A DNA stretch of 64,000 nt from the NCBI GenBank assembly GCA_015060245.1, contig SUYU01000001.1, positions 124,001 to 188,000 of the forward strand, read 5' to 3'. Below are positions 1 to 64,000 of the stretch, piece by piece. A program made the position numbers and the translations under genes. This stretch comes from Bacteroidales bacterium (GTDB lineage Bacteria > Bacteroidota > Bacteroidia > Bacteroidales > UBA932). The first letter of the stretch is position 1, and each line of letters starts with the position of its first letter. Under the pieces are notes generated by a model. That model was not told the origin of the DNA, searched no databases, and was given only the letters and a program-made list of their open reading frames with translations.

Positions 1-257
1 AGGCACAGAAGAATTTCTGCACTGAGAGCCTTGAAGTTTTAAGAAAAATATATGTGGTCAGCCTTGGGCTCGACAGCATCTCCTATACCCACAGCAGGGA
101 GAGGGAGACTCTGAAAGCATTGTCGGGAAGAATAAAGGCAGATTTTTATGAAAAGGGATACAACTTCCTCAACCAGGCTGTTGACGCCATTGAGAGGAAT
201 GTGAACCCAAAATTTATTTTCTGCGATTTATGTAATCGCATCTATTATAATATATGA
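1..257 (+). CDS. holB: DNA polymerase III delta' subunit, C-terminal end (partial)
   Basis: The reading frame is open from base 3 to the TGA at 255-257, so the gene begins before the window. The roughly 84 visible residues are helical and end in a stretch around AIERNVNPKF, which resembles the C-terminal collar domain of clamp-loader delta' proteins. Delta' is part of the complex that loads the beta clamp onto DNA. The strongest support is context: holB followed at once by a RicT/YaaT (PSP1) gene is a conserved order also found in Bacillus. The stop overlaps the next start by 4 bp (ATGA), indicating translational coupling. No catalytic motif is expected in this part, so the call rests on the tail and the neighbour. 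Confidence 0.6.
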   Translation, partial: AQKNFCTESLEVLRKIYVVSLGLDSISYTHSRERETLKALSGRIKADFYEKGYNFLNQAVDAIERNVNPKFIFCDLCNRIYYNI

Positions 258-1402
258 TTATGGAGAAGAGTAGAGTTTACGATTGCCAGAGAGGTTGTGA
301 GATAACCCATAATGAGAACGGCGAGACAAACTGTTCATACAATCCCAATTGCTGCAAATTGAGCGTTTTCAATTGGCTCGACGGTATTGTGCAGGAGGAC
401 GTGGCACACCTTTTTGAGGTCAGGTTCAAGAATACAAGAAAGGGAATATATAAAAATGAGTCGGGACAAAACCTCAGGATAGGGGAGTTTGTTGTTGTTG
501 AGGCACAGAACGGATATGACCTTGGTATAATAACTTTGGCCGGTCCCATCATTGCACGCCAGTTGAAGAGGGACAGGATTGACCCCGAGACCTACGAGTT
601 CAAGAAGATCTACCGCAAGGCGCGTCCGGCCGACATAGAGAAGTGGCAGGAGGCCATTGCACGCGAACACCGCACAATGATACGTTCTCGTCAAATGGCT
701 GCAGATCTTGAACTTAATATGAAGATTGGCGATGTTGAGTTCCAGGGCGACGGCACAAAAGCCATTTTCTACTATATCGCCGATGAGAGGGTTGACTTCA
801 GGCAACTCATCAAGAACTTTGCTGAGGAGTTCAGGATAAGAATCGAGATGAAGCAGATTGGAGCCCGACAGGAGGCCGGTCTTATTGGAGGTTTGGGTGT
901 ATGTGGGCAGGCGCTCTGCTGCTCAAGATACATGAATGACTTCCAGTCAATCACAACACAGGCAGCAAGGTGTCAGGATCTCTCGTTGAACCCCCAGAAA
1001 CTTGCAGGACAATGCGGCAAATTGAAGTGCTGCATCAACTATGAGGCTTCGGCCTACATTGATGCACAGAACCATATGCCTCGTGTACATGAACCGCTCC
1101 AACTTGAGGACGGCGAAGCATTCCTGTTGAAGACAGACATCCTCCGCGGCATCATGTGGTTCTCCTACGACGCCCACAACATGGCCAATATGGTTCCGTT
1201 AAAGGCAGAGCAGGTTACCGCCATCATTGATATGAACAAAAAGGGCAAGAAGGCTCCGTCGCTGCTCGAGAGCAAGGGTAAAGAGAAATCACCTGAATTC
1301 TTCAGCGCAGCAGGCGAGGAGAGCATCTCCCGTTTTGATGAGACCAAATCACCACGCAAGAAAAACAACCGCAACAGGAAGAACAAGCGTAAACAACAAT
1401 GA
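254..1402 (+). CDS. PSP1-domain protein, RicT/YaaT-like
   Basis: 382 residues. The PSP1 domain occupies about the first 280 residues and holds the cysteine-rich signature of the family: GVCGQALCCSRY near residue 215 and GQCGKLKCCINYE near residue 255, plus an N-terminal cysteine cluster. In Bacillus, RicT belongs to the RicAFT complex, which carries iron-sulfur clusters and affects RNA processing; the cysteines here fit cluster binding. The last 60 residues are lysine, arginine and asparagine rich (KKNNRNRKNKRK) and probably disordered, possibly RNA binding (inference). It overlaps holB by 4 bp and gldH by 4 bp, so the three genes are likely one transcript. A second ATG at 260 is an equally possible start. 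Confidence 0.88.
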   Translation: MIMEKSRVYDCQRGCEITHNENGETNCSYNPNCCKLSVFNWLDGIVQEDVAHLFEVRFKNTRKGIYKNESGQNLRIGEFVVVEAQNGYDLGIITLAGPIIARQLKRDRIDPETYEFKKIYRKARPADIEKWQEAIAREHRTMIRSRQMAADLELNMKIGDVEFQGDGTKAIFYYIADERVDFRQLIKNFAEEFRIRIEMKQIGARQEAGLIGGLGVCGQALCCSRYMNDFQSITTQAARCQDLSLNPQKLAGQCGKLKCCINYEASAYIDAQNHMPRVHEPLQLEDGEAFLLKTDILRGIMWFSYDAHNMANMVPLKAEQVTAIIDMNKKGKKAPSLLESKGKEKSPEFFSAAGEESISRFDETKSPRKKNNRNRKNKRKQQ

Positions 1403-1893
1403 TCCTGCGCCTGACCGCATATCTTCTGCTTATGACGGCAACCCTCCTGTCCTGTACAAGGAGGCCGCTTCAACTCTCTGATTTCAAGGAACTTGACATT
1501 TCCCAAGGATGGAGAGAGGGTGTGGAACTTGCCATTGATATGGAAGATACTGTAAACACCTGCATGCTGGAGATCTGCATGCAGATAAAGAACAGCCAGC
1601 GGGTTAACAATGTTGATACCTTTGCCGTAACAATTGATATCGTTTCACCTGAGCAGTTGCATTACAGCGAAAGGATTGCCCTCCCAACCTCCACCACCAG
1701 AAACAACACCCCTTATACTCTTACAAACGGCATAAGGAATTACAGATGGACATATAGAAGAGGCATAAACAACAGGATTAGCGGACGATGGATGTTTACA
1801 TTGACTCCGTCGGGCACAAATGTTCAGCAAAAGGAAATATATAAAGAGATTATTGGAGTGGGAATCTCCTGCAAAAAAGAGAATAGCCAATGA
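1399..1893 (+). CDS. gldH: GldH-type lipoprotein
   Basis: 164 residues starting with a lipoprotein signal peptide whose lipobox is LLSC (Cys19). The mature part is a small beta-rich domain without visible catalytic residues. GldH was named as a gliding-motility lipoprotein in Flavobacterium, but homologues are common in non-gliding Bacteroidales directly after the RicT-like gene, as here. Motility should therefore not be inferred. Its start overlaps the previous stop (ATGA) and its stop overlaps the trmB start, so it is translated as part of a tight operon. The family assignment rests on length, lipobox and gene order more than on a diagnostic motif. Confidence 0.72.
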   Translation: MILRLTAYLLLMTATLLSCTRRPLQLSDFKELDISQGWREGVELAIDMEDTVNTCMLEICMQIKNSQRVNNVDTFAVTIDIVSPEQLHYSERIALPTSTTRNNTPYTLTNGIRNYRWTYRRGINNRISGRWMFTLTPSGTNVQQKEIYKEIIGVGISCKKENSQ

Positions 1894-2648
1894 GTTCAAA
1901 GGACAAACTTAGAAAATTCAGAGAAAATGAGACATTTGCCTGCCTCTTCCAGCCAAAGACTGAGGAGGTTCTGGGCAAGCCATACAGCCTGCGCGGCAAA
2001 TGGGGCAAGGAGATATTCGGCAACGACAACCCAATAACCCTTGAGTTGGGCTGCGGCAAGGGAGAGTACACAATTGCCCTTGCGCAAAAGTTTCCGCAGA
2101 GAAATTTCATAGGCATTGACATAAAAGGTGCGCGTCTGTGGAAGGGTGCCAAGTTTGCCACCGAGAACAAGATGGAAAATGTACTCTTTATAAGGACACG
2201 CATTGAGTTCATAACCTCCCTTTTTGCAGAGGGCGAGATTTCAGAGATCTGGATAACCTTTCCCGACCCTCAACTCAAACGCCCGCGCAAACGCCTTACC
2301 GGCACCATGTTCCTTGAGCGCTACAGACAATTTCTTGCTCCCGACGGCATAATCAACCTCAAGACCGACAGCAAATACCTGCACAACTACACCCTTGCCC
2401 TTGCACAGCAGAACGGGCTTGAAATCCTTGAGGCAAACAATGATATCTACGGCTCCGGCAGGGCCGATGAAATCCTCTCAATAAAGACCTTCTATGAGGC
2501 ACACTACATAAAGAGAGGGCTTGAGATTACCTACCTTGCATTCAGGCCTGAAAATGGCAAACAACTCATTGAGCCTCAGTGGGATGAAGAATACTGGGAG
2601 ATTGAAGAGGCAAAGGGCCGGGAAAATACTCCGGCAAACAAAGGATAA
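1890..2648 (+). CDS. trmB: tRNA (guanine-N7)-methyltransferase
   Basis: 252 residues. It makes m7G, usually at position 46 of tRNA, using S-adenosylmethionine. The Rossmann methyltransferase core is clear: LELGCGKGEYT near residue 53 is the SAM-binding loop, and IGIDIKGARLWKGA follows. ITFPDPQLKRPRKRL near residue 122 is the TrmB-specific PDPW/K-type motif, and the tail has LKTDSKYLHNY. Length is typical. It overlaps gldH by 4 bp and is the last gene of the holB operon; a strong hairpin lies 65 bp downstream. Confidence 0.95.
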   Translation: MSSKDKLRKFRENETFACLFQPKTEEVLGKPYSLRGKWGKEIFGNDNPITLELGCGKGEYTIALAQKFPQRNFIGIDIKGARLWKGAKFATENKMENVLFIRTRIEFITSLFAEGEISEIWITFPDPQLKRPRKRLTGTMFLERYRQFLAPDGIINLKTDSKYLHNYTLALAQQNGLEILEANNDIYGSGRADEILSIKTFYEAHYIKRGLEITYLAFRPENGKQLIEPQWDEEYWEIEEAKGRENTPANKG

Positions 2649-2713
2649 CCGGACTGCGGCCAACCCGCAAAACCGTGAAGAGGTTGGCTCAAAACAAATC
2701 TGTAAGAAAAGCA

Positions 2714-2746
2714 GACCCCTGCCGGAGCACTATTCCGGCAGGGGTC
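2714..2746. terminator. Bidirectional terminator hairpin between trmB and kbl
   Basis: A perfect 13-bp inverted repeat (2714-2726 with 2734-2746) around a 7-nt loop lies between two converging genes. On the minus strand it is followed by TGCTTTTCTT, a reasonable U-tract for kbl. On the plus strand the following bases are only mildly T-rich. Confidence 0.8.
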
Positions 2747-2818
2747 AGTTGTTTAATGAGAAGGTCTTGTAGATCAGCCTCACATTCATTACAAATGCCG
2801 CTCTGGAGCACTTATTCC

Positions 2819-4009
2819 CTATTTGATCACGCCAAGTTCCTTGCCGATCTTGGTAAAGGCAGCAATTGCTTTGTCCAGATGCTCAACCTCGTGACCCGCA
2901 GATATCTGTACACGTATACGCGCCTGTCCTTTAGGCACTACAGGATAGTAGAAGCCCACCACGTATATACCCTCTTCAAGGAGTTTTTCTGCCATCTGCT
3001 GCGACAGTTTTGCATCATAAAGCATAACTGCACATATTGCCGACTGGGTAGGTTTGATATCAAATCCAGCCTCTTTCATTTTGGCTACAAAGTAGTCTGT
3101 ATTGCTGTGAAGTTTGTCCTGAAGTTCATTTGTACGTGCCATCATGTCAAACATTGCAATGCCTGCAGCCGCCACCATTGGAGGAATTGAGTTTGAGAAC
3201 AGATATGGGCGTGAACGCTGGCGCAACATTGCAATAATCTCCTTTTTACCTGTTGTAAAGCCACCGATCGCTCCGCCGAATGCCTTGCCAAGTGTTCCTG
3301 TAAGGATCTCTATCTTGCCCCTCAAGTCATACTGCTCGGTAGTGCCTCTTCCTGTTTTTCCAACCACACCTGCAGAGTGTGACTCGTCAACCATTACCAT
3401 TGCATCATACTTCTCCGCCAATTCGTAAATCTTGTCAAGAGGTGCCACGTTGCCGTCCATTGAGAATACACCATCTGTTACAATAAGCCTGTGACGCTGC
3501 GCCTGGGCAAGTTTCAGACAATTCTCCAACTCCTCCATATTTGCATTTGCGTACCTGTACCTCTGGGCCTTGCACAATCTCACACCGTCAATGATTGAAG
3601 CATGGTTGAGCGCATCCGAGATAATTGCATCCTCTTCATTCAAAAGTGGTTCAAACACGCCGCCGTTTGCATCAAAGCAGGCTGCGTAAAGTATTGTATC
3701 CTCGGTACCGAAGAACTCCGCAATCTTTCTCTCAAGTTCCTTGTGGAGATCCTGTGTTCCACAAATGAAGCGCACGCTCGACATTCCAAAGCCCCTCTCG
3801 TCCAAGGCTCTTTTTGCAGCGTCAATAAGTTCGCGGTTATCTGACAATCCAAGATAGTTGTTTGCACAGAAGTTAAGCACCTCCTTGCCTGTATTGACTT
3901 TGATTGCCGCCTTTTGGGGTGATACAATGATTCTCTCGTTTTTATACAAACCGGCCTCCTCTATTGATTTGAGTTCAGCCTGAAGATATTGTTGAAATTT
4001 ATTGTACAT
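2819..4009 (-). CDS. kbl: Glycine C-acetyltransferase (2-amino-3-ketobutyrate CoA ligase)
   Basis: 396 residues from the ATG at 4009; the upstream in-frame Met at 4045 adds a 12-residue extension unlike the family. This PLP enzyme of the alpha-oxoamine synthase family splits 2-amino-3-oxobutyrate with CoA into glycine and acetyl-CoA during threonine degradation. Visible marks are VDESHSAG for the PLP-contacting Asp and His, and GTLGKAFGGAIGG with the Schiff-base lysine. The substrate is chosen over other family members (8-amino-7-oxononanoate or serine palmitoyl transferases) by overall resemblance and length; no threonine dehydrogenase gene is visible nearby. It is divergent from sdaA, another amino-acid catabolic gene. 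Confidence 0.85.
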   Translation of the reverse strand: MYNKFQQYLQAELKSIEEAGLYKNERIIVSPQKAAIKVNTGKEVLNFCANNYLGLSDNRELIDAAKRALDERGFGMSSVRFICGTQDLHKELERKIAEFFGTEDTILYAACFDANGGVFEPLLNEEDAIISDALNHASIIDGVRLCKAQRYRYANANMEELENCLKLAQAQRHRLIVTDGVFSMDGNVAPLDKIYELAEKYDAMVMVDESHSAGVVGKTGRGTTEQYDLRGKIEILTGTLGKAFGGAIGGFTTGKKEIIAMLRQRSRPYLFSNSIPPMVAAAGIAMFDMMARTNELQDKLHSNTDYFVAKMKEAGFDIKPTQSAICAVMLYDAKLSQQMAEKLLEEGIYVVGFYYPVVPKGQARIRVQISAGHEVEHLDKAIAAFTKIGKELGVIK

Positions 4010-4135
4010 AGTGCTATTAAGTTTTAATTTGCAATTTCCATTCAAGAACAGGTTGTAATCTTTATAAAGTTACAGCGATTCCGTTACAAACTTACACAAA
4101 AAGCGCGGAATAATATCCAGATTTCAAAAAAATAT

Positions 4136-4169
4136 ATTGCCCGGGTAATCAAAATTTGGAGTATATTTG
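4136..4169 (+). promoter_or_regulatory. Candidate sdaA promoter (Bacteroidetes type)
   Basis: TATATTTG at 4162-4169 matches the Bacteroidetes -7 consensus TAnnTTTG. ATTG at 4136-4139 is a weak -33 element with a 22-nt spacer. It would give an untranslated leader of about 65 nt before the ATG at 4241. Confidence 0.45.
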
Positions 4170-4240
4170 TTAATCCTGCAGACGGATATTTTTGTCTGTA
4201 GGGAATATTTGTATTTTCAACTTGCCTGTCGACAACAATT

Positions 4241-5500
4241 ATGGAGAGTATAAAGAATATCTTTAAAGTTGGTAAGGGGCCTTCGAGCAGCCATACAATG
4301 GGGCCTCGTGCCGCAGCCCTCATCTTTTTGGAGAGGAATGCCAATGCCGCCAAATTTGGCGTTACGCTCTACGGTTCATTGGCTGCCACAGGCATAGGCC
4401 ACTTGACTGATGTGGCTCTTCTTGAGGTTCTGGGCGGTTTTTCAGAGGAGCAACTCAACCGCATGACAATAGATCAGTTGAGGGAAGCCGGACGCAATTG
4501 CCGCTGCAAGTTGAATTTCAGACCGGAAACCTTCCTCCCACAGCACCCCAACGGACTCTTCTTTGAGGCTTACGACAACAATGGCAATGTTGTGGACCGA
4601 TGGACAACCTTCAGCATAGGCGGAGGCGACATAAGCGACAGCGGATGCCGTGAAGAGAGGACCCAGATATATCCGCACAGCAAGATGGATGAGATACTCA
4701 ATTGGTGCAGAGATAACGGGACCTCCTTCTGGGAGTATGTGGCAACCTATGAAGAGAAGGATGTATGGGATTATCTTGCCTATATATGGGAGACAATGAA
4801 ACAATCCGTAGAGCGTGGTCTGGAGAATGAGGGTGTTCTTCCCGGAGGTCTCAAACTCGCAAGAAGAGCCTCCTCATACTACATAAAATCAAAGGGATAT
4901 CAGGGCTCAATGCAGAGGAGGGCCGTAACATTTTCATATGCACTGGCTGTTGCCGAAGAGAACGCAAGCGGAGGAATCGTGGTTACAGCCCCTACGTGCG
5001 GATCCTGCGGAGTGATTCCCGCAGTAATGTATCTTTATCAGAAGAGTTACGATTTTTCTGACAAAAAGATTATAAAAGGGTTGGCTACTGCCGGCCTGAT
5101 TGGCAACCTCATAAAGACCAATGCATCAATATCAGGCGCAGAAGTAGGTTGTCAGGGCGAGATAGGCTCCGCCTGCAGCATGGCCTCCGGGGCCGGAGTG
5201 CAGATTTTTGGCGGAACACCTTCTCAAGTGGAGTATGCCGCCTCAATCGGCATGGAGCACTTTCTTGGACTTACCTGTGATCCTGTGGGCGGACTTGTGC
5301 AGATACCTTGTATAGAGCGTAATGCCTTTGCAGCCACAAGAGCCGTTGATGCAGACATTTACGCACTTATGTCCGACGGTTCCCACAGGGTAAGTTTTGA
5401 CACCGTAGTTGAAGTGATGAACAGGACCGGACACGACTTGCCAAGCCTCTACAAGGAGACTGCAGAGGGTGGCTTGGCCTACATTATGGCCAAAAAGTAG
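4241..5500 (+). CDS. sdaA: L-serine ammonia-lyase, iron-sulfur type, single chain
   Basis: 419 residues. It deaminates L-serine to pyruvate and ammonia with a [4Fe-4S] cluster rather than PLP. The N-terminal beta domain begins with GKGPSSSHTMGPRAA, the family signature, at about residue 11. The alpha domain contains APTCGSCGVIPAV (about residue 248) and the cysteine-rich GCQGEIGSACSMASG and LTCDPVGGLVQIPC segments expected to bind the cluster. Alpha and beta domains are fused in one chain, as in many Bacteroidetes and in E. coli. Together with kbl and the transporters near 58 kb it supports amino-acid catabolism. A Bacteroidetes-type promoter candidate lies upstream. Confidence 0.95.
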   Translation: MESIKNIFKVGKGPSSSHTMGPRAAALIFLERNANAAKFGVTLYGSLAATGIGHLTDVALLEVLGGFSEEQLNRMTIDQLREAGRNCRCKLNFRPETFLPQHPNGLFFEAYDNNGNVVDRWTTFSIGGGDISDSGCREERTQIYPHSKMDEILNWCRDNGTSFWEYVATYEEKDVWDYLAYIWETMKQSVERGLENEGVLPGGLKLARRASSYYIKSKGYQGSMQRRAVTFSYALAVAEENASGGIVVTAPTCGSCGVIPAVMYLYQKSYDFSDKKIIKGLATAGLIGNLIKTNASISGAEVGCQGEIGSACSMASGAGVQIFGGTPSQVEYAASIGMEHFLGLTCDPVGGLVQIPCIERNAFAATRAVDADIYALMSDGSHRVSFDTVVEVMNRTGHDLPSLYKETAEGGLAYIMAKK

Positions 5501-5641
5501 AATTATTCCTAAATTTGTTCCAACTTTAAAAATAAATTTGTCTGAACTTTAAAAAATTGGTGCTAAATTAGCAACTTAAATCGGGAGTGTTTTGTGAAAC
5601 TCCAAGATATATATATTGTAAAACTTTAAATGTAAATCATT

Positions 5642-5959
5642 ATGGCAATGGAAGTAAATGATACTAATTTCAAAGAGGTTGTTCTACAGAGTGACAAACC
5701 TGTAATGGTAGATTTCTGGGCAGCCTGGTGCGGCCCATGCAAAGCGCTTATCCCAGTTGTTGAGGAGGTGGCTGCAGAGTATGAAGGCAAGGCTCTTGTT
5801 GTAAAATGCAATGTTGACGAGGCTGCTGATGCGCCTATGGATTATGGCATCAGAAACATTCCTACACTTTTGTTCTTCAAGGGTGGCGAGTTGAAAGCCA
5901 AACTTGTAGGTTCAGTGGCAAAATCTGCAATCACTGCAGAATTGGAAAAACTAATGTAA
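5642..5959 (+). CDS. trxA: Thioredoxin
   Basis: 105 residues, the usual length of cytoplasmic thioredoxin, with no signal peptide. The active site is AAWCGPCKA (cysteines near residues 32 and 35) and the cis-proline loop is NIPTLLFF. It reduces protein disulfides as part of the thioredoxin system; thioredoxin reductase is not in the window. The 140-bp gap after sdaA is AT-rich and contains TAAATTTG at 5533-5540, a possible -7 element without a well-spaced -33 partner. Confidence 0.95.
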   Translation: MAMEVNDTNFKEVVLQSDKPVMVDFWAAWCGPCKALIPVVEEVAAEYEGKALVVKCNVDEAADAPMDYGIRNIPTLLFFKGGELKAKLVGSVAKSAITAELEKLM

Positions 5960-5969
5960 AATCATTTTT

Positions 5970-6563
5970 ATGAAGAAGACTTTAATTGTACTTTGTGTGA
6001 TGTTACTCTGCGCCCTTCAGATGAGGGCACAGAGCGGTTTTGGTATAAAGGGAGGATTGAGTTACAATTCAATGTCTGATATTGAGATTGAGAATTGGGA
6101 GAGTTCCTTCAAGAAAAAAACCGGATTTCATGCCGGCATCCTCTATAAGGCAAGACTTGTAGGAGGCTTGGCTCTTCAACCCGAACTGCTCTATATACAG
6201 AAGGGCGGCAACCTTGAGACGATGGGCAAAAATGCAGATTTCAAGGTGCATCATATTCAGTTGCCTGTAAATCTCCAATGGGGAATAGACCTTATGCTTT
6301 TCCGTCCGTTTATCATGGTTTCTCCTTATATCGGATATGCCATAGCCAATGGCGACGAACTCAAGGGGCTGAAATGGGACAACATGAACCGTTTTGAGTA
6401 TGGTATAGGTTTGGGTGCAGGTCTTGACATATGGAAGTTCCAGGTTACAGGCAGATATTGCTGGGATCTTGGCAAAGTTGCTGAATTTGAATGGAATGGG
6501 ATAGACACATTCAAGGGTGGAAAGGACAAGGGATTCGAACTCTCTTTAGCATTCATTTTTTAA
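5970..6563 (+). CDS. Outer-membrane beta-barrel protein (PorT-like family)
   Basis: 197 residues. A signal peptide ends at about MRAQ/SGFG. The body has the alternating pattern and Gly/aromatic girdle of a small eight-strand barrel of the 'outer membrane protein beta-barrel' type (GIKGGLSYNS, LALQPELLYIQKGG, YGIGLGAGLDIW). It ends in the terminal phenylalanine (LSLAFIF) recognised by the BAM machinery. It starts only 10 bp after trxA and is followed after 4 bp by the polyprenyl synthase, so it may be cotranscribed with both. No specific function can be assigned. Confidence 0.8.
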   Translation: MKKTLIVLCVMLLCALQMRAQSGFGIKGGLSYNSMSDIEIENWESSFKKKTGFHAGILYKARLVGGLALQPELLYIQKGGNLETMGKNADFKVHHIQLPVNLQWGIDLMLFRPFIMVSPYIGYAIANGDELKGLKWDNMNRFEYGIGLGAGLDIWKFQVTGRYCWDLGKVAEFEWNGIDTFKGGKDKGFELSLAFIF

Positions 6564-6567
6564 GGCT

Positions 6568-7569
6568 GTGGATATAAACAACGTAAAAAAAGAGTTGGGA
6601 GCAGATTGGAGCGGATATCATGAAACATTGATATCCGCTTTATGCAACAGCAATGAATTTGTTTCAAAGATAAACAACTACCTCATTGAAAATGCCGGCA
6701 AACAGTTGAGGCCGGTATTGTCATTATTGTCGGCAAGGGCATGTGGAGAACCCAACGCCACAAGCCATTGTTGCGCTGCAGTTTCGGAGATGATACATAC
6801 AGCAACACTGTTGCATGATGATGTTGCTGATGACGGCAACCTGCGAAGGGGTGTCCCTACAGTCAAGGCTGTATTCGGACAGGCCGCATCAATACTTGCC
6901 GGAGATTATTGGCTGGCCCAGGCTCTGGATATCCTTACACAATGCGGCAAGGATGTGCTGGCCTGCTATACACACGCCGTGAAGGAACTCTCCATTGGAG
7001 AACTTATACAGATGGAGAAGGCCGAATCTCTTGATACAGAAAAGGATGATTACTACTCCATCATAGCAAAAAAGACTGCCAGCCTCTTTGTTGCAGCAAT
7101 GAAGAGCGGGGCCATTTCTGTTGGCGCCTCTCCTGAAACAATCGGTGCAATAGAGAAGTATGCCTACGAACTTGGCGTTGCCTTTCAGATAAGGGATGAC
7201 ATTTTTGACTACAAGCCATCTATGGATACCGGAAAGGTTGCCGGGGCCGACATTAAGGAGAGAAAGATAACCCTGCCTCTGTTGTGCGCTATGGAATCCT
7301 CTTCCGAAGATCAGGCAAAAGAGATCAGGGAAAAGATAGCACATATTGAAAATACACTTACCAAGGGCGGAAAAATAAGCGGGGCCGAAATGGAAATAAT
7401 TGGCCAGGTGAATGATTTTGTGCAGAGATTCAATGGTGTTGCCAAGTCACAGGCAATACTTGAAGAGCATAGCCGTATGGCAGTACAGGCCCTTGCTCCA
7501 CTTCCCCAATGCTGGGCTAAAGAGCGGTTGGCCGAGTTGGCTGAATATGTAGGCAAAAGGGAAAAATAG
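6568..7569 (+). CDS. Trans polyprenyl diphosphate synthase (IspB-like)
   Basis: 333 residues. It extends isoprenoid diphosphate chains by head-to-tail condensation, probably for the menaquinone side chain. Both aspartate-rich motifs are present: LLHDDVADDGNLRRG near residue 82 and FQIRDDIFDY near residue 210, which chelate Mg2+ and diphosphate. GKQLRPVLSLLSA near residue 43 is also diagnostic. The start is GTG at 6568, four bases after the previous stop, which leaves a short TAAGG before it. Product length (octa-, hepta- or other) cannot be read from the sequence. Confidence 0.88.
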   Translation: MDINNVKKELGADWSGYHETLISALCNSNEFVSKINNYLIENAGKQLRPVLSLLSARACGEPNATSHCCAAVSEMIHTATLLHDDVADDGNLRRGVPTVKAVFGQAASILAGDYWLAQALDILTQCGKDVLACYTHAVKELSIGELIQMEKAESLDTEKDDYYSIIAKKTASLFVAAMKSGAISVGASPETIGAIEKYAYELGVAFQIRDDIFDYKPSMDTGKVAGADIKERKITLPLLCAMESSSEDQAKEIREKIAHIENTLTKGGKISGAEMEIIGQVNDFVQRFNGVAKSQAILEEHSRMAVQALAPLPQCWAKERLAELAEYVGKREK

Positions 7570-7669
7570 GGTAATGTAGCCCCAAACGGCAAGATGTACC
7601 CTCCTGCACCAATATATAACCAAAGGATTAGGGTATAAGCGGAAAATCAAAATATACCGGAAAAGGAAG

Positions 7670-7700
7670 AGTTCCTATAATGTCTCGCATTATAGGAACT
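7670..7700. terminator. Hairpin between converging IspB-like and DUF456 genes
   Basis: A perfect 13-bp inverted repeat (7670-7682 with 7688-7700) around a 5-nt loop. It overlaps the last codons of the DUF456 gene, so one structure may end both transcripts. Flanking T-tracts are short on both strands. Confidence 0.65.
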
Positions 7701-8190
7701 TTATTATATGATATAGCATCATTGCGCTGGCAACAAGTTTTATTCCTGTTCCAAAGATAAAACCCAGGAACGAGCCAATGGCTGAAAGGAGCGACTCGCC
7801 CAATTGCTTTCCGTTAAGAAGAATCTCTCCAAGCAGAGCACCGAGAAATGCTCCTGCTATGATTCCGAATGGTGGAAAGAAAACTAATCCAATGATTGTT
7901 CCGGCCAGGGAGCCCCTAACCGCCTCCCTTGAGCCTCCCGTCCATTTGGTAAATAGGGCCGGAACCACATAATCAAGAATTGAAACGGCTACTGTAACGG
8001 CAAGCCATATGAGCATGAATCTGCCGGTTATCGGTTCTGCTGCACCACTCTCAAGAGGTCCATTGCACCAAAGGTACATAATTATCAGCCCTGCATAACT
8101 CAACGGCGGTCCGGGCAATACAGGCAATATGCATCCCAACAGGCCAACCACGCCAAAAACTACAGCAATTATCTCCAAAAATATCTCCAT
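7690..8190 (-). CDS. DUF456 integral membrane protein
   Basis: 166 residues from the ATG at 8190; a TTG at 8205 would add five residues. The N-terminus (VVGLLGCILPVLPGPPLSYAGL) carries the Gly/Pro-rich signature of DUF456. There are about four hydrophobic segments, including the glycine-zipper-like stretch AGTIIGLVFFPPFGIIAGAFLGALLGE. The function of the family is not known; the glycine-rich helices suggest close helix packing in the inner membrane. It lies 27 bp behind a PspC gene on the same strand and may share its transcript, which would link it to the envelope-stress theme (inference). Confidence 0.8.
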   Translation of the reverse strand: MEIFLEIIAVVFGVVGLLGCILPVLPGPPLSYAGLIIMYLWCNGPLESGAAEPITGRFMLIWLAVTVAVSILDYVVPALFTKWTGGSREAVRGSLAGTIIGLVFFPPFGIIAGAFLGALLGEILLNGKQLGESLLSAIGSFLGFIFGTGIKLVASAMMLYHIIKFL

Positions 8191-8217
8191 AAGGCATCTT
8201 TTCAAAATTAATGATTT

Positions 8218-9720
8218 TTATTTGTCATAAACAGTAACATTGCCGCGCTCATCTCTCTTGACCACGCACATGTCTGCCGGCAGATGAACCCAAAGTGTTA
8301 TACGCTCTCCCCTGAACTTGTTCTGCTTCGTATATATCCTCGGTCTTACTGCAACAACCGAATCCTTAATTGTAAAGATGCTGTCAGTTGCAATTGGTGT
8401 TCCTTCTCCGTAGAGACTCAAGCCGTTGTATGTTTTGTACCTGCACTCTATGAATCCATGGTATGGCTCCCCATTCTCCATTGGAGAGTGCTTTACTATG
8501 CGTATCTTGGGATATTTCACAAATTCAAGTTCACCCTTTTCACGCTCATGCAGATAATCTGCACGTATCAGGTCAGAGCCGCCATCCTTCATTATAACCG
8601 ACTCCTCTATACCGTCAAACGGCTGCAGGTTGAGATATAGTGTATCTATATTTGAAGCGACAGGCCTGTCATCTGACCATTTTGTATCATCCATATACGG
8701 TGTTACAGATTTGAATCCGAGCGACACCAGCAGAATGATTGAAATTCCCCATAATATGAACATTATCAGGCCAGGACGCCATGCAGGAGTTTTGAACTTG
8801 AAACAGAGCAGTACACCCCAATATATCAGGAGCAGAAATGGAATGAACCAGGCAACAGCACACAACAACTTGAGCAGAAACAGATTATCCACTCCAAGAT
8901 GTATATAGTCAAGTGCCGTAAGCAGGGATACGCCCTCCACAATCTCTATGCCCGCCAACATCACCATACCGCCTATAAGGCCACCGAATCCGGTCAGTAT
9001 GAAGAGTGCGCCAATGAATATTCCCACAACTCCAAGAATGCCTCCCAACATTTGGGCAAGTGTGCTCTTGCTGCTATACTGCGGTACGCCTGCCGCTTGG
9101 CCCGATCTTGCCTCCTTGTGCAGATCATCTATTCCTGTTCCCTTGCCTCTCATTGCACAACGCTGCCCGACTGTTCTTGCCGCAGGTATTATTATCCACA
9201 AAAGTATATAGAACAGGAGCATGAAGCCATATGAACTTCCTCCCAGGTTCCTGAAGATTCCGCATGTCACACCAAAAGTTTTGAATATGGCCGACAACAG
9301 GGCCAATAGAACAAATATAAGACGTATCATTACAGCATCAACGCCAAAATAGGCACCAATACCACTGCAGACTCCTCCAACTACCCTGTCTTGAAGGTCT
9401 CTGTAGAGTTTTTTGACCGGCTTCTCCTCTTTTGTGCCGCGGTCTCCGTCAGGAGACTCCTGCTGTTCAATCTCAGCAGGATTTCCCAAAACCGCAATAA
9501 TCTCTTTTACTGTTCCAACCGGTACGGTTCCACTCTTTCCGCCCTTTTCAATAAGCAGTTCAGCAATACGCTCCTCTATATCGGCTATAATCTCCTCACC
9601 ATCATTTTCTTTTGCGTAATGAGCCTCCAACTCTTTGAGATAACTCTCAAGCGCCTGATGGGCATCACTCTCCATAGCAAATGAAACCCCGGCTATGCTT
9701 ACTTTTACAACCTGTTTCAT
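8218..9720 (-). CDS. PspC-domain membrane protein, long form
   Basis: 500 residues. Residues 1-85 form a small domain also found in the paralogue at 10071-10646 (KVSIAGVSFAMESDAHQALESYL, cut here to the shared idea of a conserved beta-alpha start). The PspC domain is around residues 100-185 (LYRDLQDRVVGGVCSG, then membrane helices). Further transmembrane segments follow to about residue 330. The last 150 residues are a soluble domain containing LYLNLQPFDGIEESV. In Enterobacteria PspC is a membrane sensor of the phage-shock response. Its start overlaps the PadR stop by 4 bp, so PadR probably controls this operon. Confidence 0.85.
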   Translation of the reverse strand: MKQVVKVSIAGVSFAMESDAHQALESYLKELEAHYAKENDGEEIIADIEERIAELLIEKGGKSGTVPVGTVKEIIAVLGNPAEIEQQESPDGDRGTKEEKPVKKLYRDLQDRVVGGVCSGIGAYFGVDAVMIRLIFVLLALLSAIFKTFGVTCGIFRNLGGSSYGFMLLFYILLWIIIPAARTVGQRCAMRGKGTGIDDLHKEARSGQAAGVPQYSSKSTLAQMLGGILGVVGIFIGALFILTGFGGLIGGMVMLAGIEIVEGVSLLTALDYIHLGVDNLFLLKLLCAVAWFIPFLLLIYWGVLLCFKFKTPAWRPGLIMFILWGISIILLVSLGFKSVTPYMDDTKWSDDRPVASNIDTLYLNLQPFDGIEESVIMKDGGSDLIRADYLHEREKGELEFVKYPKIRIVKHSPMENGEPYHGFIECRYKTYNGLSLYGEGTPIATDSIFTIKDSVVAVRPRIYTKQNKFRGERITLWVHLPADMCVVKRDERGNVTVYDK

Positions 9721-10061
9721 AACGGTAATTTTTTACTCTTTACAAACTCTATTGACCTTACAACCTCCATCCAGGCTATATCCATCTCAACCAAAGCCTC
9801 CTCTCCCTTGGAGGTAAGTGAATAGTATTTTCTTGGAGGACCCTGTGTGCTCTCCTCCCACCTGTAGTTCAGCAGACCCTGATTCTTCAATCTTGTAAGG
9901 AGAGGATAGAGAGTACCCTCAACAACTATCATCCTTGCATCCTTGAGTTCTGCTATTATTGATGACGCATAGGCGTCATTGTTCTTGAGTATACTCAAGA
10001 TGCAGTACTCCAATACGCCCTTGCGCATTTGTGCCTTAATATTATCTACATTAGAATCCAT
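9717..10061 (-). CDS. PadR-family transcriptional regulator
   Basis: 114 residues: a winged-helix DNA-binding domain of PadR type, with YASSIIAELKDARMIVVEGTLYPLLTRLKNQGLL as recognition helix and wing region and PPRKYYSLTSKGEEAL in the wing. The C-terminal helix for dimerisation is short, as in PadR subfamily 2. PadR proteins usually repress their own operon. The gene is sandwiched between two PspC genes, overlapping one by 4 bp and lying 9 bp from the other. The inverted repeat at 10703-10717 over the putative promoter is a candidate operator. Confidence 0.92.
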   Translation of the reverse strand: MDSNVDNIKAQMRKGVLEYCILSILKNNDAYASSIIAELKDARMIVVEGTLYPLLTRLKNQGLLNYRWEESTQGPPRKYYSLTSKGEEALVEMDIAWMEVVRSIEFVKSKKLPL

Positions 10062-10070
10062 ACCACCCTC

Positions 10071-10646
10071 CTATTTTTCATTTGAAAATCTGTTTAAATT
10101 CTCGGCAGTTACGGGCAGACCGTGCATCTCACACTTCTGTGCAGCCGTAACGGCAGCAGGCGCCACTATCCAAAGGAATATATACAACCAGAAACTTGCA
10201 GAGCCCATAAAGAAGCACAAAACAAAGATAACCCTTATGAGGGTCACATCCAGATTGAGATAGAGGGCAAGTCCGGAACATACTCCACCTATTGACTTGT
10301 TCCCATTGTCCCTGTAGAATTTTCTGGGCGCACTTTGCGGCCTGACAGTTTGTGTGTCATCCTTTCCTGTTTCGGTACCATCTGTAAAGGGTTCACCGTC
10401 AGGCATACCCAACTGTGCAATAACACTGTTAACCAACTGGATATCCACCACATCCTTATAGGCCGAAAGACTCTCTGTAAAGAGTTCCGCTATTCTGTCT
10501 TCCAGGTCATCCATCACTTCCTTTGTCTGCACACCCATCCCCGCACTCTGCTTGAACTTTGTCAAATAATTATCCAATCTGGCATAGGCATCGCTGTCCA
10601 TCACAAAACTTCTGCCTCCAATTCCTACATTAACAACTGTTTTCAT
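10071..10646 (-). CDS. PspC-domain membrane protein, short form
   Basis: 191 residues. It is a shorter paralogue of the 500-residue PspC protein two genes downstream: the same N-terminal module (VGIGGRSFVMDSDAYARLDNY), an acidic linker, then a PspC domain starting at FYRDNGNKSIGGVCSGLALY with two membrane helices ending at LYIFLWIVAPAAV. It lacks the large C-terminal domain. It is the first gene of the PspC-PadR-PspC operon and is preceded by a candidate promoter and operator. The role is presumably envelope-stress sensing; the partner is unknown. Confidence 0.87.
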   Translation of the reverse strand: MKTVVNVGIGGRSFVMDSDAYARLDNYLTKFKQSAGMGVQTKEVMDDLEDRIAELFTESLSAYKDVVDIQLVNSVIAQLGMPDGEPFTDGTETGKDDTQTVRPQSAPRKFYRDNGNKSIGGVCSGLALYLNLDVTLIRVIFVLCFFMGSASFWLYIFLWIVAPAAVTAAQKCEMHGLPVTAENLNRFSNEK

Positions 10647-10702
10647 AATTTTTAATTGATGTTTAGTGTCATAACAAACAACCTGCCTTTTTGTGCAAGG
10701 TT

Positions 10703-10720
10703 ATTTGCAATGCAAATATA
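10703..10720 (-). promoter_or_regulatory. Candidate PadR operator over a -7 element
   Basis: On the minus strand TATATTTG (10720-10713) matches the Bacteroidetes -7 consensus. It overlaps ATTTGC-AAT-GCAAAT (10703-10717), a 6-bp inverted repeat. No good -33 is seen. TTGCAATGCAA also occurs at 55987-55997, so the repeat alone is weak evidence. Confidence 0.35.
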
Positions 10721-10762
10721 TAAAAATATTTTAGTACCTTGTATAACATAGTAGTATTTTTT

Positions 10763-10793
10763 TAAAAAAAGATGAAGATTTCTCTCCATCTTC
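10763..10793 (-). terminator. Rho-independent terminator after secG
   Basis: On the minus strand a GAAGAT/ATCTTC hairpin (10774-10793) is followed by a run of seven T (10770-10764), 25 bp downstream of the secG stop. It ends the sigma-54 activator to secG gene set. Confidence 0.75.
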
Positions 10794-10818
10794 CTTTTTC
10801 TATGCTCTCTCTTGCCGA

Positions 10819-11187
10819 TTAGTTGGCTGGTGTAGCCTCAGGTGCAGCAGCAGGAGCCTCCTCCTGTGCCGGAGCAACAGGATCAACAGGGAACTGTGGC
10901 TGGCCCTGTACTGGAGCCGCATTCTCAATCTGCTCCATAAGGTTAGTGTTCACCTCCGCAACTCTTGTTGAAACAAATGCTGTTGCAAGAATACAAAGGG
11001 CTATAATGACAATCGCAAGAGTCCAAGTGGCTTTCTCAAGAAAATCTGCAGTTTGTCTTACACCAAAAGTCTGGTTGCCTGCAGCAAAGTTTGCTGCCAA
11101 TCCACCACCTTTTGAGTTTTGTACAAGTACTACCAAAGTGAGTAGAATACTTGCAATTACAATAATGATAGCGATAACTGTATACAT
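10819..11187 (-). CDS. secG: Preprotein translocase subunit SecG
   Basis: 122 residues. Two transmembrane helices (residues about 2-22 and 50-70) flank the conserved cytoplasmic loop VVLVQNSKGGGLAANF, the hallmark of SecG, an accessory subunit of the SecYEG channel. The C-terminal tail is rich in Ala, Pro, Glu and Gln, longer than the E. coli tail and typical of Bacteroidetes. It is 5 bp behind a TPR protein gene on the same strand. Confidence 0.93.
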   Translation of the reverse strand: MYTVIAIIIVIASILLTLVVLVQNSKGGGLAANFAAGNQTFGVRQTADFLEKATWTLAIVIIALCILATAFVSTRVAEVNTNLMEQIENAAPVQGQPQFPVDPVAPAQEEAPAAAPEATPAN

Positions 11188-11192
11188 ATCTG

Positions 11193-11840
11193 TTAATTAT
11201 TTTTTGACTTTACTTCATTTACAAGGGTTGCAAAGTAAGCACTTTTTTCTGGATATAACAAAATTAGTTTTGCATAAACTTTTATAGCCTCCTCATAATA
11301 ACCCTGTTCCGCATAGATCCTGGCAAGTGTTTCGGTATAGAAATCATCTATATCCCTATCTTCTTCATCCGCATCAACACACTGATTATCAGGCTCTTGC
11401 TCATGCGAACCCTCTGTAACGTCTCCTAACTTGCCTATTCTGAACGCATTAACTCCATCCAACTGGGCCAAATCATCATTTGTAAAATAATCTCCGCCCA
11501 AAACTATATATTTTGGCCCCTCATCAGCGGATTTTTCGCTTTTTCCACTCTTTTCTCCCGCCAATGCACCTGTTATTTCATTGAATTCCCTGTTGATCTC
11601 ATCAAAATCAATTACAGAGGCATCATCTTCCTGCTCAGGCTCCAAGGTCAGCAGATAGAGTCTCTGCCTGTTCTGCAGAAAAGCAGAACACTTGCCAATC
11701 TGCATATCAAAATGCTCTTTGCCCTTTGCCCACATCTTTTCCATAAGTTCCTGACGGGCAGAGGCAAACCATGGATACTCCCTTACGAGACTCTCCAATG
11801 CCGCAATATCAAGGTCTTTCAAATTCCTGAAGTTGTCCAT
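11193..11840 (-). CDS. TPR-repeat hypothetical protein
   Basis: 215 residues, no signal peptide. The N-terminal half is helical (DIAALESLVREYPWFASARQ). The middle, about residues 75-160, is acidic and low in complexity. The C-terminus has one clear tetratricopeptide unit (ETLARIYAEQGYYEEAIKVYAKLILLYPEKS). Such proteins occur between lptE and secG in Bacteroidales, and the gene order is more informative than the sequence. A role in envelope assembly or secretion is inferred from neighbours only. Confidence 0.7.
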   Translation of the reverse strand: MDNFRNLKDLDIAALESLVREYPWFASARQELMEKMWAKGKEHFDMQIGKCSAFLQNRQRLYLLTLEPEQEDDASVIDFDEINREFNEITGALAGEKSGKSEKSADEGPKYIVLGGDYFTNDDLAQLDGVNAFRIGKLGDVTEGSHEQEPDNQCVDADEEDRDIDDFYTETLARIYAEQGYYEEAIKVYAKLILLYPEKSAYFATLVNEVKSKNN

Positions 11841-11852
11841 AAGTCCGAGATT

Positions 11853-12395
11853 CTACCAGTTAGCCACAGTTGCATTGAAAATATCATTCACCAGTTTCTC
11901 CACTATCTCGTCACACAAAGAGGCTTCAACAGCATCAAGCGCAAGATTTGAATCATAATCCTCATAGGCAGCAAAGGATCTGTCCTTAAAATTCTCTTCG
12001 GGGTGCTTGTTGTTGGTATAGGTAATTCTTACAGTTACAGTAAGCCTGTTCATGGAGGCCACCTCATTTGAGGTAACCGCTGTTGGAGTCACATCATAAT
12101 TTGTTATCATACCCGAAATCTCAAGATCTCCTCCGTCGGGAAGCATCTCCAATTTTGTCAGACGCCTGAACTGGTCATTGAGCGCATTTGTAATTGTATT
12201 GCTCAAAGAGGGGTTGATCTTCATTGCCCTGTTCTCAACAGTATAGATTGAGACAGATTTGACATCAGGGTCAATGGATGTTCCTGTAAAGGAATATATT
12301 CCACAAGCCGCCACAAACGGCACCATTGCAAAGAGCAATGCAGAACCCAAAAGCACTCTTTTTCTAAAGAAATCCATTTTAAACAGTTTCATCAT
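11853..12395 (-). CDS. lptE: LptE-family LPS-assembly lipoprotein
   Basis: 180 residues. The lipoprotein signal ends at FVAACGIYSF, so the mature protein begins with an acylated Cys and the CGxYSFTG pattern typical of the Bacteroidetes LptE family. The rest has the alpha/beta fold expected (VKSVSIYTVENRA, NALNDQFRR, LEISGMITNYDVTP). LptE plugs LptD in the outer membrane and helps insert lipopolysaccharide. It starts 8 bp after the sigma-54 activator stop. kdsB, which activates Kdo for LPS core, is divergent just beyond. Confidence 0.88.
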   Translation of the reverse strand: MMKLFKMDFFRKRVLLGSALLFAMVPFVAACGIYSFTGTSIDPDVKSVSIYTVENRAMKINPSLSNTITNALNDQFRRLTKLEMLPDGGDLEISGMITNYDVTPTAVTSNEVASMNRLTVTVRITYTNNKHPEENFKDRSFAAYEDYDSNLALDAVEASLCDEIVEKLVNDIFNATVANW

Positions 12396-12403
12396 TCCAA
12401 TTC

Positions 12404-13642
12404 TTATAGACCCAATTCCTTGATTTTTCTATACAGCGTCCTCTCCGATATTCCCAACTCCGCAGCCGCCTCCTTTCTCTTGCCCTTATGCTTTTCAAGC
12501 GACTTTCTTATGAGGTCGGCATTGGCCGACGGAATGGAGAGTTGCTCCTGCTTCACCTCATTAATGACATGCACATCCTCAAACTCCTTCTCAATTGGAG
12601 CATAATCCGCCTCCTGTATCTCACCCTTGACAACCGAACCCTGAGGTATTACCGAAGCCTCAATGTTCAATTGCCCCGACGCTTTCTGCTGCGACGGCTC
12701 CGACTGCGCCTGCAATGTATGGAAAGCGCCATTCTCAATCTGCTCCTTGAGTTGCGCCACCTCCTGCTTGAGTTGGAAGATCATGGTATAGAGTATATCC
12801 CTGTCAGACATGATGTCGCTTTGCTGTCCCTGCCCGGCGATTGCAGGAAGAGTCTGCGCTGCCTCGGCAGGAATATATTTGCGCAACACATCCGCCTCTA
12901 TGAGACGCTCCCTCTCAAGAACCGAGATCTGCTCCGCAACATTCTTCAACTGGCGGATATTGCCAGGCCAGCGGTATTGCTGCAACACCATCTGTGCCTC
13001 CCGGGTAAGTTTTATTACAGGCATCCTGTACTTGTCGGCAAAGTCAAGCGCAAATTTTCTGAAGAGCAGGTATATGTCACTTTTTCGCTCCCTCAACGAA
13101 GGTATTACAATAGGTACAGTGTTCAACCTGTAGTAGAGATCCTCCCTGAATTTGCCAACTTGTATGGCATGCATGAGATTCACATTGGTTGCAGCCACCA
13201 CCCTCACATTTGTCTTCTGCACCTTTGAAGAACCGACTTTGTAGAACTCACCGCTCTGCAGTATTCTCAAGAGCCTTACCTGTGTATAGAGGGGCAACTC
13301 AGCCACCTCATCCAAAAATATTGTACCGCCGTCGGCAACCTCAAAATAGCCCTTTCTTGTCTCATTGGCTCCGGTAAATGAGCCCTTCTCATGTCCGAAC
13401 AGTTCAGAATCTATTGTACCCTCAGGTATTGCACCGCAGTTGACTGCTATATAAACACCATGCTTCCTGGGACTGTTCTGATGTATAATCTGTGGAATAG
13501 CCTCCTTGCCCACGCCGCTCTCACCTGTAACAAGTACAGAAAGATCGGTGCCGGCTACCTGAGTGGCAATATCCAGAGCCCTGTTCAAACCGGGATCATC
13601 GCCAATAATGTCAAACCTCTGTTTTATGCTTTGTAATTCCAT
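12404..13642 (-). CDS. Sigma-54-dependent activator without receiver domain
   Basis: 412 residues from the ATG at 13642. The AAA+ domain starts almost at the N-terminus: Walker A GESGVGKE near residue 40, the sigma-54 contact loop GSFTGA near 87 (usual form GAFTGA), and Walker B GGTIFLDEV near 105. WPGNIRQLKNVAE marks the end of the ATPase. A coiled-coil segment and a linker follow, then a Fis-type helix-turn-helix at the end (KRKEAAAELGISERTLYRKI). There is no receiver, PAS or GAF domain, so activity must be controlled by another protein or by level. The longer reading frame to 14185 runs antisense through kdsB and is rejected. Confidence 0.9.
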   Translation of the reverse strand: MELQSIKQRFDIIGDDPGLNRALDIATQVAGTDLSVLVTGESGVGKEAIPQIIHQNSPRKHGVYIAVNCGAIPEGTIDSELFGHEKGSFTGANETRKGYFEVADGGTIFLDEVAELPLYTQVRLLRILQSGEFYKVGSSKVQKTNVRVVAATNVNLMHAIQVGKFREDLYYRLNTVPIVIPSLRERKSDIYLLFRKFALDFADKYRMPVIKLTREAQMVLQQYRWPGNIRQLKNVAEQISVLERERLIEADVLRKYIPAEAAQTLPAIAGQGQQSDIMSDRDILYTMIFQLKQEVAQLKEQIENGAFHTLQAQSEPSQQKASGQLNIEASVIPQGSVVKGEIQEADYAPIEKEFEDVHVINEVKQEQLSIPSANADLIRKSLEKHKGKRKEAAAELGISERTLYRKIKELGL

Positions 13643-13687
13643 ATCCCGCAAAGTTAAAAAAAATCTATGGCATAACTCTTTTTTAGT

Positions 13688-13695
13688 TACTTTTG
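13688..13695 (+). promoter_or_regulatory. Candidate -7 element for kdsB
   Basis: TACTTTTG fits TAnnTTTG and sits 32 bp before the kdsB ATG, inside TTAGTTACTTTTG. The same 13 bases precede the S46 peptidase at 35832-35844. No clear -33 element is seen. Confidence 0.4.
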
Positions 13696-13727
13696 TTCTG
13701 TATAAAACCATAAATATTACAATTGTT

Positions 13728-14480
13728 ATGAACATTCTGGCTATTATTCCTGCAAGATACGCCTCTTCGCGATTCCCTGGCAAACCACTGGCACTCGTAA
13801 ATGGCAAGCCTATGATACAGAGAGTTTTTGAACAGGCCAGCAAAGCCTTTGAACATGTATGTGTGGCCACAGACGACCAAAGGATCCTTGATGCTGTCAA
13901 ACAATTTGGAGGCAAGGCTGTAATGACCTCCTCGCACCATAACAGCGGAACCGACCGCTGCCATGAGGCCCTGCTCAAATTTTCACAGGAGAGCGGACTG
14001 GAGTTTGACGTGGTTGTGAATGTGCAGGGAGACGAACCATATATACAGCCCCAACAACTCAAACTGCTCGAAGAGTGCTTTGCCCATCCGGAAACCGACA
14101 TAGCCACTCTTGTAAAGAGAGTGAGGGACAAGGAGGAGTTTCTCAACCCCAATGCCCCCAAGGTGACTGTTGACAAGAACTTCAATGCCCTTTACTTCAG
14201 CAGGTCTCCTATTCCATACCCAAGGGACAAGGAGGTAACCGACGAGTATGTTGCAGGCACCAGACTCTACAGGCACATCGGCCTGTACGGATACAGATGT
14301 TCCGTTTTGGAGCGCATCTGCGCAATGGAACAGGGTTTTCTGGAGCAGACAGAAAAACTGGAGCAGTTGCGTTGGCTTGAAAACGGCTTGAGGATAAAAG
14401 TCGCAGAAACAGCCCTTGAAACATACGCAGTAGATACTCCCGAAGACCTGGAATCCATCAACAAAATGTTCATTGATTGA
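13728..14480 (+). CDS. kdsB: 3-deoxy-manno-octulosonate cytidylyltransferase
   Basis: 250 residues from the ATG at 13728; the longer frame from 13563 overlaps the divergent gene and is rejected. KdsB makes CMP-Kdo, the activated sugar for the inner core of LPS. Diagnostic parts are IIPARYASSRFPGKPL at the N-terminus (nucleotide loop), SGTDRCHEA, VNVQGDEPYI and YFSRSPIPYPRD. Length is typical. It is divergent from the activator-lptE gene set, which puts Kdo activation next to LPS export. A clear terminator follows. Confidence 0.96.
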   Translation: MNILAIIPARYASSRFPGKPLALVNGKPMIQRVFEQASKAFEHVCVATDDQRILDAVKQFGGKAVMTSSHHNSGTDRCHEALLKFSQESGLEFDVVVNVQGDEPYIQPQQLKLLEECFAHPETDIATLVKRVRDKEEFLNPNAPKVTVDKNFNALYFSRSPIPYPRDKEVTDEYVAGTRLYRHIGLYGYRCSVLERICAMEQGFLEQTEKLEQLRWLENGLRIKVAETALETYAVDTPEDLESINKMFID

Positions 14481-14505
14481 CCGGCACTAAAAAAATAGCG
14501 ATTTA

Positions 14506-14539
14506 GGCATATCCATTAATAGGATATGTCTTTTTTTTT
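14506..14539 (+). terminator. Rho-independent terminator of kdsB
   Basis: A 9-bp stem (14506-14514 with 14522-14530, one G-U pair), 7-nt loop, then nine T. It lies 26 bp after the kdsB stop. Confidence 0.88.
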
Positions 14540-14624
14540 ACCTATTTTTGCCAAGATTTTATGCATTTTGCGTAGAATATAAGTTGTTAGAAAATTTACT
14601 TAATATTTAAATAAACCTTTTGAT

Positions 14625-16283
14625 ATGAAAAGAAATTCATTAAAACTTTTGTGCCTAGCACTTTTGGGTTTGTTGGCAGCAGCATGTACCAACCCTAAAA
14701 AGATGGCTAAAATGGCAAGCCTGGTTACTACAGAGTGTAACCCACAGGTTCTTGAGGCAGTTGCAGGTAACATCAACGCAACTTACACAATCAAATTCCC
14801 AGAGAAATACTTTGCAAAGAAAGCAATCCTTGAGGTAACTCCTGTATTGGTTTACCAGGGTGGCGAGGTTGCAGGTCCGGTTCTTACTCTACAAGGTGAG
14901 AGCATTCTTGAGAACAACCAGGTTGTTTCTTTCGAGAATGGTGCTACAATCACTACACCTGTATCATTCAAATATGTTCCAGGTATGGAGAAAGCAGTTC
15001 TTGAACTAAGAGCAACTGCATTCAACAAGAGCAGACTAAAAAGCGCTACTTATCCAGAGGGATTCAAAATTGCAGACGGTACCAACACTACTTACATGCT
15101 AGTTGAAACTCACGGTACTCCTTCATTTGAGGCTGACAACTACCAGAAGATCATCCCTGAGTCAAAAGAGGCTCAAATTCTTTACTTGATCAACAGTTTT
15201 GATGTAAGAAGAAACCAACTTAAATCAGAGGATATCAAAGCGTTCGAGCAATATTTGCTTGATGTTACTGCAGATGAGCGCAGAACTCTTAAATCAAACG
15301 ATATCATCGCTTACGCTTCTCCAGACGGAAAAGAGGATATGAACAACAAACTTTCTGACAAGAGAAGTGCTTCTGCAGAGAAAGCATTCAACAAGACTAT
15401 CAACAAGAAAGCAAAAGTTGATGCTCCGCTTAACGTTAAATCTATCGGTGAGGACTGGGCTGGTTTCCAGGAGTTGGTTAACGAGTCAAACATTCAGGAT
15501 AAAGAACTTATCCTAAGAGTTCTTTCTATGTATTCAGATCCTAACGTTCGTGAGAGAGAGATCAAGAACATGTCAAACGTTTACACAACTCTAGCAGATG
15601 AGGTTCTTCCTGAACTTCGCCGTGCAAGAATCATTGCAAACGTTGAGTACCAGAACTGGACAGACGAGGAACTTCTTAACATGATCAACAACGATATGGA
15701 CGAGTTGGACGAGGAGGCATTGCTTTACTCTGCTACTCTTGTTAAAGATGCTAAAGTTAAATATGCTTTGTATGAGAAAGCCGCTAAGAAGTTCAACAGC
15801 AGCCGCGCTTACAACAACATCGCAGCCCTTAAACTAATGGAAGGCAAAACTGCTGATGCTAAAGCAGCACTTAACAAAATGTCTGAGAAGAGTGCAAGTT
15901 ATTACAACAACATGGGTGTTGTAGCATTGCAGGAGGAGGATTACCAGGCTGCAGCAAGAAACTTTGCAAAATCTGACCTTAAAGAGTCAAAGATCAACCA
16001 GGGTGCACTTCATATCCTTAACGGCAACTATCCTGCCGCTGTTGAGGCATTGGCAGGCAGCAACTCATGCAACGAGCCTCTTGCATACATTCTTGTTAAA
16101 GATTATGCAAAAGCATCAAACGCATTGAAAGGTTCATGCCTATGCAAAGCATACATGCGCGCTATTGTTGCAGCACGTCAGGGTGATGCAGCAACTGCAA
16201 AGAAAGAGTTGGAGACTGCAAGCAAGAGCGAGAAATTTGCAAAACGCGCTCTTACTGACATTGAGTTTGCAAAAATCAACTAA
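14625..16283 (+). CDS. OmpA-like / TPR lipoprotein
   Basis: 552 residues. The lipoprotein signal ends at LLAAACTNP (Cys21). Residues about 25-170 form a beta-rich domain. Residues about 185-290 resemble an OmpA/MotB peptidoglycan-binding fold (SFDVRRNQL, IIAYASPDGKEDMNNKLSDKR). The last 200 residues are helical TPR-like repeats (YNNIAALKLMEGKTADAKAAL, cut at repeats of this type; YYNNMGVVALQEEDYQAA). It may tie the outer membrane to peptidoglycan (inference). Codon use is narrower than in its neighbours, with strong preference for AAA, CTT and GTT, suggesting high expression. It stands alone between two terminators. Confidence 0.75.
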   Translation: MKRNSLKLLCLALLGLLAAACTNPKKMAKMASLVTTECNPQVLEAVAGNINATYTIKFPEKYFAKKAILEVTPVLVYQGGEVAGPVLTLQGESILENNQVVSFENGATITTPVSFKYVPGMEKAVLELRATAFNKSRLKSATYPEGFKIADGTNTTYMLVETHGTPSFEADNYQKIIPESKEAQILYLINSFDVRRNQLKSEDIKAFEQYLLDVTADERRTLKSNDIIAYASPDGKEDMNNKLSDKRSASAEKAFNKTINKKAKVDAPLNVKSIGEDWAGFQELVNESNIQDKELILRVLSMYSDPNVREREIKNMSNVYTTLADEVLPELRRARIIANVEYQNWTDEELLNMINNDMDELDEEALLYSATLVKDAKVKYALYEKAAKKFNSSRAYNNIAALKLMEGKTADAKAALNKMSEKSASYYNNMGVVALQEEDYQAAARNFAKSDLKESKINQGALHILNGNYPAAVEALAGSNSCNEPLAYILVKDYAKASNALKGSCLCKAYMRAIVAARQGDAATAKKELETASKSEKFAKRALTDIEFAKIN

Positions 16284-16333
16284 TCTGCCTGCGCAGTAAA
16301 AAGAGTATAGCCGCCCGTCGGCACATATACAGA

Positions 16334-16363
16334 GATCGGTTCAGCAATGGGCCGGTCTTTTTT
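16334..16363 (+). terminator. Rho-independent terminator of the OmpA/TPR lipoprotein
   Basis: GATCGG (16334-16339) pairs with CCGGTC (16352-16357, one G-U pair), followed by six T. It lies 50 bp after the stop codon. Confidence 0.75.
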
Positions 16364-16386
16364 ATGCACTATATTTCACCGGCATT

Positions 16387-16418
16387 ATTGGCTCTTGGTT
16401 CACTTTTGATTATTTTTG
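16387..16418 (+). promoter_or_regulatory. Candidate promoter for the S9 peptidase
   Basis: ATTG (16387-16390), a 20-nt spacer, then TATTTTTG (16411-16418), a good match to the Bacteroidetes consensus. It would leave a leader of about 200 nt before the ATG at 16625. The remaining stretch of this 341-bp gap holds a 14-codon frame at 16462 with no other support; I see nothing else in it. Confidence 0.55.
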
Positions 16419-16624
16419 TAACTGCCCAATGGGGGCATTCTAATTTACACTGGAGAATATCTATGGAAAAGAGTGAGAAAAGAGTGGGAGCAGAAGTGGA
16501 ACAGTAGCGCCAACTGCACAAAGTTTGCAGAGTTCATCAAAGGGCTTTAAATTGCACCACGCAGACCATTCAATCCATATTACAAAATATTACACAACAA
16601 AGTATAACCATTACAATAAGAGAT

Positions 16625-19117
16625 ATGAAAAGAGTTTTTCTGTTTTCAACAGCCATTTTATTGAGCATGCTGGCAACAGCACAATCATTGGAAATTACAA
16701 GGGTCAAGCATGCCGGCCCTTTCATGGTATCTGCCCCGTTCATGGCAGACAGCACCGGCATTGATTTCAAAAAATGGGATGCAAAATCGCTATTGGAACT
16801 CCCCATTTCATCAACTTCACTGGAGGGTGCCCAATATCGGGAGATGTCCTCCATTACAGAGAACGTCAATGGCGGCAAAGGCAATAGTCTCAACCTGATT
16901 GGCTTTGTGCTCCAGAGCAGCAGATACACAAAAGCCACCATCAACATTGAGGGGGTTGACAATTTTCAGATTTATCACAACGGCAAGAAGATAAATGGAA
17001 AAGAGGTGGTTCTGGAACCTGCAACACACGATATTGCCGTGAGATATCTGTCGGGAAGCGCAGATGGGGATCTGAAAATAGGTGTAACACCGGAGCAGAA
17101 AGGGTCACTCACTGTAAGGGAAGACGGCAAAAGGTCCTATACCATTCTTGATGTGCTGCATGGCAAAAGATTGGCAGGAGTGAGACTCTCTCCAAGCGGC
17201 AAATATGTCATGACCTACTACGCCACTACTCTTGAGGGCGGGAAAAGCAGTTATGAAACTACCGTAAAGGAGGTTGCTACCCAAAGGGTCGTTGCACGCA
17301 CCGGGCAGTCGTTGGGCTGGATGCCGGCATCTGACCGCTACTACTATACAAGAGAGGTCATTGGAGGCAAGGAGATTGTAACCATTGATCCGGCAACAGG
17401 CAAAGAGGAGATTTTTGCCAATTCGCTTCCTAACGGCTATTTTCAGATAGCACCAACTGAAGATTACCTGTTGTATACACTATCAGAGGAAGGTCCGGCG
17501 GAGCGCAAGGAGATCTACCAGGTGCTTGAACCTGATGACAGGCAGCCAGGCTGGAGAGAACGCTCATACATTGCAAAATATGACCTTGCCACCGGAGTGA
17601 TGCAGCCCGTAACTTTCGGCTACAACAACACACGTGCGCTCGACATCTCTGCCGACGGCCGTTATGCGCTTGTAATGAAGAGCGAGGAGCGTCTGACCAA
17701 AAGACCTACTTCCCTCTATTCTGTTTATAAAATTGACCTGGAGAGCCTTGAGGCAGAACTAATTGTTGAGAAAGACGGCTTCATAAACGCAGCCCAGTTC
17801 TCACCTGACGGCAGCAAAATCCTTGTTTGCGGCTCACCGGAGGCCTTTGACGGCATAGGCAAAAATGTTAAGGAGGGCCAGACTCCCAATATGTATGACT
17901 ACCAACTCTACATCATTGATTTGGCAAATGGCGGCCCAAATGCCCAAAAGGTCTCTACTTCCACTAAAATTGTCAGGCCAATGACAAAAGATTTCAATCC
18001 CAACGTACAGCAGCACGTATGGAGCAAATTTGACAACCAGATCTACTTTACAGCAGAGAACAGGGATTTGATAAGCCTCTATAAAATGGACCCTGAATCG
18101 GGCAGAATTGGGCAGTTGCAATCTTGCGAAGATCTTGTAAACGGCATATCGCTGGCAAAAACTGCCCCAATTATGGCCTACTACGGCCAGGGCGCATCAA
18201 ACTCAGACCGTTCCTATATGGTTGACCTTAAAAAGATGCGTACAACTCTGCTTGAGGATTTGAGCAAAGAGATTCTTGAGGGTATTGAACTTGGGGAGTG
18301 CATTGCCTGGGATTTCACAAACTCAAAGGGCGATATTATAAATGGACGCTACTATCTTCCGCCTCACTTTGACCCGTCAAAGAAATACCCGCTTATTGTC
18401 AACTATTATGGCGGATGCAGCCCTACAAGCCGCAACTTTGAGAGCCGCTACCCTCATCACGCATACGCTGCATTGGGATATGTGGTTTATGTTGTAAATC
18501 CAAGCGGAGCAACCGGTTTCGGACAGGAGTTTGCCGCACGCCATGTAAACACCGCAGGCCAGGGTCCTGCTGAAGATATAATTGAGGGAACCAAGGCCTT
18601 CTGCAAAGCCCACCCATTTGTCAACGACAAGAAAATAGGTTGCATTGGAGCATCATACGGAGGATTCATGACACAATACCTCCAGACGCAGACAGACATT
18701 TTTGCAGCGGCAATCTCTCACGCCGGCATAAGTGACCATACCAGTTATTGGGGCGAAGGCTACTGGGGATACTCCTACAGCGAGGTCTCAATGGCCAACA
18801 GTTACCCTTGGAGCAATCCCGATCTGTACGTAAAACAGAGCCCGCTCTTCAATGCACACAAAATAAATACCCCTCTGCTTTTTGTTCACGGAGATTCCGA
18901 CAAGAATGTGCCGGTTGGCGAGAGTATACAGATGTTTACCGCATTAAAACTTTTGGGCAAGGAGACTGCAATGGTTCTTGTTACAGGCCAGGACCACCAT
19001 ATAAAGGAGTATGGCCAACGGATCCAATGGCAGAACACCATCTGGGCCTGGTTTGCAAAATGGCTTCAGGATGACCCCACATGGTGGGATGCAATTTATA
19101 CACCCAAGAATTTGTAG
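16625..19117 (+). CDS. S9-family serine exopeptidase (prolyl oligopeptidase fold)
   Basis: 830 residues with a signal peptide ending at about LATAQS. An N-terminal domain and beta-propeller (about residues 20-570) narrow access to a C-terminal alpha/beta-hydrolase domain. The triad is visible: Ser677 in GASYGG, Asp759 in HGDSDKNVP, and His791 or His792 in GQDHHIKEYGQ. Such enzymes remove dipeptides or N-acylated residues from peptides in the periplasm. At 830 residues it is longer than DPP IV or DPP5 and closer in size to the acylpeptidyl oligopeptidase of Porphyromonas, so an AOP-like role is possible. It converges on the signal peptidase gene with only 18 bp between. Confidence 0.88.
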   Translation: MKRVFLFSTAILLSMLATAQSLEITRVKHAGPFMVSAPFMADSTGIDFKKWDAKSLLELPISSTSLEGAQYREMSSITENVNGGKGNSLNLIGFVLQSSRYTKATINIEGVDNFQIYHNGKKINGKEVVLEPATHDIAVRYLSGSADGDLKIGVTPEQKGSLTVREDGKRSYTILDVLHGKRLAGVRLSPSGKYVMTYYATTLEGGKSSYETTVKEVATQRVVARTGQSLGWMPASDRYYYTREVIGGKEIVTIDPATGKEEIFANSLPNGYFQIAPTEDYLLYTLSEEGPAERKEIYQVLEPDDRQPGWRERSYIAKYDLATGVMQPVTFGYNNTRALDISADGRYALVMKSEERLTKRPTSLYSVYKIDLESLEAELIVEKDGFINAAQFSPDGSKILVCGSPEAFDGIGKNVKEGQTPNMYDYQLYIIDLANGGPNAQKVSTSTKIVRPMTKDFNPNVQQHVWSKFDNQIYFTAENRDLISLYKMDPESGRIGQLQSCEDLVNGISLAKTAPIMAYYGQGASNSDRSYMVDLKKMRTTLLEDLSKEILEGIELGECIAWDFTNSKGDIINGRYYLPPHFDPSKKYPLIVNYYGGCSPTSRNFESRYPHHAYAALGYVVYVVNPSGATGFGQEFAARHVNTAGQGPAEDIIEGTKAFCKAHPFVNDKKIGCIGASYGGFMTQYLQTQTDIFAAAISHAGISDHTSYWGEGYWGYSYSEVSMANSYPWSNPDLYVKQSPLFNAHKINTPLLFVHGDSDKNVPVGESIQMFTALKLLGKETAMVLVTGQDHHIKEYGQRIQWQNTIWAWFAKWLQDDPTWWDAIYTPKNL

Positions 19118-19135
19118 CAGACAACTGCAGTAACA

Positions 19136-19657
19136 CTAAAATTTGAAGATAACCTTTCCCTCTATCCTACCCGCCGGTACTGGTCCATAATTTCGGGAGT
19201 CCAAGGAGTTTACAAGGTTATCACCGCAGAAATAATAGTAATCCTCAGCATAAAGTTCTTTTGTGTGGGGATTACTATCTCCTTTTTTAGGCAAATATAG
19301 AGGCAATACATTCTTTATTGCCCCAGAAGTTTCAGACATATAGGAAAGTTTTTTCTGGCTCTGCAGCAATCCAACCTGCACTCCATTTGACAATTTGAAA
19401 TAACCATTTACCAGACTGATTGTATCTCCCGGTATAGCGACACACCTTTTTATGACTGCAATTTCATTATCTGCCAAATAAAAGACCGCCATATCATTGC
19501 GACCCACCTTTGAAAGTTTGCTTATTACAACCACATCTCCACTGCCCAGAGTTGGCAGCATAGAGTTTGACTCTACAATATACCAGTCAAAGAAAAAAAT
19601 ACGCACCACCACTAAAAATGACAAGGTGCCTGCCAATATTCTAAATACAATTTTCAT
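19136..19657 (-). CDS. Signal peptidase I (S26 family), short form
   Basis: 173 residues with one N-terminal membrane anchor (about residues 5-25). The catalytic Ser32 lies in VESNSMLPTL and the general-base Lys70 in AVIKRCVAIPGD; box E GDNLVNSLDSRNYGPV is present. It cleaves exported preproteins on the outer face of the inner membrane. It is shorter than the usual LepB, so it may be an accessory enzyme with a narrow substrate range. It is divergent from the NVEALA-like peptide gene, sharing a palindromic promoter-like element, which suggests that it processes that peptide (inference). Confidence 0.88.
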   Translation of the reverse strand: MKIVFRILAGTLSFLVVVRIFFFDWYIVESNSMLPTLGSGDVVVISKLSKVGRNDMAVFYLADNEIAVIKRCVAIPGDTISLVNGYFKLSNGVQVGLLQSQKKLSYMSETSGAIKNVLPLYLPKKGDSNPHTKELYAEDYYYFCGDNLVNSLDSRNYGPVPAGRIEGKVIFKF

Positions 19658-19673
19658 AACACTCCCGACAGCA

Positions 19674-19707
19674 TTTTGCGAAGTTACAATTATATCCTTA
19701 ACTTCGC
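19674..19707. promoter_or_regulatory. Palindromic divergent promoter-like element, copy 1
   Basis: TGCGAAGTTA, 12 nt, TAACTTCGCA is a perfect 10-bp inverted repeat. Read on either strand it gives TAACTTCG, one base from the -7 consensus TAnnTTTG. On the plus strand TTTG (19675-19678) lies 20 nt before it. It sits between the signal peptidase and the peptide gene. Confidence 0.5.
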
Positions 19708-19812
19708 AGTTTTATTTTTTGCAGCTGCTATTTGTGTAACCGGAATTACACTTTCCCAAAACAACGAGTACAAAAAATTATTGGAACTGAATAAAAAGGC
19801 GTTGGCAAGTGA
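19674..19812 (+). repeat. Direct repeat, copy 1 (leader and promoter of small peptide gene)
   Basis: 139 bp repeated at 21320-21458 without gaps and with about ten mismatches by hand count. It covers a promoter-like element and the hydrophobic leader of the NVEALA-like peptide. Similarity stops abruptly after GGCAAGTGA. Confidence 0.9.
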
Positions 19813-19987
19813 GGACCAAGTTCAATTTGGCGAGTGGAAACTATAGGGCAGGTGTGGTTACGCTATTATTGAATGTACATACACTTGCACTAATTGTCAT
19901 ACTGAACTTACTACAGGTATTAATGGCAGATCATTTGATATGAGCGGCAATTGTCCAGTATGCGGAGAAGAACCTATTAACAACTGA
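19676..19987 (+). pseudogene. NVEALA-like small Cys-rich peptide, copy 1, with in-frame TAG
   Basis: One frame runs from TTG 19676 to TGA 19985-19987 but has a TAG at 19844-19846 (codon 57). The leader part is a hydrophobic signal (VLFFAAAICVTGITLSQ) followed by LELNKKALAS, which matches the NxxALA motif of Bacteroides NVEALA peptides. After the TAG the same frame encodes a tail with cysteine pairs (CTYTCTNC, then CPVC). No ATG is available; TTG would be the start. Either the gene is dead, or only the 56-residue leader form is made, or the UAG is read through. The propeller lipoprotein starts 6 bp later. Confidence 0.6.
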
Positions 19988-19993
19988 TAATTT

Positions 19994-21040
19994 ATGAGGA
20001 ACTTTCATCTTGCACTATTAAGTTGCGTTACATTCTTACTTTGTATTTCCTGTTCTCAAAATATAGAAGAATTTAATTTCAATAAGGAGTTTTGCCTAAG
20101 CGGTGGGGATACATTAGTCCATGATATCCCTACCACTGGTACGCGTTTTATCGATATAAACGATTCATTATTGGTAATACAAATGGTTAACACCATAGAT
20201 AGAAAACTTATCTACTTCTACAAAAAAGATAATGGAGAGTTGGTACAATCGTTCGGAGAAATTGGCAATGGTCCGGGAGAATTCCACAAATCTTTTAATT
20301 TGGCATTGGATAATGGAAAACAGAGATTGATTTGTACAGATCCATATAAGTTCGTCCATTACAACATTGACTCCATACTTAACGGAAATTTTTCTTATTC
20401 CTTACAAGAGTTCAACATCAACAACTATGGATCCAAACCGATTTATTTGAAAGACTCACTCTTTCTAACATACCCACGAGGCAAGAGATATGCCATAGTA
20501 AATTTATATAATGGAGATACATTATTCTGCTATGACCATTTTGAGCACAAATCACCTCTTGATGCAGGCAATGATAACTCACACTCTTTTCTATACTACC
20601 AGTATTGTAATATCGAACGATTAAATCCACAAAAAGACAAATTGGTTTCATTATCCTGCTGTGGACTTGTAATGGAGATTTTCGATATTGAAAATGGGTC
20701 TCTCAAAAGAAGTTTTGCAAAAGAGTATATTAAACCCAAGTACACACTAAAAAGCACTATTGTACCAGAAGAGGGCATACCCGGCATAGCATACTATGCG
20801 TACACAACTGACAAATATATTTACGGAGCATGGTCTGAATCTACAGCAAATATCCCGCCATCAGAAATTGCCATTTTTGACTGGCATGGGACTCCTGTCA
20901 TGAAATTATCTTTTGAAAATAATGACTCAAAGGAGGTATTTGCAATCGATGAAAGCAACAGGACACTATATGCTGTAGTTAAAAACAAGGTAGGCCAACT
21001 CAACATTGTCCGCTACGATATGAGTCATCTGCCACTATAA
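19994..21040 (+). CDS. TolB-like six-bladed propeller lipoprotein, copy 1 (BF3164-like)
   Basis: 348 residues. The lipoprotein signal ends at LCISCSQ (Cys20). The body shows propeller strands and the family mark FGEIGNGPGEF near residue 90 (compare GxGxGPGEF). It ends with QLNIVRYDMSHLPL. It resembles the TolB-like / BF3164 lipoproteins that accompany NVEALA peptide genes in Bacteroides. Function is unknown; a surface or periplasmic binding role is inferred from the fold. It follows a broken NVEALA-like gene and has a paralogue at 21639-22667 with a nearly identical 3' end. Base composition is more AT-rich than in flanking housekeeping genes. Confidence 0.82.
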   Translation: MRNFHLALLSCVTFLLCISCSQNIEEFNFNKEFCLSGGDTLVHDIPTTGTRFIDINDSLLVIQMVNTIDRKLIYFYKKDNGELVQSFGEIGNGPGEFHKSFNLALDNGKQRLICTDPYKFVHYNIDSILNGNFSYSLQEFNINNYGSKPIYLKDSLFLTYPRGKRYAIVNLYNGDTLFCYDHFEHKSPLDAGNDNSHSFLYYQYCNIERLNPQKDKLVSLSCCGLVMEIFDIENGSLKRSFAKEYIKPKYTLKSTIVPEEGIPGIAYYAYTTDKYIYGAWSESTANIPPSEIAIFDWHGTPVMKLSFENNDSKEVFAIDESNRTLYAVVKNKVGQLNIVRYDMSHLPL

Positions 21041-21059
21041 AATGAACATAATAGCACTA

Positions 21060-21095
21060 TAAGGAGTTTGATGTTCTCAGACTCCTTATTTATTG
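21060..21095 (+). terminator. Terminator of propeller lipoprotein copy 1
   Basis: A 12-bp stem with one G-U pair (21060-21071 with 21077-21088) and 5-nt loop, then TTTATTGT. It lies 20 bp after the stop. Confidence 0.7.
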
Positions 21096-21311
21096 TCTAT
21101 TACCTTGAACATTAACTCTTTCAATGATATATTTTCAATATTACCGTGGAACCATAAATTTCATATAACAGTCTATACAATCTTGCGAAGGTACATAGTG
21201 TATAAGTTTATACTTTGATTGCGGGTCTATTTTATAGTTACCATAATTATTACAACTTACTAGTTTCAACAGAACTATGAATAGCAATACTTTTAGAAAT
21301 AAGTGCCTCAT
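21086..21311 (-). pseudogene. Decayed CxxC lipoprotein, antisense between the two peptide units
   Basis: On the minus strand the ATG at 21311 opens 56 codons: a lipoprotein signal with lipobox KLVSCNN, then KLIHYVPSQDCIDCYMKF, and a TAA at 21143-21141. Skipping one base of the AAA after CYM continues as LWFHGNIENISLKELMFKV to a TAA at 21088-21086. A CxxC after a short strand is the start of a thioredoxin-like fold, but the domain is cut short. It looks like the remnant of a redox lipoprotein. Such proteins can accompany NVEALA loci (inference). It is divergent from peptide copy 2. Confidence 0.55.
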
Positions 21312-21319
21312 AATCTTTT

Positions 21320-21458
21320 TTTTGCGAAGTTACAATTATATCCTTAACTTTGTAGTATTATTTTTTGCTGCTGCTATTTGTGTAACCGGAATTACACTTT
21401 CCCAAAACAACGAGTACAAAAAGTTTCTGGAACTGAATAAAAAAGTGCTGGCAAGTGA
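21320..21458 (+). repeat. Direct repeat, copy 2 (leader and promoter of small peptide gene)
   Basis: Second copy of the 139-bp unit at 19674-19812. Differences cluster in the -7 region, where this copy has the exact consensus, and near the LELNKK codons. Confidence 0.9.
21321..21352 (+). promoter_or_regulatory. Consensus Bacteroidetes promoter, peptide copy 2
   Basis: TTTG (21321-21324), 20-nt spacer, TAACTTTG (21345-21352): an exact match to both elements. On the minus strand the same segment offers TAACTTCG for the antisense lipoprotein. It overlaps the first codons of the peptide reading frame, so the promoter and a TTG start at 21322 cannot easily both be used. Confidence 0.65.
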
Positions 21459-21625
21459 TAAGATTTATACCTTTTGGGGGAACATTAAGAGGTTCTTGCT
21501 CTGATGACGCAACTTCTTGCAAATTTATTTGTCCATATTGTAAATATAGTACTGTCCCCGTAGTTTCAGGCCAACCGGAAAATGTTTCGGGTATATGTAC
21601 AGAATGTTTTAATTATATTAACTAA
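21322..21625 (+). pseudogene. NVEALA-like small Cys-rich peptide, copy 2, frameshifted
   Basis: The frame from TTG 21322 (an in-frame ATG lies at 21277) encodes the same leader as copy 1, ending LELNKKVLAS, and stops at 21502-21504. The Cys-rich tail is in the +1 frame (CKFICPYCKYS, then CTEC) and ends at TAA 21623-21625. Removing one G from the run of five at 21476-21480 restores a single frame. The tail has no sequence similarity to that of copy 1 beyond the paired cysteines. This may be a dead gene, phase variation at the T4G5 tract, or recoding. The propeller gene starts 13 bp later. Confidence 0.6.
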
Positions 21626-21638
21626 CTATTAACCTGTA

Positions 21639-22667
21639 ATGAAAAGTTATTTATACATCATTTCTATCACCTTTGCGACCATTTTCTATTCTTGTGCCAA
21701 CAATAAATTATATCCAGGCATTGATTTCCCTCATATAGGAGAGTTGACTAACGGTGACACTGTTGTTAGTGACATCCCTACAGATATGGTAATGAGAATG
21801 TACATTGTTGATTCTTTTGCTTTGTGCCATTGTTTTAATGCGCTTGACAATAAATTAATACATGTTTATAATACCAATAGTGGAAATTTTGTCACCAGTT
21901 TTGGATCAACAGGAAGGGGCCCTGGTGAAATAGACTTATCATATAGCAGTTACAAACAAGATGAAAGGGTAGTGCAAATTATCACTGACCACACATCGCA
22001 AAACATAAAATTTTATCTTGATTCTATATTTGCAGGAGTAAATTATTTCACATCTACCCCATTAAATAGAAATCCCAACAGCGATATATTTTCATTTAAA
22101 GACACCTTATTGATTTCAGATTTTGATTTTAGAAAAAAATACAACTATAGATTTGCCATTATGAATCCCCAAGGAGACACTATCATCTGCTACCGAGATG
22201 GTACATATAAAAAAGACTCTCCTATTGCTATACATCCCAATTACTCAATGTTATTTACCTATACTAACGGGAACTTTGAAACTGAAGTTTTCTCTTTGGA
22301 AAGCAACCAAATTACACTTGCCAATAGAGTAAATTATATTGATCCCAATCGCGTACTTGATGAAGAAATTCTTAAAAGTAAAGATTATCCCGGTTTGGCA
22401 AGTCATATTTATGCGAGTGACAAATATATTTACACAGGATGGTCCAACTCATTAAAATCAAAAGGAAATGATAAAAGTCCTAGCAAACTTCTTATCTTTG
22501 ACTGGAGCGGCAACGCAAAAGGCTTTGTAACTCTTGAAGGACAAGAACATTTCTTCTGGATGAAAGCAGCAGATGAAAAAAACAAAAAGATGTATGTCAT
22601 CATTAAAAATTCCCAAGGCCAACTCAACATTGTCCGTTATGATATGAGTCATCTGCCACTATGGTAA
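21639..22667 (+). CDS. TolB-like six-bladed propeller lipoprotein, copy 2 (BF3164-like)
   Basis: 342 residues. The lipoprotein signal ends at IFYSCANN (Cys19). It carries FGSTGRGPGEIDLS near residue 88, the family motif, and ends QLNIVRYDMSHLPLW. It is clearly paralogous to 19994-21040, but the middles have diverged while the last 15 codons are almost identical in DNA, which suggests gene conversion or strong constraint. Function is unknown. It follows the frameshifted peptide copy 2, repeating the peptide-propeller order of the first unit. It converges on lepA. Confidence 0.82.
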   Translation: MKSYLYIISITFATIFYSCANNKLYPGIDFPHIGELTNGDTVVSDIPTDMVMRMYIVDSFALCHCFNALDNKLIHVYNTNSGNFVTSFGSTGRGPGEIDLSYSSYKQDERVVQIITDHTSQNIKFYLDSIFAGVNYFTSTPLNRNPNSDIFSFKDTLLISDFDFRKKYNYRFAIMNPQGDTIICYRDGTYKKDSPIAIHPNYSMLFTYTNGNFETEVFSLESNQITLANRVNYIDPNRVLDEEILKSKDYPGLASHIYASDKYIYTGWSNSLKSKGNDKSPSKLLIFDWSGNAKGFVTLEGQEHFFWMKAADEKNKKMYVIIKNSQGQLNIVRYDMSHLPLW

Positions 22668-22695
22668 TGACACCTTATACAAAGGCTTATGGCCG

Positions 22696-24483
22696 TTACT
22701 CCAATTTGAGTACGGCCATAAATGCACTTTGAGGTACCTCAACATTTCCTACCTGACGCATCCTGCGTTTTCCCTTCTTCTGTTTCTCAAGAAGTTTTCT
22801 CTTACGTGAGATATCACCGCCATAACATTTTGCAGTAACATCCTTTCGCACTGCCTTAACAGTCTCACGGGCAATGATTTTTGCTCCAATTGCTGCCTGA
22901 ATTGCAATGTCAAACTGCTGGCGTGGGATAAGTTCCTTAAGTTTTTCACACATTTTGCGTCCGAAGTCGTATGCATGGTCTCGGTGGATAAGGCTGCTCA
23001 GGGCATCTACCTGCTCACCGTTAAGAAGTATGTCAAGTTTTACAAGATCTGCATCCCTGTAACCTGTAATATGGTAATCAAATGATGCATAACCTTTTGA
23101 TATTGACTTGAGCTTGTCATAAAAATCAAAGACAATCTCTGCCAATGGAATATCAAAGTTCAATTCCACTCTTTCACTTGTAAGGAAGTGCTGGCTTACA
23201 AGCACACCACGTTTGTCAAGACAGAGTTTCATGATAGGGCCAAAGAACTCACTTTTTGAGATTACCTGTGCCCTTATGTATGGTTCCTCGATTCTGTCTA
23301 TGAGTGTAGGGGCCGGCAAACCGCTCGGGTTATGGACATCCAACTCTTCGCCCTGGGTTGTATATACTTTATATGATACGTTCGGTACGGTTGTTATACA
23401 ATCCATGTCAAACTCGCGGAAGAGTCTCTCCTGAACAATCTCAAGGTGCAGCAGACCCAAAAAACCGCATCTGAAACCAAAGCCGAGGGCAAGGGAAGAC
23501 TCAGGGTCAAATACCAATGAAGCATCGTTCAACTGCAACTTCTCCAATGATGCACGCAAATCCTCATACTCATCCGACTCAATCGGATATACACCGGCAA
23601 ATACCATTGGCTTGACCTCCTCAAAACCGGCAATTGCCTCTGCACACGGAGCATCTACCTTTGTGATAGTATCACCCACCTTCACCTCCACGGCACTCTT
23701 TATACCGGAAATGATATATCCCACATCTCCTGTCTTGATCTCATCCTTCGGACAAAGTTTCATTCTCAACACTCCAACCTCATCGGCTACATACTCCTTG
23801 CCTGTGTTGAAGAATTTTACCTTGTCACCCTTCTTTATAGAACCGTTTTCAACCTTGAAATAGGCAATGATGCCTCTGAATGAGTTGAAGACCGAGTCAA
23901 AGATGAGGGCCTGAAGCGGAGCCTGCGGATCTCCTACAGGAGCAGGCACTTTATTTACTATAGCCTCAAGAATCTCAGGCACACCCTGGCCTGTCTTTCC
24001 GCTGGCAAGAAGAATATCCTCCTCATCACAGCCCAAAAGGTCAATCACCTGATCCTTTACAACCTCAACCATTGCGGCATCCATATCAATCTTGTTCAAC
24101 ACAGGTATTATTTCAAGATTGTGGTTGAGTGCAAGATATAGATTTGATATTGTCTGGGCCTGAATGCCTTGTGTGGCATCAACTACAAGCAATGCACCCT
24201 CACATGAGGCAATCGCACGCGACACCTCGTATGAGAAATCGACGTGGCCCGGGGTATCAATAAGGTTCAATGTATATTTCTCCCCTTTATGGAGATACTC
24301 CATTTGAATAGCGTGGCTTTTGATTGTAATTCCCTTCTCCTTCTCCAAATCCATGGAGTCAAGCACCTGATTCTCCATCTCCCTTGAGGTAAGAGTATTT
24401 GTAGCCTCAAGCAAGCGGTCTGCCAATGTACTCTTTCCATGGTCAATATGGGCTATGATACAAAAGTTACGTATATTCTTCAT
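22696..24483 (-). CDS. lepA: Elongation factor 4 (LepA)
   Basis: 595 residues, the usual LepA length. It is a ribosome-associated GTPase of the translation-factor family. GTPase motifs are [13 protein letters not shown] (P-loop), DTPGHVDF (with the catalytic His) and NKIDM. The LepA-specific C-terminal domain ends with [17 protein letters not shown]. It is divergent from the transketolase gene. TATATTTG on the minus strand (24522-24515) is a possible -7 element. Confidence 0.97.
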
Positions 24484-24529
24484 CCTTCCAAATTATGTAA
24501 ACAATAACAATTTGCAAATATACTCTATT

Positions 24530-24560
24530 TTTGTTTTTATATAAAATAAAGCTAAATTTG
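24530..24560 (+). promoter_or_regulatory. Promoter of the transketolase N-terminal gene
   Basis: TTTG (24530-24533), 19-nt spacer, TAAATTTG (24553-24560) matches both Bacteroidetes elements. The ATG lies 26 bp further on. Confidence 0.65.
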
Positions 24561-24586
24561 CTAAACAAACATCTAAAATAATATTT

Positions 24587-25435
24587 ATGCCTACAACTCA
24601 AGAACTCAATAATATTGCTTCTCAGGTAAGAAGGGATATTATTAGAATGGTTACAGCAGCACAGAGCGGCCACCCGGGCGGCAGTTTGAGCAGCACAGAC
24701 ATCCTTACTGCCCTCTTTTTCAGTGAACTTAACCATTCTCCTCAAAATTGGAGCAGAGACGGTAAAGGTAACGATATGTTCTTCCTCTCTGCCGGACACA
24801 TTTCTCCTGTCTTTTACAGTGTTTTGGCACGTAGCGGCTACTTCCCTGTAAAGGAACTTGCAACATTCAGGGAATTTGGCAGCAGACTGCAGGGTCACCC
24901 TTCAGTAGAGGCCGGTCTGCCTGGCGTGTATGCGGCATCAGGTTCATTGGGCCAGGGCCTTTCAGTTGCCATCGGTGCAGCACTTGCCAAAAAGATTGAG
25001 AAAGACCCTAACTATGTATATGTATTGATGGGAGACGGTGAGAGTGAAGAGGGTCAGGTTTGGGAGGCTGCGGCATTTAGCGCGCACAACAAAGCGAACA
25101 ATCTCATTGCCATTACCGACTGGAACCAGCAACAGATTGACGGTACTACAGAGGAGGTATTCGGACTTGGTGACCTTGAGAAGAAATGGAAAGCATTCGG
25201 CTGGAATGTTGTAGTTGCAGACGGTCACAATATGGATGAGATTCTTGCCGCATTCAAACAGGCAAAAGAACTTGGCAAAAAAGAGGAGAAACCTGTAATG
25301 ATATTGATGAAGACCAATATGGGCAAGGGTGTTGACTTTATGGAAGGCACCTGCGCATGGCATGGCAAAGCACCTAAGCCCCAAGATGCGGAGAAGGCGC
25401 TTGCCCAACTCCAGGAGACTCTTGGCGACTATTAG
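24587..25435 (+). CDS. Transketolase, N-terminal (thiamine diphosphate binding) subunit
   Basis: 282 residues. It covers the pyrophosphate-binding half of transketolase: AAQSGHPGGSLSSTDIL near residue 22 and MGDGESEEGQVWEAA near residue 148, where GDG...E binds the Mg2+-diphosphate. Transketolase moves two-carbon units in the non-oxidative pentose phosphate pathway. The other half is a separate gene at 26858-27811. Split transketolases are known in several phyla, but here two unrelated envelope genes lie between the halves. Confidence 0.93.
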   Translation: MPTTQELNNIASQVRRDIIRMVTAAQSGHPGGSLSSTDILTALFFSELNHSPQNWSRDGKGNDMFFLSAGHISPVFYSVLARSGYFPVKELATFREFGSRLQGHPSVEAGLPGVYAASGSLGQGLSVAIGAALAKKIEKDPNYVYVLMGDGESEEGQVWEAAAFSAHNKANNLIAITDWNQQQIDGTTEEVFGLGDLEKKWKAFGWNVVVADGHNMDEILAAFKQAKELGKKEEKPVMILMKTNMGKGVDFMEGTCAWHGKAPKPQDAEKALAQLQETLGDY

Positions 25436-25554
25436 TAGAAATACAACAATAATCTAACATTCAACGTATTATATCGCTGTAAAACAATTTTTCGGATTTT
25501 GAACAAGCCCAAAACTTATATGTTATTATAGCAACATTAATAATTACAAAAATT

Positions 25555-26175
25555 ATGAAAATAGTTAAATTAACAGTTATTGCTTTAATGAGCATATGGG
25601 TTACCTCCTGCAGTTGGGGGCCAGGCGACCTTGACCAGACACAGGATCAGATTCTTACTGTTGCGTACAAATCTCCTGACGCAAATTTCCAGAGTCTGAA
25701 GACCTACGCATTGGCTGATTCCATGTCTGTTGTAATCAATGGAGAGAAAAAGAGGGTAAAGAATGAGGTTTCTGAAAACATATTTTCTCTAATCTCCCAA
25801 AACCTGTCAAAATTGGGCTATACCCAAACTACTCCATCTCAGAATCCGGACATCCTTGTTGATTTGGGGTACATCCAGTCCACTAACAAGACTGTGTACC
25901 CGGGCTATTGGTCAGACTGGGACTGGTGGTGGGATTACTACTATTACCCATGGTATCCATGGCATCCTTACTACCCTTATCCTATGCCTACAATTGTTTC
26001 TACCTACACAACAGGTACAATCATCATTGAGATGGCAGATGTAACATTGGCAAAGGACCAGAAAGTCCCTATCATTTGGCACGGTGTTGTGAGAAGCATC
26101 CTTAACGGATCCCATTCACAGGCACAATTGGCAGATGCGATCAATGAAGTATTCACAATTTTACCTCCCAAATAA
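25555..26175 (+). CDS. DUF4136 lipoprotein with aromatic tract
   Basis: 206 residues. The lipoprotein signal ends at VTSCSWG (Cys19). The DUF4136 core has YKSPDANFQSLKTYALADS and NPDILVDLGY. About residues 121-144 are almost all Trp, Tyr, Pro, Asp and His (DWDWWWDYYYYPWYPWHPYY). After it comes TTGTIIIEMADVTLAKDQKVPIIW, here given only as a conserved strand region. The family's function is unknown; it is often an outer-membrane-associated lipoprotein. It sits between the two transketolase genes with a 119-bp gap before it, so it may have its own promoter. Confidence 0.8.
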   Translation: MKIVKLTVIALMSIWVTSCSWGPGDLDQTQDQILTVAYKSPDANFQSLKTYALADSMSVVINGEKKRVKNEVSENIFSLISQNLSKLGYTQTTPSQNPDILVDLGYIQSTNKTVYPGYWSDWDWWWDYYYYPWYPWHPYYPYPMPTIVSTYTTGTIIIEMADVTLAKDQKVPIIWHGVVRSILNGSHSQAQLADAINEVFTILPPK

Positions 26176-26191
26176 TTTAATACGTTGAGTT

Positions 26192-26833
26192 ATGAAGAAA
26201 ATAATTTTACTGTCGGCTATAATATTAAGTTGTATGGGATTTGCCAATGCACAATCCTATTCATACGGAGACAATATGAGACAAATCTATTCCATCAATT
26301 ATCAAATCAATGTTCCGATGGGAAGTTCAAAAGATTTTATCTCAAACGCAAGTTTTGAAGGTGTCAATTTCAATTGGGCATATTTCTTGACCGACAATGT
26401 GGCCGTAGGAATGGACCTCTCATACAACAACTACCACAAAAGTATTGGCAAAGAGATTTACAGGCCTAATGAAAATATGGCAATCAATGCTGCCCAATAC
26501 CGATATACACAAGTATTTCCGTTGAAGGCACAGGTCAAGTACTTCTTTAATCCTTACAGCCTTGTAAAAGGTTATGCAGGATTGGGCATAGGTGCCTTGA
26601 GCGCAGGACAGCACATTGTTGTACAGGATCTTGACAGTTGGGACAACAATTGGGGATTTCTTGTAGCCCCTGAAGTTGGCGTACTGATTCCTTTTGGAGA
26701 AAATTCTCCCTTTGGAGCCAACATTACCGCTGGCTACAACTTCAGTACCAACAAATCCTCAATCTGCAACACAAGTTCCAACAACAGGCAGTCATTCTAC
26801 TTTAATGTAGGTATGTATGTGGCTATTTATTAA
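26192..26833 (+). CDS. Outer-membrane beta-barrel protein
   Basis: 213 residues. A signal peptide ends at about GFANAQS. Alternating hydrophobic strands with aromatic girdles (NWAYFLTDNVAVGMDLSY, GYAGLGIGALSAG) and a tyrosine-terminated last strand (FYFNVGMYVAIY) indicate a small porin-like barrel. It begins 16 bp after the DUF4136 gene and is probably cotranscribed with it and with the transketolase C-terminal gene 24 bp later. No specific role is evident. Confidence 0.78.
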   Translation: MKKIILLSAIILSCMGFANAQSYSYGDNMRQIYSINYQINVPMGSSKDFISNASFEGVNFNWAYFLTDNVAVGMDLSYNNYHKSIGKEIYRPNENMAINAAQYRYTQVFPLKAQVKYFFNPYSLVKGYAGLGIGALSAGQHIVVQDLDSWDNNWGFLVAPEVGVLIPFGENSPFGANITAGYNFSTNKSSICNTSSNNRQSFYFNVGMYVAIY

Positions 26834-26857
26834 CCTTAAAAAGACTTAAAAAACTAT

Positions 26858-27811
26858 ATGGGAAAATTTACTAACACCGGCAACAAAGATACAAGATCTG
26901 GCTTTGGTGCCGGTTTGTATGAGTTAGGCAACCAGAATGAGAATGTTGTTGCGCTATGCGCAGATCTTACAGGTTCGCTTAAAATGGATGCATTCGCAAA
27001 GGAGCATCCCGACAGATTCTTCCAGGCAGGTATTGCCGAGGCAAACATGATTGGAGTTGGCGCAGGTTTGGCATTGAACGGAAAGATTCCGTTTGTAGGT
27101 TCATTTGCTGCCTTTGTTACAGGCAGGGTGTATGACCAGATCAGACAATCTGTAGCATACTCAGAAACCAACGTAAAGATTGCTGCATCACATGCAGGAA
27201 TCACCTTGGGTGAGGATGGTGCAACCCACCAGATTCTTGAGGATTTGGGACTTATGAAGATGCTTCCAAACATGGTTGTAATCAACCCTTGTGACTACAA
27301 CCAGACAAAAGCAGCGACAATTGCGGCAGGCAACTATCAGGGACCTGTATATTTGCGTTTCGGACGTCCCGGAGTGCCTAACTTCACACCGGAAGACCAG
27401 GAGTTTATAATTGGAAAGGCTGTAAACTTGATTGAAGGTAAAGATGTTACAATTTTTGCTACAGGACACCTTGTTTGGGAGGCTGTACAGGCAGCAGAGG
27501 CTCTTGAGCAGGAGGGCATAAGTGCAGAGGTAATAAATATCCATACAATTAAACCTTTGGACGTTGAGGCAGTCTTAAATTCAGTTGCCAAGACCAAGGC
27601 TGTAGTTTGTGCCGAGGAGCACTTCATTGCAGGAGGTATGGGTGAGAGCATTGCAAGCGTATTGGCTGCAAATGCCCCTGCTCCGGTTGAGTTTGTAGCA
27701 ATCAATGACAAATTCGGACAGAGCGGAACACCTGCACAACTTATGAAAGCGTATGGCTTGGATGCAGAACATATTGTAGAAGCAGCCAAAAAAGCAATTT
27801 CAAGAAAGTAG
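26858..27811 (+). CDS. Transketolase, C-terminal (pyrimidine binding) subunit
   Basis: 317 residues. It carries the pyrimidine-binding domain (FQAGIAEANMIGVGAGLAL, where the Glu activates thiamine diphosphate; GSFAAFVTGRVYDQIRQS) and the C-terminal domain (ATGHLVWEAVQAAEALEQEG). It pairs with the N-terminal subunit at 24587-25435 to form the active enzyme. It has only a 24-bp gap to the barrel gene upstream. Its stop codon is immediately followed by the ATG of the ECF sigma factor (TAGATG), so central metabolism and an envelope-stress type regulator appear cotranscribed. Confidence 0.93.
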   Translation: MGKFTNTGNKDTRSGFGAGLYELGNQNENVVALCADLTGSLKMDAFAKEHPDRFFQAGIAEANMIGVGAGLALNGKIPFVGSFAAFVTGRVYDQIRQSVAYSETNVKIAASHAGITLGEDGATHQILEDLGLMKMLPNMVVINPCDYNQTKAATIAAGNYQGPVYLRFGRPGVPNFTPEDQEFIIGKAVNLIEGKDVTIFATGHLVWEAVQAAEALEQEGISAEVINIHTIKPLDVEAVLNSVAKTKAVVCAEEHFIAGGMGESIASVLAANAPAPVEFVAINDKFGQSGTPAQLMKAYGLDAEHIVEAAKKAISRK

Positions 27812-28360
27812 ATGCTGGATGATAAGGAAATAATCGGACTTTTCAGACAAGAGGGTAAAAAGGAGTATGCCTTTAACCTTCTTGTCAGAAAGTACAGTGA
27901 AAGATTGTATTGGCACATCAGGAAGTTGACATGCTCCCATGATGATGCCAATGATCTTTTACAGGTTACCCTTATCAAGATTTGGGAACATCTGCCGGAA
28001 TTCAGGGAGGAGTCAAAACTCTACACCTGGATATACAGGATAGCAACCAACGAGACGCTTACATTCCTCAAAAAAAAGAGAATAGGTTCTTTCCTCTCTT
28101 TGGGCAATTATGACAAAGTCCTTGAGAACAAACTCCAGTCTGACCCCTATTTCAATGGAGACAAACTTCAGTATGCCCTGCAGAGGGAGATTATCAAATT
28201 GCCGGACAAGCAGAGGGCCGTCTTTACTCTCCGCTACTTTCAGGAACTGAAGTATGAGGAGATTTCTGAGATTATGGATACATCAGTGGGAGCCCTCAAG
28301 GCATCATACCACCATGCGTACCAGAAGATCAAGGCCGCCTTGCAGAATGAATTTGAATAA
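27812..28360 (+). CDS. ECF-type RNA polymerase sigma factor
   Basis: 182 residues. Sigma region 2 includes DANDLLQVTLIKIWEHLPEF and the YTWIYRIATN segment; region 4 includes LPDKQRAVFTLRYFQELKYEEISEIM and the helix-turn-helix GALKASYHHAYQKIK. It starts directly after the transketolase stop and is followed by a membrane protein that could be its anti-sigma and by a Spy-like protein. This sigma, membrane protein, periplasmic protein order is common in Bacteroidetes. The target genes cannot be told from the window. Confidence 0.93.
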   Translation: MLDDKEIIGLFRQEGKKEYAFNLLVRKYSERLYWHIRKLTCSHDDANDLLQVTLIKIWEHLPEFREESKLYTWIYRIATNETLTFLKKKRIGSFLSLGNYDKVLENKLQSDPYFNGDKLQYALQREIIKLPDKQRAVFTLRYFQELKYEEISEIMDTSVGALKASYHHAYQKIKAALQNEFE

Positions 28361-28433
28361 TTTTGGCACAGCAATTAATCTTTTTCAAAGAATTGTAGTC
28401 AAATGGTAGTAATGAGATAAAACATTCACGTAT

Positions 28434-28925
28434 ATGGAGAAGCAGAAAAACATAGAGCAGGATATTCTTCAGAGGCCCTCTTTGAAGGAGAATCCATACA
28501 CCCTGCCCCAAGGTTACTTTGCCATGGTTGAAGATTCTGTCCGCAAGAGAATACATAACGAAGAGGAATATGAGTCCGGTAAACGCTGGATAACCATACT
28601 CAAGCCGGCTGTAATGCTGGCCATGACCTTTGGTGCAATATTTGGACTGGGTTACGGGGCTATGTACATTACCGGCACTGCGCAACAGGGGAGCAACAGC
28701 AATCTCATAGTTAAAGATGAGCCTGCAGAGCAACCTGCAACAACTTTCGATACCGAAACTCTCTTTGAAACAATGCGGAGCACTGCCCTGCTTGAGGCGC
28801 TTGTAGAGCCCTCCAATGATGAGATACCGGCATCAACCGGCAACTACGAGTGCCACAAAGACAATATTGAACAATATCTTATTGAGTCCAATGTATCATT
28901 GATTACATTGGCATCATTGGAATAA
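28434..28925 (+). CDS. Single-pass membrane protein, probable anti-sigma partner
   Basis: 163 residues. The cytoplasmic N-terminus contains ENPYTLPQGYFAMVEDSV, the N-P-[FY]-x-[VL]-P-x-GYF pattern seen in Bacteroidetes proteins encoded after ECF sigma genes. One membrane helix spans about residues 60-82, followed by an external, poorly conserved region of about 80 residues. It lacks the zinc-binding ZAS motif of classical anti-sigmas, so an anti-sigma role is inferred from position and topology only. It is 73 bp behind the sigma gene and 10 bp before the Spy-like gene. Confidence 0.65.
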   Translation: MEKQKNIEQDILQRPSLKENPYTLPQGYFAMVEDSVRKRIHNEEEYESGKRWITILKPAVMLAMTFGAIFGLGYGAMYITGTAQQGSNSNLIVKDEPAEQPATTFDTETLFETMRSTALLEALVEPSNDEIPASTGNYECHKDNIEQYLIESNVSLITLASLE

Positions 28926-28935
28926 TCATAACGCC

Positions 28936-29469
28936 ATGAAACCACTCTACAAAAAAATTACAATGTTGGTCATGCTTCTATCTGCCACATTCGCCCTTAA
29001 GGCAAATTGTGAGAGCCAGAGTGCAGGCAACAAACAATCTGTCCACGTTACCAAACAGGATACTTTCAAGCCTGTGAATGAAGATGAGATACAGATGCAG
29101 AAGATTGCATATTACTCCCAGCAACTCCAACTTACGACTGAGGAGGCACAACTCTTCTGGCCCTTGTATAACGAGTATTGGGAGGAGTGCGGAAAAGCCA
29201 GAAAAAAGACAATTATGTCGTTGAGGGCGCTTAATGAGGCTACATCTCCCGAGTCAAAGGCTACAGACCAGCAGATTCAGAAACTGGCACAGGAGTACTT
29301 TTCAAACTATAGTGCAGAATCGGATCTGCCTGCCAGATATTTTGAAAAATTTGCCAAAATATTGCCGGTAAAGAAGGCTGCAAAGGTATTCCACACAGAG
29401 GAGAAATTCAGGCGCATACTTATAAAGCAGTTCCGCAACCAGCCGAATGATGTACCTAAAAACAAATAA
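28936..29469 (+). CDS. Spy/CpxP-like periplasmic protein
   Basis: 177 residues. A signal peptide ends near ALKANCES. The mature part is all-helical with KIAYYSQQLQLTTEEAQLFW and LYNEYWEECGKARKK, which resembles the LTxxQ/Spy-like helical hairpins found in Bacteroidetes behind ECF sigma and anti-sigma genes. Spy and CpxP are periplasmic chaperone or stress-sensing proteins. Here a role as envelope sensor for the sigma factor is inferred from the operon. The C-terminus is basic. Confidence 0.68.
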   Translation: MKPLYKKITMLVMLLSATFALKANCESQSAGNKQSVHVTKQDTFKPVNEDEIQMQKIAYYSQQLQLTTEEAQLFWPLYNEYWEECGKARKKTIMSLRALNEATSPESKATDQQIQKLAQEYFSNYSAESDLPARYFEKFAKILPVKKAAKVFHTEEKFRRILIKQFRNQPNDVPKNK

Positions 29470-29480
29470 GATACGGCGAA

Positions 29481-30263
29481 TCAGAAATTGAGGTAGAAAT
29501 CGGCAGTCAGAGACTTGTATTCAGGTGAAAATTCACCGTTACGCATTATTACAAGTTGCGTATACCCAACTTCCGGAGCCTTGTCTGAAAGGATAAATTC
29601 CATTAACCAGCGCTTTGCTGGTTTTTTTATTGTAGTATGCACCTTGCACAATCTGCACAGATGCAGGGATGCCTCGCCTTCAGGGCATCTCTCCTCAAGA
29701 AACGATATCTTTGAAAGGAGTTGTTCTCCCTCTGCTGCGGGCAAGATCAGGGCCGCCCTGCCTCCCGGTTTGAGAAGTTTCACAGAGGCCTGTATGAATT
29801 CGCCCTGTCCCAGAGTATCTGTATGACGGGCATTGGAGCGCTGCTCGTCAGCCGCCTTAAGCGAGTTTATGAAGTATGGTGGGTTTGATATGATCAGATC
29901 ATATTTGCCATGGATTTCGGCTGACATCTGCTGAAAAGGTATGAGTTCTGTCCCCATTCGGAGATTTTCACCGCAAAAGCCACACCTTGAAATGTTTTCA
30001 GCGGCATCGGCCAGGGAGTCCTTATCTATGTCAATTGCAAGAATATGGGCAGGGCCTGTGCGCTCCGGCTTTGACTGGTTTGCACAGACATGCCTCTGTG
30101 CAGCCATAATGGCAATCACACCTGTACCCGTTCCCACATCAAGCATGGCTCGCTCATCTCCTGATATGGAGACCCACGCGCCCAAAAGCACCCCATCTGT
30201 ATTTACCTTCATTGCGGAGTGCTCCTGAATAATCTCAAATTTTTTGAACCTGAATGATGACAT
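29481..30263 (-). CDS. trmN6: tRNA1(Val) (adenine37-N6)-methyltransferase
   Basis: 260 residues. The SAM-binding loop is LDVGTGTGVIAIMAAQR near residue 41. The N6-adenine target motif is ISNPPYF near residue 126. The start FRFKKFEIIQEHSAMKVNTDGVLLGAW is typical of the YfiC/TrmN6 family, including the KVNTDGVLLGA segment. It methylates A37 of a valine tRNA in E. coli. It lies 11 bp behind the LolD-like gene on the same strand and converges on the Spy-like gene with 11 bp between. Confidence 0.88.
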   Translation of the reverse strand: MSSFRFKKFEIIQEHSAMKVNTDGVLLGAWVSISGDERAMLDVGTGTGVIAIMAAQRHVCANQSKPERTGPAHILAIDIDKDSLADAAENISRCGFCGENLRMGTELIPFQQMSAEIHGKYDLIISNPPYFINSLKAADEQRSNARHTDTLGQGEFIQASVKLLKPGGRAALILPAAEGEQLLSKISFLEERCPEGEASLHLCRLCKVHTTIKKPAKRWLMEFILSDKAPEVGYTQLVIMRNGEFSPEYKSLTADFYLNF

Positions 30264-30274
30264 GGCTGAAAATA

Positions 30275-30952
30275 CTAAACAAAAAGGCCATCCTTCATCT
30301 CCACCACGCGGTCACAACGCTGTGCCAACTCCTTGTCGTGGGTAACAATGATTATGGTTTGACGATACCTCTTGCGCAATTCAAAAAAGAGGTTGTGTAT
30401 CTCCTCCTTTGTTTTGCTGTCAAGGTTTCCCGACGGCTCATCAGCAAAGAGCACAGCCGGTCTGTTGATAATGGCCCTGGCTATTGCAACCCTCTGCTGC
30501 TCTCCTCCGCTCAACTCCGAAGGCTTGTGATCCAGCCTGGCCTTAAGGCCCATCTCCTCCAGCAGTTGCACGGCATCCCTGCGTATCTGCTCCCCGCTCC
30601 TGACCTGCTCTCCCCTGCAGCCGCCGGCCCGCGTAATCAATGCGGGCATCATGACATTTTCCAAGGCAGTAAACTCGGGCAAAAGATGGTGAAACTGGAA
30701 CACGAATCCTATCTTTCTGTTCCTGAAATCAGACAGGGCATCACCCTTTAGCGCAAAAACATCCGTGCCGTCAATAACCACGTTGCCGCTGTCGGGAAGC
30801 ATAAGGGTACCAAGTATCTGCAGAAGAGTAGATTTTCCGGCACCGCTTGCACCCATTATGCCCACTACCTCTGCCGCCTCTGCCTTGAAGTCTATTCCCT
30901 TAAGTACAGGCAACTGACCGAATGACTTGTATATTTTACTACAGGATATCAT
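30275..30952 (-). CDS. ABC transporter ATP-binding protein, LolD-like
   Basis: 225 residues from the ATG at 30952; the frame extends to 30994 but that part runs into a terminator hairpin. Walker A is GASGAGKST, the signature is [14 protein letters not shown], Walker B is [14 protein letters not shown] and the H-loop is VTHDKELA. The LolD/MacB subfamily shows in [16 protein letters not shown] and the EPSGNLD stretch. LolD powers release of lipoproteins from the inner membrane to the LolA carrier. The permease partner is not adjacent; an FtsX/MacB-type permease lies at 46694-47980. Substrate therefore remains open. Confidence 0.82.
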
Positions 30953-30966
30953 ATGACATGCTTTTA

Positions 30967-30994
30967 GAAAAATGGGCCCGATTGACGGACCCAT
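30967..30994 (-). terminator. Rho-independent terminator after the EF-G2-like gene
   Basis: On the minus strand ATGGGTCCG-TCAAT-CGGGCCCAT (one mismatch) is followed by TTTTTCT. It lies 37 bp after the stop at 31031. Confidence 0.8.
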
Positions 30995-31030
30995 TCATCA
31001 TGATTTATATCTCGTTTTGAAGCGAGCAGA

Positions 31031-33184
31031 CTACTCATCCTTCTCTTCAGCCTCGTATGCTTTAAGAAGTTTCTCCTGAACATCAGAAGGAACCTGCTGG
31101 TACTCTGCAAACTCCATTGTAAATGTTGCTCTACCTGAAGTCAACGAACTCAATGATGTAGAGTATTTGTAAAGTTCAGCAAGAGGAACGCGTGCCTTAA
31201 GAACCTCAAAGCCTTTTACGCTGTTCATACCCTCAATCATTGCCCTGCGGTTCTGCAAATCACTCATTACATCACCCATGCAGTCACTTGGAACAAGAAC
31301 CTCAATATTGTAGATAGGCTCCATGATCTTTGGACCAGCCTTCTTGAAGGCCTCTTTGAATGCGTTACGTGCCGCAAGTTTGAACGCCATCTCATTTGAA
31401 TCTACCGGGTGCATCTTACCGTCATATACGTAAACTCTGATGTCACGTGCGTATGAACCTGTAAGAGGGCCCTCATTCATCTTCTCCATGATACCCTTAA
31501 GGATTGCCGGCATGAAGCGAGCGTCAATTGCACCACCAACGATACAGTTGTAGTACTCCAATTTACCGCCCCACTCAAGAGGATACTCCTCTTTACCTTT
31601 GACGTTGAGAACCATCTCAGTGCCGTCTACCTTGAACTTGTTGTTCTCAGGAGCGCCTTCGTAATAAGGCTCAATCAATAGGTGAACCTCACCGAACTGA
31701 CCTGCACCACCAGACTGTTTCTTATGGCGGTAGTCTGCTGTTGCAACTTTGGTAATTGTCTCACGGTAAGGAATTTTTGGTGCAAACAAATCAACCTCAA
31801 TCTTATTTGTGTTTGTAAGTTGCCATTTAAGGATATTGATATGGTGCTCACCTTGTCCGCTGATGATGGTCTGTTTCAACTCTTTTGAGTACTCTACCAA
31901 AATTGTAGGATCCTCTGCATTTGCCTTGTTCAACAACTCGCCCAATTTCTCCTCATCCTTCTCAACTTTTGCCTTGATTGCTGTTCTGAATTTAGGAGCA
32001 GGGAACTGTGTAGGAACAAATGCATACTCACAGTTAGGAGCACATAGAGTCTGACCTGTCTTCACAGATTTCAATTTTACTGTACAAGCGATATCACCAG
32101 CCATTACCTCAGAGACTTTCTCCCTCTTCTTGCCGGCAACTGCATAAATCTGTGCTATTCTCTCTTTGGCACCAGTCTCAGGATTTACCACATCCATACC
32201 CTCGACAAGTTTACCGCTCATCACTTTGAAGTATGAGACATCGCCCAAGTGCTGCTCCTGTGCAGTCTTGTAAACGAAAATGGCTGTAGGACCGTTTGAA
32301 TCAACTTTAACTGAATTGCCGTCTTTAAGTTCATTATCAACTTTGTCAGGAGTGATACCTGCGTTGATTGTGAACTCCATAATTCTTTTTACACCAATAT
32401 CTTTCTTTGCCGACAAACAGAATACAGGAAGGATATCGCCCAACTGCATACCAACCTTCATACCAGCCCTGATCTCATCCTCTGAAAGCACACCCTTCTC
32501 AAAGAATGTCTCCATAAGTGTCTCGTCATTCTCCGCTGACATCTCAACCAACTGCTGGTGAAGTTCCTGTGCCTCCTCCTTGTACTCGTCAGGAATTTCA
32601 AAAGACTCTCTTGTACCATTCTCATCCTTGAATTTGTACATCTTCATCTTCAATACGTCAATAAAGGTATTGAACTCAGTACCTGCATTTATAGGGTACT
32701 GTACAAGAACCACCTTGTTTCCGAATGTCTGTTTCAAAGAGTCAACAGTTGCCTGCCAGTCAGCCTTCTCATGATCCAACTGGTTAACTGCAATGATAAG
32801 AGGTTTCCTGTTGTTCATTGCATGACGGGCAAAAATCTCTGTTCCGACCTCAACGCCCTGAGTGGCATTCACAAGCAGGATACCGTTCTCTGCCACAGAG
32901 AATGCAGAGTATACACCACCTACGAAGTCGTCTGAACCCGGGGTATCAATAATATTGAACTTTGTATCAAGGAACTCGGTATATAATAGTGTAGAATAGA
33001 TTGATCTTTGGTAAATCTGCTCAATCTCGGTATTGTCACTCATTGTGTTCTTTCCCTCAATTGTACCTCTTCTTTCAATAACCTTACCCTCAAACATCAT
33101 AGTCTCAGCAAGAGTGGTCTTACCTGACTTGGAACTTCCCAAAAGGACAACGTTCCTCACATTTTGCGTATTATAAGTTTTCAT
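31031..33184 (-). CDS. fusA2: EF-G paralogue (EF-G2-like) lacking the catalytic histidine
   Basis: 717 residues with the EF-G domain order. The G domain is unusual: P-loop GSSKSGKTT near residue 16, no RGITI motif in switch I, and IDTPGSDDF at residues 79-87 with Ser84 where elongation factors have the catalytic His of DTPGH. The guanine-binding motif is NQLD (134-137) instead of NKxD. Domain IV (GGAGQFGEVHLLIEPYY, KEAFKKAGPKIMEPIY) is intact, so it should still mimic tRNA on the ribosome. Bacteroides thetaiotaomicron EF-G2 is reported to support translation without GTPase activity, and this looks like its counterpart. The canonical fusA is not in the window. Confidence 0.87.
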   Translation of the reverse strand: MKTYNTQNVRNVVLLGSSKSGKTTLAETMMFEGKVIERRGTIEGKNTMSDNTEIEQIYQRSIYSTLLYTEFLDTKFNIIDTPGSDDFVGGVYSAFSVAENGILLVNATQGVEVGTEIFARHAMNNRKPLIIAVNQLDHEKADWQATVDSLKQTFGNKVVLVQYPINAGTEFNTFIDVLKMKMYKFKDENGTRESFEIPDEYKEEAQELHQQLVEMSAENDETLMETFFEKGVLSEDEIRAGMKVGMQLGDILPVFCLSAKKDIGVKRIMEFTINAGITPDKVDNELKDGNSVKVDSNGPTAIFVYKTAQEQHLGDVSYFKVMSGKLVEGMDVVNPETGAKERIAQIYAVAGKKREKVSEVMAGDIACTVKLKSVKTGQTLCAPNCEYAFVPTQFPAPKFRTAIKAKVEKDEEKLGELLNKANAEDPTILVEYSKELKQTIISGQGEHHINILKWQLTNTNKIEVDLFAPKIPYRETITKVATADYRHKKQSGGAGQFGEVHLLIEPYYEGAPENNKFKVDGTEMVLNVKGKEEYPLEWGGKLEYYNCIVGGAIDARFMPAILKGIMEKMNEGPLTGSYARDIRVYVYDGKMHPVDSNEMAFKLAARNAFKEAFKKAGPKIMEPIYNIEVLVPSDCMGDVMSDLQNRRAMIEGMNSVKGFEVLKARVPLAELYKYSTSLSSLTSGRATFTMEFAEYQQVPSDVQEKLLKAYEAEEKDE

Positions 33185-33230
33185 TCCGTATTTGTTTTTT
33201 AAGTGTTTTTAGCATTTTAAAGACAAGTTT

Positions 33231-33262
33231 CAAATTTATAAAAAAATATTTTAAATAACAAT
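33231..33262 (-). promoter_or_regulatory. Candidate promoter of the EF-G2-like gene
   Basis: On the minus strand ATTG (33262-33259), 20-nt spacer, TAAATTTG (33238-33231). It would give a leader of about 40 nt. Confidence 0.5.
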
Positions 33263-33371
33263 AATGTGCCGGATTGATTGCAAAAAGACTCCTTATACAC
33301 ACTTTTTATTTATGTTTTTACAACTTATAGTTGTTTATATACTATTAATTCTTGGTGTAGTTTTGTAAACT

Positions 33372-33791
33372 ATGATTAATAAACGTATAAGAGAAAACAT
33401 TGCAGCCAGACGCAAGGCTTTGGGTCTGCCGCAGGAGTTCATTGCGGAACAGTTGGGCATTTCTCTTAATGCATACTCAAAAATAGAAAACGGACCTACA
33501 AGGCTTGTCAGCAACAGACTTGTAAAGATTGCGGAGATTCTGGGCATCAGCCTCAGGGAACTCATTGTGGGACAAGTCTACACAGAGGAGGAGTACAAGC
33601 ATGCCTGTATGCTCATGGAGTCAAAGCACAGCCAGGATGTATCATTCTACAAGCAGCACCTTAAAGACAACGAACTGCTCATTCAGACTCTTACGGAGAT
33701 GGCCAATGAGAGAAAAGAGACAATTGATTACCTGAAAGGCAAGATTGCAGAACTTGAAAACTCCACTTTGCCGTCGCAACAGGAGAGATAA
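33372..33791 (+). CDS. XRE-family regulator with C-terminal coiled coil
   Basis: 139 residues. A Cro/C1-type helix-turn-helix covers residues about 5-65 (ARRKALGLPQEFIAEQLGIS, SLNAYSKIENG). The rest is a predicted coiled coil (NELLIQTLTEMANERKETIDYLKGKIAELE) likely for dimerisation. TAGTTTTG at 33358-33365, a good -7 match, ends only six bases before the ATG, so the message may be leaderless. It is divergent from the EF-G2-like gene and could regulate it (inference). It is followed by rnhB after 34 bp. Confidence 0.88.
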   Translation: MINKRIRENIAARRKALGLPQEFIAEQLGISLNAYSKIENGPTRLVSNRLVKIAEILGISLRELIVGQVYTEEEYKHACMLMESKHSQDVSFYKQHLKDNELLIQTLTEMANERKETIDYLKGKIAELENSTLPSQQER

Positions 33792-33825
33792 ATTGTAAAT
33801 TTGTGCGCAATAAACTTTTCTGACC

Positions 33826-34443
33826 ATGACGCACAAAAACCCAGGCCAACTAAAGAATTTTCTGAATCCCGACGTAATTGAAGCAGGCTGCGACGAAGCG
33901 GGCCGCGGATGCCTTGCAGGACCTGTATATGCAGCGGCAGTAATATTGCCCAAGGATTTTTATCACCCGCTGCTGAATGATTCAAAGCAACTCTCTGCGA
34001 AACAGAGGGAGAAATTGCGCCCAATTATTGAACAGGAGGCCATAGCCTGGAGCGTTGTGGCTGTCTCCGCACAGGAGATAGATGAACTCAACATCCTGCG
34101 TGCTTCCATTACCGGAATGCACAGAGCCATAGCGAGCCTCAAGGTCAGGCCGCAATCTCTGCTGATAGATGGCAACCGCTTTTATAAATATGAAGATATC
34201 CCGCACACCTGCATCGTCAAGGGAGATGCCAAGTTTGCGAATATTGCGGCAGCCTCGATTCTTGCCAAGACCCACAGGGATGAATACATGCTCAAACTTG
34301 CAGCAGAATATCCGCAATACGGCTGGGAGAGGAACATGGCCTACCCTACAAAAGAACACCGTCGGGCCATAGCGGAATTTGGAGTCACTCCACACCACAG
34401 GCTGAGTTTCAGACTGATTGATGACGAACCCACACTTTTTTAG
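33826..34443 (+). CDS. rnhB: Ribonuclease HII
   Basis: 205 residues. It removes RNA from RNA-DNA hybrids, including single ribonucleotides in DNA. The catalytic carboxylates are visible: Asp and Glu in [12 protein letters not shown] near residue 23, Asp in LLIDGNRF and Asp in [18 protein letters not shown], all in the usual order. Length is typical. Its stop overlaps the stop of the convergent glycerate kinase gene by 4 bp, leaving no room for a terminator. Confidence 0.96.
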
Positions 34444-35756
34444 GACAACTGTGCCTCACTGCGCGCGAGTTGTTCCAGCAATTCGGATGCCTTGGCCATG
34501 CACACCTCAAGCGGATGGCCCAATGATGCTATGCTGCAGCATCTGACCCTCTGCGCCCAATTGATGCATTTGCACAACATCTCTCCCGACAAATCTCTGC
34601 AGAGTGCGGCACGCAACTCATCCTGCGCCAATTTTGAAACTCCACAGAGAATGAGCACCTCCTTATCACACCCTGCCGCAAGTTCAAGGACACCGCTTAC
34701 AACCTTGCCGCTCAGACTCTGCGAATCAAGACTTCCTTCACCCGTAACAACAACATCAGCCCATTTTACACTCTCCTCCAATCCCGTAACCTGCGCAAAG
34801 AATCTCCAGCCGGGAAGAAGTTCCGCACCTAAAAATGCCAGCCCTGCATAACCCACACCACCGGCAGCACCTGCCCCCGGATACTCCTTGCACCCTCCTG
34901 CAACGCCCAGGCATCGGTGTGCCACCTCCGCATAATTTGCAAGTCCGGCCTCCAGAATCTTCAAGGCCTCTTCATCTGCCCCTTTCTGCGGACCATATAC
35001 TGCCGTAGCACCAGATTCGCCCAAAAGAGGGTTAGTAACGTCACATATCACCTTAAAGCACACCTGTGACAAATCCGTAAAAGTCTCCCGGGCCTCTTCC
35101 CCTCCCGTAGCGGCAGTGTCAAGCGGCCTCTCCATCCTCGCAATCCTATGCAGATCCCCGCCACATACCGGAGCCGCCATCAGCGATCCGGCAATATCAT
35201 AAAACCTGTATCCCAAGGCCTGCAACATGCCCGCTCCACCATCATTGGTTGCACTGCCGCCAATTGACAATGTAATTGTTCCTGCGCCCCTGCAAAGGGC
35301 CGCCTTTATAGCCTCCCCCAAGCCGTAAGTTGATGTACGCAAAGGATTGCGCTGCGCCTTGGAGAGCATCTCCAGTCCGGAGACTTTGGCCATCTCAATG
35401 AAGGCACATACTCTGCTGTCGCAACCACTATTTTCCTTGCCTGATGGACTACCGGACTCTCTTCCATTAGATACGTCTATTCCCCAATTATCCGGTCTAT
35501 AATAAACAAGTATTTCGGAATCAACCAATTCACCTACCGGGTTATGCACTTTTACAGCAATCCGCTCCACGTTTTCCAACCTTTTTTCAAGCACATCAAG
35601 GCTGCCGTCACCACCGTCTGCAATCTCCACAATCCTGAACTCACACTCTCCGGTTCCGGATGATTCAAAACCACGGCACACCGCCCGGGCTGCCTCAAGA
35701 GATGTGAGACTGCCTTTAAATTTGTCTATTGCAACAAGAACTCTCTTCTTTTCCAT
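34440..35756 (-). CDS. Glycerate kinase (GarK/GlxK family)
   Basis: 438 residues from the ATG at 35756; the upstream Met at 35780 adds eight atypical residues. It phosphorylates D-glycerate. Family marks are [18 protein letters not shown] at the N-terminus, IADGGDGS near residue 45, [20 protein letters not shown] and [16 protein letters not shown] near the C-terminus. At 438 residues it is longer than the usual 370-390 because of inserts near residues 95-115 and 200-215. The product position (2- or 3-phosphoglycerate) cannot be told from sequence. It stands alone, tail-to-tail with rnhB. Confidence 0.9.
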
Positions 35757-35811
35757 AACAGGCCCTATTTTTCTATACAAATATACGGAATAGATGTATC
35801 GGAAAGCAAAA

Positions 35812-35844
35812 ATTGGGATTTATTTGATTTTTTAGTTACTTTTG
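35812..35844 (+). promoter_or_regulatory. Candidate promoter of the S46 peptidase
   Basis: ATTG (35812-35815), 21-nt spacer, TACTTTTG (35837-35844) within TTAGTTACTTTTG, identical to the kdsB upstream sequence. The ATG lies 48 bp further on. Confidence 0.5.
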
Positions 35845-35891
35845 AAATTTATAGAAATTGGGTCCCGACAAATTATTAAAAAGATGTTTAT

Positions 35892-37973
35892 ATGAGAAAA
35901 TTATCATTCCTATTAGTAGTTTCTTTGCTACTTTCAATCATGCCTGCAAAGGCAGACGAGGGCATGTGGCTTCTTCCGCTATTGGAGAAACTTAATGCCA
36001 AGAAGATGCAGGAATTGGGCTGCAAACTCACTCCTGAAGAGATCTACAGCATAAACAACTCGAGCCTCAAGGACGCAATCGTACACTTCGGTGGCGGATG
36101 TACAGCCGAGATTGTGTCTGACAAAGGTCTTCTTTTTACCAACCACCACTGCGGCTACAGTTCTATCCAAAAATTGAGCAGCGTAGAGCATGACTACCTC
36201 AATGACGGCTACTGGGCAATGAACCTCAACGAGGAACTTCCAGCGAAAGGCCTCACAGTCACATTTGTAGATAAATTCGTTGATGTTACCGACAGAATCA
36301 ACAAAGCAGTTGCAAAGGGCAAGACCGACGAGGAGAAGGGCAAAGCATACGAAGCCGAGGTAAATAAAATTGTAGAGGAGGCAACAAAACATGACAAGAC
36401 TCTTGATGCTGAGGTTACAAGTTTCTACAACAGCAACGCATACTACGTAATTACTACCAGAACTTTCAAGGATATCCGTTTTGTAGGCGCTCCGCCTTCA
36501 TCAATCGGCAAATTCGGTGCTGATACCGACAACTGGATCTGGCCAAGACACACCGGCGACTTCTCTGTTTTCAGAATCTACGCCGACAAGAACAACAACC
36601 CTGCAGAGTACTCCGAGGAGAACGTGCCTTACACTCCAAAACAATCTTTGAAAATCTCTTTGAAGGGCTTTGAGAAGGGCGACTATGCCATGATTATAGG
36701 CTTCCCCGGCAGAACAACAAGATTCATGTTGAGCGAAGAGGCCAAAGAGACTCAGAACATCAACAATGCCATCAGCATCTTTGCAAGGGGTGTAAAACAG
36801 GATATCTGGATGGAGGATATGCAGGCCGACCAGAAGGTAAGAATCCAATACTCAAACAAATATGCCAACTCTTCAAACGGTTGGAAGAAATGGATGGGTA
36901 TGAATGAGACCTTTGACAAATTGAACATTGTGGAGCGCAGGGCTGCCGAGGAGAAGGAGTTCAACCAGTGGGTAAATGCCAACAAGAAGCGCGCTGCGAA
37001 ATATGGCAGTGTCGTTGACGACATCAATAACGAGGTCAAAAGAAGAGCAGAGTACTTCTACGTTTACAGATACATCAATGAGACCGTCTCTGCAGTGGAA
37101 CTTGTGAAGGCAAGTTCAATGAGACGTCCCGGCCAGATTGAGGCATTCTTCAAAGATTACTCAGTTGAGACCGACAGAAAATTGGCCAAAGCAATGTACA
37201 AGATCTACAAAGAGAAGGTTGATCCCAAATACCATCCTGCGTTCTACGAAAGGATTGACAAGGAATTCGGTGGAGACATTGACGCTTTTGTAGACAACCT
37301 TTTTGACAATTCAGTATTTGCTTCACAGGAGAAATATGAAAAGGCCAAGGCTGAGGGTTACGACATGCAGAAAGACCCTGCAACCCAAATAAGAAAAGAT
37401 ATCTATGCAATTGCACAGGTAATCATGCCTGAAGTTATGGGCTCAAACCACAAGGTTGCCGAGTTGAAACAACTCTATATTGAAGGAGTTCTTGAGATGC
37501 AGGGCGATAATGCCATGTATCCTGACGCAAACTCCACAATGCGTTTGACTTATGGCCAGGTTCTCCCATACTCACCAAGGGATGCCGTCCAATATGACTT
37601 TGTAACTACCCTTGACGGTGTTATGGAGAAAGAGGATCCCAACAACTGGGAGTTTGTTGTTCCGGCAAGATTGAAAGAACTGTGGAAAGCAAAGGATTTT
37701 GGCCAGTACGCTTTGCCTAACGGCAAGATGCCGGTTGCATTCCTTTCAAACAACGACATTACAGGCGGTAACTCAGGCAGCCCTGTATTGAATGACAAAG
37801 GCGAACTTCTTGGCCTTGCATTTGACGGAAACTGGGAGGCAATGAGCGGTGATGTAATCTTTGAGCCGGATCTTCAGAGATGTATAAATGTTGATATCAG
37901 ATATGTTTTGTTCATCATTGACAAATATGGCAAGGCAGGTTATCTGTTGGATGAGATGAACATTGTAAAATAA
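35892..37973 (+). CDS. S46-family dipeptidyl peptidase, DPP7 type
   Basis: 693 residues, signal peptide ending at about MPAKADE. S46 enzymes cut dipeptides from the N-terminus of oligopeptides in the periplasm. The catalytic His86 lies in [10 protein letters not shown] and Ser628 in TGGNSGSP. Gly646, in [11 protein letters not shown], sits 18 residues after the serine, the position that decides specificity: Arg gives the acidic-residue preference of DPP11, Gly is found in DPP7. A DPP7-like preference for hydrophobic residues is therefore expected. It is typical of peptide-using Bacteroidetes such as Porphyromonas. It has its own promoter candidate and is followed by the Mrp gene after 34 bp. 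Confidence 0.93.
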
Positions 37974-38007
37974 TTGTTGGATAATAATTGATCAAAGTTT
38001 TATTTCA

Positions 38008-39168
38008 ATGGTTACCGTAAAACAGATTGAAGAGATATTGCAGGGTGTCATACACCCTGCTTTTGATAAGAACGTCATTGAACTTGGACTTATTGAAGAC
38101 ATTAAGGTTGAGGGAGATGAATCACAGGCCAAGGTAAAGTTCAAATTGGTTTTCCCAAGACCCGATGCCTTGGGCGCAAGCATAAAGAAGAGTTGTGAAG
38201 AGGCCGTATTGAAAGCATGCGGCAATGTAAAGGTAAGCATTCTTGAACTTGTAAGGGAGAGCAAGCCCAAAAAGAAGAAGATACTTGACCTTGGTCAGGA
38301 GCAACTTGAGAGTGTGGGCAAGATAATTGCCATTGCTTCAGGAAAAGGAGGAGTGGGAAAATCTACAGTATCTGTAAATCTTGCCGTAACTCTTGCAAAG
38401 ATGGGCTACAAGGTGGGATTGGCAGATGCTGATGTTTATGGTCCGTCGGTGCCAAAAATGACTGCAACAGAAGGCGAGGTTCCTGAGGTTGAGTTTGTAT
38501 ATGAAGATGGCTACACCGACAACGGCGAGTCTGCAGCAGAGGCCGGAATTGATCCCAACACAGGCATTCCGGCGGCAGGAGAGCATGGCAAGACTGTAGC
38601 GGAACTTATCGTCCCAATTGAAAAGTATGGTGTAAAATGGATGTCAATAGGCTACTTTGCGCCACCTGAAAGAGCGTTGATATGGAGAGGGCCTATGGCC
38701 TGCAATGCACTCAAACAGATGATTCTGCAGGTTAAATGGGGCGAACTTGACTTTTTGTTGCTTGACCTTCCTCCGGGAACCGGAGACATTCACATAAGCC
38801 TTGTGCATGACATTCCGCTCAATGGGGCAGTGATTGTAAGCACTCCTCAGGCTGTTGCACTTGCAGATGTGGAGAAGGGTATAAACATGTTCAGAAACAA
38901 GGATATCAACAAACCTGTATACGGATTGGTTGAGAATATGGCATGGTTTACTCCGGCAGAACTTCCAAACAACAGATACTATATCTTTGGCAAGGACGGC
39001 GGCAAGGAGATGGCGGCAAAATACGACGTTCCGCTCCTTGGCCAGATTCCGATTGTGCAGAGCATAAGGGAGTGTGGAGACGAGGGTGAGCCGGCTGCCG
39101 TAAATGCGGGTCCGGTTTTTGATGCATTTGCCGAAGTTGCAAGAAGAGTTCTTCAACAAGAGTTGTAA
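38008..39168 (+). CDS. Mrp/NBP35-family ATPase (iron-sulfur cluster carrier type)
   Basis: 386 residues. An N-terminal MIP18/DUF59 domain (about residues 1-85) precedes the P-loop ATPase with the deviant Walker [17 protein letters not shown] near residue 112. Two features differ from E. coli ApbC. There is an acidic insert at about residues 152-185. In place of the CxxC after the ENM motif stands [14 protein letters not shown], with no cysteines. Bacteroidetes members often look like this. A role in carrying iron-sulfur clusters is known for the family but is not supported here by the usual ligands. Confidence 0.88.
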
Positions 39169-39250
39169 ACAAATGGAAACAGGGTAATTCATGAGGTAGA
39201 ATTTCACTGAAGATTCTGCCGTTTTGGGTTACCCTAAATTTTGGGAAAAG

Positions 39251-40375
39251 ATGAAAATTGGAGATAAAGTGAGGTTCCTCAACCAGACAGGTGGAGGAAT
39301 AGTGGTTGGTTTTGGCCGCAAGGGATGGGTTACCGTACAGGATGAGGATGGTTTTGACATTCCAATGCCCGAGAAGGAGTGCGTGGTAATTGAACAGAAT
39401 GTGGTTGCCAAAGAGGAGGTAAACATACAGACAAAAGATGGAGAGAAACTCAACATTGCCATTATTTATGTAAAGAACGGCAACGGTTTCTCATGCATTA
39501 TGGCCAACGAGTGCAATTATGCACTTTTGGCAACTTACACCAATATAATAAAAGAGGATGAAGGCACACCAGGCAAGGCCTCAAACAGTTTTACAACAAC
39601 ATTTGCAGGAGAGGTACTTCCGTACGAACGCAAGAAGTTGTTTGATTTTGGAAAAAGCGAACTCAATACCTGGTCAAAACGGGTACTGCTCAGAATCATT
39701 CCATTCAAGAGAAGCCAGCCTTTCAAGCAACCGTTGCAGCATGCCCTAAAGCCTGCAATAGAGCAGGATTTTATTCTCGACCCGGTAAACCTTCTCAAGG
39801 AGAGCATGTTCCGCAGAAATGAATATATACAGGAAAACGGTTATGTAGTTCCTGTAATAAACGAGAATATAGAGGAGATTCCAATGGTGGGCAAACTTGA
39901 GGAGCAGCAGATAAAGATGGCCCTCAAGGAGAAATTTGAAGGCGAGAGAGCCCTTTCATCTCCCCAGCAGACACATAAAAAGGCAGCATCTGCCCAAAAC
40001 AGGGCTTATGTAAACGGCAAATGGATTGATTTGCCAAGCGGAGGCCTGCAAAAGGAGTGGCTTCAGGAGAATGCCCTTATAAGAATCAACTCACAGGGTT
40101 ATATGGAGGTTGATCTTCATGCAGAGGCCCTTCTTGACACCACTATAGGTATGGACAACACCGCCATACTCAAGTACCAACTTGAAAAGTTCAATGAAGC
40201 CATGGCCGCAGTACTGCACAAACGTGGCAGCAAGATTGTATTCATCCACGGCAAGGGCGACGGTGTATTGAGGAACGCCCTAATAAAGGAGTTGAAGACA
40301 AAATACAGCCAGAGCAGATGGCAGGATGCCTCATTCAAGGAGTACGGCTATGGAGCCACACTTGTGACCGTTTAA
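39251..40375 (+). CDS. DUF2027 and Smr-domain protein
   Basis: 374 residues from the ATG at 39251; a TTG at 39224 would add nine residues. The N-terminus is KIGDKVRFLNQTGGGIVVGF, a KOW-like small barrel of the DUF2027 type. A middle beta domain follows. The C-terminal Smr domain spans about residues 290-374, with EVDLHAEAL and IVFIHGKGDGVLRNAL as DLH and HGxG motifs. Smr domains act as nucleases or bind nucleic acid or ribosomes in various systems. The function of the Bacteroidetes architecture is unknown. Confidence 0.87.
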   Translation: MKIGDKVRFLNQTGGGIVVGFGRKGWVTVQDEDGFDIPMPEKECVVIEQNVVAKEEVNIQTKDGEKLNIAIIYVKNGNGFSCIMANECNYALLATYTNIIKEDEGTPGKASNSFTTTFAGEVLPYERKKLFDFGKSELNTWSKRVLLRIIPFKRSQPFKQPLQHALKPAIEQDFILDPVNLLKESMFRRNEYIQENGYVVPVINENIEEIPMVGKLEEQQIKMALKEKFEGERALSSPQQTHKKAASAQNRAYVNGKWIDLPSGGLQKEWLQENALIRINSQGYMEVDLHAEALLDTTIGMDNTAILKYQLEKFNEAMAAVLHKRGSKIVFIHGKGDGVLRNALIKELKTKYSQSRWQDASFKEYGYGATLVTV

Positions 40376-40496
40376 GGACTTTGCATTCCTGTAATCCGGC
40401 TTCGTTCTGCCGTCAGGGCCCCGACAATGGAGAAATAGGAATAATAGTATCCATTGATACACAATGTATTGTACGTAAACATAAAATATAATTGCT

Positions 40497-41786
40497 ATGA
40501 AAAAACTTTCATCCCTGATGTCCGTTGCGGCAATATGCCTGATTATTGCAGCATGTTCAGACAAAACAGATTACAAGGCTCTCTATGAAGAGCATGTAAA
40601 GGAGTTGAGCGACCCAAAATATGCCGGCCGAACAGATTGTGACAATGGCATATATGCTGCAGCCCAATATATAAGGGCAAACCTTACAAATATGAGGCAG
40701 ACATGGCAGGATCTGTACTTTACATACCCTAAAAATACAATGAGGGGTTCTATGGAGTTCTCTGTAGACGGCAAACGATGCGTTTATACAGAGGAATTTA
40801 TGGTAAAAGAGTTCTCCCCGGCAGCCAACACCACAATGGAGATTTACCATCTGCCCGACGAGTATCTTGCCGACAAGGAGAAATTCTACAACCACCTGAG
40901 CAGCGGAAAATTTGCAGACAAATTTGTTGCGTTTGACTTTCCACTCTTCTCAAAGAACTTTTCAGGAGAGGGAGTCGAACTCTACAAAGACAATTTGAGT
41001 TGCCTCAACGGCAAGGTTGGAGGCCTCATTTTTGTATATGACAGCCGACCTGTGCAATTCATATCACGCGCAGTATACACACTCGGCTTCCCGGTTGTGG
41101 CAGTCGGACCATGGTTTGGCAATGATACCAAAGAGGCCACTTTAAAACTTGATGCAGAGTTTATTGAAGAGTACAAGGCCGTGAATATAGCATCATTTAT
41201 TAAGGGCAAGAAAGAATCTGATGAATACATTATCTTTATGGCCCACTACGACCACCTTGGAGTGATTGGCCAAGGCAATATCTTTACCGGAGCAAATGAC
41301 AATGCATCAGGTGTAGGCACTCTGCTCTCACTGATGCAATACTATAGCAAAAACCAGCCTGAACAATCGCTGCTGTTCCTCTTCCTTGACGGCGAGGAGG
41401 CCAACCTCCTTGGAGCAAAAGATTATGTCGCCAACCCGCTTATGCCTTTGGATAAAGTCAAATTCGCAATTAACCTTGATATGGTTGGCGACGATGCCAC
41501 AAATCTGATCTGCGAAGTTGGAGGCAACGGCGGCCAGGCAGGCCTTGATATGTTCAAAAAAATAAACGCCGGAAAAGACTACTTTACAAGCATAGACCCG
41601 GAACCGTTCACTGACAACAGCGACCACTACTATTTTGGCATTGCTGGCGTTCCTTGTATCTATTTTACCATTGAAGGGAGCAAATACCAGTACTACCACA
41701 CTCCTAACGATACCTACGCAAACTTTACATCTGAACGCTTTGAACCGCTATTCAATCTGATGCGCGACTTTGTGAGGGAGTTTTAA
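40497..41786 (+). CDS. M28-family metallopeptidase, lipoprotein
   Basis: 429 residues. The lipoprotein signal ends at LIIAACSDK (Cys20). Zinc ligands of M28 aminopeptidases are in place: His and Asp in MAHYDHLG and GANDNASGVG, Glu-Glu in DGEEANLLG, Asp in NLDMVGD, and His in DNSDHYYF. It likely trims single residues from peptides outside the cytoplasm, complementing the S9 and S46 enzymes. It stands alone: 121 bp upstream without a clear promoter and a decayed small lipoprotein downstream. Confidence 0.9.
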   Translation: MKKLSSLMSVAAICLIIAACSDKTDYKALYEEHVKELSDPKYAGRTDCDNGIYAAAQYIRANLTNMRQTWQDLYFTYPKNTMRGSMEFSVDGKRCVYTEEFMVKEFSPAANTTMEIYHLPDEYLADKEKFYNHLSSGKFADKFVAFDFPLFSKNFSGEGVELYKDNLSCLNGKVGGLIFVYDSRPVQFISRAVYTLGFPVVAVGPWFGNDTKEATLKLDAEFIEEYKAVNIASFIKGKKESDEYIIFMAHYDHLGVIGQGNIFTGANDNASGVGTLLSLMQYYSKNQPEQSLLFLFLDGEEANLLGAKDYVANPLMPLDKVKFAINLDMVGDDATNLICEVGGNGGQAGLDMFKKINAGKDYFTSIDPEPFTDNSDHYYFGIAGVPCIYFTIEGSKYQYYHTPNDTYANFTSERFEPLFNLMRDFVREF

Positions 41787-41800
41787 AATATAGTAGAGAC

Positions 41801-42126
41801 ATGAAAACACTTGGAAACTTTATGCTTTACATGATTATTCTGTTGGGATTATTATCTTCGTGCAAAATCATGAGCCGGATGATAAGGCCTATTCCACTGA
41901 AGCAGCACTGAAGAAAAAATATTTTTTCCGACAATGATTATGTATATATTTTCTGCTCTCTTGATCCTCAAAGAGTATCGTTTCATATAGAAGAGATGGC
42001 GAATTTGTCAGAAAAACGGATTTGAATATTCCATTGAAAAGACATAGTGTTTCATCCTGTGCTTATTGTGGCGACACTCAAATAGTCTCAGATATAAAAA
42101 AATACCCTGCCAGTCAACATCTGATT
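41801..42126 (+). pseudogene. Decayed small lipoprotein gene
   Basis: The ATG at 41801 opens a lipoprotein signal with lipobox LLSSCK but stops after 36 codons. The two other segments that read well are in shifting frames: NHEPDDKAYSTEAALKKK in the +1 frame, DNDYVYIFCSLDPQRVSFHI back in the first frame, then RDGEFVRKTDLNIPLKRH and CAYCGDTQIVSD in the +1 frame. At least three frame changes mean that it is not functional unless the sequence is wrong. The original family is not recognised; the tail has a CxxC. It fills an otherwise gene-free 359-bp gap after the M28 peptidase. Confidence 0.5.
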
Positions 42127-42135
42127 TGGCAGGGT
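42104..42135. terminator. Terminator of the Rpn-type nuclease gene
   Basis: ACCCTGCCA (42104-42112) pairs with TGGCAGGGT (42127-42135). On the minus strand it is followed by ATTTTTTATA. It lies 11 bp after the stop at 42146. Confidence 0.75.
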
Positions 42136-42145
42136 TTCTATTTAT

Positions 42146-43156
42146 TTACAATTGTTCAATCTCTGACTGGGGAAGACCCGTATACTTCTCAATGAAACAG
42201 GAATCAATCCCATCCTTTTTCATGGACTTCGCAATTTCAAGCCTCTCTTTTTCAATTCCTTTTTCCAGGCCCTCTGCCAGTCCTTTTTCCAGCCCCTCTG
42301 CCAGTCCTTTTTCCATGCCCTTCTCTATACCCTGCATTATGCCCTTCTCTATGGCATAATCAAGACAGGCATGGTTGTCCCGATATCTTTTCAGACGGGC
42401 TTCATATTGGGCCTTGTCCATATTGGAGAGTGACGCCAGATTTGCCTCATCCAACACATTCAGAAAAGTCTCTTTAATCTCCTGAGTAAGGCCATGCTCA
42501 TAAACCTCACGTTTCAATTCCTCGATTGTCTTCATACCGCTTTTCATTTCTAACAGCAAAAATAACAACTTTTCATACAACTCCGTACACTCCTTAATAC
42601 TTTTTGCCTGTAAACAAGGAAGTTGAAGCATAATGATGTGAATCCTGTCTGTGAGGATATTCTGTGTATTGGGCTCACACATGAGGAAATCTCTCCGCAA
42701 TACCGGATCCTTCTCATAAGTAAAGTTCATCAGACAAATGCTATACACCTTGTCTATCTCATAATTCCAGTCTCTGCCGACCTGGCCCATCCGGTTTATA
42801 AGGCGACAAGTATAATAGAGCATTCTGTTTCTTATGTACCTCAAATCTGCATTCTGAACCTCAATCAGGAATCTGGTATCAGATTCATCCTTGCAAAGAA
42901 TATCAAATATACACTCCCGGCCTTCGGAATCCAGAGGGATGCTCTCGTTGTTCAAAAAACTTACATCCACAATAGGGGATTCCAATTCAGACTCCAGAAT
43001 CAGATTCAGAAAACCTATGAGATTGCTTTTGTTTCTCTCTGTACCGAAGAGGTACTTGAAACTCCAATCCACAAAAGGATCCATTACATTGCTCTGATGG
43101 TCAACGCCACTTCTGCCCACGCATACCCGCGCCACTTTCCTGCTGCTTCTCTCCAT
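42146..43156 (-). CDS. Rpn-family PD-(D/E)XK nuclease / putative transposase-like protein
   Basis: 336 residues. The N-terminal nuclease domain has DPFVDWSFKYLFGTERNK, DILCKDESDTRFLIEVQNAD (the acidic pair and E-x-Q as metal and catalytic positions) and YYTCRLINRMGQVG. It belongs to the PD-(D/E)XK nuclease family often called Rpn or transposase_31, linked in E. coli to recombination and phage response. The C-terminal third ends with 8-residue repeats (EKGLAEGL type) encoded by 24-bp tandem repeats. No terminal inverted repeats or target duplication flank the gene, so it is not shown to be mobile. Confidence 0.85.
   Translation of the reverse strand: MERSSRKVARVCVGRSGVDHQSNVMDPFVDWSFKYLFGTERNKSNLIGFLNLILESELESPIVDVSFLNNESIPLDSEGRECIFDILCKDESDTRFLIEVQNADLRYIRNRMLYYTCRLINRMGQVGRDWNYEIDKVYSICLMNFTYEKDPVLRRDFLMCEPNTQNILTDRIHIIMLQLPCLQAKSIKECTELYEKLLFLLLEMKSGMKTIEELKREVYEHGLTQEIKETFLNVLDEANLASLSNMDKAQYEARLKRYRDNHACLDYAIEKGIMQGIEKGMEKGLAEGLEKGLAEGLEKGIEKERLEIAKSMKKDGIDSCFIEKYTGLPQSEIEQL
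42258..42353 (-). repeat. 24-bp tandem repeats inside the Rpn-type gene
   Basis: Four units of 24 bp (42258, 42282, 42306, 42330). The first two are nearly identical (CCTTTTTCCAG then a variable base and CCCTCTGCCAGT) and the others degenerate. They encode E-K/E-G repeats and keep the frame, so unit number can change without breaking the gene. Confidence 0.85.
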
Positions 43157-43332
43157 AACTTTGATGATTTATTATAAATAATTTAAACTCCTATATCAAA
43201 ATCAACGTAGTGGAACTCCACACTGCTCACGAAGATTCCGATGCAGGCAAAACTAAATGATTGCAGCAGAAAAGAGATGCAAGAAAGACAATTTTACACT
43301 TTTGTACGAAAAAAATATCTGATTCTATTTTT

Positions 43333-43779
43333 TTACGCCAAGAGTTGTTTTACCATGGCAGAAATGGCTTTTCCGTCGGCCTTGCCCATAAGTTTTTTTG
43401 TTGCGGTTCCCATTACCTTGCCCATATCCTGAGGCCCTTTGGCACCAACAGCCTCGATAATTTTCTTGAGTTCTGCTGCAAGTTCCTCTTCTGTAAGTTG
43501 TTTAGGCAGGAATACCTCCATAAATGATGCCTCTGCCAACTCATTCTCCGCCAACTCCGGACGGTTTTGGGCCTTATAAAGTTCTGCGCTCTCTTTACGC
43601 TGTTTTACAAGTTTTTGAATGATTTTAAGGACAGCATCATCCGATATGCTCTCTGAACCGTCGGCAGTCTTTGCCAAAAGTATTGCGGCTTTAATGCCCC
43701 TCAATGCCTCAAGTTTCACCTTCTCTTTGGCCAACATTGCGGCCTTGATGCCATTTTGAATATCAAGTTCCAAACTCAT
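43333..43779 (-). CDS. yqeY: GatB/YqeY-domain protein
   Basis: 148 residues, all helical. The family pattern is clear: LEALRGIKAAI, IIQKLVKQRKESAELY, and the C-terminal module PQDMGKVMGTATKKLMGKADGKAIS that resembles the tail domain of GatB and may bind tRNA. Its cellular role is not established. It lies 92 bp downstream of aspS on the same strand, with a GC-rich hairpin between, so the pair may be partly coupled. Confidence 0.93.
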   Translation of the reverse strand: MSLELDIQNGIKAAMLAKEKVKLEALRGIKAAILLAKTADGSESISDDAVLKIIQKLVKQRKESAELYKAQNRPELAENELAEASFMEVFLPKQLTEEELAAELKKIIEAVGAKGPQDMGKVMGTATKKLMGKADGKAISAMVKQLLA

Positions 43780-43815
43780 GATTAAATCTCCTTATCTTTA
43801 TAATTGAACAAAGGC

Positions 43816-43855
43816 CGGCAAGCCAAGATTGGTATCTCACGCCGGCCGGCCTTTA
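43816..43855 (-). terminator. GC-rich hairpin between aspS and yqeY
   Basis: AAAGGCCGGC and GCCGGCCTTT form a 10-bp stem at about 43811-43855. No U-run follows on the minus strand, so it may be a weak terminator or a processing site. Confidence 0.45.
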
Positions 43856-43870
43856 CATTAAACAAAAAAA

Positions 43871-45640
43871 CTATTTCTGCTCCGGAGCGGTTGATTTTAT
43901 AAACAACTCGTCCATCTGAGCCATATCAATCCTCGAAGGAGCATCCAGCATCACATCCCTGCCGGTGTTGTTTTTAGGGAATGCAATGTAATCTCTGATG
44001 GTCTCCTGTCCACCAAACAATGAACAGAAACGGTCAAAGCCGAATGCTATACCGCCATGAGGAGGTGCTCCATATTTGAACGCATTAATAATGAAACCGA
44101 ATCTGTAATCGGCATCCTCCTTGCTGAAGCCAAGAACCTCAAACATGCGCTCCTGCACTTTTGAATCATGGATACGGATTGAACCGCCGCCAACCTCAGT
44201 ACCGTTAAGCACAAAGTCATATGCATTGGCATTGACCTGCTCAAGATCCTCTTTTTTGTTGCTGTAGAATTTCTCCATATCCTCGGGTTTTGGAGCAGTG
44301 AACGGATGGTGCATAGCATAGAAACGCTGTGTCTCATCATCCCACTCCAATAGAGGGAAATCGCAAACCCATAGAGGTGCAAAAACAGAGTTGTCACGCA
44401 AGCCAAGGCGGTTACCCATCTCAAGACGCAATGTACCCAAGGCTCCCTGCATCTTCTTCTTCTCTCCCGACAATACCAATACCAAATCACCCTCTGCCGC
44501 ACCAATTGCACCGCATATAGCCTTAAGGTCATCTGCGCTGTAGAATTTGTCAATTGAAGACTTGATTCCCTCAGCATTGTATTTGATATAGATAAGGCCC
44601 TTTGCCCCAACCTGAGGTCTCTTTACCCATTCGGTAAGTTCATCAAGTTGTTTGCGGGTATATCCTGCACAACCCGGAACAACAATGGCGCCAACATACT
44701 CTGCATCATCAAGAACAGCAAAGTTGTGACCCTTTACCATATCTGTGATGGTATTCATCTTCATGCCAAAGCGGATATCCGGTTTGTCGCTTCCATAATA
44801 CTCCATTGCATCCTTGTAGGAGATTCTTGGGAAAGCCTCTGTAAACTCCTTGCCCAAAACATTCTTGAAGAGTGCCTTTGCAAGACCCTCAAAAGTATTC
44901 AACACATCTTCACGCTCTACAAATGACATTTCACAGTCAATCTGTGTAAACTCAGGCTGACGGTCTGCACGCAAATCCTCATCCCTGAAACATCTTACAA
45001 TCTGGAAATATCTGTCATAACCGGCAACCATCAAGAGTTGTTTGAAAGTCTGCGGACTCTGGGGCAAAGCATAGAACTCGCCCGGATTCATACGGCTTGG
45101 AACGACAAAGTCACGTGCTCCCTCCGGAGTTGACTTTATAAGATAAGGAGTCTCTATCTCCATAAAACCCACGTTGCTCAAATAGTTTCTCACCTCATGA
45201 GCCATTCTGTGACGCAACTCCAAGGCTCTCTTCAAAGGAGCCCTTCTCAAATCGAGGTAACGGTACTGCGCACGGATATCCTCACCGCCGTCGGTATTCT
45301 CCTCAATTGTAAACGGAGGTGTAACAGCCTTGTTGAGAACTCTAAGTTCTGTAAGTTTGATCTCTATCTCTCCTGTATCAATTTTATTGTTCTTGCTCTG
45401 TCTCTCCGTTACAACACCTGTAGCCTGAATTACATATTCACGGCCAAGAGATGCCACAAGGTCATTAATCTCCTTTGATTCATTCTCATCTGCAACAAGT
45501 TGGGTAATACCATATCTGTCGCGAAGGTCAATAAAATTCAAACTTCCCATTTTACGGACCCTCTGCACCCAGCCAGCCAAAGTCACTGTCTGGCCTGCAT
45601 TTGCCAGGCGCAATTCTCCACAAGTATGTGATCTGTACAT
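43871..45640 (-). CDS. aspS: Aspartate-tRNA ligase
   Basis: 589 residues, the size of bacterial AspRS with the GAD insertion domain. The N-terminal OB-fold anticodon-binding domain includes [23 protein letters not shown]. Class II motif 2 is near [24 protein letters not shown] and motif 3 is GIAFGFDRF near residue 545. The long insert matches the bacterial type. TAACTTTG on the minus strand (45714-45707) is a plausible -7 element about 65 bp upstream. It is divergent from rsmA. Confidence 0.97.
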
Positions 45641-45781
45641 AGTTTTATATAATTGTATAATTTATTTCGTTTTACGGCTCCAATCCCATTTAAGGATAGT
45701 AACCCGCAAAGTTAATATTTTTATCCTAATTGCCACTTTGTCAGATCCAAAAAAATAGATGCAAAAACAATCAAATTTTTC

Positions 45782-45789
45782 TACCTTTG
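45782..45789 (+). promoter_or_regulatory. -7-like element abutting rsmA start
   Basis: TACCTTTG matches TAnnTTTG and is followed by GC. It ends six bases before the rsmA ATG at 45796, so the transcript would be leaderless or nearly so. No -33 element is evident. Confidence 0.4.
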
Positions 45790-45795
45790 CGCTCT

Positions 45796-46692
45796 ATGGC
45801 AACACAATTTGGAGTAAAGGCAAAGAAAGCGCTGGGACAGCACTTCCTTACAGATGAGTCAATAGCAAAAAAAATAGTGGAGAGTCTTCTTCTTCCGGAG
45901 GATTTTAACAGCAGCAACAGACAGCAGGAAGAAGTGCAAAAACCGTCACCCGACAAGATGCAGGTTCTTGAAATAGGACCCGGCACAGGTGTGCTCACCA
46001 AATACCTTCTGCAGGAGGAGAGAATCAGGCTTGAGGTGGCTGAGATTGATACCGAAAGCATTGAATATCTGCAGAAGACCTATCCGCAACTCCTCTACTC
46101 CCTGCAACAGCGTGACTTTCTCCAGATTCCATTGGAAAAGATATTTGCAGGCGAGTTTGCCGTAATAGGAAACTTCCCTTACAATATCTCATCCCAGATA
46201 TTTTTCAAGGTTCTCGATTATAAGGAGACCATTCCGCAAGTTGTCTGTATGCTCCAGAAGGAGGTTGCAGAACGCCTTGCCAGCGCTCCCGGCACAAAAG
46301 CCTACGGAATACTCTCTGTACTGCTGCAGGCCTGGTACGATATAGAGTATCTGTTTACCGTACATGAGCATGTATTCAATCCTCCGCCAAAGGTAAAATC
46401 TGCAGTCATACGCCTTACCCGCAATACACGTACAGACTTGGGTTGCAACGAAATACTTTTCAAACTTATAATAAAGAGTTGCTTCAACCAGAGGCGCAAA
46501 ACCATACGCAACTCAATAAAGCCACTTCTTGGAAAGAGACTTGACATGTGCAACACCATCTCTGCAAAAGAGAGGGAGATGGGCAAGGATATAATCATAA
46601 AGAGTTCTGTTACATCTGAACTGCTTGATTTAAGACCGGAACAATTGGATGTTGAGCAGTTTATTGAACTGACAAAACTTCTTACACAATAG
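45796..46692 (+). CDS. rsmA: 16S rRNA (adenine1518/1519-N6) dimethyltransferase
   Basis: 298 residues from the ATG at 45796; the frame opens at 45730 but family members start with this [18 protein letters not shown]. It dimethylates two adjacent adenines in the 3' hairpin of 16S rRNA, a late step in small-subunit assembly. [33 protein letters not shown] (SAM loop) and [14 protein letters not shown] (NxPY motif) are diagnostic. It is divergent from aspS and converges on an ABC permease. Confidence 0.96.
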
Positions 46693-46693
46693 G

Positions 46694-47980
46694 TTACCTG
46701 GAGTTTATTGCCACAACCGGATCAAGATTGGCAGCCGCATAGGCAGGTGCCATTCCGCTGATTATGCCTATCACCGAAGCGATTGCGAGACCACTCATGA
46801 TATTGTCAAAAGAGAGTTGCATGACAAACATGCCGGTTGGGGGTATAGCAAGAATTATTGCCGCCAACAGCACGATTCCCACAACTCCACCGGCCAATGC
46901 CAGAAACAGGGCCTCTACAAGGAACTGGGATAATATCATATATCTCTTGGCTCCAAGAGCCTTCTGGATACCTATGATGTTGGTGCGCTCCTTTACCGAT
47001 ACAAACATGATGTTTGCTATACCGAAGCCTCCAATCAGGAGGGAAAAACCGGCAATTATCCACCCCACAGTGCTTAACATTGAAAAGATGCTGTCAACCA
47101 TCTGAAGCAGCATTGTCATTCTGTTTATGGAGAAATTGTTCTTCTGCGCAGGGGCAATCCTTCGACCGGCCCTCATCAACACAAGAAGTTCATCTTCAAA
47201 CTCTTGAGTCTGCACCTCGGCTTTGGGCTTAACAAGAATGGAGGCTCCCGCCCTCCTCATGTTGACTATATACTTGCACATTTTCAGCGGTACCAGAATG
47301 CCTGCATCCGATCCTCCGCCTATATTTACCATGCTCTCACCCTCCTTTTCAAGCAGACCAATGACCGTAAGATCCCTGCCCCCAACCCTTATCCTGCGGC
47401 CCAATGGGGATGCACCGTCAAAGAGTTCCTCCCCAATTTTATACCCTAAAACGCAAACTGCCGAGCCATTATTTATCTCACTCTCATTAAAATATCTTCC
47501 CGACAGAAGATTCACCCTGCTTATCTTCTCCCAATCGGAGGTTACCCCCTTTACCATACACTTTGAAATGGAATTGCGACCTGCCTTTACCGGGCGTTCG
47601 TATGCCAGCAACATTGCCACAGCATCCGCTGTACGGGAATTCTCTTTAAGGAAAATATAATCTCTGTAATCTGGTGAGGGCCGTTTCATATACTCCCACC
47701 ACTTGTACTCGCCCGACATATCTATTGCGCCATCCTGGTTTTCGGGCATCATGGGCCACTTGTCAATTATGACCATGTCACTTCCAAAAGCCTCAAATCC
47801 GCGCCTTACATTATCTTCAAGGGCATCAACGGCAGTGAAGACCGCAACTATCGAAAAAATGCCGATACTCACCCCCAACAGGCTCAAGAATGTCCTGAAC
47901 TTATCACCCCTCAACTGTGAAAAGGCAAATGCCACACTCTCCTGCAGCATCCTTACTGTCACAATACCTCTCATAACCAA
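46694..47980 (-). CDS. ABC transporter permease, MacB/FtsX type
   Basis: 428 residues. A membrane helix near residues 28-50 (KFRTFLSLLGVSIGIFSIVAVF) precedes a periplasmic MacB-PCD-like domain of about 220 residues. Three helices in the C-terminal FtsX domain follow (GWIIAGFSLLIGGFGIANIMFVSVKERTNIIGIQKALGA type, the conserved coupling segment). Such permeases export macrolides, peptides or lipoproteins or act by mechanotransmission. No ATPase gene is adjacent; the LolD-like ATPase at 30275 is a possible but unproven partner. It lies 27 bp behind mutS on the same strand. Confidence 0.88.
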   Translation of the reverse strand: MVMRGIVTVRMLQESVAFAFSQLRGDKFRTFLSLLGVSIGIFSIVAVFTAVDALEDNVRRGFEAFGSDMVIIDKWPMMPENQDGAIDMSGEYKWWEYMKRPSPDYRDYIFLKENSRTADAVAMLLAYERPVKAGRNSISKCMVKGVTSDWEKISRVNLLSGRYFNESEINNGSAVCVLGYKIGEELFDGASPLGRRIRVGGRDLTVIGLLEKEGESMVNIGGGSDAGILVPLKMCKYIVNMRRAGASILVKPKAEVQTQEFEDELLVLMRAGRRIAPAQKNNFSINRMTMLLQMVDSIFSMLSTVGWIIAGFSLLIGGFGIANIMFVSVKERTNIIGIQKALGAKRYMILSQFLVEALFLALAGGVVGIVLLAAIILAIPPTGMFVMQLSFDNIMSGLAIASVIGIISGMAPAYAAANLDPVVAINSR

Positions 47981-48007
47981 AACCTTTCCGATTTGTCAAA
48001 TTCAAAA

Positions 48008-50731
48008 TCAACTGCAACCTATCTTCTTCTTCAAGGCCCGGAGTGCATCAAAGGCATCCAATGGCGACATTGAATTTATGTCCATTGCCAACAGACTCTC
48101 CTTTATATCCACCAACAACGGATCATCAAGTTGATATATTGAGAGTTGCAGACTCTCCTGAAGAGTACTGCCCCTTCCTCTTTTTCCTCTTCCCGACAAT
48201 TTTCCGGCCATATTTCCGCTTCCGGAAGTTGGAACACCACCATTGACATCGATTTCAGGACCTGCATCAGAATTGCCGCTTGCACTCTCCAGACGTTTCA
48301 ACTTGCGCTGCGCAGAGTCCACTACAGCCTTAGGCATTCCGGCCAGCCGAGCCACATGTATTCCAAAACTGTGCGCCACCCCCCCCTCACATAACTTTCT
48401 CAAGAAAAGCACCTTGCCGTCAACCTCCTTTACAGCGATATGATAGTTCCTCACTCGCGGATATATGGTCTCAAGTTCATTGAGTTCATGATAGTGTGTT
48501 GCAAAGAGGGTCTTTGCCTTGAACGGACTCTGGTGTATATACTCCACTATTGCCCATGCGATTGACATGCCGTCAAATGTACTGGTACCACGCCCTATCT
48601 CATCAAGCAACACCAATGAACGTTCAGAAAGGTTGTGGAGAATTGTTGAAGACTCCATCATCTCCACCATAAAGGTCGACTCTCCCCTGGAGATGTTGTC
48701 CGATGCTCCTACCCTTGTAAATATCTTGTCAACTATTCCAATGCGGGCACTTTTGGCCGGGACAAACGAACCTGTCTGCGCAAGAAGCACAATGAGGGCA
48801 GTCTGCCTCAACAAGGCAGATTTACCGGCCATATTGGGACCTGTAAGAATAATTATCTGCTGGGTATCGTTGTCAAGTAGAAGATCATTTGCCACATACT
48901 CCTCTCCCGGAGCCATGAGGGTCTCAATGACAGGGTGCCGGCCCTGGGAAATCTCAAGTTCCAGGCCATCGGTCATGACCGGTCTGCAATACCCCCTCTC
49001 CACGGCGAGTTGTGCAAAGCCTGCAAGGCAATCTATTCTGGCAACCACGGCACTGCTCTGCTGAATATGCGGTATCTCCTTCTGTATTGATGCCACAAGT
49101 TGCTGGAATATCTGCTGCTCAAGTGCATATATCCTGTCCTGCGCCCCAAGGATCTTCTCCTCATACTCCTTGAGTTCCTGGGTTATATACCGTTCGGCAT
49201 TTACAAGGGTCTGCTTTCTTATCCAATCCTCCGGGACCTTGTCTTTATGGGTATTCCTTACCTCAAGGTAATAGCCGAAGACATTATTGTAGCTTATTTT
49301 CAAGGATGGTATGCCGGTACGTTCACTCTCACGCTGCTGTATCTGGAGCAGATAATCCTTGCCGTAACGTGCTATATTCCTGAGTTGGTCCAACTCCTCA
49401 TTGACGCCGTCAGCAATGATGTCACCCTTCCCGAACTGGGCAGCAGGCTCCGCAGCCATGGTTGATTCTATCTCCTTTTTCAACTCTTCAAAGAGGGAGA
49501 TTCCCGAGGCGAGTTTCTCAAGTTCTGCAGATACAACACCTTCAGACAATATTATTGATTCAGGATAATTTCCTGTAGAGAGTTCCTTTATAGGGCGCAT
49601 CTGGTCAAGGCCCCTTTTCAACTGGATCACCTCCCTCGGAGCCATTTTGCCTGCTGCAGCCCTTGCAGTAATGCGCTCAAGGTCACCCACATTTGATATT
49701 GACTCCTGTATATGCTCCGCCACCTCGCGCTCATTAACAAAGAACTCTACCACTTCATGCCTGCGTTCAATCTCACCCCTGTCCTTTACCGGCATTGAGA
49801 GCCAGTTCCTCAAGAGCCTTGCACCAAGAGGAGATGAACATTTGTCAACTACATCCATAAGCGATGTGCCGTCGGAGCAGGAGGCCGGCGAAAATATCTC
49901 AAGATTGCGGAAAGTGAATCTGTCGAGCCAAACGAAATTGCCCTGGTCTACCCTTGAAATGGAGCAGAGATGCCCCACGCCGGTACTGTGGTTCTGTTCA
50001 AGGTAAAAAAGAATGGCACCGGCAGCAGTTATGCCCAACGGCAGATTCTCTATTCCAAAGCCCTTGAGAGACTGAAGTCCGAACTGCTTCTTGAGTTTGT
50101 CATTGCAGGCCTCATGCACAAAAGCCCACTCATCCATTGGGGAGAGATAGTATCCGGTCCCAAAACGCTCCTTAAAGCCGTTTACATAACACCTCTCTAT
50201 AACAACCTCCTTGGGGGCAAAATTTGACAGAAGCACCTCAATGTAGTCAAGCGGTCCCTCTGCCACCTTGAATGTGCCTGTAGAGACATCAAGGAATGCC
50301 ACGCCGCCCTTATCTTTATGGAAAGAGACGGCACACAGAAAATTGTTCTCCTTCTGCTCAAGCAACTGCTCACTGTATGCTATACCTGGAGTCACAAGTT
50401 CTGTAACACCTCTCTTCACAATCTTTTTGGTGAGTTTTGGATCTTCCAACTGATCACATACGGCCACCTTGTAGCCGCTTCTTACCAGTTTTGGCAGATA
50501 CGTTTCAATTGAATGGTGGGGGAAACCGGCCAATGCCACGGATGTAGCGGCTCCATTGCCCCTTTTTGTAAGAACTATACCCAAAACCTTGCTGGCTGTA
50601 ATTGCGTCTTCCCCAAAGGTTTCATAAAAATCTCCCACCCTAAAAAGAAGCAGGGCATCCGGGTGTTGTGCCTTTACACTGAAATATTGCTTCATCAGCG
50701 GAGTTTCCGCTATCTTTTTATCCTCCTTCAT
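48008..50731 (-). CDS. mutS: DNA mismatch repair protein MutS
   Basis: 907 residues, somewhat longer than the usual 850-880. The mismatch-recognition domain has FRVGDFYETFGEDA with the F-x-E motif near residue 36. The ATPase has TGPNMAGKSALLRQ (Walker A) and LLDEIGRGTSTFDG (Walker B and signature). The extra length is a Gly/Ser-rich linker around residues 800-845 before the helical dimerisation end. It recognises mismatches and starts repair with MutL, which is not in the window. The same transcript may continue into the ABC permease. Confidence 0.97.
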   Translation of the reverse strand: MKEDKKIAETPLMKQYFSVKAQHPDALLLFRVGDFYETFGEDAITASKVLGIVLTKRGNGAATSVALAGFPHHSIETYLPKLVRSGYKVAVCDQLEDPKLTKKIVKRGVTELVTPGIAYSEQLLEQKENNFLCAVSFHKDKGGVAFLDVSTGTFKVAEGPLDYIEVLLSNFAPKEVVIERCYVNGFKERFGTGYYLSPMDEWAFVHEACNDKLKKQFGLQSLKGFGIENLPLGITAAGAILFYLEQNHSTGVGHLCSISRVDQGNFVWLDRFTFRNLEIFSPASCSDGTSLMDVVDKCSSPLGARLLRNWLSMPVKDRGEIERRHEVVEFFVNEREVAEHIQESISNVGDLERITARAAAGKMAPREVIQLKRGLDQMRPIKELSTGNYPESIILSEGVVSAELEKLASGISLFEELKKEIESTMAAEPAAQFGKGDIIADGVNEELDQLRNIARYGKDYLLQIQQRESERTGIPSLKISYNNVFGYYLEVRNTHKDKVPEDWIRKQTLVNAERYITQELKEYEEKILGAQDRIYALEQQIFQQLVASIQKEIPHIQQSSAVVARIDCLAGFAQLAVERGYCRPVMTDGLELEISQGRHPVIETLMAPGEEYVANDLLLDNDTQQIIILTGPNMAGKSALLRQTALIVLLAQTGSFVPAKSARIGIVDKIFTRVGASDNISRGESTFMVEMMESSTILHNLSERSLVLLDEIGRGTSTFDGMSIAWAIVEYIHQSPFKAKTLFATHYHELNELETIYPRVRNYHIAVKEVDGKVLFLRKLCEGGVAHSFGIHVARLAGMPKAVVDSAQRKLKRLESASGNSDAGPEIDVNGGVPTSGSGNMAGKLSGRGKRGRGSTLQESLQLSIYQLDDPLLVDIKESLLAMDINSMSPLDAFDALRALKKKIGCS

Positions 50732-50826
50732 AGTCTACAAAATTAGGAATTTTCTTTTAATTTGATGTAAATTTGCATTATAAAGATTTTGGACACCATT
50801 ATTGGAAAACAACAACATTTTAGATC

Positions 50827-52005
50827 ATGAATTTCAAATCCATTTTTAAGATTGCTGCCATCTGCGCCGTCGCTTTTGCGGCAGTTTCATGCAGCACTCC
50901 TACCAGAGAGGAGATTGCAGAACAGGAGTTCCGGCAAATTATAGAAAAGAACAACAACGTAGGTTTGGCAGTGGTTGCCGTCAAAGATGGCAAAATCATA
51001 TACAGCAACTCTTTCGGTTACAAGGATCTTGAGAGCAGGACCCCTCTTGGCGAGAATGACATTTTCAGGATTGCCTCCATTTCCAAATCCTTTACAGCCA
51101 CTGCAATCATGCAACTTATAGAACAGGGCAAATTGTCACTTGATTCAGACATCTCTGACCTCCTTGGTTTCAAAGTCAGAAACCCCAAATATCCCGAGAG
51201 CCCCATCACTGTAAAGATGCTGCTTTCACACTCCTCAAGCATGAGCGATGCCAACGGCTACTTTACACTCAATGCAATCAATCCAGACTCTTCTGCAACC
51301 TGGAAGAGTGCATGGAACGACTGGGAGCCGGGTTCAAAGTATGAATACTGCAATTTGGGATACAACACACTTGGGACCATTCTTGAGAGAGTAAGCGGCG
51401 AGAGATTTGACAAATATATTGTCAACCATATTCTTGCTCCGCTTGATGTTTATGGCGGATATGAGGTTTTGAGCCTCGACTCAACAAAATTCGTAAAAAT
51501 CTACTCCTATAACCGTGCCGACAGTTCTTTCACCCATTCTCCAGATGCATACGCTACCAGGGAGAAGGAGATAGAGAACTATGTGTTCGGACAATCTACA
51601 CCGGTATTCTCCCCTACCGGAGGCTTGAAGATTTCGGCGCTTGACCTTGCCAGGGTGATGATGATGCATATGAATCTTGGTACCATTGACAGTGTAAAGA
51701 TAATTGGAGAGGAGAGTTCAAGAATGATGCAGAGTGTGGCAATTGAGCCTACAGATGAAGGTGATGCATACGGATTTGCCATAAGGTTGAGCAACCAACT
51801 TCTCGATGGCCACAAGATGATTGGCCACACAGGAAGCGCATACGGTGTATATACATCAATGTTCTGGGATGAGAACAGGGAGTTCGGCTTTGTAATCATG
51901 ACCAACGGCTGCAACGGCAGAACTGAAAACAACTTCATGGCTATCCACAGAGACGGCGTTGACTGCCTTTACAGAAACTTCATAAAAGAGACCGGAAACA
52001 GATAG
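50827..52005 (+). CDS. Serine hydrolase of the beta-lactamase class C fold, lipoprotein
   Basis: 392 residues. The lipoprotein signal ends at FAAVSCSTP (Cys20). Active-site motifs are SISKSFTATA (S-x-x-K near residue 87), YCNLGYN (Y-x-N) and GHTGSAYG in the third-motif position. The fold covers class C beta-lactamases, DD-peptidases and esterases. With no closer identity and a lipoprotein anchor, a peptidase or esterase role is more likely than antibiotic resistance. It is divergent from mutS and followed by a glycosyltransferase after 58 bp. Confidence 0.85.
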   Translation: MNFKSIFKIAAICAVAFAAVSCSTPTREEIAEQEFRQIIEKNNNVGLAVVAVKDGKIIYSNSFGYKDLESRTPLGENDIFRIASISKSFTATAIMQLIEQGKLSLDSDISDLLGFKVRNPKYPESPITVKMLLSHSSSMSDANGYFTLNAINPDSSATWKSAWNDWEPGSKYEYCNLGYNTLGTILERVSGERFDKYIVNHILAPLDVYGGYEVLSLDSTKFVKIYSYNRADSSFTHSPDAYATREKEIENYVFGQSTPVFSPTGGLKISALDLARVMMMHMNLGTIDSVKIIGEESSRMMQSVAIEPTDEGDAYGFAIRLSNQLLDGHKMIGHTGSAYGVYTSMFWDENREFGFVIMTNGCNGRTENNFMAIHRDGVDCLYRNFIKETGNR

Positions 52006-52063
52006 GGAGACTCCCGCCACACATTCAGGCGGGGCACTCGAATTGCCTGACCAATACGTTGAT

Positions 52064-53383
52064 ATGAAAAGGGTACTTATTATTACATATTACTGGCCGC
52101 CGTCGGGAGGATCAGGAGTACAGCGTTGGTTGAAATTTGCCAAATATCTGCCACAGTTCGGATGGCAGCCTGTAATCTATACCCCTGAAAATCCGGAGCA
52201 ACTGGCAGTTGACCGCTCTCTGGAGAAGGAGATACCTGCAGAGGCAGAAATTGTAAAGAGAAGGATTGTTGAACCTTATCAGTTGTACAAAAGCCTTCTT
52301 AAAAAGTCAGGTCACAAAAAGGAGGCAGTTGAGGTAAACCCCGTGAACGCACAGCAGAAATCTGCGCTGCAGAAAGCGGCTATGTGGATAAGAGGCAACC
52401 TCTTCAGACCCGATCCCCGCTGCCTGTGGATCAATCCGTCGGTCAGATATCTTAAAAAATATCTCAAGGAGCATCCTGTAGATCTGATTGTAAGCACAGG
52501 CCCTCCACAATCGATGCACATGATTGGATACAGACTCTCTGCCCGGACCGGACTCCCCTGGATTGCAGATTTCAGGGATCCCTGGACAAAGATTTTCTAT
52601 TTCAAGCACTTGTCAATGACACGTTTCACAGAGAAATGGCATCACAAAATGGAAAAGAGAGTCCTTGACAATGCTGCTGCCGTTGTTGCCGTATCACCTT
52701 TGGTCCAGCAGGAGTTCCAGGCCATGACCGACACCCCCGTAGAACTCATCACCAATGGGTTTGATGAGATTGATTTCCAAAAGGGAGAGAAGGGGGCCAC
52801 ATCTTTGGAGAAATCCGGCAAATTTACAATTACCCATACCGGACTCTTTGCGGCAGACGGCAATCCAACCACACTATGGGAAGTGCTGAACGAAAAATGC
52901 TCACAAGAGAGTGCTTTCAAAGAGGCCTTGAGAATCAGACTGATTGGAAAGACTGACTCACAAATAATTGATGCAATAGGCCGAGCCGGGCTGGGGAGCC
53001 AACTCGAAGATATGGGTTATCAGCCTCATGATATTGCCGTCAAGGAGCAGAAAGAGGCTTCTCTGCTCATCCTGCCATTAAGAAGGGAACCGGAATACAG
53101 ATCTGTACTGCCGGGCAAACTCTTTGAATATCTGGCATCGCTCAGGCCTGTTCTTGGTATTGGCCAGCCCGACGGAGCCATGGCCATGATAATTGGAGAG
53201 GCCAAGGCGGGCACAGTAATTGATTGGGAAAACAAATCAGAAATTGCAAGATTCATTGACCTGTGCTGGGAAAAGCATTTGAAGGGCGAACTTACAGACA
53301 ACACCGCCGACATCTCACAGTTCACCCGCTACAACCTCTCCCGCAAAATGGCCGATTTATTTGATAATACAGTGAAACAATGA
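52064..53383 (+). CDS. Glycosyltransferase family 4-like
   Basis: 439 residues from the ATG at 52064; a TTG at 52043 is also in frame. The N-terminal Rossmann domain has YYWPPSGGSGVQRWLKF, the glycine-rich acceptor loop. DLIVSTGPPQSMHMIG and ADFRDPWTK are conserved in a Bacteroidetes group of GT4-like enzymes. The C-terminal domain (LLILPLRREPEYRSVLPGKLFEYL) holds the E-x7-E like nucleotide-sugar region. Donor and acceptor are unknown. Its stop overlaps the start of the YfhO-like gene by 4 bp, suggesting that the two act together in making or moving a cell-surface glycan. Confidence 0.85.
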   Translation: MKRVLIITYYWPPSGGSGVQRWLKFAKYLPQFGWQPVIYTPENPEQLAVDRSLEKEIPAEAEIVKRRIVEPYQLYKSLLKKSGHKKEAVEVNPVNAQQKSALQKAAMWIRGNLFRPDPRCLWINPSVRYLKKYLKEHPVDLIVSTGPPQSMHMIGYRLSARTGLPWIADFRDPWTKIFYFKHLSMTRFTEKWHHKMEKRVLDNAAAVVAVSPLVQQEFQAMTDTPVELITNGFDEIDFQKGEKGATSLEKSGKFTITHTGLFAADGNPTTLWEVLNEKCSQESAFKEALRIRLIGKTDSQIIDAIGRAGLGSQLEDMGYQPHDIAVKEQKEASLLILPLRREPEYRSVLPGKLFEYLASLRPVLGIGQPDGAMAMIIGEAKAGTVIDWENKSEIARFIDLCWEKHLKGELTDNTADISQFTRYNLSRKMADLFDNTVKQ

Positions 53384-55983
53384 AAAATATAGATTTTAAG
53401 AAGATTTTGTCCTACGTGGGCATAATTGCAGCCTTCCTTGTTCTGGCATACGGCTTTACACCTGAAGTTCTGAAGGGAAAAGTGGTAAACCAGAGCGACA
53501 TTTCCAGTTGGACTGGAATGGCCCATGAGATTCTGGAACACAACCAAAACAATCCGCAGGACCATGCACTCTGGACAAACTCAATGTTCGGTGGCATGCC
53601 GGCAACATCAATCCATGTTGAATTCAAGGGTGACTATACGCAGAATCTGTACAATCACCTCTTCATTGGAGCAAGACCTGCCAGTTACTATTTTATATGC
53701 ATGGTGGGAGGATTCCTGCTCATGCTTGCCTTTGGATGCAATATATGGCTGGCTGCACTTGGTGGAATAGCAATTACATTCTGCTCCTACAATATGCAGA
53801 TAATGCAGGTGGGGCACAATACAAAAATGGTGGCAATAGCCTTCATGCCATGGGTATTGGCAGCAGTTGCCTACGCCTATAGAAAAAATGCCTTGTGGGG
53901 CGCCCTCTTTTTTGCCTTTGCCCTCAGTTTCCAGATAAAGGCCAACCATCCGCAGATTACATACTATCTTGCAATAATCATCTTTGGCTATGCCATCTGG
54001 CAATTGTGCGCAGCAATCAAAGAGAAGGTTTTTCCAAGATTCATCAGGACATCCATGATTATTCTGGTTGCAGGTCTCATTGGTATAGCAACCAATGTCA
54101 ACAAACTCTGGCCTATATATGAGTTCGGAGAATACACCATGCGAGGCGGCTCCGAACTTGTTGATGCAAATTCAGGAGATGCAAAAGATGCACAAAACGG
54201 CAAAAAGAGCCGAAGCGGACTTGACTTTGAGTACGCCACAGCATGGTCTTACGGCATAGGCGAGACTGCAAATCTGCTTATTCCAAACTTTAACGGAGGC
54301 TCCTCTGCCGGAGAACTGGGACGCAATTCCGAAACATACAAGGCTCTTAAATCGAGCGGATACAATGCCGAGCAGGTTGTTAAAGCCCTTCCTCTCTATT
54401 GGGGGCCACAACCCTTCACTGCAGGCCCTATGTATATGGGTGCAATAAGCATCTTCCTATGTGTACTTGGCTTTTTTGTGCTTAAAGGAGGCCTCAAGTG
54501 GTGGATTGGCGGAGTATCTCTGCTTGCCCTTACCCTCTCGTGGGGATACCACTTTGCCCCTGTGAGCCAGTTGTTCTTCAACTATGCCCCGCTCTACAAC
54601 AAGTTCAGGACAGTATCAATGGTTCTTGTTATCCTGCAGGTACTTATTCCACTAATGGGCGTCATTACAGCCAATGAACTGATCTTCAAGAGTGAAAAAT
54701 ATGACAAGAAGAGGGTTGCACTCGGTTTCTACTGGTCACTTGGCCTTACTGCAGGCCTGTCGCTCATATTTATGGTTATCCCATCTTTGGCCGGAAGTTT
54801 CAGCGCAGCATCGGATGCACAACTGCCAGCCATCCTGTCGGCCACACTTGAAGAAGACAGGGTATCGCTGTTGCGTTCCGACGCATTGCGCACAATAATC
54901 TACATTGTTGTGGCTGCCGGCATATTATGGATGGGTTTCATCAAGAAACTCAAGGGAATACACGTTGCCGGTCTATTGCTGCTCCTTGTTACCTTTGACA
55001 TGTGGAGCATTGGCAAGAGATACCTCAACGATTCACACTTTGTTACAAACAGGGAGTTCAAGAGTGCATTCAACCTTCGTCCGGTTGACAAATATATTCT
55101 CCAGGACAAGGATCCAGACTACAGGGTGCTTGACTTGAGTGTAAACACATTCAACGATTCATACGTAAGTTACCACCACAAGACAATCGGCGGATACTGC
55201 CCGGTAAAACTCCAGCGTTACCAGGATTTGATTGAACACCATATCACAAGGGAGATTGGAGCAATATCACAGGATATGACCGGAGTAAAGAGTATTGATG
55301 ACGCACAGAACGCTCTCGGCAACTATCCTGTCTTGAACATGCTCAATACCAGATATATTGTCATTGACGGCAACGCCCCTGCACTTACCAATAAAGGAGC
55401 GCTCGGCAATGCCTGGTTTGTCACAAATGTGGCCAAAGCCGCAAATGCCAATGAAGAGATTGCCATGCTTGGAGGCATTGACCCTGCACACGAGGCAATT
55501 GTATCCCAGGAGTTCATTACTCCGGAATATTTGGGAGAATTCTACAATAGTGTAGCCAATGCCCGTGGCAACACGTGCTATTTCCCTGTAGATTCGGCAG
55601 CGACCATTTCGCTTGAATCATACTCTCCCAACAGGCTCGTATACAAATATTCAACTCCTACACCGGCCCTTGCCCTATTCAGCGAAGTCTTCTACAAAGA
55701 TGGCTGGAAAGCGGTTGTAAAATTACAGGAAAAAGAGGCTGGCAGCACCTCTTTGCCAGGCACACAAACCTACATTGAACCCGATATCTTCAGGGCCAAC
55801 TACATACTCCGAGGCCTTGCCTTGCCTGCCGGTTCTGGAGAGATAGAGTTTAATTTCAAACCGGAGAGTTTTACCAAAGGAGAACTCATTTCACGCATTA
55901 CATCGGGTTTGCTGTATGTATTGCTGATTGGAAGTGCAATCTTCACATTTGTCCGCAGCAGAAGAAGAAAAGGGAATGCCTGA
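53380..55983 (+). CDS. YfhO-like polytopic membrane protein
   Basis: 867 residues. About twelve membrane helices fill residues 10-560, with a first periplasmic loop containing SMFGGMPATSIHVEF, followed by a soluble domain of roughly 270 residues and one last helix near residue 845. YfhO-family proteins are GT-C-like membrane proteins, in Firmicutes linked to glycosylation of teichoic acids. The first loop usually holds the catalytic acidic residue; here Asp40 in NQSDISSW is a candidate. It is translationally coupled to the glycosyltransferase, which supports a lipid-linked sugar role. Confidence 0.82.
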   Translation: MKNIDFKKILSYVGIIAAFLVLAYGFTPEVLKGKVVNQSDISSWTGMAHEILEHNQNNPQDHALWTNSMFGGMPATSIHVEFKGDYTQNLYNHLFIGARPASYYFICMVGGFLLMLAFGCNIWLAALGGIAITFCSYNMQIMQVGHNTKMVAIAFMPWVLAAVAYAYRKNALWGALFFAFALSFQIKANHPQITYYLAIIIFGYAIWQLCAAIKEKVFPRFIRTSMIILVAGLIGIATNVNKLWPIYEFGEYTMRGGSELVDANSGDAKDAQNGKKSRSGLDFEYATAWSYGIGETANLLIPNFNGGSSAGELGRNSETYKALKSSGYNAEQVVKALPLYWGPQPFTAGPMYMGAISIFLCVLGFFVLKGGLKWWIGGVSLLALTLSWGYHFAPVSQLFFNYAPLYNKFRTVSMVLVILQVLIPLMGVITANELIFKSEKYDKKRVALGFYWSLGLTAGLSLIFMVIPSLAGSFSAASDAQLPAILSATLEEDRVSLLRSDALRTIIYIVVAAGILWMGFIKKLKGIHVAGLLLLLVTFDMWSIGKRYLNDSHFVTNREFKSAFNLRPVDKYILQDKDPDYRVLDLSVNTFNDSYVSYHHKTIGGYCPVKLQRYQDLIEHHITREIGAISQDMTGVKSIDDAQNALGNYPVLNMLNTRYIVIDGNAPALTNKGALGNAWFVTNVAKAANANEEIAMLGGIDPAHEAIVSQEFITPEYLGEFYNSVANARGNTCYFPVDSAATISLESYSPNRLVYKYSTPTPALALFSEVFYKDGWKAVVKLQEKEAGSTSLPGTQTYIEPDIFRANYILRGLALPAGSGEIEFNFKPESFTKGELISRITSGLLYVLLIGSAIFTFVRSRRRKGNA

Positions 55984-56057
55984 ATATTGCAATGCAAGTG
56001 TAAAGATTGGAGATAAAGGATAAGATTTATAAAATTGTCGGGAAAAAGAGAAGATAT

Positions 56058-56996
56058 ATGGAAAATAGAATTTGTAAACTTTTCAATATTGAACACCCAA
56101 TAATTGCGGGTGGAATGGTTTGGTGCAGCGGGTGGCGTCTTGCCTGTGCAGTAAGCAAGTGCGGAGGCCTTGGCCTTATTGGTGCAGGCAGTATGCATCC
56201 CGACAACCTCAGGCACCATATACGCGCCTGCAAGGAGGCACTGACCTATACTGCTCCCGACGGCACAACCGCATGCAAACCTTTTGGAGTGAATGTTCCT
56301 CTTCTCTACCCCGAAATGGAACAACTTATGGATATTCTTGTGGAGGAGGGTGTAAAGATTGTCTTTACATCGGCCGGCAGTCCAAAGAAATGGACACCAT
56401 TCCTCAAGGAGCATGGCATGACTGTAGTGCACGTGGTTTCAAGCAGTGTTTTTGCAAAGAAGTGCGAAGAGGCCGGAGTTGATGCCGTAGTTGCAGAGGG
56501 CTTTGAAGCGGGCGGACACAACGGCCGCGAAGAGACTACCACAATGTGTCTTGTTCCTGCTGTATGCGCAGCCACATCACTGCCTGTAATTGCAGCAGGC
56601 GGCATAGGTCTCAAATGCCAGATAAAGGCGTGTGAGGCTCTCGGTGCGGAGGGTGTGCAGATTGGAACGCGCTTTGCCCTCTCTGCAGAGAGTTCCGCAC
56701 ATGAAAACTTCAAGAAACACTGCCTGGCACTTCCGGAAGGCGGCACAAAACTGCTATTGAAAAAACTTGCTCCTGCACGTCTTGCACAGGGGAGCCAATT
56801 TACCGCCAGAGTTGCCCAAATGGAAGAGGATGGTGCAACAAAAGAGGAGATGGCCGCATACCTCGGCAAAGGACGTGCCCGCAAAGGCATCTTTGAAGGC
56901 AACATTGACGAGGGCGAAATTGAAATAGGCCAAATCAGCAACCTTGTTACCAAAATAGAGACCGTAGAGGAGATCATGAAGAGCCTTACAGACTAG
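56058..56996 (+). CDS. FabK-like enoyl-ACP reductase / nitronate monooxygenase-fold flavoprotein
   Basis: 312 residues from the ATG at 56058. It is an FMN TIM-barrel enzyme: IEHPIIAGGMVWCSGWRLA at the N-terminus, VAEGFEAGGHNGREETTTM with the GGH flavin motif near residue 155, and PVIAAGGIG plus GVQIGTRFALSAES for phosphate binding. FabK reduces enoyl-ACP in fatty-acid synthesis; Porphyromonas relies on FabK. Nitronate monooxygenases share the fold, so the substrate is not certain. An inverted repeat between this gene and the NSS transporter may end both transcripts. Confidence 0.78.
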   Translation: MENRICKLFNIEHPIIAGGMVWCSGWRLACAVSKCGGLGLIGAGSMHPDNLRHHIRACKEALTYTAPDGTTACKPFGVNVPLLYPEMEQLMDILVEEGVKIVFTSAGSPKKWTPFLKEHGMTVVHVVSSSVFAKKCEEAGVDAVVAEGFEAGGHNGREETTTMCLVPAVCAATSLPVIAAGGIGLKCQIKACEALGAEGVQIGTRFALSAESSAHENFKKHCLALPEGGTKLLLKKLAPARLAQGSQFTARVAQMEEDGATKEEMAAYLGKGRARKGIFEGNIDEGEIEIGQISNLVTKIETVEEIMKSLTD

Positions 56997-57033
56997 ATGA
57001 CAAACTGAATCAAGCCCTTTAAAGATAACAGAC

Positions 57034-57071
57034 ACACCCTGCCTATTCATTGTGAGTGATATGCAGGGTGT
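57034..57071. terminator. Hairpin between FabK-like gene and NSS transporter
   Basis: ACACCCTGC (57034-57042) pairs with GCAGGGTGT (57063-57071) across a 20-nt loop between converging genes. T-tracts are weak on both sides. Confidence 0.45.
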
Positions 57072-57090
57072 CATTGTTTGTCAATGGAGG

Positions 57091-58434
57091 CTACAGAAGC
57101 CCCTGAACGAGCACGACTGCAACAACGAGCGGAGCAAGATACTTGATACTCAAGTAGACAAAATTCACCACAAAGGCCGGATATTTTCGTACACCTCCGC
57201 TGGTAATCTCATCTATACAGTCGGACTTTGCCATTCTCCATCCTACAAATATTACAGCACTCAAACCGCCCAATGGCAAAAGAATGTTCGCTGAGAATTT
57301 GTCAAAGCAATCAAAGATATTGTTTCCAAAAATGGTAAACTCCTTGAGGGCTCCCTGTGAAAGCGAGCATAATGTTCCAAATACAGCAATGACTGCCAAA
57401 GAGAGGAGTATTGACCATCTGCGGCTTATTCCAAACTCTTCGTTAAGATATGCAACTATTACCTCCAACATTGATATTGACGATGTTATGGCGGCAATGA
57501 AGAGTGCAAAAAAGAAGATTATCGCAAGGATATGACCAAACGGCAACTGGGCAAATATATTGGGCAATGTAACGAATACAAGCCCGGGACCCTCGCCTGG
57601 AGAGATGCCAAACGCAAAAACCGCCGGCATAATGGCCAAGCCTGCAATTGTTGCAAAAAGGGTATCAGAGAGGGCAGTCTGTACAGACAAACCTATTATA
57701 CTCTCCTTCTTTGCCACGTATGATGCATATGTCATTATTGTTCCGGCACCTACACTCAATGAAAAGAATGCCTGACCGAGTGCCGCCAGAAATGTTCCGG
57801 CCGTAACTTTTGAGAAATCTGGTTTGAAGAGGAACTCAAGACCAGCCCCCGCACCTGGAAGAGTTACCGACCTTACCGCAATAAAGAGCACGATAAGAAA
57901 GAGCATAGGCATAAGGATCTTTGCATACTTCTCTATACCCTGCTTTACTCCACTGAACAGAATAAATGCTGTAGCACCCAGGAATATGAGCATAAAACAT
58001 ACGGGTTCAAAATTGGATGTTACAACACTATTGAACATTCCGGAAAGCACTTGCGAATCGGATGAGTCAAACTGCAAAGCCAGTGCTTTAAAAAGATAAT
58101 CAATGGTCCATCCTCCCACTACCGAATAGAAGGATATGATTGTTACAGAGGCCATTAAAAATATTATTCCCACATAGCCCCATTTTGTATTTGGAGCAAG
58201 GGCCTTGTATGCGCCAAAGACGTTCGCCTGACTTCTGCGTCCGATAATGAACTCTGCATACATTATCGGCAGAGCAAGCAGAAGTACAAAGAAGAGATAT
58301 ATAATTATAAATGCGGCACCGCCATTTGTACCAACCAGGTATGGGAATCTCCAAAGATTTCCCAATCCTACTGCAGATCCTGCCATTGCAACCAGCACGC
58401 CGAAACTGCTTCCAAATCCGTCTCTTTTTGCCAT
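57091..58434 (-). CDS. Sodium-dependent amino-acid transporter (NSS family), copy A
   Basis: 447 residues with about eleven membrane helices. The N-terminus GVLVAMAGSAVGLGNLWRFPYLVGTNGGAAF is the NSS/LeuT signature: the unwound first helix with the sodium and substrate site. Helix 6 is FSLSVGAGTIMTYASYV. The length and lack of a twelfth helix place it with bacterial tyrosine/tryptophan-type NSS carriers such as Tyt1 and MhsT; the substrate is not certain. It lies 84 bp behind a close paralogue, a tandem duplication. Confidence 0.92.
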   Translation of the reverse strand: MAKRDGFGSSFGVLVAMAGSAVGLGNLWRFPYLVGTNGGAAFIIIYLFFVLLLALPIMYAEFIIGRRSQANVFGAYKALAPNTKWGYVGIIFLMASVTIISFYSVVGGWTIDYLFKALALQFDSSDSQVLSGMFNSVVTSNFEPVCFMLIFLGATAFILFSGVKQGIEKYAKILMPMLFLIVLFIAVRSVTLPGAGAGLEFLFKPDFSKVTAGTFLAALGQAFFSLSVGAGTIMTYASYVAKKESIIGLSVQTALSDTLFATIAGLAIMPAVFAFGISPGEGPGLVFVTLPNIFAQLPFGHILAIIFFFALFIAAITSSISMLEVIVAYLNEEFGISRRWSILLSLAVIAVFGTLCSLSQGALKEFTIFGNNIFDCFDKFSANILLPLGGLSAVIFVGWRMAKSDCIDEITSGGVRKYPAFVVNFVYLSIKYLAPLVVAVVLVQGLL

Positions 58435-58518
58435 ATTATTATCTTTAAATTACAACCATCACTGCAACTGCAAAAGTATACAGATGAGTACGCAACCCTT
58501 CATCTCTACCATAAAAAT

Positions 58519-59859
58519 TTATAGAAGACTGCGTATCATAATCACTCCAATAACAAGCGGAGCAAGATATTTGATTGACCAGTAGACATAGTTGAGGAAC
58601 CACTTTGAGAAGCCATGCTTTCCGCCACTTGTAATCTCATCGGTAAAGTCGGCCCTCTTCATGCCCCATCCCACATAAAGCACTATAAGCAGGGCTCCCA
58701 ACGGCATAAGGATATTAGATGAGAATTTGTCAAACAGGTCAAAGATATTGTTTCCAAACAACTTCACCTCTGCAAGCAGACCCTGTGAAAGCGAGCAGAA
58801 GATTCCAAGGAACAACACAATGCCGACTGCCCAAAATATTCCGTTTCTTCTCTGGATATGGAACTCCTCAACAATATAGGCCACAATAACCTCGAGCAAC
58901 GAAATGGCCGACGTAATTGCAGCAATGAAGAGTACAAAAAAGAAGAGTATTGCCAAAATTCCACCCAACGGAATCTGGGAGAAGATATAAGGCAGGGTTA
59001 CAAATACAAGCCCAGGGCCCTGTCCGGGAGATATGCCGAACGAGAATACCGCCGGCATGATTGCCACACCTGCTATTATTGCAAAAACGGTATCTGCTAT
59101 GGCTGTCTGCTGTGACATTGAAACAATATTCACCTCACGCTTGACATAAGAGGCATAGGTAAAAATTATACCAAAACCCACACTCAATGAGAGGAATGCC
59201 TGCCCCAGTGCATCAAGGAATGTGGTTGAGGTAACTTTTGAAAAATCGGGTTTGAAGAGGAACTCCAAACCTGCCATTGCCCCAGGTAGCATTACAGAGC
59301 GCACTGCAATAAATACCACCATCACAAAGAGCAACGGCATGAGCACCTTTGAATACTTTTCAATTCCCTCCTTTACTCCGCTCAACAATATTGTTCCCGA
59401 CAGCGCTACAAACAGGAACATGAATATAAGTGGCCTCACACTTGAAGTGATGGTCTGCTCAAAGAGTCCGTCAAGTTGTGCCGACTCCGATGTAAACTTG
59501 AACGCCAATGATTTTACAAGGTAGTCAAGAGTCCATCCGCCAACCACCGAGTAAAACGAAAGCACAAGGACACAGCAGATTATCGACAAAATTCCTATCA
59601 CATTCCAATGCGAACCCGGAGCCAGTTTCTTGAATGCTCCAAATACATTTGATTGCGCCCTGCGTCCAATAAGGAACTCCGAATACATGATCGGAAGGGC
59701 AAGCAAAAATACAATTGCAAGGTAAATTATGATGAATGCGGCACCGCCGTTGGTACCAACCAGGTAAGGGAATCTCCACAAATTTCCAAGGCCAATGGCT
59801 GAACCCGCCATGGCTACCAAAACGCCAAACTTGCTGGCAAATGAGTCTCTTTGGGACAT
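58519..59859 (-). CDS. Sodium-dependent amino-acid transporter (NSS family), copy B
   Basis: 446 residues, a paralogue of copy A along the whole chain, including GVLVAMAGSAIGLGNLWRFPYL at the start and IKYLAPLVIGVIMIRSLL at the end. Differences near the helix-6 site (SLSVGFGIIFTYASYV against SVGAGTIMTYASYV in copy A) may alter substrate choice. It takes up amino acids with sodium. It lies downstream of folA on the same strand, separated by a hairpin at 59897-59924. Confidence 0.92.
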   Translation of the reverse strand: MSQRDSFASKFGVLVAMAGSAIGLGNLWRFPYLVGTNGGAAFIIIYLAIVFLLALPIMYSEFLIGRRAQSNVFGAFKKLAPGSHWNVIGILSIICCVLVLSFYSVVGGWTLDYLVKSLAFKFTSESAQLDGLFEQTITSSVRPLIFMFLFVALSGTILLSGVKEGIEKYSKVLMPLLFVMVVFIAVRSVMLPGAMAGLEFLFKPDFSKVTSTTFLDALGQAFLSLSVGFGIIFTYASYVKREVNIVSMSQQTAIADTVFAIIAGVAIMPAVFSFGISPGQGPGLVFVTLPYIFSQIPLGGILAILFFFVLFIAAITSAISLLEVIVAYIVEEFHIQRRNGIFWAVGIVLFLGIFCSLSQGLLAEVKLFGNNIFDLFDKFSSNILMPLGALLIVLYVGWGMKRADFTDEITSGGKHGFSKWFLNYVYWSIKYLAPLVIGVIMIRSLL

Positions 59860-59896
59860 AAAACTAAATTCTCTCTAAAAATTCAACACTTTTCAC

Positions 59897-59924
59897 CTGT
59901 GGCAACATAAAAGGTTTGCCACAG
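59897..59924 (-). terminator. Hairpin between folA and NSS copy B
   Basis: CTGTGGCAA (59897-59905) pairs with TTGCCACAG (59916-59924). No U-run follows on the minus strand, so termination may be partial. Confidence 0.45.
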
Positions 59925-59937
59925 AACCGCCTGCGGA

Positions 59938-60477
59938 CTATTTACGGCCGTATACCAGGAATTCAAACTCAATTCCGTTCTCGGGGTCCATCTTGCGTCC
60001 ACTGCTGCTCAATACACTCCATTCGGTCTCATCAACTGCAGGGAAGAATGTATCTGCATCCTCCGCTACGGCATATATTTTTGTAATGTACAATCTGTCG
60101 GCAACAGGGAAGGTCTGGTTATAGAGTTGTCCGCCCCCCATAATGAAGAACTCCTGCTCCGACTCCTTTGCAATGGCAACCGCCTCATCCAGATTTGGAA
60201 GGATTTCAAGTGATGTGGTCTGTGGATTCTTGATTGGCGGCACTGTTATATTATATGCAATGCTTCCATCCTCCTGCGGCACCCCACGGGTTACCACAAT
60301 ATTCCTTCGGCCCGGAAGCGGACGCCCTATTGATTCGTAGGTCTTGCGCCCCATAATTACCGGATGGCCGGTTGTGGTCTCCTTAAAATATTTCAAATCC
60401 TCTGAAATGTGCCACAAAAGTTCATTGTTCCTACCAATGGCATTGTTTTGGGCAACAGCAACTATTAGTGATAACAT
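59938..60477 (-). CDS. folA: Dihydrofolate reductase
   Basis: 179 residues. It reduces dihydrofolate to tetrahydrofolate with NADPH. LIVAVAQNNAIGRNNELLWHISEDL at the N-terminus, GHPVIMGRKTYESIGRPLPGRRNIVVTR and FFIMGGGQLYNQTF are the folate and NADPH sites. The acidic active-site residue is Glu27 or the following Asp28 of ISEDL. It lies 122 bp downstream of thyA on the same strand; the pair recycles the dihydrofolate that thymidylate synthase makes. Confidence 0.96.
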   Translation of the reverse strand: MLSLIVAVAQNNAIGRNNELLWHISEDLKYFKETTTGHPVIMGRKTYESIGRPLPGRRNIVVTRGVPQEDGSIAYNITVPPIKNPQTTSLEILPNLDEAVAIAKESEQEFFIMGGGQLYNQTFPVADRLYITKIYAVAEDADTFFPAVDETEWSVLSSSGRKMDPENGIEFEFLVYGRK

Positions 60478-60598
60478 ATGATTTTCTTCTATAATGTAAT
60501 TTCTCTTCTTTGGCTATGCCGGTTCAGGAGCATTAACCTGCAAAAAAATCTTTATCCGGGGTATGGAGCGTCATCCCATACGCCTGATTGACATGTAA

Positions 60599-61393
60599 TT
60601 ATACAGCAATAGGAGCCTTGATTACAGGATAAGGGTCATAGCCTGTAAGTTCAAAATCTTCATATTGGAAACTGAAAATATCCTTCTGGTCTCCATGAAT
60701 GATCATCTTTGGAAGGGCGCGCGGCTCACGCTCAAGTTGCGTCTTTACCTGCTCAAAATGGTTGAGATAGATGTGGGTATCGCCCAAAGTATGCACAAAA
60801 TCACCAAGTTCATAACCGCACACTTTGGCAATCATCATTGTAAAGAGGGCATACGACGCAATATTGAACGGCACTCCCAAAAAGACATCTGCGCTTCTCT
60901 GGTACAGTTGACACGATAGCCTGTTGTTGGCCACATAGAACTGGAAAAGCGAGTGGCAAGGCGGCAAGGCCATTGAATCAACCTGTGCCACATTCCATGC
61001 CGATATTATATGGCGGCGCGAGTCTGGATTCTCTTTCAAGGCCTTCATAAGGTTTGAAAGTTGGTCAATTACGCGGCCATCCTCGGCCTTCCATCTGCGC
61101 CACTGGGCACCATAAACGGGGCCCAACTCTCCATTCTCATCGGCCCACTCATCCCAGATGGTAACACCGTGGTCATTCAGGTATTTGATGTTGGTATCGC
61201 CATTTATGAACCAGAGCAGTTCATAAATAATTGATTTAAGATGAACTTTCTTGGTTGTAAGCAACGGAAAACCCTCGTTCAGGTTAAACCTCATCTGATA
61301 GCCAAATATACTTTTAGTGCCTGTGCCGGTCCTGTCCTGCTTTATGGTACCCTCGTCCATAATCTTTTTGAGCAGATCCAAATATTGTTTCAT
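60599..61393 (-). CDS. thyA: Thymidylate synthase
   Basis: 264 residues from the ATG at 61393, the standard length; the frame extends to 61501 without family likeness. It methylates dUMP to dTMP with methylenetetrahydrofolate. The catalytic Cys lies in [13 protein letters not shown], and [22 protein letters not shown] and HIYLNHFEQ are the dUMP and folate contacts. It precedes folA. TATTTTTG on the minus strand (61454-61447) is a possible -7 element. Confidence 0.97.
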
Positions 61394-61528
61394 AATCAGT
61401 CTCTTAAAATATAAAAACTGCGTTCCGCACCAAGCGGTCGCAGTTGCAAAAATAGTCAAATTGGTCAAAACTTCACACACTCCGGCAACAATATGGAACA
61501 TCTTTCTCCCACCGGTCCCATACTGCCG

Positions 61529-62740
61529 TCAAAAAGCATAACCATATACCCGCAGCAGAATTGGAAGATGGTCACTCACCCCACCATTATACCTGGGTCC
61601 CACCAGCGTGCGCCTGACCTTATACCCCAAATAGGCCTTGTCCTGCTCAAGCAAAAAAGGATGCGCAAAAATATCACTTCCATCCTCCCGACAGTAGAGA
61701 TACTTCAATCCCTCATCCCCCACCATCTGCCTGCCTACAAGAAAATGGTCAATCCTCTCCCACTTCCCTTTATACTTGTATGTTCCGCCTACATTGTTTG
61801 TTCTTGCATTATCAAGCATTGCCTTCCCTTTTCCTGCGCTATTTCCCTTTGTAGTCTCCCGCACAACAGCACCTTTCCCTGCAGTTTTTTCTCTTGCAGT
61901 TCCCCGCTTAGCCGCCTCTTTCCCTGCAGTTTCTTCTCTCATAGTTCCCCGCTTTGCAGCATTTTTTCCTGCGGCATCTTCTCTTGAGGCGCTGACACTG
62001 CGGATTTTTGTCAAACTCCCTGCGCAAAGGGTTGCGTTGTCTGCCAGATCATCATTGAAATCACCCATAACAATGAGATTGGCACCGGGATTGGCGGCAG
62101 TTATTGAGTCACACCTCAAAACAAGCCCCTTTGTGGCCTCCTCCCTGCGGGCTACCGCCTCTTTACCGCCAAGTTTTGAGGGCCAATGCACCACAAACAG
62201 ATGCAGTGTATCAAACTCCTTCAGTACGCCCCTTACGTAGAGCATTTCCCGGGTTGGAACAATCGTCCCAATTTGTGTGGAGTCTTCATGAATCTCCAAA
62301 ACCGATGATGCAGGAGCAGGCTCCCTCAACGGAACAAACTCAACTGCAACAGGCCTGAACTGGGAGGCTCTGTAAAGAAGGGCAACATCAATACCACGCC
62401 TGTCGGGAGAATCCCTATGAATAATATTATAGCCGAGCGGAGCCAGAATTGAATTTTGCACAAGTTGGTTAAGGACAAAACGGTTCTCAACCTCTGCCAG
62501 ACCTATAATTGCCGGAAAGAGATTGTACTCTTCCCGCACAAGTGCAACCGTACGGGCAATGTCATCACGCTTGCGCTCAAACTTCTTCCACGTCCAGAAC
62601 TTCTCACCACGCGGAGTATAAGGCTCCTCCGCCCCAACATCCGCATTCAAGTTCTTTATCCCTGAATTCCCCGGAAAAGGATCAAAGAAATTCTCCAGAT
62701 TCCAGAACATCACCAACAGCACAAGCAACTCTTTAACCAT
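61529..62740 (-). CDS. Endonuclease/exonuclease/phosphatase-family protein with repeat insert
   Basis: 403 residues from the ATG at 62740. The EEP fold is shown by MFWNLENFFDP (Asn of the metal site), GLAEVENR (Glu), LFVVHWPSK, VMGDFNDDL (catalytic Asp and Asn) and GVSDHLPILL (Asp-His). Family members are nucleases or phosphodiesterases; the substrate is unknown. There is no clear lipobox, though residues 2-12 are hydrophobic. Between the MGDFND and SDHLP motifs lies a basic insert of three 15-residue repeats (AAKRGTMREETAGKE type), absent from usual family members. Confidence 0.8.
   Translation of the reverse strand: MVKELLVLLVMFWNLENFFDPFPGNSGIKNLNADVGAEEPYTPRGEKFWTWKKFERKRDDIARTVALVREEYNLFPAIIGLAEVENRFVLNQLVQNSILAPLGYNIIHRDSPDRRGIDVALLYRASQFRPVAVEFVPLREPAPASSVLEIHEDSTQIGTIVPTREMLYVRGVLKEFDTLHLFVVHWPSKLGGKEAVARREEATKGLVLRCDSITAANPGANLIVMGDFNDDLADNATLCAGSLTKIRSVSASREDAAGKNAAKRGTMREETAGKEAAKRGTAREKTAGKGAVVRETTKGNSAGKGKAMLDNARTNNVGGTYKYKGKWERIDHFLVGRQMVGDEGLKYLYCREDGSDIFAHPFLLEQDKAYLGYKVRRTLVGPRYNGGVSDHLPILLRVYGYAF
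61829..61993 (-). repeat. 45-bp in-frame tandem repeats in the EEP gene
   Basis: Units of 45 bp start at about 61829, 61874 and 61919, with a partial at 61964. The units at 61874 and 61919 are closest (both TTTCCCTGCAG...CAGTTCCCCGCTT-like). They encode 15-residue K/R/A/G/T/E-rich units. Confidence 0.8.
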
Positions 62741-62879
62741 ATCTCCAATCTTTAAAAGTGCAAGATGTAAAGAATTTGCCAAAGGAAAATGCAAACGGAT
62801 AAATTTATCTCTTTAAAAAATTCCGGATTTTATAAATGCAGGCCCTATTACCATATTACCAGTCATTGGATGCGGATGA

Positions 62880-64000
62880 TTATTTAAGCGTTGCAACAAC
62901 CATTACCGGATTGCTCTCTTCGGTAAGGGTGGCAGCGACCTGTTTCATCTTTTGGGAATTGCTCTTTTGTGCATATTCAATAAAATCTATAGCATCTACC
63001 AACTGGTACATTTTATTGAACCTCATATAAACTGGGGCAAATGGCATTCCCCCTTCCAGATCGTCAACCATTCCTATGAAATCATATTCCGGCAATCTTT
63101 TTAGAGCAAATGTCTTCTGCTCTTTTTTATCATATAAAATAAAACTTGGACACCGCTGATTATATCCCCTCTGCAAATAGATTTGAGGCAAATCCGAAGC
63201 AGGAAGATACCCGGTTAAGGCAATAAAATACTTATTCTCATTAATGGACTTTTCCGCGGGCTCATAATAAACCGTACCTTTTTTTTCGGCAGATGGTACA
63301 ATTGCTCTCAGATATTCATATCTGCCCAGGCTTATAGTATACTCCAAAGAAATGTTCCCAATGTCTTTAACCGCAAAAATGGAATCTCTTCCGCTGGTCA
63401 AATATTTTAGTGTTTTACCATATGTAAAGAACTCAGTCATTGGCCATTGCCATGGGTGTACCCTCTTGTCAATCAGGCGACTGACAGTTTCTCCGATTGT
63501 GTCTCTTTTGACAAGATAATTATACACCTCTGTTCTGCCGCTTTGGAGATTAAAGTTGCGCTCACAATCCAATGTATAAATATAATCACACTTCTCATTG
63601 GGCGCAAGTATTACCTTAAATACATTAGGAGATGACCATATATCCCCATAATCAGCATCAATCTTATGCAAAAAGAGATAACCTTTGCCATATATGAATG
63701 CAGAATTCATACAATGAATTGCCAACCTGAAATTATCAGAATCACTCTCTCCTTTCAAATCCCAAAAATAAAAATCCTGATACTCTCCAGGCCCTCTTCC
63801 CATCCTGCTGAAAGATGTTATATATTTTCCGGTTTTATTACTGAAAACTACTATAGCATTTGTTTGGCTATTTTTAATGAAAATACTATTACTGTCTGCC
63901 CGTATATCGACTTTGGTAACACCATCTATATCCAAAACTGACTCATAATTTGTCTCAAGTGGTATATATTCAATCGACTTGCAATACCTGCTCAAATTGA
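62880..64000 (-). CDS. Six-bladed beta-propeller protein (partial at window edge)
   Basis: At least 373 residues; the frame stays open to the end of the window, so the N-terminus and any lipoprotein signal lie beyond it. YIPLET near the visible start and FSRMGRGPGEYQDF are marks of the Bacteroidetes six-bladed propeller family (6-bladed beta-propeller, DUF5128-like), related in fold to the two lipoproteins at 20-22.7 kb but of a different subgroup. Function is unknown. The TTG at 63995 is probably not the true start. The 86 bp downstream of the next gene's upstream region hold nothing recognisable. Confidence 0.8.
   Translation of the reverse strand, partial: NLSRYCKSIEYIPLETNYESVLDIDGVTKVDIRADSNSIFIKNSQTNAIVVFSNKTGKYITSFSRMGRGPGEYQDFYFWDLKGESDSDNFRLAIHCMNSAFIYGKGYLFLHKIDADYGDIWSSPNVFKVILAPNEKCDYIYTLDCERNFNLQSGRTEVYNYLVKRDTIGETVSRLIDKRVHPWQWPMTEFFTYGKTLKYLTSGRDSIFAVKDIGNISLEYTISLGRYEYLRAIVPSAEKKGTVYYEPAEKSINENKYFIALTGYLPASDLPQIYLQRGYNQRCPSFILYDKKEQKTFALKRLPEYDFIGMVDDLEGGMPFAPVYMRFNKMYQLVDAIDFIEYAQKSNSQKMKQVAATLTEESNPVMVVATLK

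What the first reader, a model, noticed from the sequence alone, without database searches (positions are those of the whole stretch)
19674..21625. Two small secreted-peptide genes with one leader and unrelated cysteine-pair tails
A 139-bp segment at 19674-19812 recurs at 21320-21458 with about ten differences and no gaps. It encodes a hydrophobic leader ending in LELNKKALAS or LELNKKVLAS, like the NVEALA peptide motif. Right after GCAAGTGA similarity vanishes, yet both tails carry spaced cysteine pairs (CTYTCTNC/CPVC and CKFICPYC/CTEC). A conserved leader with a variable core is the layout of exported, processed peptides. The tails look exchanged as cassettes.
Basis: partly seen in the sequence, partly recalled or inferred. 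Interest (0 to 1): 0.75.

Follow-up and report, generated by a model that had tools for sequence, protein, structure and literature searches.

The report
Two broken secreted cysteine-peptide genes
This stretch holds two damaged genes for small exported cysteine-rich peptides, each followed by a lipoprotein gene; in related bacteria intact versions can sit in a gene set with its own leader-cutting enzyme, which hints at a little-studied peptide export system.

Summary
The repeat is real: 19674-19812 and 21320-21458 differ at 10 of 139 bases, with chance-level similarity on both sides. It encodes a secretion-type leader of about 45 residues. Two points in the finding change. First, neither leader is joined to its tail in one open frame: a TAG separates them in copy 1, and the tail lies in another frame in copy 2. 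Second, the tails are diverged relatives, not unrelated cassettes. They share G-x-C-x6-C-x3-C-x2-C...S-G-x-C-x2-C with intact peptides of three related genomes (two near-copies), one of which passes Pfam's NVEALA cut-off. Each copy precedes a propeller-type lipoprotein, and an S26 signal peptidase is encoded divergently beside copy 1. In the same order, 30 of 36 NVEALA-motif ORFs precede such a lipoprotein. Flanks of accessory S26 genes hold the lipoprotein in 18 of 25 cases (12 of 19 without profile rows), against 0 of 20 housekeeping LepB flanks. Within genomes near-identical leaders do carry different cysteine tails, so the leader/variable-core idea fits the family. Best reading: a decaying NVEALA-like locus, once making exported Cys-rich peptides probably cut after xLA by the linked S26. 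No function was shown.

The parts
19136..19657 (-). Signal peptidase I-like S26 protease, 173 aa, divergent from leader 1; has the Ser-Met and Lys-Arg positions invariant in alignment A6
   Evidence: PF10502 E 6.4e-26, TIGR02227 E 1e-29; falls with accessory S26 rows, not with LepB, on a long branch
19674..19812 (+). Repeated segment, copy 1 (starts 2 nt before the TTG of leader 1, ends 2 nt after its S codon)
19676..19846 (+). Leader 1 frame, TTG start, ends at in-frame TAG 19844-19846
19847..19987 (+). Cys tail 1 (six cysteines), same frame as leader 1 but behind the TAG
19994..21040 (+). Propeller-type lipoprotein 1, 348 aa, open
   Evidence: PF15869 24.3 bits (cut-off 29.2); alignments
20948..21038 (+). 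3' end of lipoprotein gene 1, 77% identical in DNA to 22572-22662: possible second homogenised patch
21141..21311 (-). 56-aa lipoprotein-like fragment resembling the start of redoxin-like lipoproteins of related loci (YKLIHYVPSQDCIDC)
   Evidence: 14.4 bits against a 20-sequence home-made profile; no Pfam match; not significant by BLASTP against two single proteins: tentative
21320..21458 (+). Repeated segment, copy 2
21322..21504 (+). Leader 2 frame, ends at 21504 without reaching the tail (an in-frame ATG also lies at 21277)
21455..21625 (+). Cys tail 2 (six cysteines), in another frame than leader 2
21639..22667 (+). Propeller-type lipoprotein 2, 342 aa, open; open also in relative G010
   Evidence: PF15869 27.7 bits (cut-off 29.2); model pTM 0.73, propeller matches in PDB

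Best explanation
The region is a decaying NVEALA-like peptide locus. Shown by sequence: two leader/tail genes, both broken between leader and tail; two open propeller-type lipoproteins, one after each; and a linked S26 signal peptidase. Intact relatives of peptide and lipoprotein stand in the same order elsewhere. Inferred mechanism of the intact system: Sec inserts the leader by its hydrophobic stretch; the linked S26 protease cuts after the displaced N-x-x-A-L-A (-3,-1) site; the redoxin-like lipoprotein handles the cysteines; and the mature Cys-rich peptide acts outside the inner membrane with the propeller lipoprotein as its partner (receptor, carrier or immunity-type binder). The two window paralogues are old (tails 26% and lipoproteins 34% identical). 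Their leaders were, by inference, later homogenised by recombination at the DNA level, and both genes were broken.
For: Breaks. Tail homology. Intact relatives: in L054/L092 a peptide is followed by a TolB_like lipoprotein (over cut-off), a redoxin-like lipoprotein (just under cut-off) and an S26 with abutting genes; L085 (NVEALA) and L084 (NVKALA) peptides have the same Cys pattern and end 4 nt before a lipoprotein; L076, the same gene as in L085, passes PF14055, 27.4 against 27. Family context: 30 of 36 motif ORFs are followed by the lipoprotein, two of them sharing one; flanks of all 25 accessory S26 matches of at least 200 bits hold the lipoprotein in 18 and a motif peptide in 12, against 0 of 20 and 1 of 20 (a match that does not look like NVEALA) at LepB flanks. 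Genomes with strong accessory S26 (E<=1e-70, a limit set after seeing the list) also have NVEALA in 9 of 11, against 7 of the other 284. Residue after the L of the motif, not limited by the search pattern: A 29, T 4, G 2, S 1 of 36, fitting a signal peptidase site. Decay: G010 has the same chromosomal site with both tails and lipoprotein 1 gone and its S26 frame shortened at the N-terminus. Within genomes, five pairs with leader protein identity of 88% or more have leader DNA 85-95% and tail DNA 15-61% identical.
Against: PF14055 does not hit either window leader. The leaders score only 12.9 and 10.0 bits against a profile of 46 NVEALA leaders, reached by 3 and 8 of 500 block shuffles. Six of the seven rows of the S26 profile come from loci fetched for their NVEALA genes or lipoproteins; without those six the linkage is 12 of 19 for the lipoprotein and 6 of 19 for the peptide, and seven of 25 accessory flanks show no lipoprotein, two of them on contigs of about 4 kb. 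Short S26 genes of 284-336 or 340 aa also stand beside LepB in 6 of 20 control flanks, without lipoprotein or peptide, so shortness alone is no mark of the system. The window S26 is shorter than the accessory forms, fills 39% of the tree columns and sits on a long branch. In three of the five leader pairs the 60 bases upstream are alike too (70-83%), unlike the window. S26 cleavage, secretion, disulfides and any binding are inferred, not shown. The peptide model is poor (mean pLDDT 50.8).
Confidence: 0.6

Rival explanations
1. The breaks are assembly or sequencing errors in a draft genome, and both peptide genes are intact and working.
For: The genome is fragmented (39 contigs, 92% complete); the third-position excess of leader differences (6 of 10) would fit a leader translated until recently; both lipoproteins are open.
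Against: Two independent breaks of different kind; the near relative G010 has lost both genes at the same site, which fits loss of function.
Confidence: 0.15
2. The tails were exchanged as unrelated cassettes behind one leader.
For: The similarity ends sharply at the leader end; elsewhere near-identical leaders do carry different tails in one genome.
Against: Here both tails share the same cysteine pattern with each other and with intact relatives; the lipoproteins behind them are diverged paralogues too (34%), so whole units diverged and only the leader stayed or became alike.
Confidence: 0.12
3. Leader and tail are joined by recoding (TAG read-through in copy 1, frame change in copy 2).
For: Both copies break between leader and tail, which a programmed signal would also give; one NVEALA match (G293) is reported with a TGA inside.
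Against: The two breaks differ in kind; the three tail-matched relatives have one uninterrupted frame. The 46 surveyed NVEALA ORFs are uninterrupted too, but were selected as open ORFs. No recoding signal was looked for.
Confidence: 0.04
4. The tails are separate leaderless zinc-ribbon proteins that act in the cytosol.
For: Weak sub-cut-off matches of tail 1 to zinc-ribbon models (DZR E 0.0016; FmdB-type E 0.002); tail 2 has a GTG start of its own.
Against: In relatives the same tail is fused to a secretion-type leader; tail 1 has no ATG, GTG or TTG in its frame before its fourth cysteine; tail 2 has no zinc-ribbon match.
Confidence: 0.05

Closest known systems
NVEALA protein family, Pfam PF14055 (Bacteroidales; no function given in the calls)
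   Same: About 44-residue hydrophobic leader ending in N-x-x-x-L-A, Cys-containing tail, lipoprotein gene directly behind; tail homologous to a peptide that passes the PF14055 cut-off
   Different: Motif is NKKALA/NKKVLA, no PF14055 match of its own, TTG instead of ATG start, both genes broken
TolB_like / 6-bladed beta-propeller lipoproteins, PF15869 and PF17170
   Same: Lipoprotein-type start, propeller model and PDB propeller matches including Bacteroides fragilis BF0058 (4raa), position behind an NVEALA-like gene
   Different: Below the curated cut-offs
Signal peptidase I, S26 (PF10502, TIGR02227)
   Same: Over both curated cut-offs
   Different: Not in the housekeeping LepB clade of the tree; stands next to peptide genes
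Double-glycine-leader bacteriocins and RiPP precursors (recalled, no call)
   Same: Conserved leader, variable core, possible dedicated processing gene nearby
   Different: Leaders end in xLA, not GG; whether C39 peptidase or radical-SAM genes lie near was not searched

Membership tests
NVEALA (PF14055) | Match to the profile over the curated cut-off | tested here: not met
   No match of either window leader at E<=1; best in the whole genome E 0.21, elsewhere
NVEALA (PF14055) | N-V-E-A-L-A motif at the end of a hydrophobic leader | tested here: inconclusive
   NKKALA / NKKVLA at the right place; profile of 46 leaders gives 12.9 and 10.0 bits, 3 and 8 of 500 block shuffles reach it
NVEALA (PF14055) | Tail homologous to that of a recognised member | tested here: met
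   L076 peptide passes PF14055; tail 1 against it score 80, 0 of 2000 shuffles, also with cysteines fixed; tail 2 score 61, 0 of 2000 (14 of 2000 with cysteines fixed)
NVEALA (PF14055) | Leader and tail in one open frame | tested here: not met
   TAG in copy 1, different frame in copy 2
NVEALA-type gene neighbourhood | Propeller lipoprotein directly downstream | tested here: met
   Both copies, sub-cut-off PF15869, propeller model; 30 of 36 NVEALA-motif ORFs elsewhere
Signal peptidase I (S26) | Profile match over cut-off and conserved catalytic region | tested here: met
   PF10502 91.7 bits (cut-off 22.9), TIGR02227 103.5 (cut-off 47); S-M and K-R columns invariant; that these are the catalytic residues is recalled
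Signal peptidase that processes NVEALA leaders | Cleavage after the xLA motif | not testable with these tools
   Only linkage and motif composition
Zinc ribbon (DZR, FmdB type) | Profile match over cut-off | tested here: not met
   Tail 1 E 0.0016 and 0.002, below cut-off; tail 2 no match

The most novel reading that the evidence does not exclude
NVEALA peptides are the substrates of an undescribed Bacteroidales export and maturation system: a fast-diversifying Cys-rich peptide behind a recombining, homogenised leader; a dedicated S26 protease that cuts at a site displaced from the hydrophobic stretch; a redoxin-like lipoprotein for the cysteines; and a propeller lipoprotein as binding partner. 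In the window genome and its nearest relative this system is being lost.
Probability: 0.45. Interest if true: 0.75.

Novelty: new variant of a known kind. Interest (0 to 1): 0.5.

Why it matters
NVEALA proteins are a named Pfam family, but no paper in the held library contains the word. The linkage found here to an accessory signal peptidase and a redoxin-like lipoprotein gives a concrete, testable idea of how they are made and exported. The within-genome pairs, with near-identical leaders and different cysteine tails, look like fast-diversifying secreted peptides, as in bacteriocins or recognition signals (comparison recalled). The window itself is a decayed example and shows how such loci are lost.

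Tried and rejected
Own-genome search for more leader copies: only the two. Same genus: leader in 1 of 39 genomes, the own one; lipoprotein in 2 of 39, own and G010; S26 in 2 of 37 genomes of the genus, own and G010, plus weak matches (E 9e-7 to 8e-6) in 3 of 24 genomes of other families. First genome-contig scan with lipoprotein 1 alone found no relative; the second, with the intact peptides, gave 4 loci, of which L093 (Gammaproteobacteria, 27%) matches at the hydrophobic start of a 255-aa protein and was dropped. Apart from the window and the G415, G563 and G582 hits, the tail hits are weak and partial (E 0.0007-0.01). Six loci (L075, L076, L077, L078, L081, L083) were read and only L075 and L076 kept; the other weak hits were not opened. 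Zinc-ribbon reading considered and rejected (sub-cut-off). Rfam: nothing in the window at the gathering threshold. Peptide fold too poor to use. PDB by sequence for the tails: best E 0.011, HypA, not taken as kin. A promoter reading of the repeat start was noted but not adopted. Paper searches: NVEALA 0 papers; other term sets were seen as listings only, and one paper was opened by passage search (PMC10434189). BLASTP of the 21141-21311 fragment against two relatives was not significant.
Full report
WHAT IS THERE. The direct repeat is as described: 19674-19812 and 21320-21458, 139 nt, no gaps, 10 differences, 6 of them at third codon positions. The 60 bases before and after match at 14 and 16 of 60, that is, at chance. 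The repeat covers the leader almost exactly, from 2 nt before a TTG to 2 nt past the S codon behind the ALA/VLA. The leader protein (45 residues) differs at 3 of 45 positions.

BOTH GENES ARE BROKEN. In copy 1 the leader frame meets a TAG at 19844-19846; the Cys tail follows in the same frame. In copy 2 the leader frame runs on to a stop at 21504, while the Cys tail lies in another frame, 21455-21625. A near relative, G010, has the same chromosomal site: DNA identity is 97.9% over 919 bases on the left (window 18590-19508) and 92.4% over about 8.4 kb on the right, starting at lipoprotein 2. Between them, about 70 bases of G010 take the place of about 2.1 kb; by eye they hold a leader-like scrap. 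The S26 frame there is cut short at its N-terminus. Lipoprotein 2 is open in both (8 codon differences: 5 silent, 3 not, plus one codon missing in G010).

THE TAILS ARE RELATED. Tail 1 and tail 2 align without gaps over 39 residues with 10 identities, six of them the six cysteines. One of 2000 full shuffles reaches the score, and 77 of 2000 when cysteines are held in place, so beyond the cysteines the pair alone is weak. The case rests on third sequences. A search with tail 1, tail 2 and the G415 tail found, besides these three, 2 clear matches, G582 and G563, both about E 2e-8, among 249 genomes of the family (12 of 249 have any match at E<=0.01), and none besides the window at that level among 393 of the order (best other E 7.3e-4). 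These are 92-aa open genes with NVEALA or NVKALA, the same cysteine spacing, and a lipoprotein 4 nt behind. The two peptides are 97% identical, so they count as one line of evidence. Tail 1 scores 77 and 80 against the G415 and G563 tails (0 of 2000 shuffles, also with fixed cysteines). Tail 2 scores 58 and 61 (0 of 2000; 28 and 14 of 2000 with fixed cysteines). The G563 peptide passes Pfam's NVEALA cut-off, 27.4 against 27 bits.

THE NEIGHBOURS. Behind each peptide gene lies an open lipoprotein of 348 or 342 aa, 34% identical to each other. Both fall just under the TolB_like cut-off (24.3 and 27.7 against 29.2 bits). An AlphaFold2 model of lipoprotein 2 (pTM 0.73, mean pLDDT 69.3) matches propellers in the PDB, among them B. 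fragilis BF0058, 4raa. Divergent from leader 1 is an S26 signal peptidase of 173 aa. A 56-aa minus-strand ORF at 21141-21311 resembles the start of redoxin-like lipoproteins from relatives (14.4 bits), but single-sequence comparisons with two relatives gave nothing, so this is tentative.

THE FAMILY PICTURE. NVEALA (PF14055) matches 16 of 295 genomes of the order at E<=0.001, 13 over the cut-off. In 24 fetched loci, 36 small ORFs carry the motif, and 30 of 36 have a propeller lipoprotein within 400 bp downstream on the same strand, two of the 30 sharing one. The lipoprotein profile was built up on the same loci in four rounds. In G415 the order is peptide, TolB_like lipoprotein (over cut-off), redoxin-like lipoprotein (26.4 against 26.6 bits), S26, with abutting or overlapping ends. 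L104 shows peptide, TolB_like lipoprotein, a third gene that looks redoxin-like by eye, S26, and an O-antigen-ligase-like protein. Redoxin-like lipoproteins were found in 17 of 48 loci searched, 20 proteins in all, and in 1 of 20 control loci. A transglutaminase-type gene (L153, L108), a MauE-type gene (L102) and Wzy_C-type genes (L054, L104) also lie in these loci.

S26 LINKAGE AND ITS CONTROL. In 21 genomes an S26 profile gives 25 matches of at least 200 bits (here called accessory; 274-454 aa) and, below these, the LepB of 447-607 aa among others. Of the 25, 18 have a propeller lipoprotein and 12 an NVEALA-like peptide in the fetched stretch. Of 20 LepB flanks, from 20 of the 21 genomes, 0 have the lipoprotein, and 1 has a regex match that does not look like an NVEALA peptide; 6 of the 20 also hold a second, short S26 beside LepB. 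Two cautions apply. The 21 genomes were chosen mostly because they have NVEALA, and 6 of the 7 rows of the S26 profile come from loci fetched for their NVEALA genes or lipoproteins. Leaving those six out, 12 of 19 have the lipoprotein and 6 of 19 the peptide. Across 295 genomes of the order, S26 at E<=1e-55 occurs in 24, of which 9 are among the 16 NVEALA genomes. At E<=1e-70, a limit set after seeing the list, it is 11 genomes, 9 with NVEALA. Leaving out the five that supplied profile rows it is 4 of 6, against 7 of the 284 genomes outside the 11 (both searches report 295 genomes of the order, taken to be the same draw). In a tree of 52 S26 proteins the window protein falls with 21 of the 25 accessory rows (99/96), apart from all 20 LepB rows; its branch is long (2.54) and it fills 39% of the columns, so the place is not firm. 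The other 4 accessory rows, all from G112, lie elsewhere.

LEADER AGAINST TAIL. In the 36 motif ORFs, whose pattern leaves this position free, the residue after the motif's L is A 29, T 4, G 2, S 1. An A-x-A-like end with small residues fits signal peptidase I specificity (recalled); the inner letters are given by the pattern. In a set of 46 peptides all tails hold at least one cysteine and 45 at least two; cysteine makes up 8% of tail residues. Of 74 within-genome pairs, five have leaders at least 88% identical in protein; their leader DNA is 85-95% identical, tail protein 4-26% and tail DNA 15-61%. In three of the five the 60 bases upstream are alike too (70-83%; 48 and 60% in the others), so there the shared stretch is not confined to the leader as it is in the window. 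The window pair (93% leader, 26% tail) is otherwise like these.

LITERATURE. 'NVEALA' occurs in no paper of the held library. A Bacteroides thetaiotaomicron iron study lists BT0662 (O-antigen ligase), BT0663 (hypothetical), BT0664 (6-bladed beta-propeller) and BT0667 (lepB, signal peptidase I) in its tables, with second-column values of 0.113 to 0.437 that I take to be p-values (PMC10434189; passages only). Their nearby locus tags agree with such a locus there, but this was not checked in that genome.

VERDICT. A decaying, divergent NVEALA-like locus. The mechanism (Sec insertion, S26 cut after xLA, redox handling, propeller partner) is inference from linkage and motif; its biological role, antagonism or signalling, is open. 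By the profile and open-frame tests the window genes are not filed as PF14055 members; they are NVEALA-like by tail homology, layout and neighbourhood.

Noticed in passing
window 21321-21352 (and 19675-19706 with a mismatch): The repeat begins with a match to TTTG-N19-21-TAnnTTTG, a Bacteroidetes promoter consensus (recalled). There are 5 matches in the window against 1.15 expected. It overlaps the first ten leader codons, so it is hard to reconcile with a TTG start there.
   Followed up: partly
window 18590-19508 and 21639-22667 against L010: Around the locus the relative G010 is 98-99% identical, while the 8.4-kb stretch from lipoprotein 2 onward averages 92%. This may be recent recombination over this site.
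   Followed up: no
window 20948-21038 and 22572-22662: The 3' ends of the two lipoprotein genes are 77% identical over 91 nt although the proteins are 34% identical. Looks like a second homogenised patch.
   Followed up: no
window 19250-22750: The locus is AT-rich, 31-38% GC, against about 40-50% in the sequence before and after, as expected of acquired DNA.
   Followed up: no
G563:C26:50752-51543 (L139): An accessory S26 match in a relative is reported with one TAG and one TAA inside the matched stretch, although a 300-aa open S26 ORF is found there (L158).
   Followed up: no
L094 10831-13132: Two genes that look like an insertion sequence of the IS21 kind (recalled) stand inside an NVEALA cluster.
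   Followed up: no
L096 4333-4578: An NVEALA peptide of another family has a tail with CTNC...SGSCKIC, resembling the window tail class.
   Followed up: no
L108, L155, L156, L161 (genome G112): The accessory S26 of this genome is longer (386-454 aa) and forms a separate branch nearer the LepB side.
   Followed up: no
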